Below, piece after piece: positions 1-64,000 of a DNA stretch of 64,000 bases (position 1 is its first letter; the number at the start of each line of letters is the position of its first letter). The translations under genes were made by a program, and so were the position numbers. Below the pieces are notes generated by a model. It was not told where the DNA came from and did not search any database. It saw only the letters and a program-made list of their open reading frames with translations. Location: the NCBI RefSeq assembly GCF_004923255.1, contig NZ_QYRT01000003.1, positions 1-64,000 of the forward strand, given 5' to 3'. The DNA is from Subtercola vilae. GTDB lineage: Bacteria > Actinomycetota > Actinomycetes > Actinomycetales > Microbacteriaceae.

Positions 1-27
1 CCCCCGCCCCCCGTCCCGATCCGCGGC

Positions 28-84
28 CGAGTTTCCCCAGAATGTCGCCCGGCAGCGGCCAGGCCGACGTTCTGGGGAAACTCG
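28..84. repeat. Family A palindromic repeat, copy 1
   Basis: Two 20-base arms (28-47 and 65-84) are reverse complements at 19 of 20 positions around a 17-base loop. The core reads GAGTTTCCCCAG and its complement. The element ends 3 bases before the stop codon of the hydrolase gene, so it could act as that gene's terminator hairpin, though no T-tract follows. A second copy with the same core lies at 45087-45147, also at a gene 3' end, which marks it as a dispersed intergenic repeat rather than a single terminator. Confidence 0.75.
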
Positions 85-87
85 ACG

Positions 88-1032
88 TCAGCGCAGCAGG
101 GCTGCGATCTGCGCGAGCGCGGCGCGGCCCTCTGGGATGGGAAAGACGGGGTAGTTGTGCAGCATTCCCTCCGCCTCGTGCAGAGTGACCGGCACCCCGG
201 CCGCACGCGCACGTTCGGTGAAACGGTGCGCGTCGGGGTTCAGGATATCTCGGGTGCCCGTGAAGACCGTGACCGGGCCGAGGCCGGAGAGGTCGGCGGG
301 CGAGGCGAACAGCGGGCTGACCCGTGCATCGTCAAGCGACAGGCCCCCCGCCCAGAGGCTCGCGGCGTACCGCAACCCCGGGGCCGCGAGAAACGGGTCA
401 GCGCTTTCGAGGTCGGCGGCGCGCGGGTCGGAGAACGTCAGGTCGAGCCCCGGCGCCACCAGCACCAGCACGGCGAGCGGGCGCACTCCGCGGCGCAGCA
501 GCTCAAGGGCGGTCGCGAGTACGACCGTGCCGCCGGCCGAGTCGCCCACGAGACTGACGCGCGTGGGCTCGGCGTGCAGTCGCTCTACGAGGTCGGCCAC
601 GCGGGCCGTCACCTCGGTGGCGGTGCCGACCGGGGCCACCGGATAGATCGGCACTGTAACGGTGGCGCCGCTCTGCTCGACGAGGGCCGCCGCGAATGAC
701 CACTGGGTGGCGCCGATCTCGCCGATCCACGAGCCACCGTGCAAATACAGAACCTGCTGCGAGCCAGCAGAGCCCGCAGAATCAGCGGTACCGCCGGTGC
801 CGGGTGCGCCCGGAGCGCCGCCGCGAGGCGACAGTACGTACAGCGGCCAGCCGTCGTCGACGGTGAGCGCCACCGAGACGCGGCGGCCGATCGACTTCGG
901 CGGGGCGAACCGGGCGGGATGATCCGTGAGGTACGCCACCCGTTTCGCTGTGCGGCGCGCCGACGAGAAGGTGCGTTTCGTGCCACGCAGGGTGATGACC
1001 GCCGGCATCAGCCGGCTCAGAAAGCTCGCCAC
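88..1032 (-). CDS. alpha/beta hydrolase (HSL/lipase-esterase type)
   Basis: Predicted carboxylester hydrolase of the hormone-sensitive-lipase type. The protein (about 314 residues) contains the oxyanion-hole motif HGGSW and the nucleophile elbow GDSAGG. A late His in LHNYPVF completes a plausible Ser-Asp-His triad. The substrate cannot be told. There is no signal peptide, so it is probably cytoplasmic. Start choice: an ATG at 1038 touches its Shine-Dalgarno sequence (GAAAGG) with no spacer, whereas the in-frame GTG at 1032 has a 6-base spacer; I prefer the GTG. The gene lies 71 bases downstream of the aldo/keto reductase on the same strand and may be cotranscribed with it. Confidence 0.85.
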   Translation of the reverse strand: MASFLSRLMPAVITLRGTKRTFSSARRTAKRVAYLTDHPARFAPPKSIGRRVSVALTVDDGWPLYVLSPRGGAPGAPGTGGTADSAGSAGSQQVLYLHGGSWIGEIGATQWSFAAALVEQSGATVTVPIYPVAPVGTATEVTARVADLVERLHAEPTRVSLVGDSAGGTVVLATALELLRRGVRPLAVLVLVAPGLDLTFSDPRAADLESADPFLAAPGLRYAASLWAGGLSLDDARVSPLFASPADLSGLGPVTVFTGTRDILNPDAHRFTERARAAGVPVTLHEAEGMLHNYPVFPIPEGRAALAQIAALLR

Positions 1033-1103
1033 GGGCATCCTTTCGTTTCAGAGAATTCGAAGCGCCCGGCCGATTCGGTGGGTCACCTCTGCCAGTCGGT
1101 GGG

Positions 1104-2048
1104 TCAGCCCTGCCAGGCCGACACCTCGTCGAGCCGCGCCACCTCGTCGGAGGTCAGCTGCACGTTCGCCACGGCGACCAGATCGGCCACCTGCGAGAGC
1201 TTGCTCGCGCTGGCGATGGGCGCCGCCACCGTGGGCTTGGCGAGCAGCCAGGCGAGCGCGGTGGTTGTGATGCTGGCGCCGTGAGCCCGGCCGATCTCCT
1301 CGAGCGCGTCGATGATGGCAAGGCCCTGGGCAGAGACGTACTTCGAGGCGCCGCCGCTGCGGGCCGTACCTGCGTTGTCGGTCTTCGAGCGGTACTTTCC
1401 CGTGAGAAAGCCGCTGGCGAGCGCGTAGTACGGCACGATCGACAGGTTCTCGCGCTCGGCCAGCGGCACGAGGTGCTCTTCGACGTCGTTGCGATGCACA
1501 AGGTTGTAGTGCGGCTGCAGGGCCACGGGCCGAACGAAGCCGTTCGCATCGCAGATGTCGAGCCACTGCTGAATGCGCCCTGGCGTGTAGTTCGACAGGG
1601 CCGTGTAGCGCACCGTGCCGGCCTTCACGAGCGCATCGAAGGCCTCGGCCGACTCTTCGAGCGGGGTCTCCTGGTCGTCGTAGTGCGCGTAGTACAAGTC
1701 GATCGTGTCAACACCGAGCCGCCCGAGCGACGCGTCTGCAGCGGCGCGGATGTTCGCCGCCTTCAGCCCGCGAAACTCGGGGTGCTGGCTCACCTTCGTC
1801 GCCACCACGATGTCGGCGCGGTTCGCTCGGCTGGCCAGCCACTCACCGATGATGCTCTCGGATTCGCCGCCGTGGTTGCCGGGTGCGAACGCCGAGTAGG
1901 AGTCTGATGTGTCGATGAAGTTGCCGCCAGCCGCGGCATACGCGTCGAGAATGTCGAACGAGGCGGCGCTGTCGGCTGTCCAGCCGAACACATTGCCACC
2001 GAGGGAGAGGGGGAAAACGTCGAGGTCGCTGGTGCCGATGTGGGGCAT
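1104..2048 (-). CDS. aldo/keto reductase
   Basis: NADPH-dependent oxidoreductase of the aldo/keto reductase superfamily, about 314 residues with one (beta/alpha)8 barrel. The N-terminus MPHIGTSDLDVFPLSLGG, the FIDTSDSYS segment with the catalytic Asp and Tyr, the DIVVATKVS segment with the catalytic Lys, and the C-terminal ALAWLL and PIASAS cofactor-binding pieces are all visible. The reading frame extends upstream to 2159, but GAAAGG lies 6 bases before the ATG at 2048, which sets the start. The gene diverges from the RND pump across a gap of about 120 bases and heads a likely pair with the hydrolase. The physiological substrate is unknown. Confidence 0.9.
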   Translation of the reverse strand: MPHIGTSDLDVFPLSLGGNVFGWTADSAASFDILDAYAAAGGNFIDTSDSYSAFAPGNHGGESESIIGEWLASRANRADIVVATKVSQHPEFRGLKAANIRAAADASLGRLGVDTIDLYYAHYDDQETPLEESAEAFDALVKAGTVRYTALSNYTPGRIQQWLDICDANGFVRPVALQPHYNLVHRNDVEEHLVPLAERENLSIVPYYALASGFLTGKYRSKTDNAGTARSGGASKYVSAQGLAIIDALEEIGRAHGASITTTALAWLLAKPTVAAPIASASKLSQVADLVAVANVQLTSDEVARLDEVSAWQG

Positions 2049-2170
2049 GCTCATCCTTTCGGGTCGAGACTGCCAGCGTACGCCGCAAGCCAGGCGGGAA
2101 ATGAGACACTGGAACTGATCGTGACACCAGTGCTCCCGGGGAGTGCGCCAAGAAGTCAAGAAAGAGACTC

Positions 2171-5100
2171 GTGCATTTTCTCGCCGTGTTGAGTATGAAG
2201 AACCGGGCGCTCATCGCCCTCGTCACGATTGTGGTGGCGGTGTTCGGTGGCCTGGCACTGACGAGCCTGAAGCAGGAACTCATCCCCTCGATCGACTTTC
2301 CGCAGCTGGTCGTTCTGACGAACTACCCGGGCGCCGCGCCTGAGGTCGTGAACGGCGACGTGAGTACCCCCATCGAGCAGGCCGTGCAGGGGGTCGAGGG
2401 CATCGACACCACGTCGGCCACCTCGAGCACGAACCTCTCGATCGTGAACGCCACCTTCGTCTACGGCACGAACCTGGCGACGGCCGAGCAGAAGATCAAC
2501 CAAGCCATCAGCCGCATCAAATCGACCCTGCCCGACGGGGTCGACCCGCAGGTGCTGAGCGGCAGCATCGGCGACCTTCCCGTCATCCAGGTGGCGGTCA
2601 CCGGCTCTGATACGAAGGCCCTCGCGGCCCAGATCCACGCCAGCACTCTGAGCGACATCGAGCAGGTGGCCGGTGTGCGTGCGGCGCAGCTCGTCGGTGA
2701 CGTGGGCCAGCGGGTCACCATCACGCCCAACGAGAAGACACTGGCCTCGCTCGGTCTCACGGATGCGTCGATCAAGACGGCGCTGACCGCCAACGGACAA
2801 CTCATCCCGGCGGGTGCGCTCACCGAGAATGGTTCAACGCTCTCGGTGCAGACGGGCTCGAAGCTCGGCACCCTCGCCGACATCGCAGCGCTGCCGCTGC
2901 CGGCGCAGAAGACCGACGGCAGTGGTGTGGCCACCGTCGGCAGCGTGGCTACCGTCGAACTCGTCGACAACCCGGTGACGTCGATCTCCCGGGTGAACGG
3001 GCAGCCGGCACTCACGATCGCCGTCACGAAGCTGCCGGCCGCGAACACGGTCGACGTGTCGAAGGGTTTACGGGCGCTCATTCCGCAGCTGCAGGCGGCA
3101 CTGCCGGGAGCGACGTTCACGGTGGTCTTCGACCAGGCTCCGTTCATCCAGCAGTCCATCGAATCGCTCGCCACCGAGGGGCTGCTGGGGCTGTTCTTCG
3201 CGGTGGTCATCATTCTCATCTTCTTGATGTCGGTGCGGTCGACCATCGTGACGGCCATCTCGATTCCCACCTCGGTGCTGATCACGTTCATCGGGTTGCA
3301 GGCGGCGAACTATTCGCTGAACATCCTGACCCTCGGTGCGCTGACGATTGCCATCGGGCGGGTGGTCGACGACTCGATCGTGGTCATCGAGAACATCAAG
3401 AGGCATCTCACGGCGGCGGAGCTCGAGCGCCCGCTCGACGGGGCGGGGCGTGCCGAGGTCATCGTCGAGGCGGTGCGCGAGGTCGCCACCGCGATCACGG
3501 CCTCGACCATCACCACCGTTGCGGTGTTCTTACCGATTTCATTCGTTCAGGGCACGACGGGTGAGCTGTTCCGGCCGTTCGCCCTCACCGTGACCATCGC
3601 GCTGCTCGCGTCGCTGTTCGTTGCGCTCACCATTGTTCCGGTGCTGGCGTACTGGTTCCTCGGCAGTTCGCACCGGCGGCCGAAAAGTGCCGCGGGTGCT
3701 GCGACGGCGGTACCGGATGCCCCGGCTCACGAACACGCCCACGCGGGTGCCGCCCAGGCCGACGCGCACCCCGTGCGCAACACCGTGGCCGTCGCCACCG
3801 CCGCGCTGCCCGGTCGCCGCGCGCGCCGCTCGGGCAGCGACATCGACGACGAGAAGCCGAACGCGCTGCAGCGCCGGTACCTGCCGATCATCGCGTGGAC
3901 GCTGAAGCATTCGTTCGTCACCATCATCGTCGCCGTGCTGATTCTGGGCGGCACGATCGCGCTCATCCCGTTCATGAAGACCAACTTTCTGGGTTCGAGC
4001 GGCCAGAACACGCTGACCGTGACGCAGACCGTTCCGGTGGGCGCGAGCCTCGAGACGCAAGATGCGCTGGCGCAGAAGGTCGAGTCCGCGCTGAAGGGGG
4101 TGGCGGGCATCCAGACCGTGCAGCTGTCGATCGGCTCGAGCGGCAGCAGCCTGCGCGACGCCTTCGCCGGGGGCGGGGCCAATGCGATCACGTATTCGAT
4201 CACCACAGACGACAGCGTCAACCAGGACGCGCTGCAGAGCACTGTTCGCCGCGACGTCGAGGCCATACCGAACGTGGGCCAGATCTCGGTGGCGGCGTCG
4301 AGCGGATTCGGGGCATCTTCTGATATCTCGGTCGACATCACTGCCTCGAACCAGGCTGACCTGCAGACGGCATCGGATGCCCTGCTGGCCCGTGTCTCGA
4401 AACTCGACGCCATCACGCAGAGCTCGAGCAATCTCGCAGCGACGAGGCCCTACATCGCCGTGGCCGTCGACCGAGCGAAGGCGACCACCGCCGGACTCAG
4501 TGAGGTCGCGGTGGGCAGCCTCGTGGCGAATGCCATGCAGCCGCAGACCGTGGGCAGCGTCGTGATCAAGAACACTCAGTACACGATCTACATCGCGAGT
4601 GCATCCACCCCCGCCACCCAGGCCGACCTCGCGGCACTGACGATTCCGACCGCGCGCGGGCCCGTGCGGCTCGACTCGCTGGCGAGCGTCTCACAAGTGA
4701 ACGGCCCCGACACCATCACGACGAGTCGGGGGCTTCGAACGGCGACGATCACTGCCACGCCCTCGAGCGACAACCTCGGTTCGGCGAGCTCAGAGGTGCA
4801 GAAGGCTGTCGATGAGACCGCGCTGCCCGCTGGCGCGAAAGCCACCCTGGGTGGCGCGACGTCGAGCCAGAGCGATGCGTTCGGGCAGCTCGGCATCGCG
4901 CTGCTGGTGGCGATTCTCATCGTGTATGTGGTGATGGTCGCCACGTTCAAGAGCCTGCTGCAGCCGATTCTGCTGCTGGTCTCCGTGCCGTTCGCGGCGA
5001 CCGGGGCCATTGCCCTGCAGATCATCTCGAACATTCCGCTGGGGGTGCCCTCGATCATCGGCGTACTCATGCTGATCGGTATCGTAGTGACGAACGCCAT

Positions 5101-5431
5101 CGTTCTGGTCGACCTGGTGAACCAGTACAGAAGCAGAGGGTCGACCGTGCGTGAAGCGCTCGTGCAGGGCGCCAGCAGGCGTCTGCGCCCGATTCTCATG
5201 ACGGCGCTGGCCACCATCTTCGCCCTGCTGCCGATGGCCATCGGGCTCACCGGGCACGGCGGGTTCATCTCTCAGCCGCTGGCCATCGTGGTGATCGGCG
5301 GGCTCGTCTCGTCGACCCTGCTCACGCTGATTGTGCTGCCGGTGCTCTACAACCTGGTCGAGGGTTGGCGGGAGCGCCGATCGATCCGCCGGGCAGAGCG
5401 CTTCGCAGCCTCACAGGAGGTGTCGGTCTAG
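2171..5431 (+). CDS. RND-family efflux pump (HAE1/SwrC-like)
   Basis: A 1086-residue inner-membrane pump of the resistance-nodulation-division superfamily, which exports hydrophobic compounds using the proton gradient. The GTG start gives an N-terminal TM1 with NRALIALVTIV and then ELIPSIDFPQL, typical of AcrB/SwrC-type porter domains. TM4 carries GRVVDDSIVVIEN, where the paired Asp residues form the proton relay. A second half begins near residue 575 and repeats the porter plus TM layout, with LIGIVVTNAIVLVDL in TM10. A hydrophilic His/Ala/Arg-rich insert of about 60 residues (around 500-560) separates the halves. No membrane-fusion or outer-membrane partner is present, as expected for a Gram-positive. 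A TetR gene follows after 68 bases and probably regulates the cluster. Confidence 0.93.
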   Translation: MHFLAVLSMKNRALIALVTIVVAVFGGLALTSLKQELIPSIDFPQLVVLTNYPGAAPEVVNGDVSTPIEQAVQGVEGIDTTSATSSTNLSIVNATFVYGTNLATAEQKINQAISRIKSTLPDGVDPQVLSGSIGDLPVIQVAVTGSDTKALAAQIHASTLSDIEQVAGVRAAQLVGDVGQRVTITPNEKTLASLGLTDASIKTALTANGQLIPAGALTENGSTLSVQTGSKLGTLADIAALPLPAQKTDGSGVATVGSVATVELVDNPVTSISRVNGQPALTIAVTKLPAANTVDVSKGLRALIPQLQAALPGATFTVVFDQAPFIQQSIESLATEGLLGLFFAVVIILIFLMSVRSTIVTAISIPTSVLITFIGLQAANYSLNILTLGALTIAIGRVVDDSIVVIENIKRHLTAAELERPLDGAGRAEVIVEAVREVATAITASTITTVAVFLPISFVQGTTGELFRPFALTVTIALLASLFVALTIVPVLAYWFLGSSHRRPKSAAGAATAVPDAPAHEHAHAGAAQADAHPVRNTVAVATAALPGRRARRSGSDIDDEKPNALQRRYLPIIAWTLKHSFVTIIVAVLILGGTIALIPFMKTNFLGSSGQNTLTVTQTVPVGASLETQDALAQKVESALKGVAGIQTVQLSIGSSGSSLRDAFAGGGANAITYSITTDDSVNQDALQSTVRRDVEAIPNVGQISVAASSGFGASSDISVDITASNQADLQTASDALLARVSKLDAITQSSSNLAATRPYIAVAVDRAKATTAGLSEVAVGSLVANAMQPQTVGSVVIKNTQYTIYIASASTPATQADLAALTIPTARGPVRLDSLASVSQVNGPDTITTSRGLRTATITATPSSDNLGSASSEVQKAVDETALPAGAKATLGGATSSQSDAFGQLGIALLVAILIVYVVMVATFKSLLQPILLLVSVPFAATGAIALQIISNIPLGVPSIIGVLMLIGIVVTNAIVLVDLVNQYRSRGSTVREALVQGASRRLRPILMTALATIFALLPMAIGLTGHGGFISQPLAIVVIGGLVSSTLLTLIVLPVLYNLVEGWRERRSIRRAERFAASQEVSV

Positions 5432-5452
5432 CTGGGAGTCGACCGCCCAGCT
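5430..5452 (+). terminator. stem-loop at the end of the RND gene
   Basis: AGCTGGG and CCCAGCT form a perfect 7-bp stem with a 9-base loop, overlapping the stop codon of the pump gene. No T-run follows, so this is at best a weak intrinsic terminator or an RNA-stabilising hairpin. Confidence 0.4.
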
Positions 5453-5469
5453 GACCGATCGTGCAGACA

Positions 5470-5493
5470 CTGACCGAACGGTCAGGATACAGT
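5470..5493 (+). promoter_or_regulatory. TetR-type operator overlapping a leaderless -10
   Basis: CTGACCG-AA-CGGTCAG (5470-5485) is an inverted repeat with perfect 7-bp arms, a typical TetR-family operator. It is followed at once by TACAGT (5488-5493), a good -10 box placed 6 bases before the GTG at 5500. A repressor bound here would block RNA polymerase, which suggests that the following TetR gene is autoregulated. This also argues against the upstream in-frame GTG at 5461, which would put the operator inside the coding region. Confidence 0.6.
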
Positions 5494-5499
5494 TCTCAG

Positions 5500-6144
5500 G
5501 TGCCTCCACTCTCGAATGCGCGCTCTGATCCGGCAGAAGAACTGCGCGCAACGGCTCTCCGTCTGTTCGTTATGACCAGCTACGCGGGAGCATCGCTGCA
5601 GCAGATCGCCGACGAGGCCGGCTACTCGAAGTCGAGCGTGCTCTACCACTTCTCGTCGAAGGAGGCGCTGCTCGAGTCGGCGCTGGCCCCGGCCGTCTCG
5701 AAACTCCACGCGCTACTGACAAACACCATCGGGCGTATTGCAGACGACGCCCTGCGCGCTGACTTCATCGACGAGTTCATCGACTTTCTGCTCGAGTACC
5801 GCTTCGAGGCGCACATCATCATCAACCAGGGCCAGTCGCTCGCCGGCATCGAGACGATCGATCGGGCGCGTGAATCGATCTGGCACCTCGGAGACGCGTT
5901 CCTGAATGAACTGCCCTCGACAAAGCAGCGCATCCGCCTCGGTGTCGCGCTCGCCGGGGCTGCATACGTTCTGGCCACGACCGCCGCCGACAAGGCCGGC
6001 AGTAACACCGAACCCATCGGCGAGGTCAGGCAGGCGCTCATCGATGTGATGACAGAGCTGCTGCTGCCGCTGGGCACTGCTGCCGCGGCTGACTCTGGCT
6101 CCTCTGGTCCCGTTCCCCCCGCTTCCTTCACTCCCGCCGACTAG
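5500..6144 (+). CDS. TetR/AcrR family transcriptional regulator
   Basis: A DNA-binding repressor of about 214 residues. The N-terminal helix-turn-helix is clear: ATALRLFVMTSYAGASLQQ, then IADEAGYSKSSVLYHF and SSKEALL. The C-terminal ligand domain is helical and variable, with a low-complexity Ala/Ser/Pro tail. I chose the GTG at 5500 because the palindromic operator and a -10 box sit directly upstream. The gene lies between the RND pump and the MMPL transporter, with 11 bases to the latter. By family precedent it represses one or both, released by a hydrophobic ligand. Its inducer cannot be read from sequence. Confidence 0.88.
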   Translation: MPPLSNARSDPAEELRATALRLFVMTSYAGASLQQIADEAGYSKSSVLYHFSSKEALLESALAPAVSKLHALLTNTIGRIADDALRADFIDEFIDFLLEYRFEAHIIINQGQSLAGIETIDRARESIWHLGDAFLNELPSTKQRIRLGVALAGAAYVLATTAADKAGSNTEPIGEVRQALIDVMTELLLPLGTAAAADSGSSGPVPPASFTPAD

Positions 6145-6155
6145 GAATCACTGAC

Positions 6156-9100
6156 ATGGCAACCCTTCTCTACCGCATCGGGCGATTCTCGTTTCGCCAC
6201 TCCTGGCAGATCATCGTGGGGTGGTTTCTCATCCTGGCCGCTGTGCTCGGGGGAGGCCTGGCGCTGAACGGCACTTTCTCTGAGAGCTTCAGCATCCCGG
6301 GCACCGAGTCGCAGCAGACCCTCGACAAGCTCGCCGCGGTGTTCCCCGCGGTGGCCGGTTCGAGCGCCCAGGTGGTCTTCCAGGTGCCCGACGGCCAGAG
6401 CGTGAACGATGCCAGCGACACCGCCGCCATCACTGCCGTCACCGATGCCATCACGAAGGTGCCCCATGTCTCGTCGGTAATCACCCCGTTCTCGCAGTAC
6501 GCCGGCGACGCGATCTCGAAAGACGGCACCATCGCGTACGCCACCGTTCAGTTCGACGGGCCCACCTCGACCATCGAAGCGGCGACCATCGACGCTGTGC
6601 AGGCGACGAAGTCCGAACTGGGTTCGTCGGGCATCCGGGTCGAATTCGGCGGTGAGGTCTTTCAGAAGAACACCGTGGGTGTCAGCCCGTCAGAGGGTCT
6701 CGGGGTGCTGTTCGCGGCCGTCGTGCTGTTCGTGACGTTCGGTTCGCTATTGGCGGCCGGGCTGCCGCTTCTGTCGGCCATCATCGGCGTCGGCATCTCG
6801 ATCGGTGCGGTCGTCGCCTCATCGGCCCTCATTACAGTGTCGAGCACCGCACCACTGCTGGCGGTCATGATCGGGCTCGCCGTGGGTATCGACTACGCCC
6901 TGTTCATCTTGTCGCGGCACCGAACCCAGCTCGCTCACGGCCTCGATGCCGAGGAGTCGGCGGCCCAGTCGGTCGCCACCGCGGGCAGCGCCGTGGTCTT
7001 CGCCGGAACAACCGTCATCATCGCCCTGCTCGGCCTGCTGGTCGTGGGCATCCCGTTCTTGAGCGTCATGGGCGTGGCGGCGGCGTTCGCCGTGTTCGTC
7101 TCGGTGAGCATCGCCATGACCTTGCTGCCGGCCATCATGGGTGTGGCAAAGTACCGGCTGCGCCCGAAGAAGGGTTCGCGCGTCGAGCGGCGGGCCCTCG
7201 CCGGCGCCCTGCACGAGAGCGAGGCACAGGCTGCAGCACAGGCTCCGGATGCCCGTTCCGCCCCCGAAGGCATCCCGGCACCAGCAGGCACCCGCGCGTC
7301 TTCCGCGACCCCCGCTGCTCCCGGCAGAGGCGGCGCCCAGCGCCCCAAGCGCGCTGCGACTTCTCTCGGCGGCAGATGGGTCGCCCTCGTCATGAAGGCC
7401 CCCATCGTGTTCATCGTCGCCGTCGTCGGTCTCGTGGGCGTCGCATCCATTCCCGCGTTCAGCCTCGACCTGAACCTGCCCACCTCGGGCCAGCAGCCCA
7501 CCGACACCACAAACCGGCAGGCGTACGACCTGCTCGCCAAAGGGTTCGGGCCCGGCTACAACGGCCCGCTCATCGTTGCGGCCGACATTACCCAGTCGAC
7601 CGACATCGCCGGCATTCTCACGAAGATCGGCGACGAACTGAAGACCGTTCCCGGGGTGTCATTCGTGGGCCAGGGTGTTCCCGACAGCACACTTGACACC
7701 GCGATCTTTCGCGTGATTCCGACGACCGCGCCCGACTCGCCCGAGACCAAGACGCTGGTGCACGACCTGCGCGCGCTCAACCCGAAGATCACCGCCGACC
7801 TCGGCACGCCGATCGCGGTGACCGGCCAGACCGCGGTGGCCGTCGACATCTCGAACCTGCTCACGCAGGCGCTGCTTCCGTTCGGAGTGCTGGTGGTGGG
7901 GCTCTCGATCGTTCTGTTGGCGATGGTCTTCCGCTCGATCGCGGTGCCGATCAAGGCGGCCGTGGGATTCTTGTTCTCGGTGGGGGCGAGCTTCGGTGTC
8001 TCGGTGGCGGTGTTCCAGTGGGGGTGGCTCTCGAACCTGCTGAACATCAGCGCGACAGGGCCTCTGTTGAGCTTCCTGCCCATTCTTCTGATGGCCATTC
8101 TGTTCGGGCTCGCCATGGACTACGAAGTGTTCCTCGTCTCTGGCATGCGTGAGGAGTATGTCAAAACCAGAGACGCCCGGCGTGCGGTGCGGGTGGGCTT
8201 CGTCAACGGTGCCCGCGTGGTGACCGCGGCGGCTCTCATCATGTTCTTCGTGTTCTTCGCGTTCGTTCCCGAAGGAACCGGGGCGATCAAACAGATCGCC
8301 CTCGCGTTGGCCGTGGGGGTGTTCGTCGACGCGTTCCTCGTGCGCATGACACTCGTTCCGGCCGTGATGACTCTGCTGGGCGACACCGCGTGGAGCCTGC
8401 CGAAGGGGCTGGCCCGGCTGCTGCCGAACGTGGATGTCGAAGGTGAAGGGCTACGCGAGCACATCGCGGCCACCGCCTGGGCATCCGGTCACCTTGACGA
8501 TGCCGTCACCGCAGAAGCGCTGGTGATCGCGGGTGTCGGGCTGCCGGTCGATCTCGCGCTCGACGAGGGCGCGCTGCTGGTGATCACCGGTGACACCGCG
8601 TCGCGTCGCCTCCTCGGTGCCGCGCTGGCCGGGCGGCTCTCGCCCGAGTCGGGTGGGCTGCAGGTGCTCGGGCGGTGCCTGCCCTCTGAGGCGGGTGCCA
8701 TCAGCCGCCTCGTGACCCTCGTCGACCTGTCGTCGGCCCGGCCCGACGTCGACACCACGGTGGGGGCGGCCCTGCGTGAACGACTCAGTATCGCGCGGTC
8801 GTGGTACCGGCCGTGGGTTTCACCAGACGACATCGACACCCGCGTTGAGGCCGTGAACCGGGCGCTCGCGGCCGTGCCCGGTGAGCCCCGCCTCGGCGAG
8901 ACCACGGCTCTCGGCGAGCTGTCGCCGCTCGCTGCGGCCCTGGTTCTCACGGCGGCCGGCATGGCTGACGGCTCGGCCCTGCTGGTGCTCGACACCGGCG
9001 ACGCTGGTGCCGGCAGCATCGACGCGGCCGTCTTCGTGCGGGCCGTCAGCACTCTCGTACCAGCGGCGACCACTCTCGTACTGGGCCTGCCGGCGGCTCC

Positions 9101-9203
9101 CGCGGGTCTTGCCTCCGGCGCCCTCGGCCGCTCGGTCACCGTGCTCGAACTGTCACACCCCGCAGGTCTTGTGCCTGCACGCCCGGAAGGAACACTGCGA
9201 TGA
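6156..9203 (+). CDS. MMPL family transporter with a C-terminal degenerate ABC-ATPase-like domain
   Basis: A 1015-residue membrane protein. Residues 1 to about 750 form an MMPL transporter: TM1 near residues 15-35, a large extracytoplasmic domain, a TM bundle with GLAVGIDYALFILSRHR, then a repeat of that layout with GLAMDYEVFLVSGMREEY. Such proteins export lipids or hydrophobic compounds. From about residue 785 the sequence changes character and resembles a worn-down ABC ATPase. ALLVITGDTASRR occupies the Walker A position but has lost the G-K-S/T, and ALLVLDTGDAGAG resembles Walker B with the catalytic Glu replaced by Thr. ATP hydrolysis by this tail is therefore unlikely. The gene overlaps the next one by 4 bases (ATGA), so the two are translationally coupled. 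Confidence 0.88.
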   Translation: MATLLYRIGRFSFRHSWQIIVGWFLILAAVLGGGLALNGTFSESFSIPGTESQQTLDKLAAVFPAVAGSSAQVVFQVPDGQSVNDASDTAAITAVTDAITKVPHVSSVITPFSQYAGDAISKDGTIAYATVQFDGPTSTIEAATIDAVQATKSELGSSGIRVEFGGEVFQKNTVGVSPSEGLGVLFAAVVLFVTFGSLLAAGLPLLSAIIGVGISIGAVVASSALITVSSTAPLLAVMIGLAVGIDYALFILSRHRTQLAHGLDAEESAAQSVATAGSAVVFAGTTVIIALLGLLVVGIPFLSVMGVAAAFAVFVSVSIAMTLLPAIMGVAKYRLRPKKGSRVERRALAGALHESEAQAAAQAPDARSAPEGIPAPAGTRASSATPAAPGRGGAQRPKRAATSLGGRWVALVMKAPIVFIVAVVGLVGVASIPAFSLDLNLPTSGQQPTDTTNRQAYDLLAKGFGPGYNGPLIVAADITQSTDIAGILTKIGDELKTVPGVSFVGQGVPDSTLDTAIFRVIPTTAPDSPETKTLVHDLRALNPKITADLGTPIAVTGQTAVAVDISNLLTQALLPFGVLVVGLSIVLLAMVFRSIAVPIKAAVGFLFSVGASFGVSVAVFQWGWLSNLLNISATGPLLSFLPILLMAILFGLAMDYEVFLVSGMREEYVKTRDARRAVRVGFVNGARVVTAAALIMFFVFFAFVPEGTGAIKQIALALAVGVFVDAFLVRMTLVPAVMTLLGDTAWSLPKGLARLLPNVDVEGEGLREHIAATAWASGHLDDAVTAEALVIAGVGLPVDLALDEGALLVITGDTASRRLLGAALAGRLSPESGGLQVLGRCLPSEAGAISRLVTLVDLSSARPDVDTTVGAALRERLSIARSWYRPWVSPDDIDTRVEAVNRALAAVPGEPRLGETTALGELSPLAAALVLTAAGMADGSALLVLDTGDAGAGSIDAAVFVRAVSTLVPAATTLVLGLPAAPAGLASGALGRSVTVLELSHPAGLVPARPEGTLR

Positions 9204-11206
9204 GTTCCCACGCAGCATCAGCCCCTGTTCGCTCGCACCGCCGTCGGCGCGCGTGGTGGCTCACCCTCGCTGCGCTCGCGGTGGTAGTGGTGCCGCTCGC
9301 CGCCAATGGGCTCTTTTCGAGCGCCTTCTCGAACGTGGGCGACAACCTCAACAAGGTGCCGGCCGCCCTGGTGAACAACGACAAGCTCATCACCACGACG
9401 GCTGCCGACGGCACGAAGTCCACGGTGTTCGCCGGTCGGGGGCTCGTCACACAGCTCACCGGCTCGGGGCAGACCGGCTTCGACTGGAACGTGACCAACA
9501 GCGCCGACGCGGCCAAGGGCCTCGCCGACGGCACCTACTACGCCGTACTGACGATTCCCGAAGACTTCTCGGCCCAGATCAACACGCTCGCCACCCCCAC
9601 TCCGCAGCAGGGCGCCATCAACATCACAACCGACAACTCGCACGGCTACCTCGCGGGCGTCGTGGCGAGCACCGTCGGCAGTGCGCTGAAGGCCGGTTTC
9701 GGCCAGACCGTCACGGCGCAGGTCGTCAATGGCGTCTACTCCAGTTTCGGAACCATCGGCGCCCAGCTCTCCTCGGCCGCCACAGGGGCCGGGCAGCTCG
9801 CCTCAGGCGCTGGCACGCTCACCGACGGGCTCAACCAGCTCGCCACCGGAGCGGGCAGCGCGGCCACGGGGGCGTCGCAGCTGAGCTCGGGCGTCACCCA
9901 GTACACCGACGGGGTCGATTCGCTCGCGGGCGGAGTCGCGACGCTCGACTCGAAGACGGCCGGCCTCTCGGCGTTGTCTGACGGTGTCGCGAAATACACG
10001 TCAGGCGTTTCGACGCTGGCGGGTGGGTTCGATCAGCTCGCGCCGGGCATCCGAGCGGCCATCTCGACGAACCCGAACCTCGACGAGGCCACGAAGCAGA
10101 CCCTGCTCGGCTCGTATTCTCAGCTCAGCGGTGGCCTCAGCCAGGCGGCCGCGGGTGGTTCGACGCTGTCGTCGTCGACGGCGTCGGGGGTGGATGCTCT
10201 GCAGTCGGGCATCGGGCAGCTGAACTCTGGCGCCGCCCAGCTCTCGGCCGGTTCGTCGCAGCTGCGTTCGGGTGCCTCAGACCTCTCCGGCGGCCTGGCG
10301 ACCCTCGCCTCCGGCACCCAACAGTCGGCCGCCGGAGCCTCCCAGCTCACCACCGGGGCCACCACTTTGCAGACCGGGCTGCAGAGCGGCGCCGCAGCGC
10401 TGACGAAGAACACGGCCACCGACCCGGCGGCGGCGGCAAAGGTGGCGGCCGACCCGATCGCCGTGAACGTGGCCACCGAGAACGGCGGCGGCAGCATCGG
10501 GCAGGTCATCGCGATTCTGCTCATCCCGGCGGGGCTCTGGGTGGGGGCGCTCGCGGTGTTCCTGCTGCTCAGGCCGCTCACGGCGTCGTTGCTGGCGAGT
10601 TCGGCGTCGACGGCGCGGCTCGTGGGGCGGGTGTTCGGGCGAGCATCGGCGTTCGCTGTGCTGCAGGCGCTGCTCGTCGTCGGCTACCTGCACCTCAGTC
10701 TTGGAGCGGCCTGGAGCTCGTTGCCCGCCACGCTCGGTTTCGCGCTGCTGATCGCGCTCGCCTTCACCGCTTTTCACCAGTTCTTGAGCGCGGCGTTCGG
10801 GCGCATCGGCGCGGTGGTGTCGATCATTCTGTTCGCGGTGCAGTTCGCCACCACGGCCGGCGTCTATCCGGTACAGATTCTGAGCGGGCCGTTCCAGTTC
10901 ATCAGTTCGATCTCACCGCTCGCATATGCGGTGTCGGGCATCCAGGGCATTCTGACCGGCGGTGCGGCGGGCCCCGTGTGGTCGAGCGTCGTGGTGCTGG
11001 CCATTCTGCTGCTCGTCAGCATGCTCGCCTCGGGTGTGGCGCTCGCGCGTCGGCGAAACCCGGTGCGCACGGGGTGGGTACTGGTGGGTGCGGATGCCCG
11101 GCCGACGTCGCCCCGAGGCGACGGGCGCGTGCGGGGTTCGGCTCCGGCCGTGGCTGTGACCGACGACGCCTCGGCCGCCGGATCGCCGGCGTCAGGGATC
11201 GCGTGA
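9200..11206 (+). CDS. YhgE/Pip-like membrane protein
   Basis: A 668-residue integral membrane protein. The architecture fits the YhgE/Pip family: one N-terminal TM (WWLTLAALAVVVVPLAANG), a long extracytoplasmic region, and a C-terminal bundle of about five TM segments related to ABC-2 permeases (from about residue 430). The middle of the outer region (about 195-400) has many repeats of the type LSSGAxxLxxG and QLxSGxxxL, likely a helical stalk. In characterised relatives such proteins act in phage reception or surface secretion; the role here is unknown. It is coupled to the MMPL gene, so the two may form one export machine, with this protein perhaps playing the ABC-permease part. Confidence 0.83.
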   Translation: MSSHAASAPVRSHRRRRAWWLTLAALAVVVVPLAANGLFSSAFSNVGDNLNKVPAALVNNDKLITTTAADGTKSTVFAGRGLVTQLTGSGQTGFDWNVTNSADAAKGLADGTYYAVLTIPEDFSAQINTLATPTPQQGAINITTDNSHGYLAGVVASTVGSALKAGFGQTVTAQVVNGVYSSFGTIGAQLSSAATGAGQLASGAGTLTDGLNQLATGAGSAATGASQLSSGVTQYTDGVDSLAGGVATLDSKTAGLSALSDGVAKYTSGVSTLAGGFDQLAPGIRAAISTNPNLDEATKQTLLGSYSQLSGGLSQAAAGGSTLSSSTASGVDALQSGIGQLNSGAAQLSAGSSQLRSGASDLSGGLATLASGTQQSAAGASQLTTGATTLQTGLQSGAAALTKNTATDPAAAAKVAADPIAVNVATENGGGSIGQVIAILLIPAGLWVGALAVFLLLRPLTASLLASSASTARLVGRVFGRASAFAVLQALLVVGYLHLSLGAAWSSLPATLGFALLIALAFTAFHQFLSAAFGRIGAVVSIILFAVQFATTAGVYPVQILSGPFQFISSISPLAYAVSGIQGILTGGAAGPVWSSVVVLAILLLVSMLASGVALARRRNPVRTGWVLVGADARPTSPRGDGRVRGSAPAVAVTDDASAAGSPASGIA

Positions 11207-11218
11207 CGCTGGTGTGAC

Positions 11219-11247
11219 TTTACATCGAGGCCACCTCCCTCTATAGT
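11219..11247 (+). promoter_or_regulatory. sigma-70-type promoter
   Basis: TTTACA (11219-11224) and TATAGT (11242-11247) are separated by 17 bases, a near-consensus housekeeping promoter. Transcription would begin near 11254, upstream of the AGAGAAAGG ribosome site and the GTG at 11279. The competing in-frame GTG at 11246 overlaps the -10 box and is therefore unlikely to be the start. Confidence 0.7.
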
Positions 11248-11278
11248 GAGCAATCATCACTTAGAGAAAGGCGGGCTC

Positions 11279-12304
11279 GTGCGCGAGTTCTTCACTGTTA
11301 CACGGGGGACTCAGAAAGCACGGCGACGCGGCGGGCGGTTCGCTGCGGGCCTGGCGCTCGTCGCGACGATCGGGGCGCTGGTGCTCGTTCCGGCGCTCTC
11401 GTCGTCGGCGATGGAAGTCGACTGCAGTTACACGCCCGGCATGTCGACGTGGGTCGGCGCGGGGCGCGACGGCATCAAGTGCATGTCGGGCACGACAGGC
11501 GGCGGAGCTGGCGGGTACGTCGGTGGCGGGAGCAGTTCGCTGGGAACCGCGGGTGCGCCCGGCGGAGGTTCACCATCCGTGATGTCGCCACTGTGCAAGT
11601 ACTCTCTTCCGGCGCTCCCTTCGACCTTTTTTACACGGGGAACGATCACCTCGACTACTGACCATTTCTCGTCGACGGGAAACTCGTGGACTACCTACGC
11701 TCGCAATGGGCGATACGCAGCGAGCCTGTATGTGAGTGACCTCGATAAAAGTGGATTGGGTGCGACGCACGCACAGTTCATCGATGACTCCCAGTGGCCA
11801 CTCCAGGTCTCCTACGAGTTCGACTGCATGAGCAGCTACGACTATCAGGCCACCTTCATCAGCTTCGCGGGCACGGGAGACTTGCTACCAGGTGGGGGCA
11901 CACCGCCCACGCCGTCGGAGAACGCGTCGAGCGTGCTTACGCCGTTGCCGGCGGGCGACAACGAATTCCTGTATCGGGTGAATGTCACAAATGCCAGATA
12001 CGTGAGTGCGTACGCGAACGTCGGTCTAGACCTGCAGGCATTCACGGTCGAGAGTGTGCTTTCGTCACCGGCGGGCGGTAGTTGTCAGACGGCAGCTACC
12101 TTCGCTGAACAGTGTGTGGTCGATTCGCTTCCGGCGGGCGCTACGGGCACATTCGTGTTTCTCGTGAAGGCTCGGCCGACGATCGACTCGACGGCCACGC
12201 TGCGTGCTTACGCTGAGACATCCCCAGTGCTGAATGCGCTGTCAGTGAAGAGCGACGTGGTCGATGCGACAGGTGACGTCACCCCGATGCCGGTGATCGG
12301 CTGA
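11279..12304 (+). CDS. secreted protein with DUF11-like domain
   Basis: About 341 residues, function unrecognised. An N-terminal Sec signal is clear: an RRRGGR basic patch, a hydrophobic stretch (LALVATIGALVLVPAL), and likely cleavage after SSSA. A Gly/Ser-rich stretch follows (about residues 65-100). The C-terminal part (about 225-330) has the look of a DUF11-type beta-sandwich: YRVNVTNA, a Cys-containing strand, CVVDSLPAGATGTFVFLV. No LPXTG motif or C-terminal anchor is visible, so it is probably released or held non-covalently. Codon use around 11630-11800 is slightly less G+C-rich than its neighbours. It has its own promoter and is probably monocistronic. Confidence 0.7.
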   Translation: MREFFTVTRGTQKARRRGGRFAAGLALVATIGALVLVPALSSSAMEVDCSYTPGMSTWVGAGRDGIKCMSGTTGGGAGGYVGGGSSSLGTAGAPGGGSPSVMSPLCKYSLPALPSTFFTRGTITSTTDHFSSTGNSWTTYARNGRYAASLYVSDLDKSGLGATHAQFIDDSQWPLQVSYEFDCMSSYDYQATFISFAGTGDLLPGGGTPPTPSENASSVLTPLPAGDNEFLYRVNVTNARYVSAYANVGLDLQAFTVESVLSSPAGGSCQTAATFAEQCVVDSLPAGATGTFVFLVKARPTIDSTATLRAYAETSPVLNALSVKSDVVDATGDVTPMPVIG

Positions 12305-12624
12305 CGGGTAGTGCTTTTTGGGCCGGCTTCGTGTAATGTTGCGAGGTCGGCTCTTGACACCGCGAAGTATGTGCGGATGGGTTTGTAAGTCAGGTGGGCC
12401 GGTTTCTCGTTTCGTGCGATGGGCACGACGCAATATGGATGCGTCGCGCAAAGAGTGCACAAGCGCAAGAGCACCGCACGAACGTGTGCAGGGGTGCGAA
12501 GGCGCGGGGCGGGAATATCACGTATGTGAAACGGTCCCGGCCAAAGACTGCCCGGGTTCAGCAAATGTCAATCACAAATGTATTGACCGCTTTGCCATGC
12601 AATCTAAATAACCCGGAAAGTACC
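12305..12624 (+). other. intergenic leader before the DEAD-box helicase
   Basis: 320 bases without a convincing gene. The helicase reading frame stays open up to a GTG at 12394, but that stretch encodes an Arg/Cys-rich peptide without recognisable features and has no clear ribosome site. TTGACC (12583-12588) and TAAATA (12605-12610) with a 16-base spacer could be the helicase promoter, although transcription would then start close to its ribosome site. TTGACA at 12354-12359 has no convincing -10 partner. A longer regulatory leader, as often found on RNA-helicase genes, remains possible. Confidence 0.45.
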
Positions 12625-15171
12625 ATGCCTGATTACTCGAAGAAATCCGCCACCGGCGGCAACAACTTCTCTCCCAAGGGTGCACCCGGAGCGCGTAGCG
12701 CCGGTCACCGCGGCTACAAGCCGGCCGAGGCCGACGCCCCGAAGAAGGCCCGCTGGAACGCCGATGAGCGCGCCTCACGCGGTGCCGCCCCCACGAACCG
12801 CGCAGAGCGCCCCAACTGGGAGCCCCGCGCCGCAACCCCCACTCGCGAGTCGAACTACAGCGACCGTGGCGCCCGTTCAGAGCGCCCCTCGTACGGCGAC
12901 CGCAACGACCGTGGCGCCTCGACCGGCCGCCCCTCATATGGTGACCGCAATGACCGTGGCAGCGACCGCGGTGCTTCGACCGGCCGCCCGTCGTACGGTG
13001 ACCGCAGTGCTTCAGGTGCGGGCCGCTCAGAGCGCCCCTCCTACGGCGATCGCGGTGCATCCGCCGGTCGTACCGAGCGTCCCTCCTATGGTGACCGCAA
13101 CGCGTCGGGCGCGGGTCGTTCAGACCGCCCGTCGTACGGTGACCGTGGTGCGTCTGCTGGTCGTACCGAGCGTCCCTCGTATGGCGACCGCGGTGCATCC
13201 GCTGGCCGCGGCGAGCGTCCTTCGTACGGTGACCGCAACGCGTCGAGCGATCGTCCCTCCTACGGTGACCGTGGTGCGTCTGCTGGTCGCACCGAGCGTC
13301 CCTCGTATGGTGACCGTGGATCTTCTGCCGGTCGTACCGAGCGCCCGTCGTATGGCGACCGCGGTGCATCCGCGGGTCGTAGCGAGCGCCCCTCGTATGG
13401 TGACCGCAACGCGTCGAGCGATCGTCCCTCCTACGGTGACCGTGGTGCGTCTGCTGGTCGCACCGAGCGCCCTTCGTATGGTGACCGTGGTGCATCCGCC
13501 GGTCGCGCCGAACGCCCTTCGTACGGCGACCGCGGAGCATCCGCTGGCCGCAGCGAGCGCCCCTCGTACGGTGACCGCCCCGCTCGCACCGAGCGCCCGT
13601 CATACGGCGATCGTCCCGAGCGCGGCGCGTCGAGCGAGCGTCCGTCGTACGCCGACCGCCCGGCACGCACCGAGCGCCCGAGCTACAACGACCGCCCCGC
13701 TCGCACCGAGCGCCCCTCGTATGGCGACCGCGGAGCATCCGCCGGCCGCACCGAGCGCCCGAGCTACGGCGACCGCCCCGAGCGCGGCGCCTCGAGCGAC
13801 CGCGCCGCGCGTTCGTTCGACGACCGTCGCGACTCGAACACCGATCGCGCGAACCGCGGCAGCGACTTCTACCCGAAGCGCGAGAACAACGGCTACAGCG
13901 ACGGAGCCGGCACCGCAACACCCGCGGGCCGCTTCGGTGCGCAGGACGACGTTGTGCTCGAGCGCCTCGAAGCCGAAGTGACCACCGCGTCTGACGTGGT
14001 GAACACCACGTTCGGCGACCTGGGCCTCGGCGACAACATCACGCGGCAGCTCGCCGCCATGGGTGCGCCCACCCCGTTCCCCATCCAGGCTGCGACCATC
14101 CCCGACGTTCTCGCCGGCAAAGATGTTCTCGGTCGCGGCAAGACCGGCTCCGGCAAGACGATCGCCTTCGGCGCTCCTCTCGTCGAGCGCCTCATGGAGA
14201 ACGACGGAGCCAAGGGTCGCAAGCCCGGCCGCCTCCCTCGCGCCTTGATCCTCGCCCCGACCCGTGAGCTCGCGATGCAGATCGACCGCACCGTGCAGCC
14301 CATCGCCCGCTCGGTGGGCCTGTTCACCACGCCGATCTTCGGCGGAGTGCCGCAGTTCAAGCAGGTCTCAGCGCTTCAGCGCGGCACCGACATCATTATC
14401 GCGACCCCCGGTCGCCTCGAAGACCTCGTCGAGCAGGGTCGCCTGGACCTGTCGCAGGTCACGATGGTCGTTCTCGACGAAGCCGACCACATGTGCGACC
14501 TCGGCTTTCTCGAGCCGGTTCAGCGCATCCTGCGCCTGACCGCCGACAAGAGCCAGAAACTGCTCTTCTCGGCCACGCTCGACAAGGGCGTCGCCCAGCT
14601 CGTCAACGAGTTCCTCGTCGAGCCGGCCGTTCACGAGGTCGCCGGTGAAGACCAGGCCTCCTCGACGATCGACCACCGCGTGCTGCTCATCGAGCAGCGC
14701 GACAAGCGTGCGATCATCGAGCAGCTCGCGAGCGGTGAGGGCAAGACGCTGATCTTCGCCCGCACCCGTGCGTTCGCCGAAGAGCTGGCCGACCAGCTCG
14801 ACGACGCCGGCATTCCCGCCACGTCGCTGCACGGTGACCTCAACCAGTCACGCCGTACGCGTAACCTCCAGCTGCTCACCAGCGGCCGGGTCAACGTGCT
14901 CGTCGCAACTGACGTCGCCGCGCGCGGCATCCACGTCGACGACATCAACCTGGTGATTCAGGCCGATGCGCCCGACGAGTACAAGACCTACCTGCACCGC
15001 TCGGGCCGTACGGGCCGCGCCGGCAAGCAGGGCACGGTTGTGACGCTCATTTCGAAGTCGCGTCGTCGCCGCATGGACGAACTGCTCGGTCGTGCCGACA
15101 TCGAAGCCACCATGGTGCCCGCAGCACCCGGTGACCAGATCATCGACGATCTGCAGAGCGCAGGCGTGTAG
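12625..15171 (+). CDS. DEAD-box RNA helicase with repeat-rich N-terminal tail
   Basis: An ATP-dependent RNA helicase of about 848 residues. The core occupies roughly residues 465-840. It shows the Q-motif region (PTPFPIQAATIP), Walker A GKTGSGKT (near 503), PTRELAMQ, TPGRL, DEADHMCDLGF (near 617), SAT, and the C-terminal motifs VATDVAARGIHVDD and HRSGRTGRAG. The first half is a disordered Arg/Gly/Ser/Tyr tail built of ERPSYGDRGASAGRT-like units, far longer than in most family members. The ATG at 12625 follows GGAAAG. Likely roles are ribosome assembly, RNA turnover or cold adaptation. A strong hairpin follows the stop codon. Confidence 0.95.
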   Translation: MPDYSKKSATGGNNFSPKGAPGARSAGHRGYKPAEADAPKKARWNADERASRGAAPTNRAERPNWEPRAATPTRESNYSDRGARSERPSYGDRNDRGASTGRPSYGDRNDRGSDRGASTGRPSYGDRSASGAGRSERPSYGDRGASAGRTERPSYGDRNASGAGRSDRPSYGDRGASAGRTERPSYGDRGASAGRGERPSYGDRNASSDRPSYGDRGASAGRTERPSYGDRGSSAGRTERPSYGDRGASAGRSERPSYGDRNASSDRPSYGDRGASAGRTERPSYGDRGASAGRAERPSYGDRGASAGRSERPSYGDRPARTERPSYGDRPERGASSERPSYADRPARTERPSYNDRPARTERPSYGDRGASAGRTERPSYGDRPERGASSDRAARSFDDRRDSNTDRANRGSDFYPKRENNGYSDGAGTATPAGRFGAQDDVVLERLEAEVTTASDVVNTTFGDLGLGDNITRQLAAMGAPTPFPIQAATIPDVLAGKDVLGRGKTGSGKTIAFGAPLVERLMENDGAKGRKPGRLPRALILAPTRELAMQIDRTVQPIARSVGLFTTPIFGGVPQFKQVSALQRGTDIIIATPGRLEDLVEQGRLDLSQVTMVVLDEADHMCDLGFLEPVQRILRLTADKSQKLLFSATLDKGVAQLVNEFLVEPAVHEVAGEDQASSTIDHRVLLIEQRDKRAIIEQLASGEGKTLIFARTRAFAEELADQLDDAGIPATSLHGDLNQSRRTRNLQLLTSGRVNVLVATDVAARGIHVDDINLVIQADAPDEYKTYLHRSGRTGRAGKQGTVVTLISKSRRRRMDELLGRADIEATMVPAAPGDQIIDDLQSAGV
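12877..13800 (+). repeat. in-frame tandem repeats encoding (E/D)RPSYGDR units
   Basis: Roughly 25-30 imperfect copies of a unit encoding ERPSYGDR, often extended to GASAGRT. Units vary mainly at third codon positions (Tyr TAC/TAT, Gly GGC/GGT), and all keep the reading frame. Spacing alternates between about 24 and 45 bases. Because the repeat is coding and has no unique spacers, it is not a CRISPR array. Confidence 0.9.
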
Positions 15172-15217
15172 TCACAGTTTCACTGCTCCATTCCGCGTAA
15201 GCCACAGCAGGCTTCAC

Positions 15218-15274
15218 CACGAACGGGCCGATGGATGCCCCACCTCCGGGTGGGCATCCGCCGGCCCGTTCGTG
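15218..15274. terminator. long hairpin between the convergent helicase and TMEM175-like genes
   Basis: CACGAACGGGCC plus GATGGATGCCCC (15218-15241) pairs with GGGCATCCGCCGGCCCGTTCGTG (15252-15274, given here in two parts: GGGCATCC and GCCGGCCCGTTCGTG). The stem is over 20 bp with a few mismatches and a loop of about 10 bases. It sits between two convergent genes and probably stops transcription in both directions. No T-tract is present. Confidence 0.7.
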
Positions 15275-15283
15275 CGTGGCGGG

Positions 15284-15949
15284 CTACTTTTCGGGCGGAG
15301 CGTTCGGTGAAAGGGGCGCAGTCGCGCGTGCGGGCGCGGAAGCTCCGCGCCGCGGCAGCAGAAAGTGCTCGATGGGACCGGTGAGCAGCAGAAGCAGAAG
15401 CGGCCACTGGTTCACGGTGGGAACGATAATGGTCACCGCGAGGGCCACCAGCATGATCGAGGCCGCGATGATGGCGACCCTCATGTGCAGGGTTTTGCGT
15501 ACCTCCACGCGTTGCAGCTCGGGGTCTCGCACGATGACAATTTGTTGCGCCAGACCGGCGACGGTCGTGAGCGCCAGCGTACCGATGTAGAGAATCGACG
15601 TAGCGTGGTTCGATTCGCTGCCTGAGGCGAGCAGTTCGGTGGGAAACGGCAGGAAGACGATACTGATCAGCCAGAGGAAGTTGGCATAGATCAGCGGCCG
15701 GTTGTACGCCTCGAGGTTGCGGTACATGGCATGGTGAATGACCCAGAACCTCGCGATCACCACGAAACTGAGCGCGAAGACGAAGAACTTCACGCCGTTG
15801 TCGGCCATGAACTGCGGCACCGGAGTGTCTCCGATGGCACCGGCCGCATCGACGAGCGGCAGTACGAGCAGGGTGATCGCGATCGCCACCACAGCGTCAC
15901 TCAGGTTGACGAGCCGGTCGAATCCTCTGTGCTCTACAGCTTTGGCCAT
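15284..15949 (-). CDS. TMEM175/DUF1211 family membrane protein
   Basis: A 221-residue protein with about six TM segments. The N-terminal helix NLSDAVVAIAITLLVLPL is the family hallmark; in bacterial TMEM175 proteins the corresponding segment (usually FSDGVxAI) lines a potassium pore. Here the Phe is replaced by Leu. Further TMs include FFVFALSFVVIARFWVIHHAMY and YANFLWLISIVFLPF. The length fits the single-repeat bacterial subunits that form tetramers. A K+ leak-channel role is inferred from family only. The gene converges on the helicase and diverges from recQ, with 121 bases between starts. Confidence 0.8.
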   Translation of the reverse strand: MAKAVEHRGFDRLVNLSDAVVAIAITLLVLPLVDAAGAIGDTPVPQFMADNGVKFFVFALSFVVIARFWVIHHAMYRNLEAYNRPLIYANFLWLISIVFLPFPTELLASGSESNHATSILYIGTLALTTVAGLAQQIVIVRDPELQRVEVRKTLHMRVAIIAASIMLVALAVTIIVPTVNQWPLLLLLLTGPIEHFLLPRRGASAPARATAPLSPNAPPEK

Positions 15950-16058
15950 GCGGCTACGTTACAAGCCCTTCTCGTCGGTGCGCTCGCTCACAGGCACCGT
16001 GCTGGCGTAGTTCTGCACAGCTCCGGATGATCGGTGGGCCGGTGTCGGAGCACCTCCG

Positions 16059-16064
16059 TAAACT
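16059..16064 (+). promoter_or_regulatory. leaderless -10 box of recQ
   Basis: TAAACT lies exactly 6 bases before the recQ ATG, and no Shine-Dalgarno sequence is visible. Transcription would start at or next to the A of ATG. The same spacing recurs before several other genes in the window. Confidence 0.5.
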
Positions 16065-16070
16065 GGCTTC

Positions 16071-17939
16071 ATGACATTCAACCTGGAGGCCGAGGCCCGC
16101 CCGGCTGCCGGGGCTGCGGCACGCGAGATACTGAAGCGCGTCTTCGGGTACGACGATTTTCGGGGCGACCAGGCGGCCGTCATCGAGCAGGTCGCTGCGG
16201 GTGGCGACGCGGTGGTGCTCATGCCCACCGGCGGCGGAAAATCGCTCTGCTACCAGATTCCCGCGCTGCTGCGTGAGGGCACGGGTGTGGTGGTGTCTCC
16301 GCTCATCGCCCTCATGCAAGACCAGGTCGATGCCCTGCTGGCCGTCGGCGTGCGCGCGGCCTACCTCAACTCGACGCAAGACGGCATCGAACGTGCCCGT
16401 GTCGAGAACGCCTACCTGGCCGGCGAGCTCGACCTGCTCTATGTGGCGCCAGAGCGTCTCGCCAGCGAGAGCACCAAACGTTTTCTCGAGAACGGCGCCG
16501 TCGCTCTCTTCGCCATCGACGAGGCACACTGTGTGTCGCAGTGGGGCCACGACTTTCGGCCCGACTACCTCGGGCTGTCAGAGCTCGCCGACCGGTGGCC
16601 CGACATTCCGAGGCTCGCGCTCACTGCCACGGCAACCGACGCCACGCACATCGAGATCACCGAGCGGCTCAAGCTCGGGCGTGCGAAGCACTTCGTGGCG
16701 AGCTTCGACCGGCCGAACATCCAGTACCGTATCGAGGGCAAGGGCGAGGTGCGCCAGCAGTTGCTCTCGCTGATTCGCCGTGAGCACGCGGGTGATGCCG
16801 GCATCGTGTACTGCCTCTCGCGCAAGACGGTCGAGCAGACCGCGCAGTTCCTGGCCACCAACGGAGTGAACGCGCTGCCGTACCACGCGGGGCTCGACGC
16901 GGGGCTGCGCTCGCGCACCCAGTCACGGTTTCTTCGCGAAGACGGTGTGGTCATCGTGGCCACCATCGCGTTCGGCATGGGGATCGACAAGCCCGACGTG
17001 CGGTTCGTGGCCCACATCGACCTGCCGAAATCGGTCGAGGGGTACTACCAGGAGACGGGGCGTGCCGGGCGTGACGGCCAGCCGTCGACCGCATGGCTGG
17101 CCTACGGTCTGCAAGACGTGGTGCAGCAGCGCCGCATGATCGAACAGTCGCCGGGCGACCTCGCGCACCGGCGAAAACTCTCGTCGCACCTCGACGCCAT
17201 GCTCGCTCTGTGCGAGACCGTCGACTGCCGACGGGTGAATCTGCTCGGCTACTTCGGGCAGGCCAGCACGCCGTGTGGCAACTGCGACACGTGCCTCAGC
17301 CCGCCCGAGGCGTGGGATGGCACGATTCCCGCGCAGAAGCTGCTCTCCACCGTGGTTCGGCTGCAGCGCGAGCGCAACCAGAAGTTCGGGGCCGGCCACC
17401 TCATCGACATTCTGCGCGGCAAGAAGACCCCGCGGGTCGACCAGTACGGCCACGACGAACTCGCGGTGTGGGGCATCGGGTCAGACCTCAGCGAGCAGCA
17501 GTGGCGCGGGGTCGTGCGACAGTTGCTCGCGAAGGGGCTGCTGGCGGTCAACGACGACGGCTTCGGCACGATCGTGCTGGCGCCGGCGAGTGCCGACGTG
17601 CTGAGCGGCGCCCTCACGGTGTCGATGCGCGTCGACACCACGACGGCACTCACCGAACGATCGAGCTCGGGTTCCCGCTCACAGCGGGCGAAGGGGGCCG
17701 TGGCCGACCTGCCCGAAGAGGCGCAGGGTATCTTCGAGGCGCTGCGCGTGTGGCGTTCGACCACCGCGAAGGTGATGGGGGTTCCCGCATACGTCATCTT
17801 CCACGACGCAACGCTACGCGAGCTGGCCACGCGGCGGCCGGCGGCGCTCAGTGACCTCGACGGAATCTCGGGGCTCGGGCAGAAGAAACTCGACACGTAC
17901 GGCGAAGATCTCATCGGTGTCGTCGCCGAGGCAGGCTGA
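16071..17939 (+). CDS. recQ: ATP-dependent DNA helicase RecQ
   Basis: A 3'-5' DNA helicase of 622 residues acting in recombination and replication-fork repair. Domains in order: helicase core with GDDxFRGDQ-type Q-motif region ([14 protein letters not shown]), Walker [13 protein letters not shown] (about 50-60), DEAH box [18 protein letters not shown] (about 150), motif [12 protein letters not shown]; RecQ-Ct zinc-binding segment with Cys residues in CETVDC and CGNCDTC (about 380-420); winged helix; and a C-terminal HRDC domain (about 550-615, ending [12 protein letters not shown]). All catalytic motifs appear intact. It has its own likely leaderless promoter. Confidence 0.96.
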
Positions 17940-18117
17940 CGCGGTGCCTTGTCGCACTCCTGATGCCAAAGAGCCTCACGGCTGTAGGTTTCAGCAACGA
18001 GCCGACCACCCCAGAACCCGACGGTTGTAGCTCGTTCACTGCCCGTTAGGGGGTCGTGGCCGACGCTCGTACGCTCGAATCAGCGAAGAAAAGTTCATTC
18101 GAAAGAAGAGAATCCCC

Positions 18118-20250
18118 ATGGTCGACACCGCCGTGAAACCCGCCACCCCCGACTCCGACACGCCGGCACAGCGCGCTGTCGCTGCCGCCGCATCTGGTGA
18201 ACCCACCGCGCCCGGTGCATCCAGCGCTCCTGCCGCCCCGGCCAGCGTCGACGTCGAATGGCTGGGCCGCTACCTGCTCGGCACCTGGGCCGATGCCCGG
18301 CTGCAGGCCCGCGCCACCACGGCGCGCCCGGAGTTGCAGCGCATCGAGGGCCAGACCCTCGCCGATCACCGCCAGCGCGTGTTCGAGCAGCTTCATCTGC
18401 TGGTCGAAGAAGGCTCGGTCAACCGCGCCTTTCCGAAACGCCTCGGCGGCCACGACGACCACGGCGGCAACATCGCCGGCTTCGAAGAACTCGTCATCGC
18501 CGACCCGTCGCTGCAGATCAAGTCGGGCGTGCAGTGGGGGCTGTTCGGGGCGGCCGTGCTGCACCTCGGCACCGAATACCACCATGACACGTTTCTGCCG
18601 GCCATCATGAGCCTCGAGGTTCCCGGTGCCTTCGCCATGACCGAGACCGGGCACGGTTCCGACGTGGCCGCCATCGGCACCACGGCCACCTATGACCCCG
18701 AAACCGAACAGTTCGTCATCGACACTCCTTTTCGCGGGGCGTGGAAGGACTACCTCGGCAACGCGGCCGTGCACGGTACGGCAGCGGTGCTGTTCGCCCA
18801 GCTCATCACCCAGGGCGTCAACCACGGGGTGCACGCGTTCTACGTGCCCATCCGTGATGTCGACGGCGCCTTTCTACCGGGCGTGGGCGGCGAAGACGAT
18901 GGCCTCAAGGGCGGCCTGAACGGCATCGACAACGGGCGACTGCACTTCACCGACGTGCGCGTTCCGAGGCGCAACCTGCTGAACCGGTACGGCGATGTCA
19001 CGCCTGCCGGGGAGTACTCGTCGCCCATCGAGAGCCCCGGGCGCCGGTTCTTCACGATGCTCGGCACACTGGTTCAGGGTCGAGTGTCGCTTGACGGGGC
19101 ATCCACTGCCGCAGCGAAGATCGCGTTGACCATCGCCATCACCTATGGCAGCCAGCGCCGACAGTTCACCGCAGCGAGCGAGACCAACGAAGAGGTGCTG
19201 CTCGACTACCAGAAGCACCAGAGCCGTCTGCTGCCGCTGCTCGCCACCACGTATGCGGCGAGTTTCTCGCACGAAGTACTGCTGACCACGTTCGACGGAG
19301 TGTTCTCGGGCGCGCACGACAGCGACACCGACCGCCAAGATCTCGAGACTCTCGCTGCAGCGCTGAAGCCACTCTCGACCTGGCACGCTCTCGACACCCT
19401 GCAGGAGGCCCGTGAGGCCTGCGGCGGGGCCGGTTTTCTCGCCGAGAACCGCCTGACGAGCCTCCGCGCAGACCTCGATGTGTACGCCACCTTCGAGGGC
19501 GACAACCATGTGTTGCTGCAGCTCGTCGCGAAGCGGCTTCTGACCGACTACAGCCGCAAGTTCGCGAAAGCCGACGTGGGCGTGCTCGCCCGGTACGCCG
19601 TGACGCAGGCGGCGGGCCGTGCGGTCGACGGAGCGGGGCTTCGGCGCCTCGCCCAGAATGTCTCCGACCGCGGATCGCTCGCGCGCTCAGTGGGGCAGCT
19701 GCGTTCGAGCGCCGTTCAGCGTGCGCTGCTCACCGATCGGGTCGAGACTATGGTCGCCCAGGTGGCCGGCCGCCTTCGCCCCGCGAACAAGGCGTCGAAG
19801 AAGCGCGCCGCCGAGCTCTTCAATCAGAACCAGAACGCGATGATCGACGCGGCGCGCGCACACGCCGAGCTGCTGCAGTGGGAGGCATTCACCGACGCGC
19901 TCGGCGACATCGCAGACCCTGGCACCAAGACCGTGATGACGTGGCTGCGTGACCTGTTCGGCCTCGGCCTGATCGAGAAGCATGCTGCCTGGTACCTCAT
20001 CAATGGGCGCTTGTCGCCCACCAGGGCACAGGCCGTGAGCGCGTACATCGAGCGCCTCACGAGCCGGTTGCGGCCGCACGCCCTCGACCTCGTGACGGCG
20101 TTCGGCTATGGCCCTGAGCATGTGCGGGCTCCTATCGCGTCGGGCGCCGAAGCCGAGCGGCAGAACGAAGCCCGCGACTACTACGCGGCGCAGCGTGCCA
20201 GCGGCACCGCCCCGGTCGAGGAGAAAGCGGTCAAGAAGAGCAAGCGCTGA
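18118..20250 (+). CDS. acyl-CoA oxidase / two-domain acyl-CoA dehydrogenase
   Basis: An FAD-dependent enzyme of 710 residues that oxidises acyl-CoA to trans-2-enoyl-CoA, the first step of beta-oxidation. Length and architecture match acyl-CoA oxidases (peroxisomal ACOX type) rather than 380-residue dehydrogenases. FAMTETGHGSDV is the conserved FAD/substrate loop. GGAGFLAENRL and then ATFEGDNHVLLQ mark the catalytic region, where the Glu of TFEGDN is the expected base. A C-terminal helical domain continues to the end (Lys/Arg-rich tail). The first 45 residues are Ala/Pro-rich and disordered. Start at the ATG preceded by GAAAGAAGAGAA. Monocistronic. Whether O2 or an electron-transfer flavoprotein is the acceptor cannot be decided here. 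Confidence 0.9.
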   Translation: MVDTAVKPATPDSDTPAQRAVAAAASGEPTAPGASSAPAAPASVDVEWLGRYLLGTWADARLQARATTARPELQRIEGQTLADHRQRVFEQLHLLVEEGSVNRAFPKRLGGHDDHGGNIAGFEELVIADPSLQIKSGVQWGLFGAAVLHLGTEYHHDTFLPAIMSLEVPGAFAMTETGHGSDVAAIGTTATYDPETEQFVIDTPFRGAWKDYLGNAAVHGTAAVLFAQLITQGVNHGVHAFYVPIRDVDGAFLPGVGGEDDGLKGGLNGIDNGRLHFTDVRVPRRNLLNRYGDVTPAGEYSSPIESPGRRFFTMLGTLVQGRVSLDGASTAAAKIALTIAITYGSQRRQFTAASETNEEVLLDYQKHQSRLLPLLATTYAASFSHEVLLTTFDGVFSGAHDSDTDRQDLETLAAALKPLSTWHALDTLQEAREACGGAGFLAENRLTSLRADLDVYATFEGDNHVLLQLVAKRLLTDYSRKFAKADVGVLARYAVTQAAGRAVDGAGLRRLAQNVSDRGSLARSVGQLRSSAVQRALLTDRVETMVAQVAGRLRPANKASKKRAAELFNQNQNAMIDAARAHAELLQWEAFTDALGDIADPGTKTVMTWLRDLFGLGLIEKHAAWYLINGRLSPTRAQAVSAYIERLTSRLRPHALDLVTAFGYGPEHVRAPIASGAEAERQNEARDYYAAQRASGTAPVEEKAVKKSKR

Positions 20251-20256
20251 TCGGGA

Positions 20257-20276
20257 GGTGGTACCTGGGTACTACC
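20257..20276. promoter_or_regulatory. inverted repeat upstream of the ABC/two-component operon
   Basis: GGTGGTACC and GGTACTACC are 9-base arms matching at 8 of 9 positions, separated by 2 bases. The element sits just after the acyl-CoA oxidase stop and about 135 bases before the ABC ATPase start. It could be a binding site for the NarL-type regulator of this operon; this is only positional inference. Confidence 0.3.
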
Positions 20277-20410
20277 CCCCGGTGATGGAGCACCAGAACG
20301 ATGGCGTAAAGATGGCCCTGCAGGCCGATGCCGAGTCGGCTGAGCGTTCGTAGTGTGAGTGTTGTGCAGTTGTTCTGCTGCACACATCAGCTCAACGCAG
20401 GGAGATCACC

Positions 20411-21394
20411 GTGATCGAAGCTCACTCACTCACCAAGAGGTACGGCCCCAAGACGGCCGTCGACCAGGTGAGTTTCACCGTTCGTCCCGGCCTCGTCACG
20501 GGCTTTCTCGGCCCCAACGGCGCCGGCAAATCGACCACCATGCGCATGATTGTCGGCCTTGACCGGCCCACGAGCGGCAGCGTCACCGTGAACGGCAAGG
20601 TGTACAGCGACCACGCGGCTCCGCTTCACGAGGTGGGCGTGCTGCTCGACGCGAAAGCGGTACACCAGGGCCGCTCGGCGTACAGCCACCTGTTGGCACT
20701 CGGCGCGACACACGGCATCGGGGCATCCAGGGTCAAAGAGGTCATCGAGATGACCGGCCTCGACTCTGTCGCCAAGAAGCGGGTGGGCGGCTTCTCGCTC
20801 GGTATGGGACAGCGGCTCGGTATCGCCGCCGCCATGCTCGGCGATCCGTCGACGCTCATTCTCGACGAGCCGGTCAACGGCCTCGACCCCGAGGGCGTGG
20901 TGTGGGTTCGCGAGCTCGTACGTTTTCTCGCCTCGGAGGGCCGTACGGTTCTGCTCTCGTCGCACCTCATGAGCGAGATGGCGCAGACCGCCGACCGCAT
21001 CATCGTTCTCGGCCGCGGCCGGGTCATCGCCGACGCACCTGTCGCCGACCTCATCAGCGGCGCCACGGTCTCGTCGGTTCGCGCCGTGAGCCCGCAGGCT
21101 GGCGAACTCGCCCGCCTGCTGAACTCACCCGATGCCACCATCACGAGTGTGGATGCCCAGACCCTCGAGATCGTCGGCCTCACCTCGGCCGTGGTCGGCG
21201 AAGCGGCGGCGCGCGCCGGCCTCACCCTGCACGAGCTCACCCCGTTGAAGGGTTCGCTCGAAGACGCCTACATGAACCTCACCGCCGATTCGGTGGAGTA
21301 CCGCACGACCGCGGCCTCTGCCGGAGCGGCTTCCGGCGGCAACGCCGGTGCCCCTCTCGCCACTGACCCGTCACACTCGGAGGTCTCCCGATGA
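20411..21394 (+). CDS. ABC transporter ATP-binding protein
   Basis: A 327-residue ATPase driving an ABC-2 exporter. Walker A GPNGAGKST (about 37-45), a Q-loop region, the signature GGFSLGMGQRL (about 133), Walker B STLILDEP (about 152), and the switch His in LLSSHLMSEM are all intact. The layout matches the DrrA/BcrA type of drug or peptide exporters. The GTG start is preceded by GGGAGAT. It overlaps the permease gene by 4 bases, and kinase and regulator genes follow, so transport is probably linked to sensing of an antimicrobial or envelope stress. The last 60 residues are a variable Ala/Gly-rich tail. Confidence 0.93.
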   Translation: MIEAHSLTKRYGPKTAVDQVSFTVRPGLVTGFLGPNGAGKSTTMRMIVGLDRPTSGSVTVNGKVYSDHAAPLHEVGVLLDAKAVHQGRSAYSHLLALGATHGIGASRVKEVIEMTGLDSVAKKRVGGFSLGMGQRLGIAAAMLGDPSTLILDEPVNGLDPEGVVWVRELVRFLASEGRTVLLSSHLMSEMAQTADRIIVLGRGRVIADAPVADLISGATVSSVRAVSPQAGELARLLNSPDATITSVDAQTLEIVGLTSAVVGEAAARAGLTLHELTPLKGSLEDAYMNLTADSVEYRTTAASAGAASGGNAGAPLATDPSHSEVSR

Positions 21395-22218
21395 CAACCA
21401 CAACCCCTGCCCGGCGCAGCACCACCCAGCCGGCCTCGCCCATCCGTCTCAGCGCCGCAGGCATTCTGCGGTCGGAGTGGATCAAGCTCCGAACTCTGCG
21501 CTCCACCGTGTGGGCGTACGCCGTCATTCTGGTCATCCAGATAGCGTTCGGCCTGCTCATCGTTGCTATCTCGGTGAACGACGGCGGAATCAGCCGAGGC
21601 CCTGAGCGAGGTATCACTCTTGCGTCGCTTGCCACGTTCGGGCCGATCGCCGGGGTGGCCTTCGGGCAACTCGTGGTCTCGGTCTTGGGTGTTCTCGTCA
21701 TCAGCGGTGAGTACACGACGGGCCAGATCCGTTCGAGCTTCGCCGCTGTTCCGAAGCGCCTGCCCGTGCTCTGGGCCAAGGTCGCCGTGTTCGGCGTTGT
21801 GACTTTTGTGGTGTCGCTTGTCAGCATTCTGCTGACCTACCTCGTCACGGCGCCCATTCTCTCGGGTGCCGGTGTGACATCGAATCTCTTCGAAGGCAAC
21901 CTGCTGCTCACCTTTGTCGGCGCGGCCGGTTACCTTGCCCTCATCGGCATCCTCTCGATGGCCATCGGCGCCATCCTCCGCAGCACCGCCGGCGGTATCG
22001 CCGGTGCCCTGGGCCTGCTGCTGGTGGTTCCCGTGGTGTTCTCGCTGATTCCCGCCGACTGGGCGCACAGCCTCTCTGACTGGCTGCCGAGCGCCGCTGG
22101 CTCGAACATCTACCAGCCCGGTATCTTCGAGTGGTGGCAGGGTCTGTTGATCCTGCTCGGATGGATTGTGGTCGCACTGGCCACCGCCGCCACCCTGATG
22201 CGCCGGAGGGATGCCTGA
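21391..22218 (+). CDS. ABC-2 type permease
   Basis: A 275-residue membrane partner of the preceding ATPase. After about 25 polar residues, LRSEWIKLRTLRSTVWAYAVI starts a six-TM fold. LVVSVLGVLVISGEYTTGQIRSSFAAVP is a segment found in many actinobacterial ABC-2 permeases of this type. Later TMs include YLALIGILSMAIGAIL and ALGLLLVVPVVFSLI. It is translationally coupled to the ATPase (ATGA) and is 2 bases from the kinase gene. Substrate unknown. Confidence 0.9.
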   Translation: MTTTTPARRSTTQPASPIRLSAAGILRSEWIKLRTLRSTVWAYAVILVIQIAFGLLIVAISVNDGGISRGPERGITLASLATFGPIAGVAFGQLVVSVLGVLVISGEYTTGQIRSSFAAVPKRLPVLWAKVAVFGVVTFVVSLVSILLTYLVTAPILSGAGVTSNLFEGNLLLTFVGAAGYLALIGILSMAIGAILRSTAGGIAGALGLLLVVPVVFSLIPADWAHSLSDWLPSAAGSNIYQPGIFEWWQGLLILLGWIVVALATAATLMRRRDA

Positions 22219-22220
22219 GC

Positions 22221-23585
22221 ATGACCTCCACCGAACGCCCGGCCAGCTCGACGTCACCGTCGAAGACGGCCGGGCGTTTGGCCGTCTGGGCGGCGCTGTG
22301 GCGTTCGAGTACCGAGCGAATGGATGCCCAGACCGCAGCCGCCTCGAACGACGCCCTGCGCCTGCCCCGGCCACCCGGGGTCTTTCGGCTCTTCTTCGCG
22401 CGGCACCTCTGGATTCTCGACTGGGCCGTCGTGGCCGTCTTCGCGCTGCCGGCAGCGGGCTATCTCGTTGGAGCGTTCGTCACAGGCCGTAACGATGTCG
22501 CGGCGCTGGTGGCGGCATCGGTGGCCGCTCTTGCGCTCATCGTGGTCACAGTCGCGCTCAGGTTTCGCCGGGCGCATCCGCTCGTTCTCGTGGCCGCGGT
22601 TGGTCTCAGCTTTGTCGCCATGGGTTCGACCTTCGGGGGAAGCCTGTTGCCGGCCGCGCTCTTCGGCCTCTACGGTGCCGCGGTGTACGCCTCGGTGCGC
22701 GCCGCGTGGATCTCGTTCGGTGCGCTTGCCCTCATTCTTGCGACGGTGACGCTCATCTCGACGGGGGTAGACCTCGCCGAGACCACCGGTATGTCGTTGA
22801 CGTTCGGTTTTCTCATGCTCGTGTTTCTGCTCATCGGCGTGAACGTGGGCAACCGCAAGCGTTACGTCGAAGCGCTGCTCGACCGTGCCACCCAGCTGGT
22901 TCGGGAGCGCGACCAGCAGGCCCTTCTCGCCGCCGCGAACGAACGTGCCCGCATCGCCCGCGAGATGCACGACATCGTCGCGCACAGTCTGACCGTGATG
23001 GTGGCGCTCGCCGACGGGGCCGACGTGAGCGTCGAGCGCAGCCCCGAACGCGCACGCGACGCCATTCGTCAGGTGGCGGAGACCGGTCGTACCGCCCTGG
23101 CCGACATGCGCGTTGTACTGGGTGTGTTGGCCGAGCCTCACGGCGGGCCCGTAGCAGCTGTGGAGCCCGTGCTCACCGGCCCGCAACCCTCGCACAACGA
23201 CCTCGCCGCATTAGTGAACGCCTACCGGTCGGCGGGAATGGTCATCCGGTTCTCTGTCTCCGGTGCGGTTCCGCTCGACGCGGGGCTCGAGCTCACCGTT
23301 TTCCGCATTGTGCAGGAGGCCCTCACCAACAGTCTGCGCTACGCTCCCGACCCGAAGCACGCCGCCGTGAGCATCGTCTACAGCTCCGGCGGCGTGAGTA
23401 TCGTCGTCGACGACGAGGGCCAGTCTGAGACAGGCGCACCATCGATCGGCACCGGCAAGGGTCTCATCGGCATGCGCGAACGCGCGGCGGCCTACGGCGG
23501 CACCGTGGAGGCCGGCCACACCAACGCCGGCGGCTGGCGCGTTCGGGCCACACTCTCGACACCCGATACGAAAGAGCGGTCATGA
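22221..23585 (+). CDS. NarL-family sensor histidine kinase
   Basis: A 454-residue membrane sensor kinase. Residues about 55-210 hold five or six TM segments with short loops, so sensing is probably within the membrane. A short coiled coil (RATQLVRERDQQALLAA) leads to the HisKA_3 dimerisation helix with phospho-acceptor His in REMHDIVAHSLTVM. The ATPase domain has IVQEALTNSLRYA (N box), VVDDEG and GLIGMRERAAAYGG (G box). The frame is open upstream to 22131, but GGAGGG before the ATG at 22221 sets the start. The stop overlaps the regulator ATG. It presumably senses the substrate or stress handled by the adjacent ABC exporter. Confidence 0.92.
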   Translation: MTSTERPASSTSPSKTAGRLAVWAALWRSSTERMDAQTAAASNDALRLPRPPGVFRLFFARHLWILDWAVVAVFALPAAGYLVGAFVTGRNDVAALVAASVAALALIVVTVALRFRRAHPLVLVAAVGLSFVAMGSTFGGSLLPAALFGLYGAAVYASVRAAWISFGALALILATVTLISTGVDLAETTGMSLTFGFLMLVFLLIGVNVGNRKRYVEALLDRATQLVRERDQQALLAAANERARIAREMHDIVAHSLTVMVALADGADVSVERSPERARDAIRQVAETGRTALADMRVVLGVLAEPHGGPVAAVEPVLTGPQPSHNDLAALVNAYRSAGMVIRFSVSGAVPLDAGLELTVFRIVQEALTNSLRYAPDPKHAAVSIVYSSGGVSIVVDDEGQSETGAPSIGTGKGLIGMRERAAAYGGTVEAGHTNAGGWRVRATLSTPDTKERS

Positions 23586-24301
23586 CGACTTCGATACGCA
23601 TTCTGCTGGTCGACGATCAGTCGCTGCTCCGCATGGGCTTTCGAATGGTGCTCGAGGCCGAGCCCGGGTTCGAGGTCGTCGGTGAAGCGGCAGATGGGGC
23701 ATCCGGTGTCGTCGCAGCCCAGGCCGAGAAACCCGATGTCATCTTGATGGATGTTCGGATGCCCGGCATGAACGGCATCGATGCCACGGCGGCCATCGTT
23801 CGCACGGTTCCCGAGAGCAAGATCCTCATTCTGACCACGTTCGATCTCGATGAATACGCGTTCGCTGCTCTGCGCGCCGGTGCCAGCGGATTTCTGCTGA
23901 AAGACGCTCGCCCGGCCGAACTCATCACCGCCATCAGGGCCGTGGCGGCGGGCGATGCCGTGGTGTCGCCGCGTGTGACGAAACAATTGCTCGACCTGTT
24001 CGGCTCCCGGTTGCCCGCGACACACGAGGGTGCGCCCCCCAGTGCCGCTGCAGGAGCCGTCGCCGATGCCTCGAGCGCTCTCGGGGCACGCCTCGAGCCG
24101 CTCACCGAGCGCGAGCGGGAAGTGCTCGTCGCCATTGCGGAGGGGCTGTCGAACAGCGAGATCGCAGAGCAGTTCGTGGTCTCGGAATCGACAGTCAAGA
24201 CCCACGTCGGGCGTGTGCTGATGAAGCTCGGAGTGCGCGATCGGGTGCAGGCGGTCATCGTCGCGTACGAAACGGGTTTGGTTCTGCCCAAACAGGGCTA
24301 G
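23582..24301 (+). CDS. NarL/LuxR-family response regulator
   Basis: A 239-residue regulator, partner of the preceding kinase. The receiver domain has LVDDQS (acidic pair), phospho-acceptor Asp in VILMDVRMPGMNG, Thr in ILTTFDLDEYAF and Lys in FLLKDARP. A long Ala-rich linker (about 140-165) leads to a LuxR helix-turn-helix: LTEREREVLVAIAEGLSNSEIA, then STVKTHVGRVLMKLGV. It ends the four-gene operon and probably activates it. Confidence 0.94.
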   Translation: MTTSIRILLVDDQSLLRMGFRMVLEAEPGFEVVGEAADGASGVVAAQAEKPDVILMDVRMPGMNGIDATAAIVRTVPESKILILTTFDLDEYAFAALRAGASGFLLKDARPAELITAIRAVAAGDAVVSPRVTKQLLDLFGSRLPATHEGAPPSAAAGAVADASSALGARLEPLTEREREVLVAIAEGLSNSEIAEQFVVSESTVKTHVGRVLMKLGVRDRVQAVIVAYETGLVLPKQG

Positions 24302-24327
24302 GGTGATCTTAACCGAGGAGCACACCG

Positions 24328-24639
24328 ATGGGTATTTTGCTCTATGGCAGCCCCAGTATCGAAGTCAGCTTCGATGACCGTGCTCTCACCCACCTTCAGA
24401 TCGTCATCACGGCGAAGCTTCGACGCCGTGAGAGTTTTGTTTTCTCGTGGGCAGACTCTGCCGATATCGGCAGTGGGCGCAGTTCTATCTGGCTCGACCC
24501 GAGCAGCACGCTCTACTACCGGTTCTACGGGAGTCGTGTTCCATCGATTAATCGCGAATGGATCGACGTGCTGATGGACTCGGCGAACAGCGGTGGAGGT
24601 CTCTTCTTCACTCCAGAACCAGTGACGGGTCGGTCGTAG
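24328..24639 (+). CDS. small conserved protein (DUF7882-like)
   Basis: A 103-residue soluble protein with no known biochemical role. The pattern MGxLLYG..., FDDRALTHLQIVITAKLRRRESF, SSIWLDPSSTLYYRF, INREWIDVLMDSANSGGGL matches a family I recall as common in Microbacteriaceae, classed as DUF7882 and sometimes mislabelled ATP-dependent DNA ligase; that label is from memory and should be checked. No ligase motif is present. The ATG is preceded by GAGGAG. It is 3 bases upstream of the rhodopsin gene, so the two are probably cotranscribed. Confidence 0.75.
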   Translation: MGILLYGSPSIEVSFDDRALTHLQIVITAKLRRRESFVFSWADSADIGSGRSSIWLDPSSTLYYRFYGSRVPSINREWIDVLMDSANSGGGLFFTPEPVTGRS

Positions 24640-24642
24640 TAC

Positions 24643-25596
24643 GTGATAACTGCTGTAGCGCCGTGGTCGGCCACCCTGACGTCGTCAGAATATCTTCTGA
24701 CGCTCTACTTTCTGGCCGTGGCAGCGCTCGCGCTGTTCGCCGGCTTCGTTCGAGCGTGGCTGACCCGCGGTGAAGTGGGGTCGCGGTATCGGCCGGCCGT
24801 CATCGCGCGCATCTGCATCACGGCGATTGCCACGGTGTCGTACATCGCGCTGGTGGTGAGCTTCGTCACCGGGTACGACAAGACGCCTGCCGGATACGTG
24901 CCGAATGACGGCGCGATCTTCGGTTTCGCTGCCCGGTATATGGACTGGTCGCTGAACGTGCCACTGCTCTCGGTAGAACTGCTGGCCGTGTGTGCGGCGG
25001 TGGGCGCTGTTGCGCGTCAGGCGCGGCTCGTGGCGGCCGCCAGCGCGTTTCTGATGATCTTCACGGGCTTTCTCGGCGCCTTCATCATCGGCGGCGGAAC
25101 AGACACGGCCCAGCTCATTGTCTGGGGCGCCGTGAGCTGCGTCTTCTGGTTCGTCACCATCGTGGTTCTCGTTCGGGGAGTTCTCGCCTCCCGCGAGGGG
25201 CTCACGCCAGAGGCGAACCGGCTTCTGCGGCGGGCGGCGACCCTGTTGCTATCGGGGTGGGTGGTGTACCCCGTGGTCTACCTCATCCAGATCTTCGGCG
25301 ACGGTGGCGGTTGGGCGGCGACCATGCAGATAGCGCTCTGCGTGGCCGACGTCACGATCAAGATCGGGTTCGGCACGCTGATCCACCGGGTGGCGAAGCT
25401 GCGCACGGCTGAAGATGTACGGGCAGGTGACGACGTGCATCCGGAGTCGATCTGGATCTCGTCGGTCAAGCAGTCTGATGCAGGAGTGCCGCGGGAGGTC
25501 TACCTGGCCGCCGGGGCTTCGATTCACGAGCGACGGGTGAGGCCGCCGACCGGTTCGGCCGTGGCCTCGCCACTGCCAGACGATCGAGAAAACTGA
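24643..25596 (+). CDS. microbial (type 1) rhodopsin, actinorhodopsin-like
   Basis: A 317-residue seven-TM retinal protein, probably a light-driven ion pump in the cytoplasmic membrane. Helix C reads RYMDWSLNVPLLSVELL (R98, D101, N105, E112), lining up with bacteriorhodopsin R82, D85, T89, D96. Helix F has GWVVYP (W206, Y209, P210; bacteriorhodopsin W182, Y185, P186). Helix G has ADVTIKIGFG with D236 and the retinal Schiff-base lysine K240. The key triad is thus D-N-E rather than the usual D-T-E or D-T-D. By hand alignment, the helix B position that is His in proteorhodopsin is Ser66. A polar tail of about 65 residues follows helix G. GTG start, weak ribosome site. No retinal or carotenoid genes lie in this window. 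Confidence 0.9.
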   Translation: MITAVAPWSATLTSSEYLLTLYFLAVAALALFAGFVRAWLTRGEVGSRYRPAVIARICITAIATVSYIALVVSFVTGYDKTPAGYVPNDGAIFGFAARYMDWSLNVPLLSVELLAVCAAVGAVARQARLVAAASAFLMIFTGFLGAFIIGGGTDTAQLIVWGAVSCVFWFVTIVVLVRGVLASREGLTPEANRLLRRAATLLLSGWVVYPVVYLIQIFGDGGGWAATMQIALCVADVTIKIGFGTLIHRVAKLRTAEDVRAGDDVHPESIWISSVKQSDAGVPREVYLAAGASIHERRVRPPTGSAVASPLPDDREN

Positions 25597-25642
25597 AGAA
25601 TACACCCGTTCGGCTCTGACATTGCTCTGTCTGTCGACCCCC

Positions 25643-25671
25643 TTGAATCGTCGGGCAAACGTGGCAATGGT
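25643..25671 (+). promoter_or_regulatory. promoter of the small protein gene at 25678
   Basis: TTGAAT (25643-25648), a 17-base spacer and AATGGT (25666-25671), then 6 bases to the ATG. There is no Shine-Dalgarno sequence, so the transcript is probably leaderless. Confidence 0.45.
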
Positions 25672-25677
25672 TGATGC

Positions 25678-26019
25678 ATGAGACGTATTTCATATAGCGG
25701 CGGGTCTTTTCTCACCACAGACGGCGTTGCCGACGCCTTGCTGCACTTTGTGGCCGCCCTCGGGTCGAGTCACCGGGCCGAAGCTGTCGACATACCGATC
25801 GTGCGCGACGACGGTCAGACCGACACTGTTCAGCTGGTGATCGGGCCAGCGAGCGAACTGGTGAGCGCGTCGGAGAACACCACGATGCCGGAGCCAGACT
25901 CGGCTGAAGCCGAAGCACGGCTGCACCGGCTCACGGAGGCGCTCGTCGGACCGAAGCCAGTGCCTTCGTCGCAAGCCGACGCCACCGCGCACGGCTACGA
26001 CTTCGACGTCGAACTCTGA
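25678..26019 (+). CDS. small conserved hypothetical protein
   Basis: A 113-residue soluble acidic protein, function unknown. It begins MRRISYSGGSFLTTDGVADALLHFVAAL and has a beta-rich middle (DIPIVRDDGQTDTVQLVIGPASELV), then a polar, probably disordered C-terminus. The N-terminal SGGSFLTTDxVADALL pattern is one I associate with Microbacteriaceae hypothetical proteins. No catalytic motif is apparent. It has its own likely leaderless promoter and stands apart from the rhodopsin unit by 81 bases. Confidence 0.72.
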   Translation: MRRISYSGGSFLTTDGVADALLHFVAALGSSHRAEAVDIPIVRDDGQTDTVQLVIGPASELVSASENTTMPEPDSAEAEARLHRLTEALVGPKPVPSSQADATAHGYDFDVEL

Positions 26020-26062
26020 CCCACGGCCGGCGCCGAAACCAGGCGTCGTCGACATTCAGGGG

Positions 26063-26644
26063 TCAGCTGCTCCAGCTGGCGTCGACCATGATGCCGCGCA
26101 GTGCCGCCAGGGTCTCGTGCAGCAGCTCGGGCAGCGGCACTGCCCCATTCTGATCGAGCCAGCGACCGATCGACACGCTGAAGACCGTCACCGTGAGGTG
26201 CGCGGTGAGGGTGGCCTCGAGTTCGTCTACACCTCGCGCCACGAAGCTCTGGGCGATGGCGCTGGCAAGTGCCGACTGCTTGTGCAGTTCCCGCTCGCGA
26301 AGGCCCTCGTCGGATTCGATCACGGCCTTTCTCGCCACGACGTAGTCGACCCCGCTGGAGAACTGGGCCGCGGCCACTGCCTCGAGTCCGCCCGAGATGA
26401 TCTGCATGGGGGTCAGTTCGGCGGGGGCCGCTGCGATCATTTGAGCGGCGAGGGCGGGTACGTCGATTTCATTTGCGAAGAGAACTTCTTTTTTGTCAGC
26501 GAAGTGGCGAAAGAACGTACGGGTGGTGAGCCCAGCGCGCGCGGTGATCTGGGGAACTGTGGTCTCGCCGAAGCCCTGATCGGCGAACAGCTCTAACGCG
26601 GCACGCTCGAGGCGCTCACGCGCGTCGGGCTGCCATCTGCTCAT
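26063..26644 (-). CDS. TetR family transcriptional regulator
   Basis: A 193-residue repressor. The helix-turn-helix is ALELFADQGFGETTVPQ, ITARAGLTTRTFFRHFADKKEVL; the TFFRHF form is common in actinobacterial members. The C-terminal domain resembles MftR-type ligand domains. It diverges from the two-domain oxidoreductase across 117 bases that contain inverted repeats, so that gene is its probable target. TAGAAT lies 6 bases before the ATG, suggesting leaderless autoregulated expression. Confidence 0.9.
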   Translation of the reverse strand: MSRWQPDARERLERAALELFADQGFGETTVPQITARAGLTTRTFFRHFADKKEVLFANEIDVPALAAQMIAAAPAELTPMQIISGGLEAVAAAQFSSGVDYVVARKAVIESDEGLRERELHKQSALASAIAQSFVARGVDELEATLTAHLTVTVFSVSIGRWLDQNGAVPLPELLHETLAALRGIMVDASWSS

Positions 26645-26650
26645 GCGTCC

Positions 26651-26715
26651 ATTCTAGTGACGCGTGATGACATCGAGTGTCGTCATGTGTAGAGTGATGG
26701 CACGCCATGTCATCA
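26651..26715. promoter_or_regulatory. divergent promoter/operator region of the TetR and oxidoreductase genes
   Basis: On the minus strand TAGAAT (26651-26656) precedes the TetR ATG by 6 bases. TGATGACAT (26665-26673) and ATGTCATCA (26707-26715) are perfect 9-bp inverted arms 33 bases apart, with a further GTCGTCATG between them. The first arm lies upstream of the TetR -10; the second lies near a possible rightward -10 (TAGAGT, 26690-26695). These are candidate TetR half-sites. Confidence 0.45.
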
Positions 26716-26761
26716 ATGCGGGCGTGGATGCACAACCGACGAGCTGGCGAAAGAAGATCGA

Positions 26762-29083
26762 ATGACGAAGCAGGTATGGATCCTCGGGGCAACCGGGCGC
26801 AGCGGCCGCGAGGTTGCTGCACGACTGGTGGGCGAAGGTATCGATGTGGTGTTGGCAGGGCGGTCGCGCGAGCGTCTTGCGGCACTGTCTGCTGAGCTCG
26901 GTGGTGGGCACCGACTGGTGGTGGGCACGCTCGACGAGAACCTCGCCGGACTCGCTGAGGCCGGTCGGAGCGCCGGGGCCGGTCGGAGTGCCGGGCAGGC
27001 GGTGCGAGATGAGGGCCCGGGGGTCGTCGTGAACACGGTGGGTCCGTTTGCGACCACCAGCCTGATGGTTGCCCGGGCATGCCCTCCCGGAACCCACTAC
27101 GTCGACCTCGCCAATGAGTTCTCGGCCGTCGAGGGCATTCTTCAGCTCGACGAGCAAGCGACCGCGGCCGGCCAGGTGTTCGTCACGGGAGCTGGGTTCG
27201 GCGTTCTCGGCACCGAGAGTGTGCTGCTGCGGGTGTGCGCCGGCCTGCCGCGTCCGGCGAGCGTCCGTGTCGACGCGCTGCCGGCCCTCGCCATGGAGAG
27301 CGGCCTGCTCGGCTCGGCGTTGGCCGGGAGCATCATCGAGGTGCTCGAATTCGGAGGCCGCGAGGTGCGGGGCGGCCGTCTCGTGCGGTCGGCGACGGGG
27401 GCGCATCCGCTCACGGTTGTGACGCCCGACGGCGATGCAGTGCACACGGGCGGCGGCGCGAGCGGTGAGCTGCTCGCGGCGTGGCGAGCGAGTGGCGCTG
27501 ACGAGGTGGTGGCCGCCTCGATGGCCGCGCCGTCGGGTGTGCTGCTGAGGCGCGTGGTTCTGCCGGTGCTGGGGGCGGTCATCCGGATGCCCGGGGCGAG
27601 CCGCTTCGTTGGCAACCGCGTTGCGCGCATCAGGTTCACGGCCGCGCCGATGAAGCGGTCGTCGACGTGGGCGCACGCCCGGGTGGAGTGGGCATCGGGC
27701 GAGGTGCGAGAGGGGTGGCTGCAGGCCGGCGACGCCAGCACCTTCACTGCAGACGTGATGGCCGAGGTGGCGCGGCGCCTGCTGAACGGCGAGGGCCGGC
27801 CGGGCGCGTACACCCCGGGTGCGCTGTTCGGGGCTGAACTCGCGGAGGCGGTGGGGGCGACCCTGAGCACCGCGGTCACCGTTGCCGCTACGGCAGGCAC
27901 TGCAACTGCAGGCATAGCGATTGCAGGCACCGAGACGGCAGGCGCTGCCAACGCCGCGGCCTGGCTCGACGCGCCGTTCGGCCAGATGATCGTGCGCCCG
28001 GCCTCGTACACGGCTCCGGGCCCGGGCGAGATCGTGATTCGCAACCGTGCCGTTGCGGTGAACCCGCTCGATGTCATCAAGCAGACCACTGGCAACCTCA
28101 TGTTCCGCTGGCTGCCCTACCCGTCGGTACTCGGCGAAGACGTGGCGGGAGACGTGGTGGAGGTGGGCCCGTTCGTCACCCGCTTCAGCGTGGGCGATCG
28201 TGTGCTGGCATACGCGCTCGGCATGGAGAAGGGGCGAAAGCACGCGGCAGAGGGCGGTTTTCAGGAGTACACGGTGGTGCGGGCGATGCTGGCCGCACCG
28301 ATTCCCGAGGGCATGACGTACGAGGAGGCAGCCGTGCTTCCGCTCGGGGTGTCGACGGCGGCGTCGGCGCTGTTCCAGAAGGATCAGCTGGGGCTGCGGC
28401 ATCCGACCGCGCCGCGGCAGGGCGGTGAGACCGTCGTGGTGTGGGGTGGGTCGACGAGTGTCGGCAGCAACGCGATTCAGCTGGCCGTCGCGGCGGGCTA
28501 CACCGTGGTGGCGACGGCGTCGCCACAGAACCACGAGCGGCTCCGCGAACTCGGAGCGAACCGGGTCTTCGACTATGCAAGCCCGACGGTGGTGCGCGAT
28601 GCGGTCGGGGCAGTGCGAGGCACCACGGTGGCCGGCGTGTTCGCGGTGGGCACCGGCTCGGCCGAGCCGAGCGTGCAGATCGCGATCGGCAGTGGATGCA
28701 AACGGGTGGCACTGGCGAGCCCATCGGTATCGTTCGGCGCGCTGCCGCCCCGCACGGGAGTTTCGCTTGCGCTGGTTCGGCTCGGCGCGCGGATGGTCGG
28801 CGGTACTGCCCTGTTGCAGGCGCGGGCGCGTTCGCGGGGCATCCGGGTGCGATTCGTGTGGGGCAGTTCGCTGATGAACAACGAGGTGGGGCCCATGCTC
28901 TGGCAGCGGTTTCTGCCCGCCGCGCTCGCCGAGGGGCGGTTTGTGCCGGCACCTGCGCCGCGGGTCGTGGGTTCGGGGCTCGGTCAGGTGCAGGTTGCCC
29001 TCGAGCGGCTGCGAGGCGGCGTCTCGGCGACGAAGCTCGTGGTCTCGCTGCCGGCTCGTCAGCCGAGCAGCTCGCCCGGGTGA
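26762..29083 (+). CDS. fusion of a saccharopine-reductase-like protein and a medium-chain dehydrogenase
   Basis: A 773-residue protein made of two oxidoreductase modules. Residues 1 to about 365 form a saccharopine dehydrogenase/trans-acting enoyl reductase-like unit with Rossmann motif GATGRSGREVA and NTVGPFA. Residues about 400-765 form a medium-chain dehydrogenase/quinone-reductase unit: PGPGEIVIRNRAVAVNPLD, VLGEDVAGDVVEVGP, and a second Rossmann site VVVWGGSTSVGSNAIQLA. No catalytic zinc ligand cluster is visible in the second unit. A repetitive Ala/Thr/Gly linker (about 372-398) joins the units. The ATG follows GAAAGAAG. The 3' end overlaps the convergent carboxypeptidase gene by 25 bases. 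The substrate is unknown, and the fusion suggests sequential reductions. Confidence 0.85.
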   Translation: MTKQVWILGATGRSGREVAARLVGEGIDVVLAGRSRERLAALSAELGGGHRLVVGTLDENLAGLAEAGRSAGAGRSAGQAVRDEGPGVVVNTVGPFATTSLMVARACPPGTHYVDLANEFSAVEGILQLDEQATAAGQVFVTGAGFGVLGTESVLLRVCAGLPRPASVRVDALPALAMESGLLGSALAGSIIEVLEFGGREVRGGRLVRSATGAHPLTVVTPDGDAVHTGGGASGELLAAWRASGADEVVAASMAAPSGVLLRRVVLPVLGAVIRMPGASRFVGNRVARIRFTAAPMKRSSTWAHARVEWASGEVREGWLQAGDASTFTADVMAEVARRLLNGEGRPGAYTPGALFGAELAEAVGATLSTAVTVAATAGTATAGIAIAGTETAGAANAAAWLDAPFGQMIVRPASYTAPGPGEIVIRNRAVAVNPLDVIKQTTGNLMFRWLPYPSVLGEDVAGDVVEVGPFVTRFSVGDRVLAYALGMEKGRKHAAEGGFQEYTVVRAMLAAPIPEGMTYEEAAVLPLGVSTAASALFQKDQLGLRHPTAPRQGGETVVVWGGSTSVGSNAIQLAVAAGYTVVATASPQNHERLRELGANRVFDYASPTVVRDAVGAVRGTTVAGVFAVGTGSAEPSVQIAIGSGCKRVALASPSVSFGALPPRTGVSLALVRLGARMVGGTALLQARARSRGIRVRFVWGSSLMNNEVGPMLWQRFLPAALAEGRFVPAPAPRVVGSGLGQVQVALERLRGGVSATKLVVSLPARQPSSSPG

Positions 29084-30303
29084 GCGAGTCGCCAGGCACC
29101 GTCGGGGCCGGGAAGAGCGGCACCGAGCGCCAGCGGAACGGTGACGACGGTACTCTCGACCGGCCCGGCGACGGTGTACGTGAGCGTACCGGCGGGAGTT
29201 GCGGCGGCGGGGTCAGTTTCGCTGAGTGGGGTCACGGCGCTGCGCACCGACACGGCCGAGTTCGACCAGACGACCGTGCTGGCGCTCTCGCTCGCCACGA
29301 TGGGCGCGGTGCTGCCCCAGACCGTTGAGTAACTGCCCACCACCTCTCCGGCAGTGGCCAGCTGCACCACGGTGAAGCCCTTCTTGGCCGTGTCGAGCAG
29401 TGCGGTGACGGATGCCCGGGCATCCGCCGAGCTGGCCGCACCGAGCACCACGCCGACGACGCTCAGGGTTGTGCCACCCACCGTGAAGTCGGCGGAGAAC
29501 AGCAGGCACGAGCCGGCTTCGTCGGTGGTGCCGGTCTTCATTCCGTCGATGCCGTCGGAGCCGAGCAGAGTGTTGGTGTTGGTGAGTGGCGAGAGCCCGG
29601 GCACGGTCTCGTTCGCGGTCGAGACGATGGCCTTCAGTACGGGATTCGCCTCGGCGAGCGATGCAAGGGTGAGCAGATCGGTGGTGGTGCTGCGGCTGGC
29701 CGGGTTCAGGCCGCTCGAATCGACGACGGTGGTGCCGCTGAGGTTGTGTGCCGCGATGAACGCGCGAGCGGCGGTGAGGTAGTTGTCGAGCGATCCGAAG
29801 GCCCAGATGGCGATGGTCTCGCTGTAGTTGTTCGCTGATTCGAGCAGCATGATGTCAAGGATCTGCCGTTCGGTGAGCACCTGCCCCACATTGACGAGCA
29901 CATATGAGCCGCCTTCGGCCTGGGTCTGGCCGAGAATGGCGAGGTCGGCTTCGGTCAGCGTGATGTTCGGGCCGTTGTCGGTCAGTGTGAGCGGCTTCGC
30001 CTCGAGCACGACCAACGTGGTCAGAATCTTTGTGACGCTGGCGATGGGTACGGGCGTCGTGCTGCCGCTCGAGGCGAGAATGGTGCTCGAGCCGGTGAGG
30101 GCGATGGCGCTCGAGCCTGCCGCTGGTGTGCTCACGACCGCCTCTGCGGCGGGGGCGACGGCCGGAACAGCGAGGGTCGCGGAGGCGGCGGGCGCGGCGG
30201 CCGTGAGCACGACAGGAACGTAGATGCCCCCCGCGATGACGACAAGCGCGACGACAAGCACGACCGAGCGCCGTGTCAGGAGGGTTCGGCGGGAGACGGG
30301 CAC
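29059..30303 (-). CDS. D-alanyl-D-alanine carboxypeptidase (peptidase S11)
   Basis: A membrane-anchored penicillin-binding protein of 414 residues that trims the terminal D-Ala from peptidoglycan stem peptides. One N-terminal TM (VVLVVALVVIAGGIYVPVVL) serves as an uncleaved anchor. Catalytic motifs are SxxK in ASVTKILTTL (about 130), SxN in ESANNYSE (about 175), and KTG in GMKTGTTDEAG (about 275). An Ala/Val-rich spacer separates anchor and enzyme. GTG start with TAGGAT 6 bases upstream. The gene converges on the preceding fusion gene with a 25-base overlap. Confidence 0.92.
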   Translation of the reverse strand: MPVSRRTLLTRRSVVLVVALVVIAGGIYVPVVLTAAAPAASATLAVPAVAPAAEAVVSTPAAGSSAIALTGSSTILASSGSTTPVPIASVTKILTTLVVLEAKPLTLTDNGPNITLTEADLAILGQTQAEGGSYVLVNVGQVLTERQILDIMLLESANNYSETIAIWAFGSLDNYLTAARAFIAAHNLSGTTVVDSSGLNPASRSTTTDLLTLASLAEANPVLKAIVSTANETVPGLSPLTNTNTLLGSDGIDGMKTGTTDEAGSCLLFSADFTVGGTTLSVVGVVLGAASSADARASVTALLDTAKKGFTVVQLATAGEVVGSYSTVWGSTAPIVASESASTVVWSNSAVSVRSAVTPLSETDPAAATPAGTLTYTVAGPVESTVVTVPLALGAALPGPDGAWRLAHPGELLG

Positions 30304-30309
30304 CCGACC

Positions 30310-30315
30310 ATCCTA
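30310..30315 (-). promoter_or_regulatory. leaderless -10 box of the carboxypeptidase gene
   Basis: On the minus strand TAGGAT is followed by GGTCGG and then the GTG start, giving the same 6-base spacing seen at recQ, pip and gabT. Confidence 0.45.
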
Positions 30316-30427
30316 CAAATCACTGCGCTCGACGAAGCTGAGTGGAGTGGGGGCCGGTTCGGTGGGGCCAGTGCAGAGCGAGTCAGTGCCGGGCGGGTCA
30401 GTACCGCGCGGGTTGGTGTCGCGCGCG

Positions 30428-30583
30428 TCAGTGCCGCGCGAACAGCAGGAGCAGCAGCCCAGCGGCGCCGATGACCACGAACAGGGCGATTGTGATGGCC
30501 TGGGGCCAGTAACCTTCGCGGTCGGGCGCAGAGACAGCCAGTGGCCCGGTTTCGGGCTGGGTATGGGATTCGGTCTCGGTCAC
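30428..30583 (-). CDS. 51-residue single-pass membrane protein
   Basis: A short gene with GTG start and GGAAG ribosome site 9 bases upstream (minus strand). It encodes a polar N-terminus rich in Thr, Glu and Pro (VTETESHTQPETG), then REGYWPQ, one hydrophobic helix (AITIALFVVIGAAGLLLLL), and a FARH end. The Arg/His at the C-terminus would favour a cytoplasmic C-terminus. Function unknown. It lies between the carboxypeptidase (same strand, 124 bases downstream) and the divergent pip gene, and may belong with the carboxypeptidase unit. The 124-base gap holds direct repeats of GCGxGTCAGTxCCGxGC and no further gene. Confidence 0.65.
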   Translation of the reverse strand: MTETESHTQPETGPLAVSAPDREGYWPQAITIALFVVIGAAGLLLLLFARH

Positions 30584-30679
30584 GTCAGTCAACTTCCGCA
30601 GAGGGTGCTGGGTCTCTGCTTCTGACAGTAGGGGTGGGCGTCGACCGTCGCAGTCCTCTTATAGGGGGACTTCTGCCCG

Positions 30680-30685
30680 TAGGCT
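30680..30685 (+). promoter_or_regulatory. leaderless -10 box of pip
   Basis: TAGGCT, then CGACGC, then the ATG of the iminopeptidase gene. No Shine-Dalgarno sequence is present. The gabT promoter is almost identical (TAAGCT, CGACCT, ATG). Confidence 0.5.
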
Positions 30686-30691
30686 CGACGC

Positions 30692-31666
30692 ATGCGAACC
30701 GCTTACCCCGAGATCGACCCCTATGAGATCGGCTTTCTGCCTGTGGGCGACGGCCACGAGCTGTACTGGGAGGCCTCGGGCAACCCCCACGGTAAACCGG
30801 TGGTTTTTCTGCATGGCGGGCCGGGGGCCGGCAGCAGCCCAGCGCATCGGCGACTCTTCGACCCGGCGCTCTACCGCATCATTCTGTTCGACCAGCGCGG
30901 CTGCGGGCTGAGCCTGCCGCACGCGAGCACGTCGCCCGAGCACCTCGCCACGAACACGACCTGGCACCTCGTCGCCGACATCGAGACCCTGCGCGAGCAT
31001 CTCGGTATCGAGCGCTGGCAAGTGTTCGGCGGCTCGTGGGGCAGCACGCTCGGCCTCGCCTACGCCCAGACACACCCCGAACGGGTCAGCGAACTGGTGC
31101 TGCGGGGCATCTTCACGCTGCGAAAGGTCGAGCTCGACTGGTTCTACGAAGGCGCGGCGAGGCTCATTCTGCCCGATCTGTGGCAGAAATTTCTCGAACC
31201 GGTTCTTGCCAGTGACGAGACTCTGGATGACCGGGGGCACTTCATTCGCGCGTACCATCGGCTGCTGACGAACCCCGACCCGGGCATCCACGGGCCGGCT
31301 GCGGTGGCGTGGTCGGCGTGGGAGTCGCAGGCGATCACGCTGCTGCCCCGGCCGGATCTGCTCGAGAACTACTCAGAGCCCGGGTACGCGCTGGCCTTCG
31401 CTCGCATCGAGAATCACTACTTTCTGAACGGCGGATGGCTCGAAGAGGGCCAGCTGATCGCCGGCGCCTCGGCGCTCAAGGGCATCCCAGGCGCCATCAT
31501 TCAGGGGCGGTACGACCTCTGCACGCCCGCGCTCACCGCCTGGGATCTGCACCAAGCGTGGCCGGAGGCCGAGTTCACCATGGTGCCCGATGCCGGGCAC
31601 GCGTTCGACGAGCCCGGCATTCTCGATGCGCTGCTCGACGCTACCGACCGGTTCGCGCGGCCGTAG
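30692..31666 (+). CDS. pip: proline iminopeptidase
   Basis: A cytoplasmic serine peptidase of 324 residues that removes N-terminal proline from peptides. It is an alpha/beta hydrolase with oxyanion motif HGGPGAG (about 38), DQRGCGLS, nucleophile elbow GGSWGSTL (about 113), a cap region with family-typical WSAWE, the acidic residue in GRYDLCTP and the catalytic His in DAGHAFDEPGI near the C-terminus. Length is standard for the bacterial monomeric type. Leaderless promoter. Its last 26 bases overlap the convergent MFS gene. Confidence 0.95.
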   Translation: MRTAYPEIDPYEIGFLPVGDGHELYWEASGNPHGKPVVFLHGGPGAGSSPAHRRLFDPALYRIILFDQRGCGLSLPHASTSPEHLATNTTWHLVADIETLREHLGIERWQVFGGSWGSTLGLAYAQTHPERVSELVLRGIFTLRKVELDWFYEGAARLILPDLWQKFLEPVLASDETLDDRGHFIRAYHRLLTNPDPGIHGPAAVAWSAWESQAITLLPRPDLLENYSEPGYALAFARIENHYFLNGGWLEEGQLIAGASALKGIPGAIIQGRYDLCTPALTAWDLHQAWPEAEFTMVPDAGHAFDEPGILDALLDATDRFARP

Positions 31667-33164
31667 CGGGGGTGGGCGTTGCGGGCACGGTCGCTGTCGC
31701 TGTCGCTGTCGCTGTCGCTCGAGCGCCCGGCCCGGGCGTCGGCAGCGTGGACACCCGCCCCGACGGGAGCAACAGCGCGAGCACCGTCGACAGCGCCAGT
31801 GCGCCAGCGCCGACGAGTACGGCGGGAATCGCGGCATCCACGTACCCCGTCGGCGTCAACTGACCGCCGTGACCGGTGAACACCGCGGTGAGCACCGCGA
31901 TGCCGAGAGCGACGCCGATCTCTCTGAGGGTGCTGTTCGTACCCGATGCTTTCGCCTGGTCGGTCGGCGCCATGTTCGCGAGCACGGCCGACGATGAGGG
32001 GGCGAACACCAGCCCCATGCCGATTCCGGCGAGCAAAAACGGGCCGATCATCGAGCTGTATGAGGCATCGGCTTTCAGAATGAGCGCGAGCCAGAAGATG
32101 CCGGCGGTCTGAAACGCGAGGCCGGCGACGATGAGCGCGCGGGTGCCGACCCGGGGTGTGATGAGGCCGGTCAGGGGGGCGACGATGAGGGGCGCGAGGG
32201 TCCACGGCATGGTCATGACGCCGGCCTCGAGCGGGGAGTGCCCCTGAACGATCTGCAGAAACTGGATGAGAATGAAGATCGAGCCGAAGATGCCGAAACT
32301 GAACGCGATACCGATGAGGTTGGCGACGCTGAAGCTGCGGTCACGAAAGAGCCGCAGTGGGAGGAGCGGCGCGGCACTCTTCGACTCCCACGCCACGAAC
32401 GACACCAGCAGAACGGCACCGAGAATGAGGGAGCCGAGCACCTCGAAACTGCCCCAGCCCGCGTCGTTGCCGCGTACGATGCCGTAGACCACGGCGAGAA
32501 TGCCGACGCCCACCAGGAGAAGGCCCACCACGTCGGCCCGCAGTTTTGCGCCGAAGGTGTTGGGCAGGGCCAGCAGAGCGAGTGGCACTGACACGATGCC
32601 TACGGGCACGTTCAGCCAGAAGATCGCCTGCCAGTCGAAGCCTTCGATGACCGCGCCGCCGATGAGGGGCCCGAGGGCCACGCCGAGGCCCGAGACGCCG
32701 CCCCAGATTCCGATGGCGAGGGGTCGGAGCCGAGTACTGACTGACCCGACCAGCAGGGTGAGCGAGAGCGGCATGAGGGCAGCCGCCCCGACGCCCTGGA
32801 AGGCGCGGCCGACGATGAGCATCCACGACTCGGTGCTGAGCGCAGAGAATGCCGACGCCACGGTGAACAGTGCGATGCCGAACACGAACACGCTGCGCCG
32901 GCCGAGCCGGTCACCCACCGCGACGGCCATCAGCATGAAGGTGGCGAACGAGAGCGTGTACGCGTTGACGAACCACTGCAGCTCGCCGATGGAGGCGTTC
33001 AGATCGACCCGGATGACCGGCAGTGCACTGGTCATGATGAGGTTGTCGAGCGTGGCCATGAACATGGGCAGCGATGCCGCCACGATGGCAAGCCAAATGG
33101 GAATGCGCCGCCGCGCTGCAGTGGGCGAACCCGCTGCGGTGGCAGCAGGCGTGGTGGCAGACAT
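31641..33164 (-). CDS. MFS drug exporter, DHA2 (EmrB/QacA-like) family
   Basis: A 507-residue, 14-TM proton antiporter. The N-terminus has LPMFMATLDNLIMTSALPVI, the DHA2 signature region (motif D). GDRLGRRSVFVFG is motif A and RAFQGVGAAALMPLSLTLL is motif B. A later TM has GIGMGLVFAP. The last 30 residues are an Ala/Thr/Pro tail encoded by a hexanucleotide repeat. It diverges from a TetR regulator across 103 bases, the classic arrangement for an inducible multidrug exporter. The 3' end overlaps pip by 26 bases. Confidence 0.93.
   Translation of the reverse strand: MSATTPAATAAGSPTAARRRIPIWLAIVAASLPMFMATLDNLIMTSALPVIRVDLNASIGELQWFVNAYTLSFATFMLMAVAVGDRLGRRSVFVFGIALFTVASAFSALSTESWMLIVGRAFQGVGAAALMPLSLTLLVGSVSTRLRPLAIGIWGGVSGLGVALGPLIGGAVIEGFDWQAIFWLNVPVGIVSVPLALLALPNTFGAKLRADVVGLLLVGVGILAVVYGIVRGNDAGWGSFEVLGSLILGAVLLVSFVAWESKSAAPLLPLRLFRDRSFSVANLIGIAFSFGIFGSIFILIQFLQIVQGHSPLEAGVMTMPWTLAPLIVAPLTGLITPRVGTRALIVAGLAFQTAGIFWLALILKADASYSSMIGPFLLAGIGMGLVFAPSSSAVLANMAPTDQAKASGTNSTLREIGVALGIAVLTAVFTGHGGQLTPTGYVDAAIPAVLVGAGALALSTVLALLLPSGRVSTLPTPGPGARATATATATATVPATPTPATAARTGR
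31691..31720. repeat. hexanucleotide tract at the 3' end of the MFS gene
   Basis: About five tandem copies of TCGCTG. On the coding (minus) strand this gives the alternating Ala/Thr tail. Copy-number changes would keep the frame and only alter tail length. Confidence 0.8.
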
Positions 33165-33255
33165 GCCGTCTCGTTTCGTTCGAAGGGGTTGTGCAGTGAG
33201 AACCGCCGACCCGCTAAGGCATCATACGATTACCTAAACAGTAGTTATCGGCTGA

Positions 33256-33261
33256 TACCAT
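33256..33261 (+). promoter_or_regulatory. leaderless -10 box of the TetR gene
   Basis: TACCAT, 6 bases, then the GTG start at 33268. The preceding 33220-33250 stretch is unusually A+T-rich for this window and contains a weak inverted repeat (GATTAC and GTTATC), a candidate TetR operator shared with the divergent exporter. Confidence 0.45.
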
Positions 33262-33267
33262 GTCAAG

Positions 33268-33867
33268 GTGACGCAGACAGACGACCACCCGGCGACGCGA
33301 ATGCGTGCCGCAGAACGGCGAGAACTTGTGCTCGACGCTGCCATGCAGGTGTTCGGAGACTATGGATACGTGGGCTCGACCACCGCGCAGGTGGCGCGCG
33401 CGGCAGGCGTGAGTCAACCGTACGTCGTGCGCATGTTCGGTACGAAAGAACAATTGTTCCTCGACGTCATCACTCGCGCACTCGAGCGTCTGCTCACGTC
33501 GTTTCGGCAGGCGGTCGCCGACACGGCGTCGGCCGAACCCCTCACTCAGCGGCTCGGTTCTGCCTACGTGAACCAGCTGCGCGACCGCGGGCTGCTGCTC
33601 TCGCTGATGCACGCCTTCGTGCTGGGCAAAGACCCGGTCATCGGCCCGGCCGGCCGCGGCGGGTTCATGCAGGTGTACCGGTTTCTCCGCGACGAGGCCG
33701 GTTTCGGCGCTGCGGAGGCGCAGGGGTTCCTGGCCGAAGGCATGCTGATCAACACGATGATCGGGCTGCGCATGACCGACGAATTCGACGGCGACCCCGA
33801 GGTGCGCGAACTGCTCGAGTGCGCGTTTCCGACCAAAATCGACCTCGTGCGGAGCCTCGCGCAGTAG
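33268..33867 (+). CDS. TetR family transcriptional regulator
   Basis: A 199-residue repressor. The helix-turn-helix is AMQVFGDYGYVGSTTAQ, then VARAAGVSQPYVVRMFGTKEQLF. The ligand domain contains FVLGKDPVIG and ends near FPTKIDLVRSLAQ. It faces the DHA2 exporter and most likely represses it. The stop codon lies in a short direct repeat (CGCAGTAG three times, about 33858-33888), so frame changes there would still end at once. Confidence 0.9.
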   Translation: MTQTDDHPATRMRAAERRELVLDAAMQVFGDYGYVGSTTAQVARAAGVSQPYVVRMFGTKEQLFLDVITRALERLLTSFRQAVADTASAEPLTQRLGSAYVNQLRDRGLLLSLMHAFVLGKDPVIGPAGRGGFMQVYRFLRDEAGFGAAEAQGFLAEGMLINTMIGLRMTDEFDGDPEVRELLECAFPTKIDLVRSLAQ

Positions 33868-33892
33868 CGCAGTAGCGCAGTAGCGCAGCCGC

Positions 33893-34921
33893 TCAGCCGC
33901 TCGTCGAGTCGGCAGAGTTTGCGCCTGCTGAGGCCTCGCACCCGCAAACATCGCCGAGTCGATGGGGTGGGGTGGGGCTGGTTGCCGGGTCGATGCCCAC
34001 GAGGGCGGCGCCGACAGCCGCGGCGGGGAAGCCTTCGGGCAGCAGCTCGACACGGCGCCCGAGGTCGAGCGAGGCGATGAACGGCGAGGCCAGCGCCCAC
34101 CCGGCGAGCACGCCGTGCACCGCGTCGAGCAGTGGGGTGCCGAGGTTGCTGAGTCCGCCGCCGATGACCACGACATCGACGTCGACCGTGAGCACCAGCA
34201 CGCGCACGGCCGAGGCGATGCCTTCGATGAAGCGCTGGCGAACATCCACCGCGTAGAGATCACCAGCGTCAGCGGCCGCGAACAGTGACTGCGCGGGTCG
34301 CTGGTCGTCGGTCGACCACTGGCGCGCGATAGCCGAGCCCGATGCCACCGTTTCGAGGCAGCCGCGCTGGCCGCACGGGCAGAGCGCCCCCGCTGGATCG
34401 ATGGGAATGTGACCGATCTCGCCAGCCGCCCCCCACGACCCCCGCCAGAGCTCGCCCCCCAGAACGAGGCCCGCGGCAAGCCCGGTACCGAGGTTGAGGT
34501 ATGCCATTGTGTGCGCCGCGGCGTGGGCGGGGGTGTGCTCGAGCAGGGAGTACGCTCCGAGGGCGGCTGCCTTCACATCGTTTTCGACTCGCACCCGCAC
34601 GCCGAGGCGGCGTTCGAGGGCGTCGCCCAGGTCGAGCTCGTCGAGGCCCAGATTGACGGCGTGCGAGACGTGCCCGGTGGCGCTGTCGACCGTGCCGGGA
34701 ATGCCGATGCCGATCGACGCGATGCTACTGGTGGAGTCGTCGCTCGCCGTGCCTGCGACGCCGGGCAGGGCAAGCAGCTGCGTCACGGCCGCCACCGCTG
34801 TGTTGACAACTTCTGCCGCACCGAAGCCGGTGGCCAGCCGCAGCCGGTCCACGATGACGCCACCATCGTCGATGGCCACCGCGTCGGTCTTCGTGCCGCC
34901 GATGTCGATGCCGATTCTCAT
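33893..34921 (-). CDS. ROK family sugar kinase
   Basis: Predicted cytoplasmic sugar kinase of 342 residues, most likely acting on GlcNAc or a related hexose given its operon. N-terminal phosphate loop IGIDIGGTKTDAVAID, later GIGIPGTVD, ROK signature with EIGHIPIDP and the zinc motif CPCGQRGCLE. The start is the ATG at 34921, overlapping the GH3 stop (ATGA); the frame is open further upstream but lacks family sequence there. No DNA-binding domain, so this is a kinase, not a repressor. The last 20 or so residues are polar and derive from a palindromic repeat, beyond the normal ROK end. Confidence 0.9.
   Translation of the reverse strand: MRIGIDIGGTKTDAVAIDDGGVIVDRLRLATGFGAAEVVNTAVAAVTQLLALPGVAGTASDDSTSSIASIGIGIPGTVDSATGHVSHAVNLGLDELDLGDALERRLGVRVRVENDVKAAALGAYSLLEHTPAHAAAHTMAYLNLGTGLAAGLVLGGELWRGSWGAAGEIGHIPIDPAGALCPCGQRGCLETVASGSAIARQWSTDDQRPAQSLFAAADAGDLYAVDVRQRFIEGIASAVRVLVLTVDVDVVVIGGGLSNLGTPLLDAVHGVLAGWALASPFIASLDLGRRVELLPEGFPAAAVGAALVGIDPATSPTPPHRLGDVCGCEASAGANSADSTSG
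33904..33962. repeat. Family B palindromic repeat, copy 1, inside the ROK kinase gene end
   Basis: Arms 33904-33923 and 33943-33962 pair at 16 of 20 positions. The core is GAGTCGGC..GTTTGCG and its complement, shared with the copy at 46032-46084. It lies within the last 23 codons of the ROK kinase gene and encodes most of its C-terminal tail (GCEASAGANSADSTSG). Confidence 0.7.
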
Positions 34922-36549
34922 ACCGCATCCCCGAGCAGAGCCCGAAGGGCGCCACCCACGGCGGCCGATGCGCCGAACGTGGCGATGTCGGCGAACTGTC
35001 GGTCGAGCGACGGCCATCCCATGTCGACGACAACGACGGTTCCGGATGCCCGCAACATGCCAATCGTCTCGACCACCCACGGCGTGAGATGGTTCGCCTT
35101 GCCCACCACGAGTAACCGCACGCCAGTGCCAGTGCCCCCGGCTGTGTCTCGACCCCTACCCCTACCCCTACCCCTACCCGTACCCGTGCCCGCGCCGATG
35201 ACGTCAACGGCCGCCCGCCCCGACTCGACGTCACCGACGACGAGCACCGTCGCTGTCGTCGCTGCGACGGCCGTGGGCCACGGCCACCACGGTGCGTCGC
35301 CGACGGCCTCGTTGGGCGTCGTCTCGAAACGAATGAGGTAGTCGACCGGGCCGCCGGCCAGCCACGCCGTGGCTGCGGGGGAGACATCGAACGTCGAGAC
35401 GACATCGTTCGCTGTAGGAGTATGTGCCGATGCCGATGCCGATGCCGATGCCGATGCCGATGCCGATGCCGATGCCGATGCCGATGCCAGTGCCGGCACG
35501 GAGGCGGACTCACCCGCGAGGTCGGCCCCGAGCGCGCGCACCGCGGCGGCGGCTGAGGCGAGGCGGGAGGCGGGCATGCGGCCCGCTGCGACAGCTGCCA
35601 GAACCGCCGTTCCGATGGCCGTGAGCTGGGCATCCGTGTTCTCGGTGCCGACGCAGAGCAGGTCGCAGCCGGCGGCAATAGCGCCGACGGCGGCCTCGGG
35701 TATGCCGCTGAGTGCGCTCGCGCCCGCCATGTCGAGGGCGTCGCTCACGATCAGCCCGGTGAACCCGAGATGCCCGCGCAGCAGCCCCTGCAGGATGGCC
35801 GGCGAGAGTGTCGCGGGGTTCACCGAGTCATATGCCGGAAGGAGAATATGCGACGTCATGATAGTGCGCACCCCGGCGGCGATCGCCGCGCGGAATGGTT
35901 CGAGTTCGCGCGCGGCCAACTCGACGGCCGAGGCCGTGACCACAGGCAGCGCACGATGCGAGTCGGTTGCCGTGTCGCCGTGCCCGGGAAAGTGTTTCGC
36001 GCTGGCCGCGACACCGGTCGCCTGCAGCCCGCGCACCCACGCCGCGGTGTGGCGCGCAACCAGTGCGGTGTCGGCGCCAAAGCTCCGCACACCGATCACC
36101 GGATTGTCGGGGTTCGAGTTGATGTCTGCGTCGGGAGCAAAGTCGAGGTTCACGCCAGCATCGTGAAGCGCACGGCCGACCGCTCGAGCCGTCGCCGTGG
36201 TCGCCTCGAGCGAGTCGAGCCGGCCCAGCACCGCGTGGCCGACGTAGGGCGAACCCACGTCGTAGAACAGCCGCGTGACGTCGCCGCCCTCTTCATCGAT
36301 CGAGATCAGCGCGTGCGGGTTCGCCTCGCGAATGGCATCGGTGAGCTCCCTCAGCTGCGTGAGTGACCGGATGTTCGGCCCGAACACGCACACTCCGCCG
36401 AGGCCCTCGGCCAACCTGCGGCGCAGCCACTCGGGCAGCACCGTGCCCGCGAACCCGGGCATCAGCGTGGCCAGAACCTGGCGGCGCAGAGCCTCGTCAG
36501 AACACGCGTCAGCCGACACCCGGCTGCCCGCCATGCCCCCGCCGGTCAT
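34918..36549 (-). CDS. glycoside hydrolase family 3 beta-N-acetylhexosaminidase (NagZ-like)
   Basis: A 543-residue enzyme releasing terminal N-acetylglucosamine-type sugars. The GH3 N-domain shows GGVCVFGPNI, SIDEEGGDVTRL, FAPDADINSNPDNPVIGVRSFG and the NagZ signature KHFPGHGDTATDSH, with the His-Asp catalytic dyad characteristic of NagZ. The nucleophile region is GLIVSDALDM. A C-terminal domain (about 340-543) is interrupted by two low-complexity stretches, an alternating Ser/Ala run and an Arg/Gly run, both coded by hexanucleotide repeats. No signal peptide, so it cleaves imported oligosaccharides in the cytoplasm. It is coupled to the permease upstream and the kinase downstream by 4-base overlaps. 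Confidence 0.9.
   Translation of the reverse strand: MTGGGMAGSRVSADACSDEALRRQVLATLMPGFAGTVLPEWLRRRLAEGLGGVCVFGPNIRSLTQLRELTDAIREANPHALISIDEEGGDVTRLFYDVGSPYVGHAVLGRLDSLEATTATARAVGRALHDAGVNLDFAPDADINSNPDNPVIGVRSFGADTALVARHTAAWVRGLQATGVAASAKHFPGHGDTATDSHRALPVVTASAVELAARELEPFRAAIAAGVRTIMTSHILLPAYDSVNPATLSPAILQGLLRGHLGFTGLIVSDALDMAGASALSGIPEAAVGAIAAGCDLLCVGTENTDAQLTAIGTAVLAAVAAGRMPASRLASAAAAVRALGADLAGESASVPALASASASASASASASASASASAHTPTANDVVSTFDVSPAATAWLAGGPVDYLIRFETTPNEAVGDAPWWPWPTAVAATTATVLVVGDVESGRAAVDVIGAGTGTGRGRGRGRGRDTAGGTGTGVRLLVVGKANHLTPWVVETIGMLRASGTVVVVDMGWPSLDRQFADIATFGASAAVGGALRALLGDAV
35152..35187. repeat. hexanucleotide tract ACCC(C/G)T in the GH3 gene
   Basis: Six tandem units: four ACCCCT, then two ACCCGT. 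The coding strand reads an Arg/Gly and Thr/Gly run. It resembles telomeric repeat DNA only by chance; it is coding and in frame. Confidence 0.85.
35425..35484. repeat. hexanucleotide tract TGCCGA x10 in the GH3 gene
   Basis: Ten perfect tandem copies of TGCCGA followed by degenerate copies. On the coding strand this gives an alternating Ser-Ala run of about 22 residues between the GH3 catalytic domain and the C-terminal domain. Perfect tandem units of this length are prone to slipped-strand length change, which would alter linker length but not the frame. Confidence 0.95.
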
Positions 36550-37511
36550 CCCTTCACCGCCCCGCTCATCAGCCCGCTCGTCATTCGACCCTGCACAATG
36601 AGGAAGAACACGACCACGGGGATGGCCATCAGCGTCGACCCGGCCATGATGGCGGCCCAGTCGGTGGTGGTGTTAGCCTGCTGGAATGTGCGCAGCCACA
36701 CGGGCAGCGTCTGCGACGCGGGCCGCGACATGACGACAAGGGCGAGCACGAACTCGTTCCAGGCCTGGATGAAGCCGAACACGCCCGTCGCCACCAGCCC
36801 CGGCGCGAGCAGGGGAAAGGTGATCTTCCAGAACGCGCCCGTGCGCGAGAGCCCGTCGATCATGGCGGCCTCCTCGAGCTCGATCGGCACCCCGTTCACG
36901 AAGCCGCGCAAAGTCCAGATGGTGAACGGCAGCACGGTGGCCACGTACACGAGCGTCAGGCCGCCGATGGTGTTCAGCAGCGACCAGCTGTCGAGCACGC
37001 GGTAGGTCGACACGATCATGGCCTCGGCGGGAATCATCTGAATGATCAGGATCGACAGGATGAACGCCTTGCGCCCCTTGAATCGAAACCGGGTGACGGC
37101 GAGCGAGGCCAGAAACGCGAACACCAGCGCAATGACCACGGTGAGCAGGGTGACGGCCAGCGAGTTGGCCAGCGCCGGCAGAAACGGCGACCGTGACGGC
37201 TCGAACAGCACGGTCGAATAGTTGCCGAGCGTGAAGTCTTTGGGGAAGAAGTTGGGGATGGGCCCGCGAATCTCATTGTTCGGCTGCAGGGAGGTATTGA
37301 TCATCCAATACACCGGAAACACCGAGCAGAGAAAGATGATGACCGCGATGACGCTGAAGACCACGCTGGCGGCGCGGCGTTTGACGCGATGGCCCGAGAC
37401 GGGGCGACGCGGCGGGCGACCGGATGCCCGGCGGGGCGACGGCGGCACGATCATGGCTGCCACGGCCGAGTCGAGCACCGCCAGATCGGCGTTCTTGGTC
37501 ACGGTGCTCAC
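36546..37511 (-). CDS. carbohydrate ABC transporter permease (MalG/CUT1 type)
   Basis: A 321-residue permease with six TM segments. The first 45 residues are polar and Arg-rich. TM1 is VVFSVIAVIIFLCSVFPVYWMINTSL; the EAA loop that docks to the ATPase is EEAAMIDGLSRTGAFWKITFPLLAPGL. The C-terminus ends FFLIVQGRMTSGLMSGAVKG, typical of the second CUT1 subunit. It overlaps both neighbours by 4 bases. No ATPase gene is in the operon, so a shared MsiK-like ATPase encoded elsewhere is likely, as in many actinobacterial CUT1 systems. Confidence 0.93.
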   Translation of the reverse strand: MSTVTKNADLAVLDSAVAAMIVPPSPRRASGRPPRRPVSGHRVKRRAASVVFSVIAVIIFLCSVFPVYWMINTSLQPNNEIRGPIPNFFPKDFTLGNYSTVLFEPSRSPFLPALANSLAVTLLTVVIALVFAFLASLAVTRFRFKGRKAFILSILIIQMIPAEAMIVSTYRVLDSWSLLNTIGGLTLVYVATVLPFTIWTLRGFVNGVPIELEEAAMIDGLSRTGAFWKITFPLLAPGLVATGVFGFIQAWNEFVLALVVMSRPASQTLPVWLRTFQQANTTTDWAAIMAGSTLMAIPVVVFFLIVQGRMTSGLMSGAVKG

Positions 37512-38443
37512 AGGGCCTCCTCCTTGATGGTCTGGCGAACGTAGAAGATCGAGATGGCCAGCATGATGATGACCATGATCACGGCGATGGCGCCGCCTGC
37601 CCCGTAGTCACCGGTGCCGAGCGAGGTCTGGTAGATGTACACGCCGAGCGTGGAGGTCTGTTCACGAATGCCGCCGATGCCCTGCAGAGCAAAGATCTGC
37701 GTGAAGACCCGTAGGTCCCAGATGACCTGCAGAATCGTGACGACGAGAAAGATCGACTTGAGGTACGGGAACACGATGAGGCGAAAGCGCTGCACTGCGC
37801 CGGCGCCGTCGAGCTGGGCGGCCTCCATCACCTCGTCGGGAACCTGCGTCAGCCCGGCGTAGATGGTGAACGCGACGAACGGAACCGACTGCCACGTGAT
37901 GATCACGCCGGCCACGGCGAAGAAGCTGATGGGGTCGATGAGCCACGAGTGGCCGGTGAAGTCGATGCCGGTGACCTGGCTGAGCAGGTAGTTCACAACA
38001 CCGAACTGGGTATCGAACAGCCAGCCCCAGATGATGACGGCGGTGAGCGCCGGCATGGCCCAGGCCAGCAGCAACCCCACTGAGACGAGGGTGCGAAAGA
38101 ATTTATTGAGGCGCGTCATGAGGAGCGCGACCAGCGTGCCGAGGCTCATGGTCACCACGACGTTCACGATGCAGAACAGAAAACTGCGGGCGAGAACCTG
38201 CCAGAACTGCGGGTCGCCGAGAACACGGGTGTAGTTGTCGAAGCCCACGAACGGCGCTGCCTGCCCGAAGACCTGGGCGCGGCCGAACTGCTGGAACGAC
38301 ACGATGACGAGCTGCAGCAGCGGCCAGCCGATGATGGCGATGAGAATGAGGGTGGCCGGCACGAGGAGCAGTGCGGGGGCCAGGCCCTTGCGACCCACGG
38401 GTCGCCGCAGCCGGGAACTGACGGAGCCGAGAAGAGTAGTCAT
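37508..38443 (-). CDS. carbohydrate ABC transporter permease (MalF/CUT1 type)
   Basis: A permease of about 311 residues with six TM segments, the first membrane subunit of the sugar importer. TM1 is APALLLVPATLILIAIIGWPLLQLVIVSF; the EAA loop is MEAAQLDGAGAVQRFRLIVFPYLKSIF. The frame opens at an ATG at 38458, but GGAAG lies 6 bases before a second ATG at 38443, which I prefer. A large hairpin separates it from the binding-protein gene, probably lowering its expression relative to that gene. Confidence 0.93.
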   Translation of the reverse strand: MTTLLGSVSSRLRRPVGRKGLAPALLLVPATLILIAIIGWPLLQLVIVSFQQFGRAQVFGQAAPFVGFDNYTRVLGDPQFWQVLARSFLFCIVNVVVTMSLGTLVALLMTRLNKFFRTLVSVGLLLAWAMPALTAVIIWGWLFDTQFGVVNYLLSQVTGIDFTGHSWLIDPISFFAVAGVIITWQSVPFVAFTIYAGLTQVPDEVMEAAQLDGAGAVQRFRLIVFPYLKSIFLVVTILQVIWDLRVFTQIFALQGIGGIREQTSTLGVYIYQTSLGTGDYGAGGAIAVIMVIIMLAISIFYVRQTIKEEAL

Positions 38444-38504
38444 GAACCGCTTCCACATAAGATTTACGAACGTGTCTTCACCTTCCTAGGGCGAGGCACT
38501 CGGG

Positions 38505-38544
38505 TGGATGTTCGGGGCCGGGTACGACCGGCCCCGAACATCCA
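38505..38544 (-). terminator. perfect 17-bp hairpin between binding-protein and permease genes
   Basis: TGGATGTTCGGGGCCGG (38505-38521) and CCGGCCCCGAACATCCA (38528-38544) form a perfect stem with a 6-base loop, 12 bases after the binding-protein stop. There is no T-tract. In sugar ABC operons such hairpins stabilise the upstream message and attenuate readthrough, giving excess binding protein over permease. Confidence 0.75.
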
Positions 38545-38555
38545 TTTCACGGGGC

Positions 38556-39830
38556 TCAGCCGTTCAGAATGGCGTTGATCTTGCTGTCGACGTCGGTCGC
38601 CAGCGCTGTGACGTCGCCGCCCTGGCCGATCTTCACGAAGAAGTCCTGCAGGATGCCGGCCGCTTCGACGTCGGCCCATTTCGGTGAGGCCGGGGTGAGC
38701 TTCGCGTTCGCAGCGGCTTCGGCTGTAGCCTTCGCCACGTCGTCGGTGCCGAGCGTCGACGAGAGCGACTTGAGGGCCGGAACCAGGCCGGTCTTGCCGA
38801 GAATGGTCTGGTAGTCGGTGCCCAGCATGATCTTCAGGGCGCTGTACGCGAGGTCGGGGTGGGCCGACTTGGCCGCGATGGCAATGTTCGATCCACCGGC
38901 GAAGACCTGCGCGGCACCACCGTTCTTGCCCGGCAGCGCGTAGACGCCGAGGTTCGCCGTCTGGTCGGGGCAGCCAGGTGCTTTCGCGTCGGCCGCGGCC
39001 AGAATGGAGCCCTTCACCCAGCTGGGCGCCGAGACCTGCGCCACGGTGCCAGCACAGAACGGCACCTGCGGGTCGGTCTCGTTGCCGTCTTTCGGGGCAA
39101 CCGAGGCCTTCTCCATGACCTGCTGAACCTGCTTCAGCCCAGCGATAGCGCCGGCCGACTCGAATCCCGCCTTCCAGGTGCCGTTGTCATCGGTTGCGAT
39201 CTCGCCACCGTTCTCCCAGATGTAGGGCAGGGCGTTGTACCAGTCCTGACCGGGAAAGTAGATTCCGGAGACACCCGGGTTCGCCGCTGCGAGGGTGACG
39301 CCGTTCGAGACGTACTGGTCGAGCGTGGTGGGTACCGAGAGCCCGGATGCCGCCAGCAGGTCTTTCTTGTAGAACACCAGTCGCGCGCCCGAGTAGTAGG
39401 GGGCCGCGTAGAACTTGCCGTCGTACGTGCCCGCCGCCACGAAGCCGGGCAGCAGGTCTGACCCGCCGAGCTCCTGCAGCTTCGAGGTGAGGTCTTCGAA
39501 CGCGCCCGCCGAGGTGAAGGCGGCGGCCTGCGTGTTGCCCACCTCCACCACGTCGGGGCTGTCGCTGCCGGAGAGGCTGGTGGTGAGCTTGTCGACCAGG
39601 CCTGTCCACGACTGCTCTTCGACGGTGAGCGTGGAGCCGGGGTTCTGCTTCTCGAAGGTGGTCTTCAGGTAGTCGCGTGCGGCCTGGGGGGTGTCTGTGC
39701 CGTTCAGCCAGACGCGAATACTGCCGGCCTCCGGAGTGCTGCTGCCCGAAGCGGCTGACCCGCCCGACGCGCAGCCCGCCAGGGCGAGCATGGTGGCGGC
39801 ACCGAGTGCTACCAGAGAGAGTTTCCTCAT
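38556..39830 (-). CDS. sugar ABC transporter substrate-binding lipoprotein
   Basis: A 424-residue extracellular solute-binding protein of family 1. A lipoprotein signal with lipobox LAGC (Cys at about 20) is followed by a Gly/Ser-rich tether. The fold shows DSPDVVEVGNTQAAAF, an early ligand-lobe strand, and VFAGGSNIAIAAKS, the second-lobe segment typical of sugar binders. It captures the substrate outside the membrane and delivers it to the two permeases. The substrate is inferred from the hexosaminidase and ROK kinase in the same operon to be chitobiose or another GlcNAc oligosaccharide. AGGAAAGG lies upstream of the ATG. Confidence 0.92.
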   Translation of the reverse strand: MRKLSLVALGAATMLALAGCASGGSAASGSSTPEAGSIRVWLNGTDTPQAARDYLKTTFEKQNPGSTLTVEEQSWTGLVDKLTTSLSGSDSPDVVEVGNTQAAAFTSAGAFEDLTSKLQELGGSDLLPGFVAAGTYDGKFYAAPYYSGARLVFYKKDLLAASGLSVPTTLDQYVSNGVTLAAANPGVSGIYFPGQDWYNALPYIWENGGEIATDDNGTWKAGFESAGAIAGLKQVQQVMEKASVAPKDGNETDPQVPFCAGTVAQVSAPSWVKGSILAAADAKAPGCPDQTANLGVYALPGKNGGAAQVFAGGSNIAIAAKSAHPDLAYSALKIMLGTDYQTILGKTGLVPALKSLSSTLGTDDVAKATAEAAANAKLTPASPKWADVEAAGILQDFFVKIGQGGDVTALATDVDSKINAILNG

Positions 39831-39879
39831 TGTTGTTGCTACCTTTCCTAGGGCATTGATGGTGCAGGGTCGTGCCGTG

Positions 39880-41034
39880 TCATGACACCCCGAGCTGGCC
39901 GGAGAGCACCATGACGGCCGCGCCGCGCAAGACGATGTCTTGCCCGAGCGTGGTCATCCGAAGCGTGAGATCGCCGTGGAACTCGGCCATCGTGCGGCTT
40001 CGGAGGGTCTCGACGGTCGCCGCGATCAGCGTTCCGTCGAGAAGTTCGGTGGGCCCGCTCAGAACGATCTCCGGCAGGTTGAGGGCGCCAACGATGGGGG
40101 CGAGGGCAATGCCGAGCCGCTGGCCGGCTTCGGTGAGAACACGGTCGGTGTGGGTTCCGGATGCCCGGCCGAGCCCGATCGCCAGCTCGAGGTTCGGCGT
40201 CGAGAGCCACGTCTCGAGGCAGCCCCGTTTGCCGCAGACGCACAGGGCGCCGCCGTCAGTGCCCACGACGACGTGCCCGATCTCGCCCGCCGCGAACCGG
40301 CTGCCGAACAGCGGCGAGCCGCCGAGCAGCAGGCCCGCGCCCACGCCGTGCCCCACCTTGACCACCATGAGGTCGCCGTCGGCACCGCCGAAACTGTGCT
40401 CGGCCAGGGCCGCAGCGTTGGCGTCGTTCGCGACCACGATCGGGTGCCCGAACCGCTCGGCGAGCCGCGACCGCAGGTCGAGGTTCTTCCAGCCGAGATT
40501 GGGTGCGCTGAGCACCACGCCGCCGAGGTCGACCACGCCGGGGGAGCCGATGCCGATGCCGAGAATCGGTGCCGTGGTGGCGCTGATCAGGGTGTCGGTG
40601 AGCGCGATGACCTTCGCCACCGCGTCTTCGCCGGTGCTTCCCGCGAGGGCCACCTCGGCGCGGCTCAGAATGGTGCCGTCGAGGTCGAGCACCGCGCCCG
40701 TGAACAGCGCGTGCTCCGACAGGTCGATGCCCACGATCTGAAAGGCGGTACGGTCGATGTCGAGAATGGTGGCCGGTTTGCCGGGTCGGGCATCTTCGCG
40801 TGGGCCCATCTCGATGATGAGGTTCTCGGCGATGAGGTCGTTCACGAGGTCTGAGACGGTGACCCGCGTGAGGCCGGTCTCCCTGGCGATGTCGGCGCGG
40901 CTCTGGCGGCCGGTGCGGTACAGCGTCTGCAGCACGAGGGCACGGTTGTGGTTGCGGGCGTGCTCTGGCAGAACTTTCGCGCTGGGCCGAAGCGTGCGGC
41001 CGGGTGCGAAACCGGGAAGCGCCGATGCTGTCAT
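39880..41034 (-). CDS. ROK family transcriptional repressor (NagC/XylR type)
   Basis: A 384-residue regulator. An N-terminal winged helix (about 25-80) contains NRALVLQTLYRTGRQSRADIARETGLTRVTVSDLVNDL. A ROK sugar-binding domain follows, with GIGIGSPGVVDLGG, EIGHVVVG and the zinc motif CVCGKRGCLE. It heads the sugar operon and probably represses it until bound by a sugar or sugar phosphate. A 27-bp inverted repeat directly abutting its ATG overlaps its promoter, indicating autoregulation. In Streptomyces the comparable chitobiose system is controlled by the GntR protein DasR, so the control here is different. Confidence 0.92.
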   Translation of the reverse strand: MTASALPGFAPGRTLRPSAKVLPEHARNHNRALVLQTLYRTGRQSRADIARETGLTRVTVSDLVNDLIAENLIIEMGPREDARPGKPATILDIDRTAFQIVGIDLSEHALFTGAVLDLDGTILSRAEVALAGSTGEDAVAKVIALTDTLISATTAPILGIGIGSPGVVDLGGVVLSAPNLGWKNLDLRSRLAERFGHPIVVANDANAAALAEHSFGGADGDLMVVKVGHGVGAGLLLGGSPLFGSRFAAGEIGHVVVGTDGGALCVCGKRGCLETWLSTPNLELAIGLGRASGTHTDRVLTEAGQRLGIALAPIVGALNLPEIVLSGPTELLDGTLIAATVETLRSRTMAEFHGDLTLRMTTLGQDIVLRGAAVMVLSGQLGVS

Positions 41035-41070
41035 GTTTGTTAGTAAACCTTACGAACAAACTCGACGCAA
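41035..41070 (-). promoter_or_regulatory. ROK operator on a leaderless promoter
   Basis: GTTTGTTAGTAA (41035-41046) and TTACGAACAAAC (41050-41061) are inverted arms matching at 11 of 12 positions with a 3-base centre; similar TT(A/C)GTAA half-sites are known for NagC/XylR-type regulators. On the minus strand TTGCGT (41065-41070), a 17-base spacer and TTTACT (41042-41047) form a promoter whose start would fall on the ATG at 41034. The operator covers the -10 box and spacer. A lone half-site TTACGAAC occurs at 38464-38471 and another, GTTCGTAA, near 41104. Confidence 0.75.
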
Positions 41071-41158
41071 GACTTTTCTCCTGCGGTTGCCCGCAATTTA
41101 CCGGTTCGTAACATTCGGTTGGCATTCGGCCGAGGTGACGGTGTGATTCGATGGGGCC

Positions 41159-43048
41159 ATGCCAGAGCGCCGACCAGCCCCCACTTCTGCTTCTGCTGAG
41201 CTGTCGGCCGGGCATCCGCCAACCGCCGGGTACACCGTCACCGACTACCTGCTCGACCGGTTGGCAGAACTGGGGGTCGACCGGGTCTTCGGGGTTCCGG
41301 GCGACTTCACCCTCGGCCTTCTCGACCACATCGAGGCGCACTCCGTGGTGTCATGGGTGGGCACCGCGAACGAGCTCGGCGCGGGCTACGCGGCCGACGG
41401 GTACGCGCGCCTCCGCGGCATCGGAGCGCTCTGCACCACGTTCGGCGTCGGCGAGCTCAGCGCCGTCAACGCGGTCGCCGGCAGCTATGCCGAGCATGTG
41501 GGAGTGCTGCACCTCGTCGGGGCTCCCTCGCAGGCGGCGCAGGCAGCGGGCCGAGCGCTGCACCACTCGCTCGGGGACGGCGACTTTCGTCACTTCTACC
41601 GCATGAGCGCTGAGATCACCGTGGCGCAGGCCGTGCTCACGGCCACGAACTACGCCGCCGAGATCGACCGTGTGCTGCTGGCCATTCGCGAGCAGCACCT
41701 GCCGGGGTACCTGCTGCTCGCCACCGATGTGGGCGAGGTGGATGCCCAGCCGCCGGCCGCGCCCCTGCCGGCGCATCGCGATCTCACGTCGCCCGGGGCC
41801 CTCGCGGGGTTCGCCGAGGCGGCCCGGGGGTTGCTGGTGGGTGCGTTGGGCGTGGGGGTCGGCGGCACCGTTGAGGCGGGCGCGGGTGTCGGTGCCGGTG
41901 TCGGCGTACGGCGGGCCGGCGTGGGCCGGGTCGCCGTGCTGGCCGACCTGCTCGTGCACCGTCTGGGCGCTGAAGCCGAGCTGCACGAGCTGCTCGCCAC
42001 GGCGCAGCCCGACGGGCGGCCGCTCGCCCATGCAACCCTGCTCTGGGGTCGCCGTGTGGTCGATGAGAGCGCGCCGGGCTACCTCGGAGCCTACGAGGGC
42101 TCGGCCAGCGCCCCGGCAGTTCGCCACGGAATCGAGGATGCCGATGCCCTCATCCTCGCGGGCGTACAGTTCACCGACCTCACCAGCGGGTTCTTCAGCC
42201 AGCACTTCGACGACAGCCGCGTCATCAGGCTCGACCCGCACCGGGCGTCGGTGGCCGGCATCGAGTTCGGCCCCGTCGACCTGCCCGATGCGCTGGGGGT
42301 GCTGTCGGGCATCCTGCGCTCGCTCGCTGCGAATGCGGCCAACGCGGCGAACGCTGCGAACGCGGCGAACGAGGTGGCTGCGATGGCCGCGTCTGCTGTG
42401 GCCGGCGCAGAGGTCGCGTCGACCACCGTGGCCAGCGGCACCCCACTCAGCCAGGCCGCGCTGTGGAGCGAGGTGGCGGCGGCGCTTCGTCCGGGCGATC
42501 TGGTGCTGGCCGATCAGGGCACCTCGTTTTACGGAATGGGCGCCGAGCGGCTGCCACACGGGGTGGTGTTCGTGGGGCAGCCGCTCTGGGCATCCATCGG
42601 CTACACGCTGCCGGCCCTCATCGGTGCCGCGCTCGCCGCGCCCGAACGCCGCCCCATTCTGCTCATCGGCGACGGGGCTGCCCAGCTGACGGCGGTCGAA
42701 CTCGGCACCATGATGCGCCTCGGCCTCGCCCCCATCGTGGTGATCGTGAACAACGACGGGTACACCGTCGAGCGTGCGATCCACGGCCCGACCGCGCGGT
42801 ACAACGACATCGCGCCCTGGAACTGGACCGCCCTGCCCGCAGCCCTCGCCCGTGACGCCGGCGACCTCTTCACCACCCGCGCTTCGACGGTGGGCGAACT
42901 GCGGGCGGCGCTCGAGGATGCCCGTGCCGCCGACTCCGCGCTCTCGCTCGTCGAGGCGGTCGTGCCGCGCCTCGACGTGCCGCCCCTGCTCGCTGCCATC
43001 GCGGCGGCTGCCGCCCGCGCGAACGCTCCCGCCCCGCCTGCCCCCTGA
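41159..43048 (+). CDS. thiamine-diphosphate 2-keto acid decarboxylase (indolepyruvate/pyruvate decarboxylase type)
   Basis: A 629-residue enzyme converting a 2-keto acid to an aldehyde plus CO2. The N-terminal Pyr domain has FGVPGDFTLGLLDHI and the cofactor-activating Glu in TANELGAGYAADGYAR. The adjacent His pair in ALHHSLGDGDF is diagnostic of the pyruvate/indolepyruvate decarboxylase branch. The C-terminal PP domain holds LLIGDGAAQLTAVELG and VNNDGYTVERAIHG, the ThDP-Mg motif. Two inserts rich in Gly/Val and in Asn-Ala-Ala repeats (about 225-250 and 385-405) make it longer than the usual 550-570 residues. Substrate choice (indolepyruvate for auxin, pyruvate, branched chain) is undecided. 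TTCGAT 6 bases before the ATG may be a leaderless -10. Confidence 0.9.
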   Translation: MPERRPAPTSASAELSAGHPPTAGYTVTDYLLDRLAELGVDRVFGVPGDFTLGLLDHIEAHSVVSWVGTANELGAGYAADGYARLRGIGALCTTFGVGELSAVNAVAGSYAEHVGVLHLVGAPSQAAQAAGRALHHSLGDGDFRHFYRMSAEITVAQAVLTATNYAAEIDRVLLAIREQHLPGYLLLATDVGEVDAQPPAAPLPAHRDLTSPGALAGFAEAARGLLVGALGVGVGGTVEAGAGVGAGVGVRRAGVGRVAVLADLLVHRLGAEAELHELLATAQPDGRPLAHATLLWGRRVVDESAPGYLGAYEGSASAPAVRHGIEDADALILAGVQFTDLTSGFFSQHFDDSRVIRLDPHRASVAGIEFGPVDLPDALGVLSGILRSLAANAANAANAANAANEVAAMAASAVAGAEVASTTVASGTPLSQAALWSEVAAALRPGDLVLADQGTSFYGMGAERLPHGVVFVGQPLWASIGYTLPALIGAALAAPERRPILLIGDGAAQLTAVELGTMMRLGLAPIVVIVNNDGYTVERAIHGPTARYNDIAPWNWTALPAALARDAGDLFTTRASTVGELRAALEDARAADSALSLVEAVVPRLDVPPLLAAIAAAAARANAPAPPAP

Positions 43049-43057
43049 CGCACCCGC

Positions 43058-43113
43058 GGGCAGGGCACACCCGGGGCAGCGCGCACCCGTGGGCAGCGCA
43101 CATCCGGGGCGAG
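43058..43113. repeat. short imperfect tandem repeat between convergent genes
   Basis: Three to four imperfect copies of a 16-17 base unit like GGGCAGCGCGCACCCGT fill the gap between the decarboxylase and EamA genes. No hairpin of note. Function unknown. Confidence 0.5.
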
Positions 43114-43118
43114 CGCGG

Positions 43119-44141
43119 CTACCGTGGGGAGAGCGGGGGAGCCCCCGTGCCGCGCGGGCGACGCCATCCAGAAGTCAGCACGGCCAACCCGATCACCAAC
43201 AGCACCAGCCCCGCCACGATCGCCGCCGTGAACTGCTCGTGCAGCACCAGTACGCCCAGCACCGTCGCGGTGAGCGGCTCGACGAGGGTCAGCGTGGCCG
43301 CGCGCGACGCGGGCAGCTGGCTGAGACCCCGGGCGAACAGCGTGTACGCGAGCCCCGTCGTGATGACGGCCAGCCACACCGCCGTGGAAATGCCGCGTGC
43401 CGTGCCGAGCCACGCGAGATTCGAGCCGAGCAGCACCGGAAGCATGATCACCGCCGCCGCCCCGAACGTGGCGCCCATCGTCGCGGTCGGGCTCCATCCG
43501 CGCTCGAGCAGCGCCTTGCTGCTGAGCGCGTACACCGCGTACGACAGGCCGGCGCCGAGTGAGGCCAGAAGCCCCACTGGAGTGATGGATGCCCCACCCC
43601 CGCCCCCCGCGAGCGCCGCCCCAGCCCCGGCAGAACCTGCGCCGCCGCCGAACACCCCGGTCAGTGCCGCAACACCCAGTGCAGCTACCGCAGTGGACAC
43701 CGCCCACCGCCACCCCGGCGCCCTCCGCCGCACGCCCCAGTCGAGCAGCCCCGTCAGCACCGGCGCCGATCCGAGCGCCACCAGGGTTCCGACGGCGACC
43801 CCGTTCTGGCTTGTGCCCGTGAAGAATGTGGGTTGGTACGCCGCCGCTCCGACCGCGCCCACGGCGACGAGCCCGAGCGAGGCCCAGCCCGCGCTGGCGG
43901 GGGCGTACGCGCGAGCCACCGCGCCTCTGCGATGGCCCCACACCAGCCCGGCCGCCGCCATGATCGCAAGCAGTGCCCCGCCGAACACGATGCGCGCGGC
44001 TCCGAGCGACAGTGCCGACGCGCTGTCGGCGCCGAGGGCCTGGGCGGTCCCGGTTGTTCCGAAGCAGACGGCGGCAGCCACCACGAAGAACGTCGGCGCC
44101 CAGCCCGCACCCGCGCGCCCGTTTCCCGTCTCCCCGGCCAT
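43119..44141 (-). CDS. EamA/DMT family transporter
   Basis: A 340-residue membrane protein with ten predicted TM segments in two EamA repeats. Repeat one begins FFVVAAAVCFGTTGTAQALG, and repeat two begins near ASLGAGLSYAVYALSSKALL and ends ASRAATLTLVEPLTATVLGVLVLHEQF, a segment conserved in drug/metabolite transporters. Exports an unknown metabolite, perhaps an amino acid or related compound. The C-terminus is an Arg/Gly/Pro tail. The gene converges on the decarboxylase and diverges from the small gene at 44214. Confidence 0.9.
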   Translation of the reverse strand: MAGETGNGRAGAGWAPTFFVVAAAVCFGTTGTAQALGADSASALSLGAARIVFGGALLAIMAAAGLVWGHRRGAVARAYAPASAGWASLGLVAVGAVGAAAYQPTFFTGTSQNGVAVGTLVALGSAPVLTGLLDWGVRRRAPGWRWAVSTAVAALGVAALTGVFGGGAGSAGAGAALAGGGGGASITPVGLLASLGAGLSYAVYALSSKALLERGWSPTATMGATFGAAAVIMLPVLLGSNLAWLGTARGISTAVWLAVITTGLAYTLFARGLSQLPASRAATLTLVEPLTATVLGVLVLHEQFTAAIVAGLVLLVIGLAVLTSGWRRPRGTGAPPLSPR

Positions 44142-44213
44142 GCCGCCGATTCTGGCACATCGCCGCGCTCGTCCCCGACCAAACCGTTTACGCGATCAGT
44201 GCGAAGATTGACT

Positions 44214-44444
44214 ATGGCTGAAAATGGCGCACAGAACGAACCCGTGATGGCGGGGAGCACCGATGCTTCCGCCGAAGAGAAGGTGGCGGGTATTCTCGCG
44301 CAGGCTCGCCAAGACCACTCGGGTAAGCCCCACGCCGAGGTTCTCGAACACCTTCGTGAACGGTTCGAGCAGGCTGAGGTGGAGATCGACGACGTCGCGA
44401 TCACCCGGCACGCCCACGAGATCACCGCAGCTCCACGCGTCTGA
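44214..44444 (+). CDS. small acidic hypothetical protein
   Basis: A 76-residue soluble protein without a known domain. The first 20 residues are polar and disordered. The remainder (EEKVAGILAQARQDHSGKPHAEVLEHLRERFEQ, given in outline: EEKVAGILAQARQ, HAEVLEHLRERF) looks all-helical and ends with DDVAITRHAHEITAAPRV. No ribosome site precedes the ATG. The open frame extends 5' through the EamA promoter region, but codon use and content favour this start. It is 40 bases upstream of the HIRAN-like gene and may share its transcript. Confidence 0.6.
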   Translation: MAENGAQNEPVMAGSTDASAEEKVAGILAQARQDHSGKPHAEVLEHLRERFEQAEVEIDDVAITRHAHEITAAPRV

Positions 44445-44484
44445 CCCCGGCGCCCAGCACAGTCATGGCCACGGGGCGCCCGTC

Positions 44485-45045
44485 ATGCTGACCCCGTCGA
44501 CCTGGCCGGGCTGGGTCAGGGGTGCACTGCTGGCCGCAGCGTTCTGCGCACTGTTCGTGCCCCACGTCGGAATTCTCACCGCCCTTGTGTTGGGCGGCGC
44601 GGCGTTGATCTCGTTCCGCACGAGCGCGGCGGTCGCAGCGAGCGACTCGCTGTTGCGGGCCGAACTACTGGCCGTGCCGCTGAACGACCCGGTGACGACG
44701 ATCGAACTCGAGGTCGAGCATCCATTCGAGGCCACCGCCACCGCCCAGCACCAAGAAGGAATCTCGGCCGTCATCGAGGCTCGCCAGGCACTCTCCGACC
44801 CCGCTGAGCCGCTGTTCGCGGCCCTCGAGCTCGAACCGAACAACCCGTTCGACCCGAACGCCGTGCGCGTCGATCTGCTGCTGTTCTACGGATCGCACAA
44901 AGCCGGATACGTGCCCCCTGCCTTCACCGCCGGCTGGGCCGCACGCATCCGGCCGTATGCCCTCGATGCCTGCCAGGTCATCGTCTCGGCCACCGTGCTC
45001 GGCGACGGCTCGCGCGCCAACCCCTACCGAGTGCTCCTCGGCTGA
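44485..45045 (+). CDS. membrane-anchored HIRAN-like protein
   Basis: About 186 residues. Two closely spaced hydrophobic segments near the N-terminus (VRGALLAAAFCALFVPHVGILTALVLGGAALI) anchor it. The C-terminal half (about 105-186) resembles a HIRAN domain: LELEPNNPFDPNAVRVDLL, HKAGYVPPAFTAGWA. HIRAN domains occur in DNA repair enzymes, where they bind DNA ends, and also as stand-alone modules of unknown role. The membrane anchor makes a DNA role uncertain. The ATG at 44485 has only a weak GGGGC upstream. Confidence 0.65.
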   Translation: MLTPSTWPGWVRGALLAAAFCALFVPHVGILTALVLGGAALISFRTSAAVAASDSLLRAELLAVPLNDPVTTIELEVEHPFEATATAQHQEGISAVIEARQALSDPAEPLFAALELEPNNPFDPNAVRVDLLLFYGSHKAGYVPPAFTAGWAARIRPYALDACQVIVSATVLGDGSRANPYRVLLG

Positions 45046-45086
45046 CCGGCGGGCCTCCGGATGCCCGCCTCCCACCTCCGCGGGCC

Positions 45087-45147
45087 GTCGAGTTTCCCCA
45101 GTCCGTCGTTCTGGCCCGGCTGAACCGACAGTCTGGGGAAGCTCGAC
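45087..45147. repeat. Family A palindromic repeat, copy 2
   Basis: GTCGAGTTTCCCCAG begins the left arm (45087-45108) and CTGGGGAAGCTCGAC ends the right arm (45126-45147). The arms pair at about 19 of 22 positions. It shares the GAGTTTCCCCAG core with copy 1 at 28-84 and lies between two converging genes, 9 bases from the ATPase stop, so it probably serves as a two-way terminator. Confidence 0.75.
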
Positions 45148-46031
45148 TGCACCGTTCAGCCGCGTCGCGCGCCAGCCGCCAAGCGAGCAGGGTCGAGGTC
45201 GACCCGGCGCAGCAGTTGCGCGTTGGCCGCCACGATGATGGTCGACGCCGACATGAGAATGGCCCCGACCGCGGGTGACAGCACGAAACCCACCGGCGCC
45301 AACACGCCGGCGGCCAACGGCACCGACAGTGCGTTGTACCCGGCACCCCACACCAGGTTCTGCACCATCGTGCGGTAGCTGGCCTTCGAAAGCTGGATGA
45401 CCGACAGCACTGCCCGCGGGTCATTGCCCACTAGCACCACCCCGGCCGACTCGATGGCGACATCTGTTCCGCCGCCGATCGCGATGCCCACATCGGCCCG
45501 AGCCAGCGCCGGAGCATCATTCACCCCGTCACCCACCATCGCGACCTTCTGCCCCCGCGCCTGTAGCTCCGCGACCTTCGAGTCTTTGTCTTCGGGCAGC
45601 ACCTCGGAGAAGACTTCGTCGATTCCGAGCTGGGCGGCCACGGCGTTCGCCACCGTGTGCGAATCGCCCGTGATCATCGCGACCCGGATTCCCCGCGCAT
45701 GCAGCGCGTCGACCGCCTCGCGCGACTCGGGCCGCACACCATCTTCGAGCGCAAACGCGCCGAGCACAGTCGCAGGAACCGCCGCGCCACCGTCGTCCGC
45801 CGCACCGCCACTGATCACGTACAGCACGGATGCCCCGCGCCCAGCCCACTCGGCCGCGGCCTCAGCCAGATCGCCGGGCACTGCCGCCCCGCTCGCCCGC
45901 AGCAGCGCCGGCCCACCCACGCTCACCAGCACTCCATCGACCACTGCCTGCACCCCCCGCCCCGTCAGCGACCGGAACTCACGTGCCCGCATTCCGCCGT
46001 TCCCCCCGCCAACCACCCCGCCAACCATTCC

Positions 46032-46084
46032 AGTCGGCGAAGTTTGCGGGTCGACAGCGCCGACACCCGCAAACTCCGCCGACT
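46032..46084. repeat. Family B palindromic repeat, copy 2, inside the copper ATPase
   Basis: Arms AGTCGGCGAAGTTTGCGGGT (46032-46051) and ACCCGCAAACTCCGCCGACT (46065-46084) pair at 19 of 20 positions with a 13-base loop. It lies within coding sequence and adds about 18 residues (ESAEFAGVGAVDPQTSPTG) to the ATP-binding domain between GVES and GGGNGGMRAREF, in a variable loop. Its core matches the copy at 33904-33962. Confidence 0.8.
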
Positions 46085-47370
46085 CGACGCCGATGCGAGC
46101 CGCCGGGGCCGCAGAAACAGCAGCCGCAACAGAAACCGCCGCCGCCCGCACCAGGGCCCGCGCCACAGGGTGCTCGCTGTCGGCTTCGACCGCCGCCGCC
46201 AACGCGAGCAGAGCCGCGGTGTCGTACCGCGCGTCGCCCGACCGGGCATCCGTCACGGCCGGCTCACCCCGCGTGAGCGTGCCGGTCTTGTCGAACAGCA
46301 CCACGTCGATGCTCCGCATGCGTTCGAGCGCGAGCCGGCTCTTCACCAGCACCCCCGCCCGGGCCGCCCGCTCGGTCGAGATGGCGATCACCAGCGGAAT
46401 CGCCAGCCCCAACGCATGGGGGCACGCAATGACCAACACCGTCACCGTGCGGGTCACGGCGTCGTCGGGAGTGCCGACGAGCATCCACACCACGAACGTG
46501 AGCACACCGGCGCCGGCCGCGTAGTAGAACAGCCACGCCGCAGCCCGGTCGGCCAGGGCCTGCGCGCGCGAACTCGAGTTCTGTGCGTCGGCGACCAGGC
46601 GCCGGATGCCCGCCAGCGCGGTGTCGTCTCCGATGGCTGTGACGCGAACGCGCAACGCGTTGTCGGTGGCCGCGGTTCCGGCCACGACCCGGTCGCCCGG
46701 TTCGCGTCGTACCGCCACCGATTCGCCCGTCACCATGGATTCATCGACCGCCGCCGCACCCTCCACAATCGTGCCGTCGGCCGGTATGCGTGCCCCCGAC
46801 CGCACCAGCACCACGTCGCCGACCGTCAGCTCGCCGACCGCAACCTCTTCGACGCCGGTGTCGGTGCCATTGCCGTTGTCGGTGTCAGTGACGCGCTCGG
46901 CGGTGTCGGGCAGCAGGGCCGCGAGGGCGTCGAGGGCTCCGGATGCCGCGCCGAGCGCCCGCATCTCCACCCAGTGCCCAGCAGCATGATCGCCACGAGC
47001 AGAGCGAGCTCCCACCAGAAGTCGAGGTCGAACGTGCCGATGCGCAGCGTGGTGACCCAGGAGGCGATGAAGGCCACGCTGATCGCCATGGCGATGAGCA
47101 GCATCATTCCGGGCTGGCGCGAGCGGATCTCGGAGAGCCCGCCCGTCAGGAAGGGCCAGCCGCCGTAGACGAAGATGATCGTGCCGAGTACGGGGGAGAT
47201 GAGGCCGGCGCCCGGAAAGTCGGGCACGCTGTACCCGATGATGCTCGCGAACATGGAACTGAAGAACACCGTCGGCACCGCCAGCACCAGCGTCAGCCAG
47301 AATTTGCGCCGAAACTGCGCCGCATGGTCGCCGTGCCCGCCGTGCCCGCCATGCCCCTGACCAGTGTGGT

Positions 47371-47394
47371 CGTGCCCGTGCCCGTGCCCGTGCC
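47371..47394. repeat. hexanucleotide tract encoding the His-Gly run of the copper ATPase
   Basis: Four tandem CGTGCC units plus degenerate flanks. The coding strand gives Gly-His pairs in the N-terminal metal-binding tail, so repeat number would set the number of metal ligands. Confidence 0.8.
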
Positions 47395-47465
47395 CATGCC
47401 CTGCGTGGCCGTGATCGTCGTGCTCTGCATTCGGCGTCGTCATAATGCCTCCCACCGCCGAATAT

Positions 47466-47482
47466 ATACCCCAGGGGGGTAT
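47466..47482. promoter_or_regulatory. CsoR-like copper operator
   Basis: ATACCCC-AGG-GGGGTAT is an inverted repeat with perfect 7-bp arms. The TACCC...GGGTA form matches the operators of the copper-sensing repressor CsoR. It sits 23 bases upstream of the ATPase ATG. No csoR gene is in the window, so the regulator must be encoded elsewhere. Confidence 0.75.
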
Positions 47483-47580
47483 CTCTCAACCCCGTCGCTG
47501 TGAGTTTTCACAGACATCCGCCTTCCACAGGCTGTGCGGTGCGCTCTCGTGCGCCCATAATCAAAGCGGGAAGGATTCGT

Positions 47581-48255
47581 GTGAAACTGCTGGTCGTTGA
47601 AGATGAGGATGAAATGGGGGCCCTTCTCGCCAAGGGCCTCATCGCCGAAGGGTACGAGGTCGACCGGGTGGCGAATGGCATCGACGGGCTCATTTCGGCT
47701 GGCAACACGCACTACTCGGCGGCGATCGTCGACGTGATGCTGCCGGGCATGAGCGGTTTCGAGTTCTGCCGCCGCATGCGAGCCCAGAACGCGGCTGTGC
47801 CCATTCTGCTGCTCACCGCCCGCGATGCTGTCGACGACCGTGTGAAGGGTCTCGACGCCGGCGCCGACGACTACCTCACCAAGCCGTTCGCTTTCGCTGA
47901 GCTGACCGCGCGCATCCGGGCCCTGCTTCGTCGTGAGACGGTCGGGCCCCACATCGCGCTCTCGATCGGCTCGCTCACCATAGACAGCCACAACCGCAAG
48001 GCGTCGGTCGGCGGCCAGCCGCTCAGCCTCAGCCCGAAAGAGTTCGACCTGCTGCGACTGCTGGCCGACAAATCGGGCTCGGTGCTCAGCCGTACCGAGA
48101 TTCTCGACGATGTATGGGGTCGCACCGAGCACATCGACGCGAACGTCGTCGACCAGTACGTGAGCTACCTGCGCCGTAAAATCGACCCTCTCGGGTCTGA
48201 CGTGTCGATCGCCACTCGGCGGGGAATCGGGTACGGGCTCGAGGTCACTGCGTGA
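47581..48255 (+). CDS. OmpR/PhoB-family response regulator
   Basis: A 224-residue regulator. The receiver domain has VVEDEDEMG (acidic residues), phospho-acceptor Asp in AAIVDVMLPGMSG, and LTKPF with the conserved Lys. The C-terminal winged helix is LSPKEFDLLRLLADKSGSVLSRTEIL, then NVVDQYVSYLRRKI. The frame is open to 47500, but GGGAAGGA before the GTG at 47581 sets the start. It overlaps the kinase gene by 4 bases. Divergent from the copper ATPase across about 137 bases; a copper link is possible but unsupported. Confidence 0.93.
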   Translation: MKLLVVEDEDEMGALLAKGLIAEGYEVDRVANGIDGLISAGNTHYSAAIVDVMLPGMSGFEFCRRMRAQNAAVPILLLTARDAVDDRVKGLDAGADDYLTKPFAFAELTARIRALLRRETVGPHIALSIGSLTIDSHNRKASVGGQPLSLSPKEFDLLRLLADKSGSVLSRTEILDDVWGRTEHIDANVVDQYVSYLRRKIDPLGSDVSIATRRGIGYGLEVTA

Positions 48256-49682
48256 GGCCGTTCCGGCAGCTCTCGATTCGCCTTCGGCTGACGCTTGGCG
48301 CTCTCGTGATTGCCGGAGTGTTCTTCGCCGGAACCGCCTTCGTCGTGCGCCTGCAGGTCGAGCATATTCTCGCGAACTCCACGGTGATGCTGCTGCAGAG
48401 TGACGCCGACCCGTACGTGCAGGCCATCGCAGACAACAAGGGGGCCTCGCTCGAGGCGCCGGCGCAGGGCCAGCTGCTCACTGTGCTGAACCCCGCCGGT
48501 GTCGCGGTCAAGTCGTCGTTGCCCCCAGAGTTGACGCCGCAGCTGCCTGACATCGTCACGGCCGGCGCTGCCACCCAGAGCATCACGACCCCGAACGCCG
48601 AGTACCTGGTCGTATCGCGGGCCGTGAAGGCGAACGACGGTGTCTGGCACGTGGTCACCGCACGCAACGAGCAGGCGGCGGAGCTGTCGCTGGCGAACCT
48701 CACCACCGCGCTGGTGGTGGGGTTGGTCATCCTCACCCTTCTGTTCGCCGGCGGAGCCTGGCTGCTTGCCTCCGCGGCAATCGCCCCGGTGTCGTCGATG
48801 CGCCGCACGGCCGTGATGCTGCGCGAGCGAACAACGACCGAGTTGCTGCCGGTGGGCCCGGCCCGCGACGAACTCTCAGCGCTCGCGGTCACGCTGAACG
48901 AGCTCATCATCGATCTGAGGGCCTCGGCCGACCGCGAGAAACAGCTGGTCTCCGACGCGAGCCACGAGTTGCGCACACCGCTGGCGATTCTGCAGACCCA
49001 GCTCGAGCTGGCGCACCTGAGCGCGGGAGACTCGACGGCACTGCTCGCCGAGATCGAGTCGGCTGAGAGGCACGTGAAGCGGCTCACGGTTCTGGCGGCC
49101 AGCCTGCTCGAACTCACCCGCATCGAGGGCATGCAGCCCAACGAGTCGTCGCCGGTATCGCAGATGGCCGACGAGTTGGTCGACGCCATCGACCGGGCGC
49201 GCATGCTCAGCACCGGCTCAGCCGTTCTCGTCGACTACGAGGTCGCCGAGCTCTCTGGCGCGTCTGTCGCCCTGTCGAGACACAACTTCGGGCGCATCGT
49301 CGACAACCTGCTGGGCAATGCCATTGCGGCGATCGGCAGTTCTGGCACTGTTCGCGCCGAGCTCCGGATGCTCGACTCCCGCCTGTGCCTTGACATCACC
49401 GACTCGGGCCCGGGTATGTCTGCCGCCTTCATTCCGCTCGCGTTCGACCGCTTCTCTCGTGAAGACCAGTCGCGCACCGGTTCGGCCGGCCCTGCGAACG
49501 CCGTCGTCGGCACCCGGGGCGTCAAAGGAAATGCCGGTCTCGGGCTCTCGATCGTCTGGGCGCTGGTATCGTCGGCCGGAGGCACGGTGACCCTCGCGAA
49601 CAGGTCATCGGGCGGCCTCAGGGTGGCGGCCAGCATTCCCACCATTGTCAGTGTCGCCCGAACAGAGAGGGCCGCCCCGTGA
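48252..49682 (+). CDS. OmpR-partner sensor histidine kinase
   Basis: A 476-residue membrane kinase. TM1 (LTLGALVIAGVFFAGTAFVV) and TM2 (TTALVVGLVILTLLFAGGAWLL) bracket an extracytoplasmic sensor domain of about 130 residues. A HAMP-like segment follows (IAPVSSMRRTAVMLRE). The HisKA dimerisation helix carries the phospho-acceptor His in DASHELRTPLAIL. The ATPase domain shows IVDNLLGNAIAAI (N box), DSGPGM (G1) and GLGLSIVWALV (G2). GTG start overlapping the regulator stop. The signal is unknown. Confidence 0.93.
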   Translation: MRPFRQLSIRLRLTLGALVIAGVFFAGTAFVVRLQVEHILANSTVMLLQSDADPYVQAIADNKGASLEAPAQGQLLTVLNPAGVAVKSSLPPELTPQLPDIVTAGAATQSITTPNAEYLVVSRAVKANDGVWHVVTARNEQAAELSLANLTTALVVGLVILTLLFAGGAWLLASAAIAPVSSMRRTAVMLRERTTTELLPVGPARDELSALAVTLNELIIDLRASADREKQLVSDASHELRTPLAILQTQLELAHLSAGDSTALLAEIESAERHVKRLTVLAASLLELTRIEGMQPNESSPVSQMADELVDAIDRARMLSTGSAVLVDYEVAELSGASVALSRHNFGRIVDNLLGNAIAAIGSSGTVRAELRMLDSRLCLDITDSGPGMSAAFIPLAFDRFSREDQSRTGSAGPANAVVGTRGVKGNAGLGLSIVWALVSSAGGTVTLANRSSGGLRVAASIPTIVSVARTERAAP

Positions 49683-50329
49683 TGTTCGAAGCCCTGAATC
49701 CCATCAGCCCCGAGCAGGTCATCTCGGCCACCGGGCCGTGGGCGCTGGTGGTGGTGTGCGCCATCGTCTTCGCCGAGACGGGGCTGCTGATCGGGTTCAT
49801 TCTGCCCGGTGACACCCTGCTCTTCTTCACCGGGTTGCTGACGTTCACCGGGGTGATCCAGGCTCCGCTCTGGCTGGTGCTGCTGTCGATCGCGTTCGCG
49901 GCGGTACTCGGCGACCAACTGGGATATCTGATCGGGTACCGGGCAGGGCCGCGCATCTTCGAGCGCAAAGACTCGGGTTTCTTCAGCACGAAGAACGTCG
50001 AACGTACTCAGGGCTTTTTCACCCGGTTCGGTGGAGCGGCCGTGATCGTGGCTCGCTTCATCGCGGTGGTGCGCACCTTCGCCCCTGTCGCGGCGGGCGT
50101 CGGCAAGATGCACTACGCGAAGTTCCTGCTCTACAACGCCATCGGCGGAGTGCTCTGGACCTTGCTGGTGGTGCTGCTGGGCTACTTTCTCGGCCATATT
50201 CCGGGCGTGGCCGATGTGGTGACCCGTTACATCGACGTGGTGATCGGCGGCATCGTGCTGATCACCATTGTGTCGGCCCTTGTGCAGTACCTGCGCACGC
50301 GTCGGAAGGCCGCCAAAGCGGGCGACTAA
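49679..50329 (+). CDS. DedA family membrane protein
   Basis: A 216-residue SNARE-associated (DedA/Tvp38) protein. The hallmark segments are present: FAETGLLIGFILPGDTLLFFTG (the re-entrant loop with E and PGD), AVLGDQLGYLIGYRAGPRIF, and FIAVVRTFAPVAAGVGKMHY with the conserved Arg. Relatives flip undecaprenyl phosphate or phosphatidylethanolamine across the membrane. GAGAGG lies 8 bases before the GTG at 49679 (an ATG follows as the next codon). It overlaps the kinase stop by 4 bases, so it belongs to the two-component operon, suggesting envelope-stress control. Confidence 0.92.
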   Translation: MMFEALNPISPEQVISATGPWALVVVCAIVFAETGLLIGFILPGDTLLFFTGLLTFTGVIQAPLWLVLLSIAFAAVLGDQLGYLIGYRAGPRIFERKDSGFFSTKNVERTQGFFTRFGGAAVIVARFIAVVRTFAPVAAGVGKMHYAKFLLYNAIGGVLWTLLVVLLGYFLGHIPGVADVVTRYIDVVIGGIVLITIVSALVQYLRTRRKAAKAGD

Positions 50330-50331
50330 TC

Positions 50332-50337
50332 TAAGCT
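50332..50337 (+). promoter_or_regulatory. leaderless -10 box of the aminotransferase gene
   Basis: TAAGCT, CGACCT, then ATG, with no Shine-Dalgarno sequence. Nearly identical to the pip promoter. Confidence 0.5.
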
Positions 50338-50343
50338 CGACCT

Positions 50344-51687
50344 ATGGCTTCTTCACCCTTCACTGTCTCCCAAGAACGCAAGATCGTCACCGAGCTGCCC
50401 GGCCCGAAGTCGAAAGAGCTGCATGCCCGTCGGTTGAAGACCGTCTCGCGCGGCGCCGGCACCCTCGTCGACATCTACATGGATCACGGTTCAGGCGCCA
50501 TTCTGGTTGACGTCGACGGCAACCAGATCATCGACCTCGGCTGCGGTATCGGTGTGACCACCATCGGTCACGCGCATCCCGCCGTCGCCGCCGCGGCCAG
50601 CGCGCAGGCGTCGAAGCTCACCCACACATTGTTCACGGTGACCCCGTACGAGAACTACCTGCGAGTGGCCGAGAAGCTCGCCGAGCACACCCCCGGCGAC
50701 TTCGAGAAGCACTCCATCCTGGTGAACTCAGGAGCCGAGGCGGTGGAGAACGCGGTGAAGATCGCCCGCAAATTCACCGGCCGTCGCGCCATCGCCGCAC
50801 TCGACCACGCCTTCCACGGTCGCACCAACCTCACCATGGCCATGACCTACCGCCCGTTCCCCGAACGCGCCGGCATGGGGCCGTTCCCGGGCGAGATCTA
50901 CAGCGTGCCCACGAGCTACCCCTTCCGCGACCCCGAGGGCATGACCGGCGTCGAGGCGGCCGAGCGCACCATCGACTACATCAACACGCACATCGGGGCC
51001 ACTGAGCTCGCGGCGTTGTTCGTCGAGCCCATCCAGGGCGACGGTGGCATCGTGATTCCGGCCGAGGGCTTCTTCGAGACGCTCAGCGCGTTCTGCACGG
51101 CGAACGGCATCATGTTCGTGGCAGACGAGATCCAGGCCGGTATTGCCCGCTCGGGTGCGTGGTACTCCATCGAGCACTCGGGCGTCGTGCCCGACATGAT
51201 CACGAGCGCCAAGGGCATCGCCGGCGGTTTTCCGCTCGCTGCCGTGACCGGTCGCGCCGACGTCATGGATTCGGTTCAGCCCGGCGGCATCGGCGGCACC
51301 TTCGGCGGCAACCCGGTGTCGACGGCCGCGGCGCTTGCCGTGTTCAAGCTGATCGAAGACGAGAACCTGATCGGTGAGGCGCAGCGCGTCGAGAAGGCGT
51401 TCTTCGCCCGCATCGGCGACTGGGCCGAGAAGTTCTCGGTGGTCGGTGAGGTGCGCGGCAAGGGCGCGATGTTCGGGGTCGAGCTCGTGCATCCGGGAAC
51501 CAGGAAGCCCAACCCCGAGGCCCTCACCGCCGTGATCACGCACGCCACCATCAACGGTGTCATCGTGCTCGATGCCGGCAGCTGGGACAGCGTGTTGCGG
51601 TTCTTGCCGAGCGTCGTCATCAGTGACGAGCTCATCGACGATGCGGCGACAGTCATCGAAGAGGCGCTGGCGAAGCTCTCGGTCTGA
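50344..51687 (+). CDS. gabT: 4-aminobutyrate aminotransferase (class III PLP enzyme)
   Basis: A 447-residue PLP enzyme transferring the amino group of 4-aminobutyrate (or a related omega-amino acid) to 2-oxoglutarate. Features: VNSGAEAVENAVKIAR (phosphate-binding loop), LDHAFHGRTNLTMAM, VEPIQGDGG, the PLP-holding Asp in FVADEIQAGI, and the Schiff-base Lys in ITSAKGIAGGFPLA. GGTFGGNPVS is typical of GABA aminotransferases. No succinate-semialdehyde dehydrogenase gene lies nearby. Leaderless promoter 6 bases upstream. Confidence 0.9.
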   Translation: MASSPFTVSQERKIVTELPGPKSKELHARRLKTVSRGAGTLVDIYMDHGSGAILVDVDGNQIIDLGCGIGVTTIGHAHPAVAAAASAQASKLTHTLFTVTPYENYLRVAEKLAEHTPGDFEKHSILVNSGAEAVENAVKIARKFTGRRAIAALDHAFHGRTNLTMAMTYRPFPERAGMGPFPGEIYSVPTSYPFRDPEGMTGVEAAERTIDYINTHIGATELAALFVEPIQGDGGIVIPAEGFFETLSAFCTANGIMFVADEIQAGIARSGAWYSIEHSGVVPDMITSAKGIAGGFPLAAVTGRADVMDSVQPGGIGGTFGGNPVSTAAALAVFKLIEDENLIGEAQRVEKAFFARIGDWAEKFSVVGEVRGKGAMFGVELVHPGTRKPNPEALTAVITHATINGVIVLDAGSWDSVLRFLPSVVISDELIDDAATVIEEALAKLSV

Positions 51688-51721
51688 GAGACGAGAGCGC
51701 CAGTTTGAAAGAGAGGCAGCG

Positions 51722-53947
51722 ATGCCGAACGAGCACGGTGGTCGCCCTCGGCCGCGGTTGAGGGCGAAGAACCTGCGCCAGGGTAGTGAGCGGGCGAAGC
51801 GGCAGGGCAGCGCTCGAGCAGCTGCACTGTCGGCGTCAGCCGAAGCGGTTGCCGAGGCTCGTTTTCAGAGCGTTCTCGAGAGCGAACTGCGTCTGCGCCT
51901 GCTGCTCGAGCAGCTGCCAGACGTACTGATGTTGGTGGTCGACGACGAGTTGCGGTACCAGCGCATCAGTGGTGCCGGTGACGTCTTCGCGCGCGAACGC
52001 AGTTGGCAGGGCAAAACCCTGTTCGAGGTGTCGAATTCCGAGAATGTGGCCATTCTCGAGAAGGCCTTTCGCGATGCCTTGGCAGGCACGCGGTCGACGG
52101 TGAGTGTCACTGCCACATTGTCGGGTCGCGAGTCAGAGGTCACGAGCGTTCCCTTTGTTGTCGGGGGCAAGCGCCAGGCTCTGATCGTGGTTCGCGATGC
52201 CACCGACACGCGCGGGCGCGAAATGGCACTGCGCCTGGTCACCCAGCAGTTCGAGCAGCTGGTTCAGGAGTCGCCCACCGGCATCGCGCTGGCCGATACC
52301 GAGGGCCGCATCGCGCTGGTGAACGACGCGTTCTGTGTGCTGTTCGGCCGCCCGAGCCGCGAGCTCGTCGACACCTCGGCTGCCGAGCTGCTGCCGATGA
52401 TGCACCCAGAGCCCGCCGGCGGGGCTGGCCCCCACGACTCTGGCCTCCACGACGCCAACTGGGTTGCCGCCCTGATCGACTCTGGCGCCGAGCGGGTGAA
52501 TCGCCAGATCCTGCTGACGGCGGGGCTCGTCGAGAAGCGCGCCGACGTCACGGCAGTGGTGCTCCGCGACGTGTCGGGTGAGCCCACCTCCGTTCTCATC
52601 AATGCGTACGACACCTCGGAGCAGCACCGCTACCAGGAGCATCTCGCCTACCTCGCCGCGCACGACGCGCTCACCGGGCTGCCCAACCGCACCGAATTCG
52701 AACGGCTGCTCGACGAACACCTCGACAACTGCCGCTGGGGCTCCGACGCGGGTGCGGTTCTGGTTCTCGACCTCGACAACTTCAGGGAGATCAACGACAG
52801 TCTGGGCCACGGGGCCGGTGACGACTTCATCGTGGCCATGGCGGCGTTGCTGTCCCGCTGGATCCGCTCGACCGATGTCGTGGCGCGCATCGGCGGCGAC
52901 GAATTCGCGGTGCTGCTCACAGCGGGCGACCGGGAGCACATTGAGACCGCCGTACGAATGCTGGTCACGCTGGTGCGAGACGGATTTCAGAACTTCCCGG
53001 CGTACGAAGAGGCGAGCCTCACCCGTCGCGTGACGGCAAGCGTGGGTGCCGTCGCGGTGACCAGCGAGGGCACCAGCTCGGCTGAGTTGCTCTCTGACGC
53101 CGACCTCGCGATGTACGACGCGAAGACGTCGGGTCGCAACGGCTACAGCTTCTTCGACAGCTCGCAGGTGCTCGCCGCCAGGGTGTCGAACCAGTTCAAC
53201 TGGAAAGAGAAGATTCTCGCGGCCATCGAGAACGACAACCTGGTGCTGCACGCCCAGCCCATTCTCGACCTCAACACCGACACCATCTCTTCGCTCGAGC
53301 TGCTCGTTCGCATGATCGACGCCGACGGCGGGCTCATCGCCCCCGGCGAGTTCATCGCGGTCGCCGAGCAGACCGGCCTCGCCGTGATGCTCGACGAATG
53401 GGTCGTGAGCCACGCACTTGAGAGTCTCACGCAACTGCAGCAGATCGCTCCCGCCATCAAGGTGCACGTCAACCTTTCGGGCCGTTCGGTGGGAGACCTC
53501 GAATTCGCGGCGTTCATCGAACGGCGTATCGACGAGACGGGGGTGGATGCCACGGGCCTGGTGCTCGAGCTCACTGAAACCGCTGCCGTCTCGAGCCTCG
53601 ACAGCGCGCAGGCGTTCATGTCGCGCCTGACCGCCCTCGGCTGCGTCTTCGCACTCGACGACTTCGGTGTCGGATACGGTTCGTTCTACTACCTCAAACA
53701 CCTGCCTTTCGGCATCATGAAGCTCGACGGCGAATTCGTCTCCGGCAGCGACCGCGACCCGCTCGATCGCCTGGTGATGTCGTCGCTGGTGTCGATCGGC
53801 AAAGGTCTCGGCAAGTTCACCATTGCCGAGTTCGTCGAAGACGAGGCCTCACTCGACCTCCTGCGTGAGCTCGGCGTCGACGGTGCTCAGGGCTACCACA
53901 TCGGGCGCCCGGCCCCCCTCGCCACCTTCTTCCCCCAGCTCACCTGA
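51722..53947 (+). CDS. PAS-GGDEF-EAL cyclic-di-GMP signalling protein
   Basis: A soluble regulator of about 741 residues. Two N-terminal PAS-like sensor domains (about 60-170 and 180-305) precede a GGDEF domain with ARIGGDEFAVLL (near 400) and an EAL domain (about 490-740). The cyclase signature is intact, so c-di-GMP synthesis is likely. The phosphodiesterase signature reads ELL in place of EAL, but later metal and catalytic motifs LELTETAAV and DDFGVGYGS are present, so activity is possible. The frame is open to 51557, but AGAGAGG before the ATG at 51722 sets the start. No TM segment. It lies 34 bases behind gabT, with no other functional link. Confidence 0.92.
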   Translation: MPNEHGGRPRPRLRAKNLRQGSERAKRQGSARAAALSASAEAVAEARFQSVLESELRLRLLLEQLPDVLMLVVDDELRYQRISGAGDVFARERSWQGKTLFEVSNSENVAILEKAFRDALAGTRSTVSVTATLSGRESEVTSVPFVVGGKRQALIVVRDATDTRGREMALRLVTQQFEQLVQESPTGIALADTEGRIALVNDAFCVLFGRPSRELVDTSAAELLPMMHPEPAGGAGPHDSGLHDANWVAALIDSGAERVNRQILLTAGLVEKRADVTAVVLRDVSGEPTSVLINAYDTSEQHRYQEHLAYLAAHDALTGLPNRTEFERLLDEHLDNCRWGSDAGAVLVLDLDNFREINDSLGHGAGDDFIVAMAALLSRWIRSTDVVARIGGDEFAVLLTAGDREHIETAVRMLVTLVRDGFQNFPAYEEASLTRRVTASVGAVAVTSEGTSSAELLSDADLAMYDAKTSGRNGYSFFDSSQVLAARVSNQFNWKEKILAAIENDNLVLHAQPILDLNTDTISSLELLVRMIDADGGLIAPGEFIAVAEQTGLAVMLDEWVVSHALESLTQLQQIAPAIKVHVNLSGRSVGDLEFAAFIERRIDETGVDATGLVLELTETAAVSSLDSAQAFMSRLTALGCVFALDDFGVGYGSFYYLKHLPFGIMKLDGEFVSGSDRDPLDRLVMSSLVSIGKGLGKFTIAEFVEDEASLDLLRELGVDGAQGYHIGRPAPLATFFPQLT

Positions 53948-53984
53948 CCCACCCACGGTCTTCGTTTAGCGAAAAGCTGGCTGG

Positions 53985-55205
53985 CTAGTTGGCCACGGCG
54001 CAGGTCTGCTCGTCGGCAGTCTGGCCGGTGACACCGGCGATGACTGCTGAGGTGGAGGAGGGGGAGGGAGCGGGTGTCGCGGCCGGCGTGGCCGCGTCGG
54101 TGGAGCTGGGGGTGGAGCTGGAGCTGGGTGAAGGCGTGGGAGTGACCACCGCCGACCCGATGCCCGTCGAGTCGCTGTCGAGAGTGAAGGGCTGGTCGCT
54201 CGAGATCTTCGCGAAGAGCTCGTCGGCCACATCGACAGTGGGAATCACCTTGCCGGGGTAGTTCGCGTTGCCGGTGGTGCCCGGGTACTGCACGAAGACC
54301 AGTTTCGTGAGGTCGATGTCTTTCAGCGCGAGGGCGAGCGACACCATCGCATCCGGGCTCGCGAGCGACGTCGACAGGCTGATGTTGTTCGCCGCCGCGC
54401 TCGCCAGGCCGTAGAGCTTTGTCACGTCGGTGAGGGTGTTGGCGCTCTTCAGTGTGCGCACCAGTGACGACAGGTACTGCTGCTGGGACGAGATGCGCGA
54501 AAGGTCGCTGCCGTCGCCCACGCTCTCGCGGGTGCGGAGAAACGCGAGGGCGTCGGCGCCCGACACGACGGTGGTGCCCTTGGGCAGGTCGAGCCCCGAG
54601 TCCTTGTCGAAGATGGCGTTGTTCACGCACACCGGCACGCCGCCGACGGCGTTCGTCATCTCGATCACACCGTTGAACGAGATGAGCCCGGCGTACGGAA
54701 TCGTCAGCCCGGTCAGTTTCTCGATCGTGGTCTTGATGCAGGCCAGCCCGCCCCGTTCGTACCCGGTGTTCAGCGGCTCATTGCGGGTGGCGTCGTACGC
54801 GACCTTCGTCGTCGGGTCGGTGCAGGCCGGATGATTGACGATCAGGTCGCGCGGAAAGCTCACGACCACGCCGCTCTTCTGGTCTGCTGACACGTGCAGC
54901 ATGATGTTCACGTCGTTGAGTGTCGCGTCGCGCTTGCCGAACGAGTCGCCCTGTTTCGCGTCGTTGTCGGTGCCCACGATGAGCACGTTGAACCCGCCCA
55001 CGAACGCGCCCACGTGCGGCTGGCTGCCGCCTTCGCCGGTGCCGCCCGAGATGTCGACGGCGTTCGCGCTGATCTTCGACGCGATGCTGGTCACGGCGAT
55101 GGCGGCGACCGAGACGCCGCTGACGAGCACCACGGCCAACGCGATGGCGACGACCTTCAGCACTCGCGAGGCCCCGGGGGCTGGCGGGCGCTTGGCGTGT
55201 CTCAT
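53985..55205 (-). CDS. LytR-CpsA-Psr (LCP) family cell-wall ligase
   Basis: A membrane-anchored enzyme of about 406 residues that attaches polymers such as teichoic acids or polysaccharides to peptidoglycan. N-terminal TM (VLKVVAIALAVVLVSGVSVAAIAV), then the LCP domain: FNVLIVGTDN, RDATLNDVNIMLHV, SGVVVSFPRDLIV with the conserved Arg-Asp, NTGYERGG, and FLRTRESVGDGSDLSRISSQQQYL. A Ser/Thr/Pro-rich tail (about 335-385) precedes a short end. The 5' end holds a 15-base tandem duplication giving two possible starts, 55232 and 55205; AGGTGG is well placed only for the second. Confidence 0.92.
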   Translation of the reverse strand: MRHAKRPPAPGASRVLKVVAIALAVVLVSGVSVAAIAVTSIASKISANAVDISGGTGEGGSQPHVGAFVGGFNVLIVGTDNDAKQGDSFGKRDATLNDVNIMLHVSADQKSGVVVSFPRDLIVNHPACTDPTTKVAYDATRNEPLNTGYERGGLACIKTTIEKLTGLTIPYAGLISFNGVIEMTNAVGGVPVCVNNAIFDKDSGLDLPKGTTVVSGADALAFLRTRESVGDGSDLSRISSQQQYLSSLVRTLKSANTLTDVTKLYGLASAAANNISLSTSLASPDAMVSLALALKDIDLTKLVFVQYPGTTGNANYPGKVIPTVDVADELFAKISSDQPFTLDSDSTGIGSAVVTPTPSPSSSSTPSSTDAATPAATPAPSPSSTSAVIAGVTGQTADEQTCAVAN

Positions 55206-55285
55206 CGAATCCACCTGTCTCATCGAATCCATCCGACGAGTTTACTCATCGGCTGCGAAGGCCGGCGAGAACGATCAGGGGTCTG

Positions 55286-56125
55286 TCAGAAGGTGGCGGC
55301 GGTGGCCGGTGAGGTGATGACGAGCAGACCGGCCGATTCGAGTGACGCGGTGAGGTCATCCAGAGCCGGGTCGGCCGTCTCGGGCGTGCCCGTGATGAGG
55401 GCGTCGAAGTCGCTGAGCTGGCCGATGGTTCCGAGGTGCACCTGGCCCAGTTTGCCGGTGTCGGCGATCACGACCGCCCGGCTGGCCGACGCGAGCATGA
55501 GGCGCTTGATGTCGGCCTCTGGCAGGTTCAGGTTGGTCACGCCGTGGGCGAGGTCGACTCCGTTGCAGCCGATGAAGGCGATGTCGGCGTGCAGGCCCTG
55601 CAGCATCGACGACGCGAGCGGCTCGACCAGCGAGTGCTGCAGCGGGCGCAGGGTGCCGCCTGTGACGATCACGCTCAGCCTCGGGATGCCCGGCTCGAGC
55701 GCCAGTGCAATGCTGAGGCCGTTCGTCACCACCACGACGTCGCTCAGGTCGTCGCGGGCCACGAGCGCCTCAGCTACCGCCAACGCGGTCGAGCCCACGT
55801 CGAGCAGAACGCTCTGGCCGGGGCGTACCAGGCTCGCCGCGAGCTGCCCGATGAGGCGCTTCTCGGCGGTCGACGCTTCGAGCGACTGCTCGAACGTGGG
55901 TTCGTGTTCGAGGCGTGGGCTCCGGATGACCGCGCCGCCGTGCACCCGGCGAATGAGGTGTTGGCGGTCGAGCAGATCGAGGTCGGCCCGAATGGTGACG
56001 CCAGAGACGCCGAAGGTGTCGCCGAGTTCGCCCACGCGCGCAAAACCGCGCTCGTCGATGACGGCCAGCATGCGTTCGCGGCGAACGGCGGGGGGCAGCT
56101 GGTCGTCAGGGCCGGGATCGGTCAT
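55286..56125 (-). CDS. DeoR family transcriptional regulator
   Basis: A regulator of about 279 residues. The N-terminal helix-turn-helix is RRERMLAVIDERGFARVGELGDTFGVSGVTIRADLDLL (in outline: RRERMLAVIDERG, VSGVTIRADLDLL), followed by RRVHGGAV, the family hallmark. The C-terminal DeoR effector domain has LLDVGSTALAVAEAL and VVIADTGKLG, the sugar-phosphate binding core. It diverges from the galactose operon across 146 bases holding a perfect palindrome, so it is the probable gal repressor, relieved by a phosphorylated sugar. Start at the ATG at 56125; TTGACA, 17 bases and GACCAT lie upstream, giving a possible leaderless transcript. Confidence 0.9.
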   Translation of the reverse strand: MTDPGPDDQLPPAVRRERMLAVIDERGFARVGELGDTFGVSGVTIRADLDLLDRQHLIRRVHGGAVIRSPRLEHEPTFEQSLEASTAEKRLIGQLAASLVRPGQSVLLDVGSTALAVAEALVARDDLSDVVVVTNGLSIALALEPGIPRLSVIVTGGTLRPLQHSLVEPLASSMLQGLHADIAFIGCNGVDLAHGVTNLNLPEADIKRLMLASASRAVVIADTGKLGQVHLGTIGQLSDFDALITGTPETADPALDDLTASLESAGLLVITSPATAATF

Positions 56126-56153
56126 GTCTTCATGGTCGCTGGCTTGCGGTTTA

Positions 56154-56167
56154 TTGTCAATTGACAA
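56154..56167. promoter_or_regulatory. palindromic operator of the DeoR/gal region
   Basis: TTGTCAATTGACAA is a perfect 14-bp palindrome, unusually A+T-rich here. It contains TTGACA on both strands; the minus-strand copy serves as -35 for the DeoR gene. A candidate -10 for galT is TACGAT at 56209-56214. Binding here would control both directions. Confidence 0.7.
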
Positions 56168-56271
56168 AGAAAAGAAAGTCATCACCGCGGGTGCGCCCGT
56201 GGTCGACGTACGATACTTTGGATTGTGAAAGCCGTCTCGGTCGCCTGTGTTGTGAAAGCGAAAGTACTGAT

Positions 56272-57435
56272 ATGAGTTCCCTGCCCTCTGAACCCGCTGA
56301 AGCGCTGTCGCTCGTCGGGGGCAGGCCCATCGTCAAACGCCCTTACGTTCTCGCCGATGGCCGCGAACTCATCTACTACGACGACGCCGACACCACGCTG
56401 CCGGCCTTTCGCGCCGCCGACGAGCGAGAGCTTGACCCGAGGCCGCCCACCGCGGAGATGCGCCAAGACGCACTCACCGGCGAATGGATCTCCATCGCGG
56501 CCGCGCGCAACAACCGCGTCTTCCTGCCGCCGGCGAACCTCGACCCGCTCGCGCCGCAGGCCCCCGACAACCCCTCCGAGGTTCCGAGCCTGTACGACGT
56601 GGCCGTGTTCGAGAACCGCTCGCCGTCGTTCGGGCCTGAGCTCGCGACACCGGGGGTGGCGTCTGTCGCCGGTGACCACTCGGTGGGGCTCGGGCGGGTG
56701 CGGGCATCCATCGGCCGGTGCGAAGTGGTGTGCTTCAGCCCCGAGCGCGAAGGCTCGTTCGGCACGCTGCCCACCTCGCGTGCGCGTACGGTGATCGAAG
56801 CGTGGGCCGACCGCACGAAGGTGCTCTCGGCGATGCCCGGTATCGAGCAGGTGTTTCCGTTCGAGAACCGTGGTGAGCAGGTGGGTGTGACGCTGCACCA
56901 CCCGCACGGGCAGATCTACTCATACCCGTTCGTTTCACCGCGCACTGAGCGCCTGATCGCGTCGATCGATGCTTATGGACCCACGCTGTTCGCCGACATT
57001 CTGGCGAGCGAGCAGCAGGGCGAGCGTCTCATTGTTCAGGGCGAGCACTGGAGCGCGTTCGTTCCGTTCGCCGGGCGCTGGCCCATCGAAGTGCACATTC
57101 TGCCGCACCGTCAGCTGCCCGATCTGGCGGCTACGTCGTCGGCCGAGCGTGACGAGCTCGCCGTGCTCTACCCCCGGGTTCTGCGCGCCATCGATGGGTT
57201 GTACCCCACGCCGACGCCGTATATCGCGGGCTGGCACCAGGCGCCGGTCAATTCGCACCGCGACGAGATCAGGCTGATGCTGCAGATCACGTCGCCCCGC
57301 CGCGCGGCCGACCGGTTGAAGTTTCTGGCCGGCTCGGAGTCGGCCATGGGCGCCTTCATCGGCGACGTACCGCCCGAACGCACGGCCGAAGCACTCAGAA
57401 CCAGCTACGCCGAGGCCGAAGGGCGCGAACGATGA
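56272..57435 (+). CDS. galT: galactose-1-phosphate uridylyltransferase
   Basis: A 387-residue Leloir-pathway enzyme exchanging UMP between UDP-glucose and galactose-1-phosphate. The active-site motif HHPHGQIYSYPF (about 208) carries the nucleophilic His of H-P-H. RNNRVFLPP, FENRSPSF and WHQAPV near the C-terminus are family-typical. The frame opens at 56161 inside the operator; the ATG at 56272, with GAAAG upstream, is the sensible start. It heads the galTKME operon and overlaps galK by 4 bases. Confidence 0.95.
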   Translation: MSSLPSEPAEALSLVGGRPIVKRPYVLADGRELIYYDDADTTLPAFRAADERELDPRPPTAEMRQDALTGEWISIAAARNNRVFLPPANLDPLAPQAPDNPSEVPSLYDVAVFENRSPSFGPELATPGVASVAGDHSVGLGRVRASIGRCEVVCFSPEREGSFGTLPTSRARTVIEAWADRTKVLSAMPGIEQVFPFENRGEQVGVTLHHPHGQIYSYPFVSPRTERLIASIDAYGPTLFADILASEQQGERLIVQGEHWSAFVPFAGRWPIEVHILPHRQLPDLAATSSAERDELAVLYPRVLRAIDGLYPTPTPYIAGWHQAPVNSHRDEIRLMLQITSPRRAADRLKFLAGSESAMGAFIGDVPPERTAEALRTSYAEAEGRER

Positions 57436-58667
57436 GCGCGAAACACACTGACACCACGTTCGACGCGGCTGCGGGCCAGAGCGACGTGCGCACGGCGCTC
57501 GCTACCGAGTTCGAGAAGCGCCACGGTCAGGCGCCCGACGGGCTCTGGTCGGCGCCGGGCCGGGTCAACCTGATCGGCGAGCACACCGACTACAACGCCG
57601 GTTTCGTGCTGCCCTTCGCCATCGACCGGCGCGCGTGGGTGGCGTTGGCGGGCCGCGACGACCAGCTCGCACGGGTCTCGTCGACCTTCTCCGAGGAGAC
57701 GGTCGAGATCGACCTGGCCGACCTGGCGCCCGCTGCGCTCGACGGATGGTCGGCGTACCCGCTCGGCGTGGCTTGGGCGCTCCTCGCCCGGGCTGGCACA
57801 GCCGACACTGCCGCCGCGAGCGACCTCGCCCGCCGGGGCTTCGCGCTGCACATCCACTCCGACGTGCCCATCGGGGCCGGCCTGTCGTCGTCTGCCGCCA
57901 TCGAGTGCGCCACCGCCGTGGCCCTGAACGAGTTCTGGGGCCTCGGCTTCGAGCCCGAAGAACTCGCTGCCGTGGGCCAGGTCGCCGAGAACCAGGCCGT
58001 CGGCGCCCCCACCGGCATCATGGACCAGACCGCCTCGATGCTCGGCCGCGCCGACGCGGCCGTCTTCCTCGACTGCCGCAGCCTCGAGAGCCAGTCGATC
58101 GCCCTCGGCCTTGACGCCGCGGCACTCGAGATACTGGTGGTCGACACCAAGGTCACCCACGCGCACGCCACGGGCGGGTACGCAGCCCGCCGGGCATCCT
58201 GCGAACTGGCGGCCCAGACCCTCGGTGTGCCCACCCTTCGCGAGCTGACCGTCGACGACCTGCCGCGCATGCAGCGGCTGCTCGACGACGTGACCTTTCG
58301 GCGCGCCCGCCACGTCATCACCGAGAACGCCCGCGTCGAAGAGACCGTGCGCCTGCTCACCGAGGCGGGCCCGAACGCCATCGGGTCGCTGCTTGACGCC
58401 TCCCACGTCTCGATGCGCGACGACTTCGAGATCTCGGTGCCCGAACTCGACCTCGCCGTCGAAGTTTCGTTGGCCAGCGGCGCCGTCGGTGCCCGGATGA
58501 CCGGCGGCGGTTTCGGCGGAGCAGCCATCGCGCTCATTCCGCGCTCGCTCCGGCCCGCTCTCGAAGCCGCGCTGGTCGAAGCCTTCGCTGCCCGAGGTTT
58601 TGACCGCCCTGATCTGTTCGTCGTGCAGCCCTCTGACGGCGCGACCATGAAAGGCCACCACGTATGA
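57432..58667 (+). CDS. galK: galactokinase
   Basis: A 411-residue GHMP kinase phosphorylating galactose at C1. The galactokinase signature APGRVNLIGEHTDYNAGFVLP (quoted in part: PGRVNLIGEHTDYN) is near residue 38. The ATP loop is PIGAGLSSSAAIECA and the third GHMP motif is RMTGGGFGGAAIAL. The catalytic Asp is expected in the GIMDQTASMLG segment. Overlaps galT and the epimerase gene by 4 bases each, so translation is coupled. Confidence 0.95.
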   Translation: MSAKHTDTTFDAAAGQSDVRTALATEFEKRHGQAPDGLWSAPGRVNLIGEHTDYNAGFVLPFAIDRRAWVALAGRDDQLARVSSTFSEETVEIDLADLAPAALDGWSAYPLGVAWALLARAGTADTAAASDLARRGFALHIHSDVPIGAGLSSSAAIECATAVALNEFWGLGFEPEELAAVGQVAENQAVGAPTGIMDQTASMLGRADAAVFLDCRSLESQSIALGLDAAALEILVVDTKVTHAHATGGYAARRASCELAAQTLGVPTLRELTVDDLPRMQRLLDDVTFRRARHVITENARVEETVRLLTEAGPNAIGSLLDASHVSMRDDFEISVPELDLAVEVSLASGAVGARMTGGGFGGAAIALIPRSLRPALEAALVEAFAARGFDRPDLFVVQPSDGATMKGHHV

Positions 58668-59680
58668 GTACCGCCAGTACCGCCAGGGCCGCAGATACCG
58701 CCCTGCCCACCGGATCCCAGTTCGAGCTGAGCTGGGCCCAGGGTGAGCACCGAACCCGCGCCGTGGTCACCGCCGTGGGCGCCACCCTGCGCGTACTCGA
58801 GGTCGACGGTACTGCGCTCATCGAGGGTTTCGCCGAGACCGCCGCTCCGCTCTTCTGCGCCGGCCAGATTCTCGTGCCCTGGCCGAATCGGGTTCGTGAC
58901 GGCAGCTGGAGCTACGACGGCCGCGACCTGCAGCTGCCACTCACCGAGCCCGACCGCGGCAACGCGCTGCACGGTTTCCTGTTCGGGCTGCCGCATGAGC
59001 CGATTTCACAGAGCGACTCGATGATCACCCTCCGTGCCGTCATCGCCGCAAGCGACGCCTACCCGTTCACCCTCACTGTCGACACCACCTACACGGTCGG
59101 GCCCGACGGCCTGACGGTGAACCATGACATCCGAAATGACGGCGAGGCCCCCGCGCCGGCCGCCATCGGCGCCCACCCCTACTTTCGCATCGGCGATGTG
59201 CCCACCGAGCAGCTCACGATCACGGTCAACGCCACCATGCGGGTGAGCGTGGATGCCCGGCTGAACCCCACCGGCACCGCCGCCGTCGCGGGTACCGCGT
59301 ACGACCTCTCGCAGGGCGCGGTCGTGGGTACCCTCGACCTCGACACCGCCTATTTCGGTCTCACCCCAGGTGCCGACGGCACCTACCGGCACACCATCGC
59401 CGCGCCCGACGGCCGCCGTATCGAGCTCTGGGGCGACCAGAACTACAAGCACACCCAGGTCTTCACCACCCAGATCTTTCCCACCCCTGCGGGCCTCGGC
59501 TGGGCGGTCACGGTCGAGCCGACCACCGCACCGCCCGACGCGCTCAACACCGGCGAAGACCTGCGCTGGATCGAGCCCGCCGACACCTGGCACTCCACTT
59601 GGGGTATCACGTTCGTCGCGGCCGCAGCAGAGTCCGACACCGCAGCAGAGCCCGAAGCACCCGAAGGAGAATTTTCATGA
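58664..59680 (+). CDS. galM: aldose 1-epimerase (galactose mutarotase)
   Basis: A 338-residue beta-sandwich enzyme interconverting alpha and beta galactose, supplying galK with the right anomer. Markers: ILVPWPNRVRDGSW, NALHGFLFG with the first His, AIGAHPYFRIGD with the catalytic His, and a C-terminal catalytic Glu expected in TVEPTT. Length and motifs fit the actinobacterial galM-like branch. Coupled to galK and galE by 4-base overlaps. Confidence 0.92.
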   Translation: MSTASTARAADTALPTGSQFELSWAQGEHRTRAVVTAVGATLRVLEVDGTALIEGFAETAAPLFCAGQILVPWPNRVRDGSWSYDGRDLQLPLTEPDRGNALHGFLFGLPHEPISQSDSMITLRAVIAASDAYPFTLTVDTTYTVGPDGLTVNHDIRNDGEAPAPAAIGAHPYFRIGDVPTEQLTITVNATMRVSVDARLNPTGTAAVAGTAYDLSQGAVVGTLDLDTAYFGLTPGADGTYRHTIAAPDGRRIELWGDQNYKHTQVFTTQIFPTPAGLGWAVTVEPTTAPPDALNTGEDLRWIEPADTWHSTWGITFVAAAAESDTAAEPEAPEGEFS

Positions 59681-60639
59681 CGTGGTTGGTGACAGGCGGG
59701 GCCGGCTACATCGGCTCGCACGTGGCACGTGCCTTTCTTGACAGCGGCATCGACGTGGTCGTGATCGACGACCTCTCGAGCGGGCACGAGGGCTTCGTTC
59801 CCGAAGGCGCCGTGCTCGAGCGGGGCTCGCTGGTCGACGCTGGCTTCGTCGAGCGGGTCTTCGACGAGCATCCGGTGACCGGAGTCGTGCACCTCGCCGG
59901 CTTCAAGTACGCGGGGGTGAGCGTTCAGCGCCCGCTGCACACCTACACGCAGAACGTCACGGCCACCGTGAACCTGCTGTCTGCCATGCAGAACCACGAG
60001 GTACCGTCGATCGTGTTCTCGTCGAGTGCGGCTGTGTACGGCAACGCCCCGGCCGAGTTCGTCACCGAGGCCACCGCCACCACCCCCGAGTCGCCGTACG
60101 GCGAGACCAAGCTCATCGGCGAGTGGCTGATCGCCGACCAGGCCGTGGCATCCGGCCTTCGGCACACCGCTCTGCGGTACTTCAACGTGGTGGGGTCGGC
60201 GACGCCTGTCGTGAGCGACACCAGCCCGCACAACCTGTTCCCGCTCGTCTTTCGCGCGCTGTTGGCCGGCCAGACCCCGAAGATCTTCGGCGACGACTAC
60301 CCCACGCCCGACGGAACCTGCGTGCGCGACTACGTTCACGTCGCCGATGTGGCGGCCGCCCACGTTGCCGCCGCCCAGAAGCTCGACGCGGGCGAGACGC
60401 TCGCCCCGGCCTACAACCTCGGCAGCGGTTCTGGCGTCTCAGTGCGCGAGATCATGAGCGAAATGGCGGCAGTGACCGGCATCGACTTCACCCCCGAAGT
60501 TCTCGCCGCCCGTCCGGGCGACCCTGCACGCATCGTCGCATCGGGCGAACTCGCCACGGGCGACGGGCTCTGGATGCCCCACCACACCCTCACCGAGATG
60601 ATCGCGTCGGCCTGGCAGGCCGCCACCCACGCGGGCTGA
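59677..60639 (+). CDS. galE: UDP-glucose 4-epimerase
   Basis: A 320-residue short-chain-dehydrogenase-type enzyme interconverting UDP-galactose and UDP-glucose. The N-terminal NAD motif is TGGAGYIGSHVARAF. The catalytic triad is visible as Ser in FSSSAAVYG and Tyr/Lys in SPYGETKLIGE. GTCVRDYVHVADVA is conserved. The ATG at 59677 overlaps the galM stop; the upstream open frame lies in galM. Last gene of the operon, which ends facing the DUF2231 gene. Confidence 0.96.
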   Translation: MTWLVTGGAGYIGSHVARAFLDSGIDVVVIDDLSSGHEGFVPEGAVLERGSLVDAGFVERVFDEHPVTGVVHLAGFKYAGVSVQRPLHTYTQNVTATVNLLSAMQNHEVPSIVFSSSAAVYGNAPAEFVTEATATTPESPYGETKLIGEWLIADQAVASGLRHTALRYFNVVGSATPVVSDTSPHNLFPLVFRALLAGQTPKIFGDDYPTPDGTCVRDYVHVADVAAAHVAAAQKLDAGETLAPAYNLGSGSGVSVREIMSEMAAVTGIDFTPEVLAARPGDPARIVASGELATGDGLWMPHHTLTEMIASAWQAATHAG

Positions 60640-60692
60640 CCCGCCCGTCTCTGGGTTGTTACTTCGTCAGTGCTGCTACTTCGTCACTGTCG

Positions 60693-61352
60693 CTATTTCG
60701 GGTTTTCGCTGAACGAGCCCTGCCACACAGCGCTCGAACCCGACTCACCGATCTGAACGACTTTGTAGAACGTTCCGGCCGAGATGCCGACGCCGGCGAC
60801 GATCAGTACGATCGACACCACCAGAGACACAGCGAGGCTGGCTCGGCGCCGAGGAGCGGCTGCGGATTCAGCGGTGACCGCTGCTGAAGCTGCCGCTGCC
60901 GAACCGTTCAGACCCGGAGCGGCCGGGCGTGCATCCGCTCGCGTGGCACCCCCCGTGTCGCCGCCCACGGGCACCAGTTCGCTGACCCGCCGCACGGGTG
61001 CGTCAGGAAACGCCTTCGACGCCGCGAAGAATCGGTACCAGCCCCAGATCACGAGCGATACCAGAAACTGCGCGATGGCCCACGGCAACAGCGTGTCTCC
61101 GAGCGCCACGTGTGCCGCGATGAGCGGGGTGGCTCCCACCCGTTGCTGGAGCCACTCGCCGGCGTTCGTCGCAAGCGGCACACTGAGCAGCCCGAGCAGC
61201 GTGACGATGGGGGTCACGATGCCAAGCTTTCGCCGGAACGCTGGCCACACCGCTCCGGCTGCCGTCATCAGGGCCCCCGCGGGAATCACGATGACGACGA
61301 AGTGCACGAGCAGAATGTGGAGGGGAAGGCCGTTGATCTCGTAGGGCAGCAT
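60693..61352 (-). CDS. DUF2231 membrane protein
   Basis: A 219-residue membrane protein with four N-terminal TM segments and a fifth near the C-terminus. It starts MLPYEINGLPLHILLVHFVVIVIPAGAL, where GLPLHxxLVH is the DUF2231 hallmark and the conserved His residues could bind heme or metal. The middle is a polar Ala/Gly/Arg stretch, then TM5 (ASLAVSLVVSIVLIVAGVGIS) and a short outer end. AGGAG lies upstream of the ATG. It is 24 bases behind the Rieske gene and presumably cotranscribed from the ECF promoter; a redox role is inferred. Confidence 0.85.
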   Translation of the reverse strand: MLPYEINGLPLHILLVHFVVIVIPAGALMTAAGAVWPAFRRKLGIVTPIVTLLGLLSVPLATNAGEWLQQRVGATPLIAAHVALGDTLLPWAIAQFLVSLVIWGWYRFFAASKAFPDAPVRRVSELVPVGGDTGGATRADARPAAPGLNGSAAAASAAVTAESAAAPRRRASLAVSLVVSIVLIVAGVGISAGTFYKVVQIGESGSSAVWQGSFSENPK

Positions 61353-61376
61353 GCTGGTCTCCTGGGGGGTTCTGCT

Positions 61377-61880
61377 CTAGGAAGCGACGATGGAGTCGCC
61401 CGACACGGCAACGGCGATCTTGCTGAGCCCGGTCTGGGCCGGCCCGTGGGTGACACTTCCCGAACTGAGGTCGAAGGTCGACCCGTGGCAGGGGCATGCG
61501 AAGTCGGTCTGTGCGAAGGCGACCGCGCAGCCCTGGTGGGGGCACACCGAGCTGAAGGCGACGACCTCGCCGGCGGTGGGCTGCGCCACCAGAATCGACT
61601 TTCCTTTGAAGGTGACCGTCTTTGCCTGGCCCACCGGAACATCTGCCAGCTTGGCGACTTCGGTGCCACCCGCAGCGCTTCCGCTCGAGGTCGCGGGCGC
61701 TTCGGCGGCGGCTGTGCTGGGCGCCCCGGTCGGCGCGGCGGTGCTGCCGGCGGCCGCCCCACCGGTGTTCGTGTTGTCGGTGGGTGCGCACGCGGCCAGC
61801 ACCAGGGCGCTCGCACCGAGCACACCCGCGCTTCCGGCGGTGAGAACGACGCGGCGGGTGACGGGAGATTTCTCGGTCAT
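61377..61880 (-). CDS. exported Rieske 2Fe-2S protein
   Basis: A 167-residue exported iron-sulfur protein. The N-terminus has TRRVVLTAGSAGVLGASALVLAAC, a possible Tat-type lipoprotein signal with Cys near residue 30. An Ala/Thr/Gly tether (about 35-75) is followed by a Rieske domain with cluster motifs CPHQGC and CPCHGSTF (two Cys-His pairs, complete). Such small Rieske proteins pass electrons in the cell envelope. The ATG at 61880 follows AAGGAA; the frame open to 61952 would place the ECF promoter inside the gene. First gene of a pair with DUF2231, divergent from the sigma factor. Confidence 0.9.
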   Translation of the reverse strand: MTEKSPVTRRVVLTAGSAGVLGASALVLAACAPTDNTNTGGAAAGSTAAPTGAPSTAAAEAPATSSGSAAGGTEVAKLADVPVGQAKTVTFKGKSILVAQPTAGEVVAFSSVCPHQGCAVAFAQTDFACPCHGSTFDLSSGSVTHGPAQTGLSKIAVAVSGDSIVAS

Positions 61881-61923
61881 AGTGTTCCTTCTGCGAGGGG
61901 TGGCTGAGACACTGCTACCCGTA

Positions 61924-61951
61924 TCTACGATAAGACGCGTGGTTTCGTTCA
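61924..61951 (-). promoter_or_regulatory. ECF-type promoter of the Rieske/DUF2231 operon
   Basis: On the minus strand TGAACG (61946-61951), exactly 16 bases, and CGTAGA (61924-61929). This is the same layout as the rightward promoter 9 bases away, and resembles the consensus reported for Mycobacterium SigL-type ECF factors (TGAACC, CGT). Confidence 0.65.
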
Positions 61952-61959
61952 CCGACCAG

Positions 61960-61987
61960 TGAACTTTTTCGCTGGGTGTTTCGTATG
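61960..61987 (+). promoter_or_regulatory. ECF-type promoter of the sigma/anti-sigma operon
   Basis: TGAACT (61960-61965), 16 bases, CGTATG (61982-61987). Transcription would begin near 61994, just at the GGTGGAGG ribosome site of the sigma gene. It suggests autoregulation by the adjacent ECF factor. Confidence 0.65.
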
Positions 61988-62008
61988 TACAGGTGGAGGT
62001 GCGTTGGC

Positions 62009-62512
62009 GTGGATGACCAAGCCCAGGTGTTGCGTTCGCTGCACGATCAGCATGCCCCAGCCCTGCTGCGGTTCGTCATCCGGTTGACAAGCGACAGGGA
62101 GTGGGCCGAAGACGTGGTGCAGGAGACGCTCTTTCGGGCCTGGCGTAGCCCGCGCATCCTGCAGAGCGAACAAGACTCCGTGCAATCGTGGTTGTTCACC
62201 GTGGCGCGAAACCTGGTCATCGACGACTGGCGGAGCGCCCGCTCGCGCCACGAGATCGCCACCGATGCGCCGCCCGAACGGCTGAGCGTCGATCACACCG
62301 ACACCGTTCTGCAGGCCTGGCTGGTCTCCGACGCACTGCGTGAGCTCTCGCGCGAGCACCGCGAGGTGGTGGTGCACTCGTTCTACGGTGGCCGGTCGGT
62401 TGCCGAGATCGGCGAGCACCTCGGCATTCCCGAGGGAACGGTCAAGTCGCGCCTGCACTACGGCCTGCGCGCGTTGCGGCTCGTTCTGCAGGAGAAGGGG
62501 GTGACAAGGTGA
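62009..62512 (+). CDS. ECF RNA polymerase sigma factor (SigL/SigK-like)
   Basis: A 167-residue group IV sigma factor. Region 2 (about 10-80) includes LLRFVIRLTSDREWAEDVVQETLFRAWR, and SWLFTVARNLVIDDWRSARSR for -10 recognition. Region 4 (about 110-160) has LSREHREVVVHSFYGGRSVAEI, then GIPEGTVKSRLHYGLRAL, for -35 recognition. The GTG at 62009 follows GGTGGAGG; further upstream starts would lie in the promoter. The stop overlaps the anti-sigma start by 4 bases. Similarity to the SigL type is judged by eye from motif wording and promoter form. Confidence 0.93.
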   Translation: MDDQAQVLRSLHDQHAPALLRFVIRLTSDREWAEDVVQETLFRAWRSPRILQSEQDSVQSWLFTVARNLVIDDWRSARSRHEIATDAPPERLSVDHTDTVLQAWLVSDALRELSREHREVVVHSFYGGRSVAEIGEHLGIPEGTVKSRLHYGLRALRLVLQEKGVTR

Positions 62513-63243
62513 CGCCCGACGATCGGTTCGCCGAATGGGATGCCGCCTACGTTCTGGGCGCGCTGGCGCCCGCCGAACGCCATGAATACGAACAGCATCT
62601 CGCTGAGTGCCCCGCGTGCAAGGCCGCACTGGCCGAACTCGCCGGTGTGCCGGGCCTGCTCGCCACCCTCAGCGCCGCCGAGGGTGCTGCCCTACTCGAA
62701 GCACCACCGGCAGGGCTCGAGGATGACCGGCTCACCGTGCTGCCGACCCTGCTTGCCCGGGCCCGTCGACATCGCACCCGCACCAGGGTCGTGGCGTCGG
62801 CCGCTGCTCTCGTCGCGGTAGCGGCGGCGGTTTCTCTCACGCTGGTCATTTCTCTGGCGGTGTCGCCGCAGTCACGCGTTCAGGCAGCGCCGACGTCGTC
62901 GCCCACCCCCGGTGGCGATCCCGCCAATTCGGTGGTCTTCGATCAAGAGATACCGAGCCCCCTCACCGCCGTGGCGACGTTCGCGGATGAGCCGTGGGGC
63001 ACTCTGATCGAGTGGAAGTGCACGTACGGAGGTGGCAGCCAACCCGAGCAGGCGTATTCGAGGGGCTACGCCATGGTCATCACCGATCGGGCCGGCCTCA
63101 GCACGCAGGTGGCCACGTGGAGCTCGGGCCCGGGTACCGTGGCTCTGCCGACCGCCACCACGAGCATCCGGCGCGCCGACATTGCCTCTGCCACCATCAT
63201 TGCCACCGACAGTGGCCAGGTGCTGCTGCGCGCAGAGCAGTAG
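62509..63243 (+). CDS. zinc anti-sigma factor (ZAS, RslA/RskA-like)
   Basis: A 244-residue membrane protein holding the preceding sigma factor inactive. The N-terminal ZAS domain begins AAYVLGALAPAERHEYEQHL and carries HxxxCxxC as HLAECPAC (about 43-50), the zinc/redox site. One TM (VVASAAALVAVAAAVSLTLVISLAV, about 103-127) leads to an outer RskA-type domain with a single Cys in EWKCTYGG. Release may follow oxidation or regulated proteolysis. Its link with an exported Rieske protein suggests an envelope redox signal. Confidence 0.88.
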   Translation: MTPDDRFAEWDAAYVLGALAPAERHEYEQHLAECPACKAALAELAGVPGLLATLSAAEGAALLEAPPAGLEDDRLTVLPTLLARARRHRTRTRVVASAAALVAVAAAVSLTLVISLAVSPQSRVQAAPTSSPTPGGDPANSVVFDQEIPSPLTAVATFADEPWGTLIEWKCTYGGGSQPEQAYSRGYAMVITDRAGLSTQVATWSSGPGTVALPTATTSIRRADIASATIIATDSGQVLLRAEQ

Positions 63244-63280
63244 CACCGCCAGGCGCCCCCGCGCGTTCGCGGTGGGTGCA

Positions 63281-63307
63281 ACAGGGCGGCCCCGAGGCGG
63301 GCCCTGT
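63281..63307. terminator. hairpin between convergent genes
   Basis: ACAGGGC and GCCCTGT are perfect 7-bp arms with an inner G+C-rich loop (GGCCCCGAGGCGG). It lies between the converging anti-sigma and phosphatase genes. Confidence 0.5.
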
Positions 63308-63912
63308 CAGCCGACCGCTACCGGTTCGAACGGCGCACCGTTGACGACCGAGATCGACCACGCATCGGCTGCGGCGCTATCGGCGCTGGGTTCGTGGTGC
63401 AGCAGGCAGTGGCCCGCGTTCGTGATCGTCGTGATGGCGCTGCCGCTCAACTCGCTGAGGGCCAGCCGAATGAGGGTGCCGTGCGCAACGACGATGACCC
63501 GCGCACCCGGGTACTCTGTGGCGATGCGACCGAGGGCGGCGGTGGCCCGAGCGGTGACGTCTGCTTCGGTCTCGGCGCCCTGAAAACCGCCCGGAATGCG
63601 AAGGGCCCGCAGCTCGTCACCGTCTTGCATGCCTTCGGCGGGCCCGTAGTCGCGCTCGACCAGCTCGGGAACCACCGTGCTCACTTCGATACCCAGTGTG
63701 CGGGCGATGATGCTCGCACTTTCACGGGCCCGGGAGAGCGGAGAGCACACCACAAAATCCCACGGCTGACCCTGCAGCAGCTCGGCGGTAGCCAGAACCT
63801 GGCCGCGGCCCACGTCGTTCAGAGCGATGTCTGAGCTGCCCTGCAGGCGGCGCTCAGCGTTCCAGTCGGTTTCACCGTGACGAACGAGGGCAAGAGTGGT
63901 TTGCTGATTCAC
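63307..63912 (-). CDS. histidine phosphatase family protein
   Basis: A 201-residue phosphatase of the phosphoglycerate-mutase superfamily. The catalytic motif LVRHGETDWNAERRLQG is at residues 9-25 with the phospho-His. Later, SPLSRARESASII, the acidic residue in LVERDYGPAEG and the second His in VIVVAHGTLIRLAL complete the active site. The actual substrate (phosphosugar, nucleotide or other) is open. GGAGGGG precedes the ATG. Confidence 0.92.
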   Translation of the reverse strand: MNQQTTLALVRHGETDWNAERRLQGSSDIALNDVGRGQVLATAELLQGQPWDFVVCSPLSRARESASIIARTLGIEVSTVVPELVERDYGPAEGMQDGDELRALRIPGGFQGAETEADVTARATAALGRIATEYPGARVIVVAHGTLIRLALSELSGSAITTITNAGHCLLHHEPSADSAAADAWSISVVNGAPFEPVAVG

Positions 63913-64000
63913 CCCTCCAGTCTGCCATTAGCGCATGCCAAAATGCCGGTCAACCCCCTAGGCGCTGGCGCAGAAGACGTTCGTTGGTTGAATATGGTCT
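63913..64000. other. window end, no gene seen
   Basis: 88 bases upstream of the phosphatase gene. It would hold that gene's promoter and perhaps that of a divergent gene beyond the window. No start codon with a supporting ribosome site is visible. Confidence 0.4.

Follow-up and report, generated by a model that had tools for sequence, protein, structure and literature searches.

CryoRhodopsins (CryoRs) are defined by an arginine at the position of Thr46 in bacteriorhodopsin (BR), and five of them have been characterised, including CryoR4 of Subtercola vilae (UniProt A0A4T2CD69), which is listed with the motif RRDNEDK (Lamm et al. 2025, PMC12227055). In all five (CryoR1-5), green or yellow light leads to a UV-absorbing (~400 nm) state that persists for minutes and that 420-nm light resets; CryoR4 shows a minor spectral change at acidic pH (PMC12227055). 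In CryoR1 and CryoR2, the paired counter-ions store the proton, and the arginine of helix B turns toward the Schiff base and blocks its reprotonation; the R57T replacement in CryoR1 makes decay ~100-fold faster at pH 8 (PMC12227055). The arginine flip was shown on CryoR1 and CryoR2 only and inward pumping on CryoR1 only (proton currents under blue-containing light), and the main text contains no structure or electrophysiology of CryoR4 (PMC12227055). Selected CryoRs in E. coli suspensions gave no detectable ion transport and no pH change, and the same authors proposed that CryoRs sense UV with the help of a small cytoplasmic partner of the DUF7882 family, encoded on the same transcript (PMC12227055). 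With their exceptionally long UV-absorbing state, these photoswitches have been proposed for optical memory and optogenetics. Three rhodopsin genes had also been counted by the authors of the draft genome of S. vilae DB165T (PMC6518244).

The window analysed here, a 64,000-nucleotide stretch of the S. vilae genome, carries one of these genes, directly preceded by a DUF7882 gene. The features of this pair, including the codons of the key residues, are as follows.

24328..24639, plus strand: DUF7882 protein, putative cytoplasmic CryoR transducer, 103 aa (PF25355, E=3e-37; adjacency; clade)
24643..25596, plus strand: CryoRhodopsin gene (CryoR4-type), 317 aa, GTG start, motif RRDNEDK (PF01036; CryoR2 and CryoR1 matches; motif; tree)
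24808..24810, plus strand: Arg56 codon, the diagnostic CryoR arginine, equivalent to BR T46, CryoR1 R57 and CryoR2 R58 (role described in PMC12227055)
24943..24945, plus strand: Asp101 codon, Schiff-base counter-ion, equivalent to BR D85
24955..24957, plus strand: Asn105 codon AAC, at the BR T89 position
24976..24978, plus strand: Glu112 codon, at the BR D96 position
25360..25362, plus strand: Lys240 codon, the retinal Schiff-base lysine

The translated protein matches Pfam Bac_rhodopsin (PF01036, E=1.8e-26), and counting residues gives R56, S66, R98, D101, N105, E112, D236 and K240; without S66, these spell the seven-letter motif RRDNEDK. Alignment with BR and proteorhodopsin (PR), the BR sequence used agreeing with the PDB at 248 of 249 positions, places D101, N105, E112, D236 and K240 on BR D85, T89, D96, D212 and K216, and S66 on PR His75. 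A preliminary description of this DNA had reported a rhodopsin with D101, N105, E112, Lys240 and Ser66, and each of these assignments was borne out by the residue count and the alignment. Three features had escaped it: the arginine that aligns with BR T46, the long conserved C terminus and the DUF7882 gene upstream.

Among proteins of solved structure, the best relatives were CryoR2 (8r0p, E=1.8e-118) and CryoR1 (8r0k, E=5.9e-108), with the next family at 2.3e-29. Both align with the window protein over 300+ residues without a gap, and the CryoR2 alignment runs to residue 311 of 317, so that the elongated conserved C terminus is present. An AlphaFold2 model (mean pLDDT 85) matched seven listed CryoR1 and CryoR2 entries at Z 36.5-38.6, with all others at 32 or below. 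Because the predicted structure matches CryoR1 and CryoR2 at Z ~38, and the sequence alignment with them is gapless, no residue other than Asn105 competes for position 89, a point on which the preliminary description had called for a check.

A maximum-likelihood tree united the Arg56 sequences in one clade (support 100/99), which includes the window protein and stands apart from the Arg-less relatives. The other published family traits also recur at this locus: a helix-B arginine at the BR T46 position (R56), an RRXXXDK motif in which DNE is among the published triads (PMC12227055), an adjacent gene for a putative transducer (DUF7882) and a cold-living Microbacteriaceae host, S. vilae DB165T having been isolated from a cold high-altitude volcano lake. 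The window rhodopsin is thus a CryoRhodopsin by motif, R56, gene linkage and phylogeny.

We located the three rhodopsins of the genome as the window gene, a second CryoR on contig C12 (59% identity to the window protein) and a xanthorhodopsin/actinorhodopsin-like gene on contig C45. The window motif matches that of CryoR4, and the one remaining CryoR of the genome has RRDTEDK, leaving RRDNEDK unique to the window gene. Taken together, the species, the shared motif and the ruling out of the paralogue indicate that the window gene is almost certainly CryoR4. The finding is therefore essentially already known, as CryoR4 was named, expressed and measured in the 2025 paper, and the window gene itself brings nothing new at the rhodopsin level.

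How common the D-N-E triad is bears on the suggestion, made in the preliminary description, that Asn105 could mark a functional subgroup. Among 33 distinct Arg56 rhodopsins from genomes, the helix C triad was DTE in 18, ESE in nine and EAE in two, with ETE, DSE, GSE and DNE once each, the single DNE being that of the window. In the published set, Asn occupies the BR T89 site in 1 of 40 CryoR sequences (PMC12227055), and the site varies freely within the clade (A, S, T, N). The window protein and four further Subtercola sequences group together (support 92/90), and these four are all DTE. Its nearest relatives in the alignment, at 64-67% identity, share locus and gene order and are likewise all DTE, and a search of 12 Subtercola genomes gave none closer than 69% identity. 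The AAC codon of Asn105 is one base away from the Thr codon ACC. Since it is the only DNE of the 33 and its four neighbours in the subclade are all DTE, Asn105 is, as judged from the sequences, a single substitution of Thr on one terminal branch.

It is consequently very improbable that Asn105 marks off a functional subgroup of its own among the CryoRhodopsins. Being the sole Asn among the 33 sequences does set it apart, and it could plausibly affect colour or pKa directly, since CryoR spectra change with residues close to the retinal (PMC12227055), but a one-base change in a singleton does not make a subgroup, and on the genomes surveyed we rejected it as a marker; DNE relatives may exist among uncultured bacteria. 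Asn105 probably only tunes the colour and the counter-ion pKa. The preliminary description was right to place an unusual D-N-E rhodopsin in a functionally distinct actinobacterial group, yet it is Arg56, not Asn105, that defines this group. Similarly, Ser66 does stand where PR has His, but it is no peculiarity of the window protein, residue 66 being Ser in most of the 33 Arg56 rhodopsins. A text search for 'DNE motif' together with rhodopsin found no paper. The idea that a homologue with the same Asn might already have been characterised as an ordinary pump holds in spirit, as CryoR4 comes from the same species, but not as regards pumping.

An outward proton pump of the proteorhodopsin/actinorhodopsin type with a tuned counter-ion, the frame in which the gene had been described, would be compatible with the PF01036 match, the two counter-ion carboxylates and the Glu kept at the donor position. 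However, in outward pumps the helix C triad is D-T-D/E and the PR H75 position holds His, where the window protein has D-N-E and Ser66. In addition, Arg56 adjoins the Glu112 donor position, and in CryoR1 the equivalent Glu is no donor and the arginine blocks reprotonation (PMC12227055). The window protein falls inside the CryoR clade, whose studied members have a minutes-long UV-absorbing intermediate and whose selected members caused no pH change in E. coli (PMC12227055), and the genome encodes a separate rhodopsin better suited for pumping (the xanthorhodopsin/actinorhodopsin-like gene, ARDTEDK with His at PR H75). On the strength of Arg56, the phylogeny and the published CryoR data we rejected the ordinary pump, which we regard as having hardly any chance of being correct.

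The window protein holds all the sequence parts of the CryoR photocycle (R56, the counter-ions D101 and D236, E112, the long C terminus and the DUF7882 neighbour), and by analogy CryoR4 would share the CryoR mechanism, the spectral steps being published (PMC12227055) and the structural ones inferred. Light would isomerise the retinal on K240, and the Schiff-base proton would pass to the D101/D236 counter-ion pair, giving the UV-absorbing (~400 nm) M state. R56 in helix B presumably turns toward the Schiff base; this flip, combined with trapping of the proton at the counter-ions, would hold the M state for minutes, and the state would end by thermal decay or on absorption of a blue/UV photon. 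The rhodopsin, a pentamer, would most likely pass its signal to the neighbouring DUF7882 protein by way of the conserved strand at its C terminus, and CryoR4 would be a light/UV sensor that transports protons weakly at best. What is expected of CryoR4 is an M state that absorbs in the UV and lasts for minutes, along with a sensory function rather than outward proton pumping. The whole reading, in which the window gene is CryoR4, a CryoRhodopsin-clade member with a slow UV-absorbing M state that most likely serves as a light/UV sensor, is the best explanation of the locus, and we hold it with high confidence. With regard to retinal supply, the retinal-forming Brp/Blh dioxygenase (PF15461) had no match in the genome; the control genomes were all blank as well, so this result carries no statement on absence.

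The DUF7882 gene ends with its stop codon 3 bp upstream of the rhodopsin start. In the fetched loci (flanks of 1.5-3 kb), every Arg56 rhodopsin with its flank covered adjoined a DUF7882 gene, and within the same flanks none was found beside the Arg-less relatives, not even beside L022 and L023, which are at 54-55% identity. The role of DUF7882 as the CryoR transducer is putative, resting on this adjacency and on AlphaFold3 models in PMC12227055. The family itself is large: the S. vilae genome has 11 copies, two of them beside CryoRs, and 263 of 400 Microbacteriaceae genomes carry it, mostly without CryoRs, a rhodopsin of any kind having been matched in 116. With a distribution so much wider than that of CryoRs, the family cannot in general need rhodopsin for its function. 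In a 63-row tree of these short sequences, 33 of the 35 CryoR-adjacent copies formed one clade (100/99); the two exceptions (L015 and L017) lie downstream of the rhodopsin gene and in the opposite direction. Within the large DUF7882 family of Microbacteriaceae there is thus a clade of CryoR partners.

Further DUF7882 loci were seen at L059-L066 and L101-L103. Two decayed CryoR copies were also observed: the first (L085/L097, G153:C45) is interrupted by an internal stop and neighbours a DUF7882 that matches weakly, and the second (L099, G400:C51) is truncated and lies beside a DUF7882 that looks intact.

Downstream of the rhodopsin lies a second small protein.

25678..26019, plus strand: 113-aa small protein, no Pfam or NCBIfam match, member of a multi-copy Microbacteriaceae family

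This family was present in 60 of 120 Microbacteriaceae genomes, often beside DUF7882; by eye, from listed coordinates, it occurs within ~1 kb of DUF7882 at ~12 further places where no CryoR is listed. It repeatedly adjoins DUF7882 with or without a rhodopsin (loci including L064, L111 and L113). The 113-aa protein is possibly a second partner.

Upstream, the pair follows a cluster of transport and signalling genes.

20411..22218, plus strand: ABC transporter ATPase and membrane protein (PF00005 over the cut-off; PF12679 just under it)
22131..23585, plus strand: HisKA_3 sensor histidine kinase (PF07730 and PF02518), overlapping the regulator by ATGA
23582..24301, plus strand: LuxR-type response regulator (PF00072 and PF00196), 26 bp upstream of the DUF7882 gene, kept in the CryoR4 subclade

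The gene order (ABC)-kinase-regulator-DUF7882-CryoR, all on the same strand, is kept in the five-sequence subclade of the window, with the ABC part only partly conserved. The other loci of the subclade with ABC, HisKA_3 kinase and LuxR-type regulator genes ahead of DUF7882-CryoR are L033, L035, L036 and L041. The conserved order in 5/5 sequences, the common strand and the short spacings (26 bp from the regulator to DUF7882 and another 3 bp from DUF7882 to the rhodopsin) could suggest a light-regulated circuit of the CryoR4 subclade with the ABC transporter, kinase and regulator, in which DUF7882 links rhodopsin to kinase. Against this, the kinase-regulator pair occurs in 12/12 Subtercola genomes, some of which have no CryoR, other CryoR-DUF7882 loci lack this pair, and co-location may reflect mere read-through transcription; we therefore think such a circuit unlikely. 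That the pair is dedicated to CryoR is weakened by the same CryoR-free genomes, and for this reason the functional link between CryoR and the cluster is only a lead. Quite unlikely too is a broader proposal in which, in the Subtercola subclade, the adjacent kinase-regulator-ABC cluster receives its light input from the DUF7882-CryoR4 pair and DUF7882 proteins are general Microbacteriaceae signalling adaptors; if true, this light input would be the first identified CryoR signalling output.

A promoter and terminator scan of 23500..26700 showed nothing notable above shuffles near the rhodopsin, and Rfam returned no RNA family within the window. The additions made here to the published account are modest: the linkage of Arg56 with DUF7882, the breadth of DUF7882 and its CryoR-partner clade, and the position of the CryoR4 subclade behind an ABC-kinase-regulator cluster. 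These surroundings make CryoR signalling output more testable.

Compared with known systems, the window gene shares species and the motif RRDNEDK with CryoR4 (A0A4T2CD69, PMC12227055), and no difference was found in either. CryoR2 (8r0p, 8r96-8r98) and CryoR1 (8r0k-8r0o) resemble the window protein in the R56 equivalent, the fold and the long conserved C terminus, and an adjacent DUF7882 gene was likewise seen at the Cryobacterium levicorallinum locus (L049), but they carry ESE and EAE in place of DNE and are at 55-58% identity. The Arg-less DSE/DTE-type relatives (Amnibacterium, Streptomyces and others) have a related C-terminal segment and form sister lineages in the tree; unlike the window protein, they have Ser, Gly or Ala at position 56 and no DUF7882 beside the gene. 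Examples outside the CryoR clade with a CryoR-like C-terminal segment and without an adjacent DUF7882 are L053 (Streptomyces beigongshangae), L054, L055 and L057, and in Amnibacterium this segment reads HPESIW. Finally, the xanthorhodopsin/actinorhodopsin-type gene on C45 belongs to the same microbial rhodopsin family as the window gene but differs from it in its 33% identity, its ARDTEDK motif, its His at PR H75 and the absence of DUF7882 from the flanks covered.
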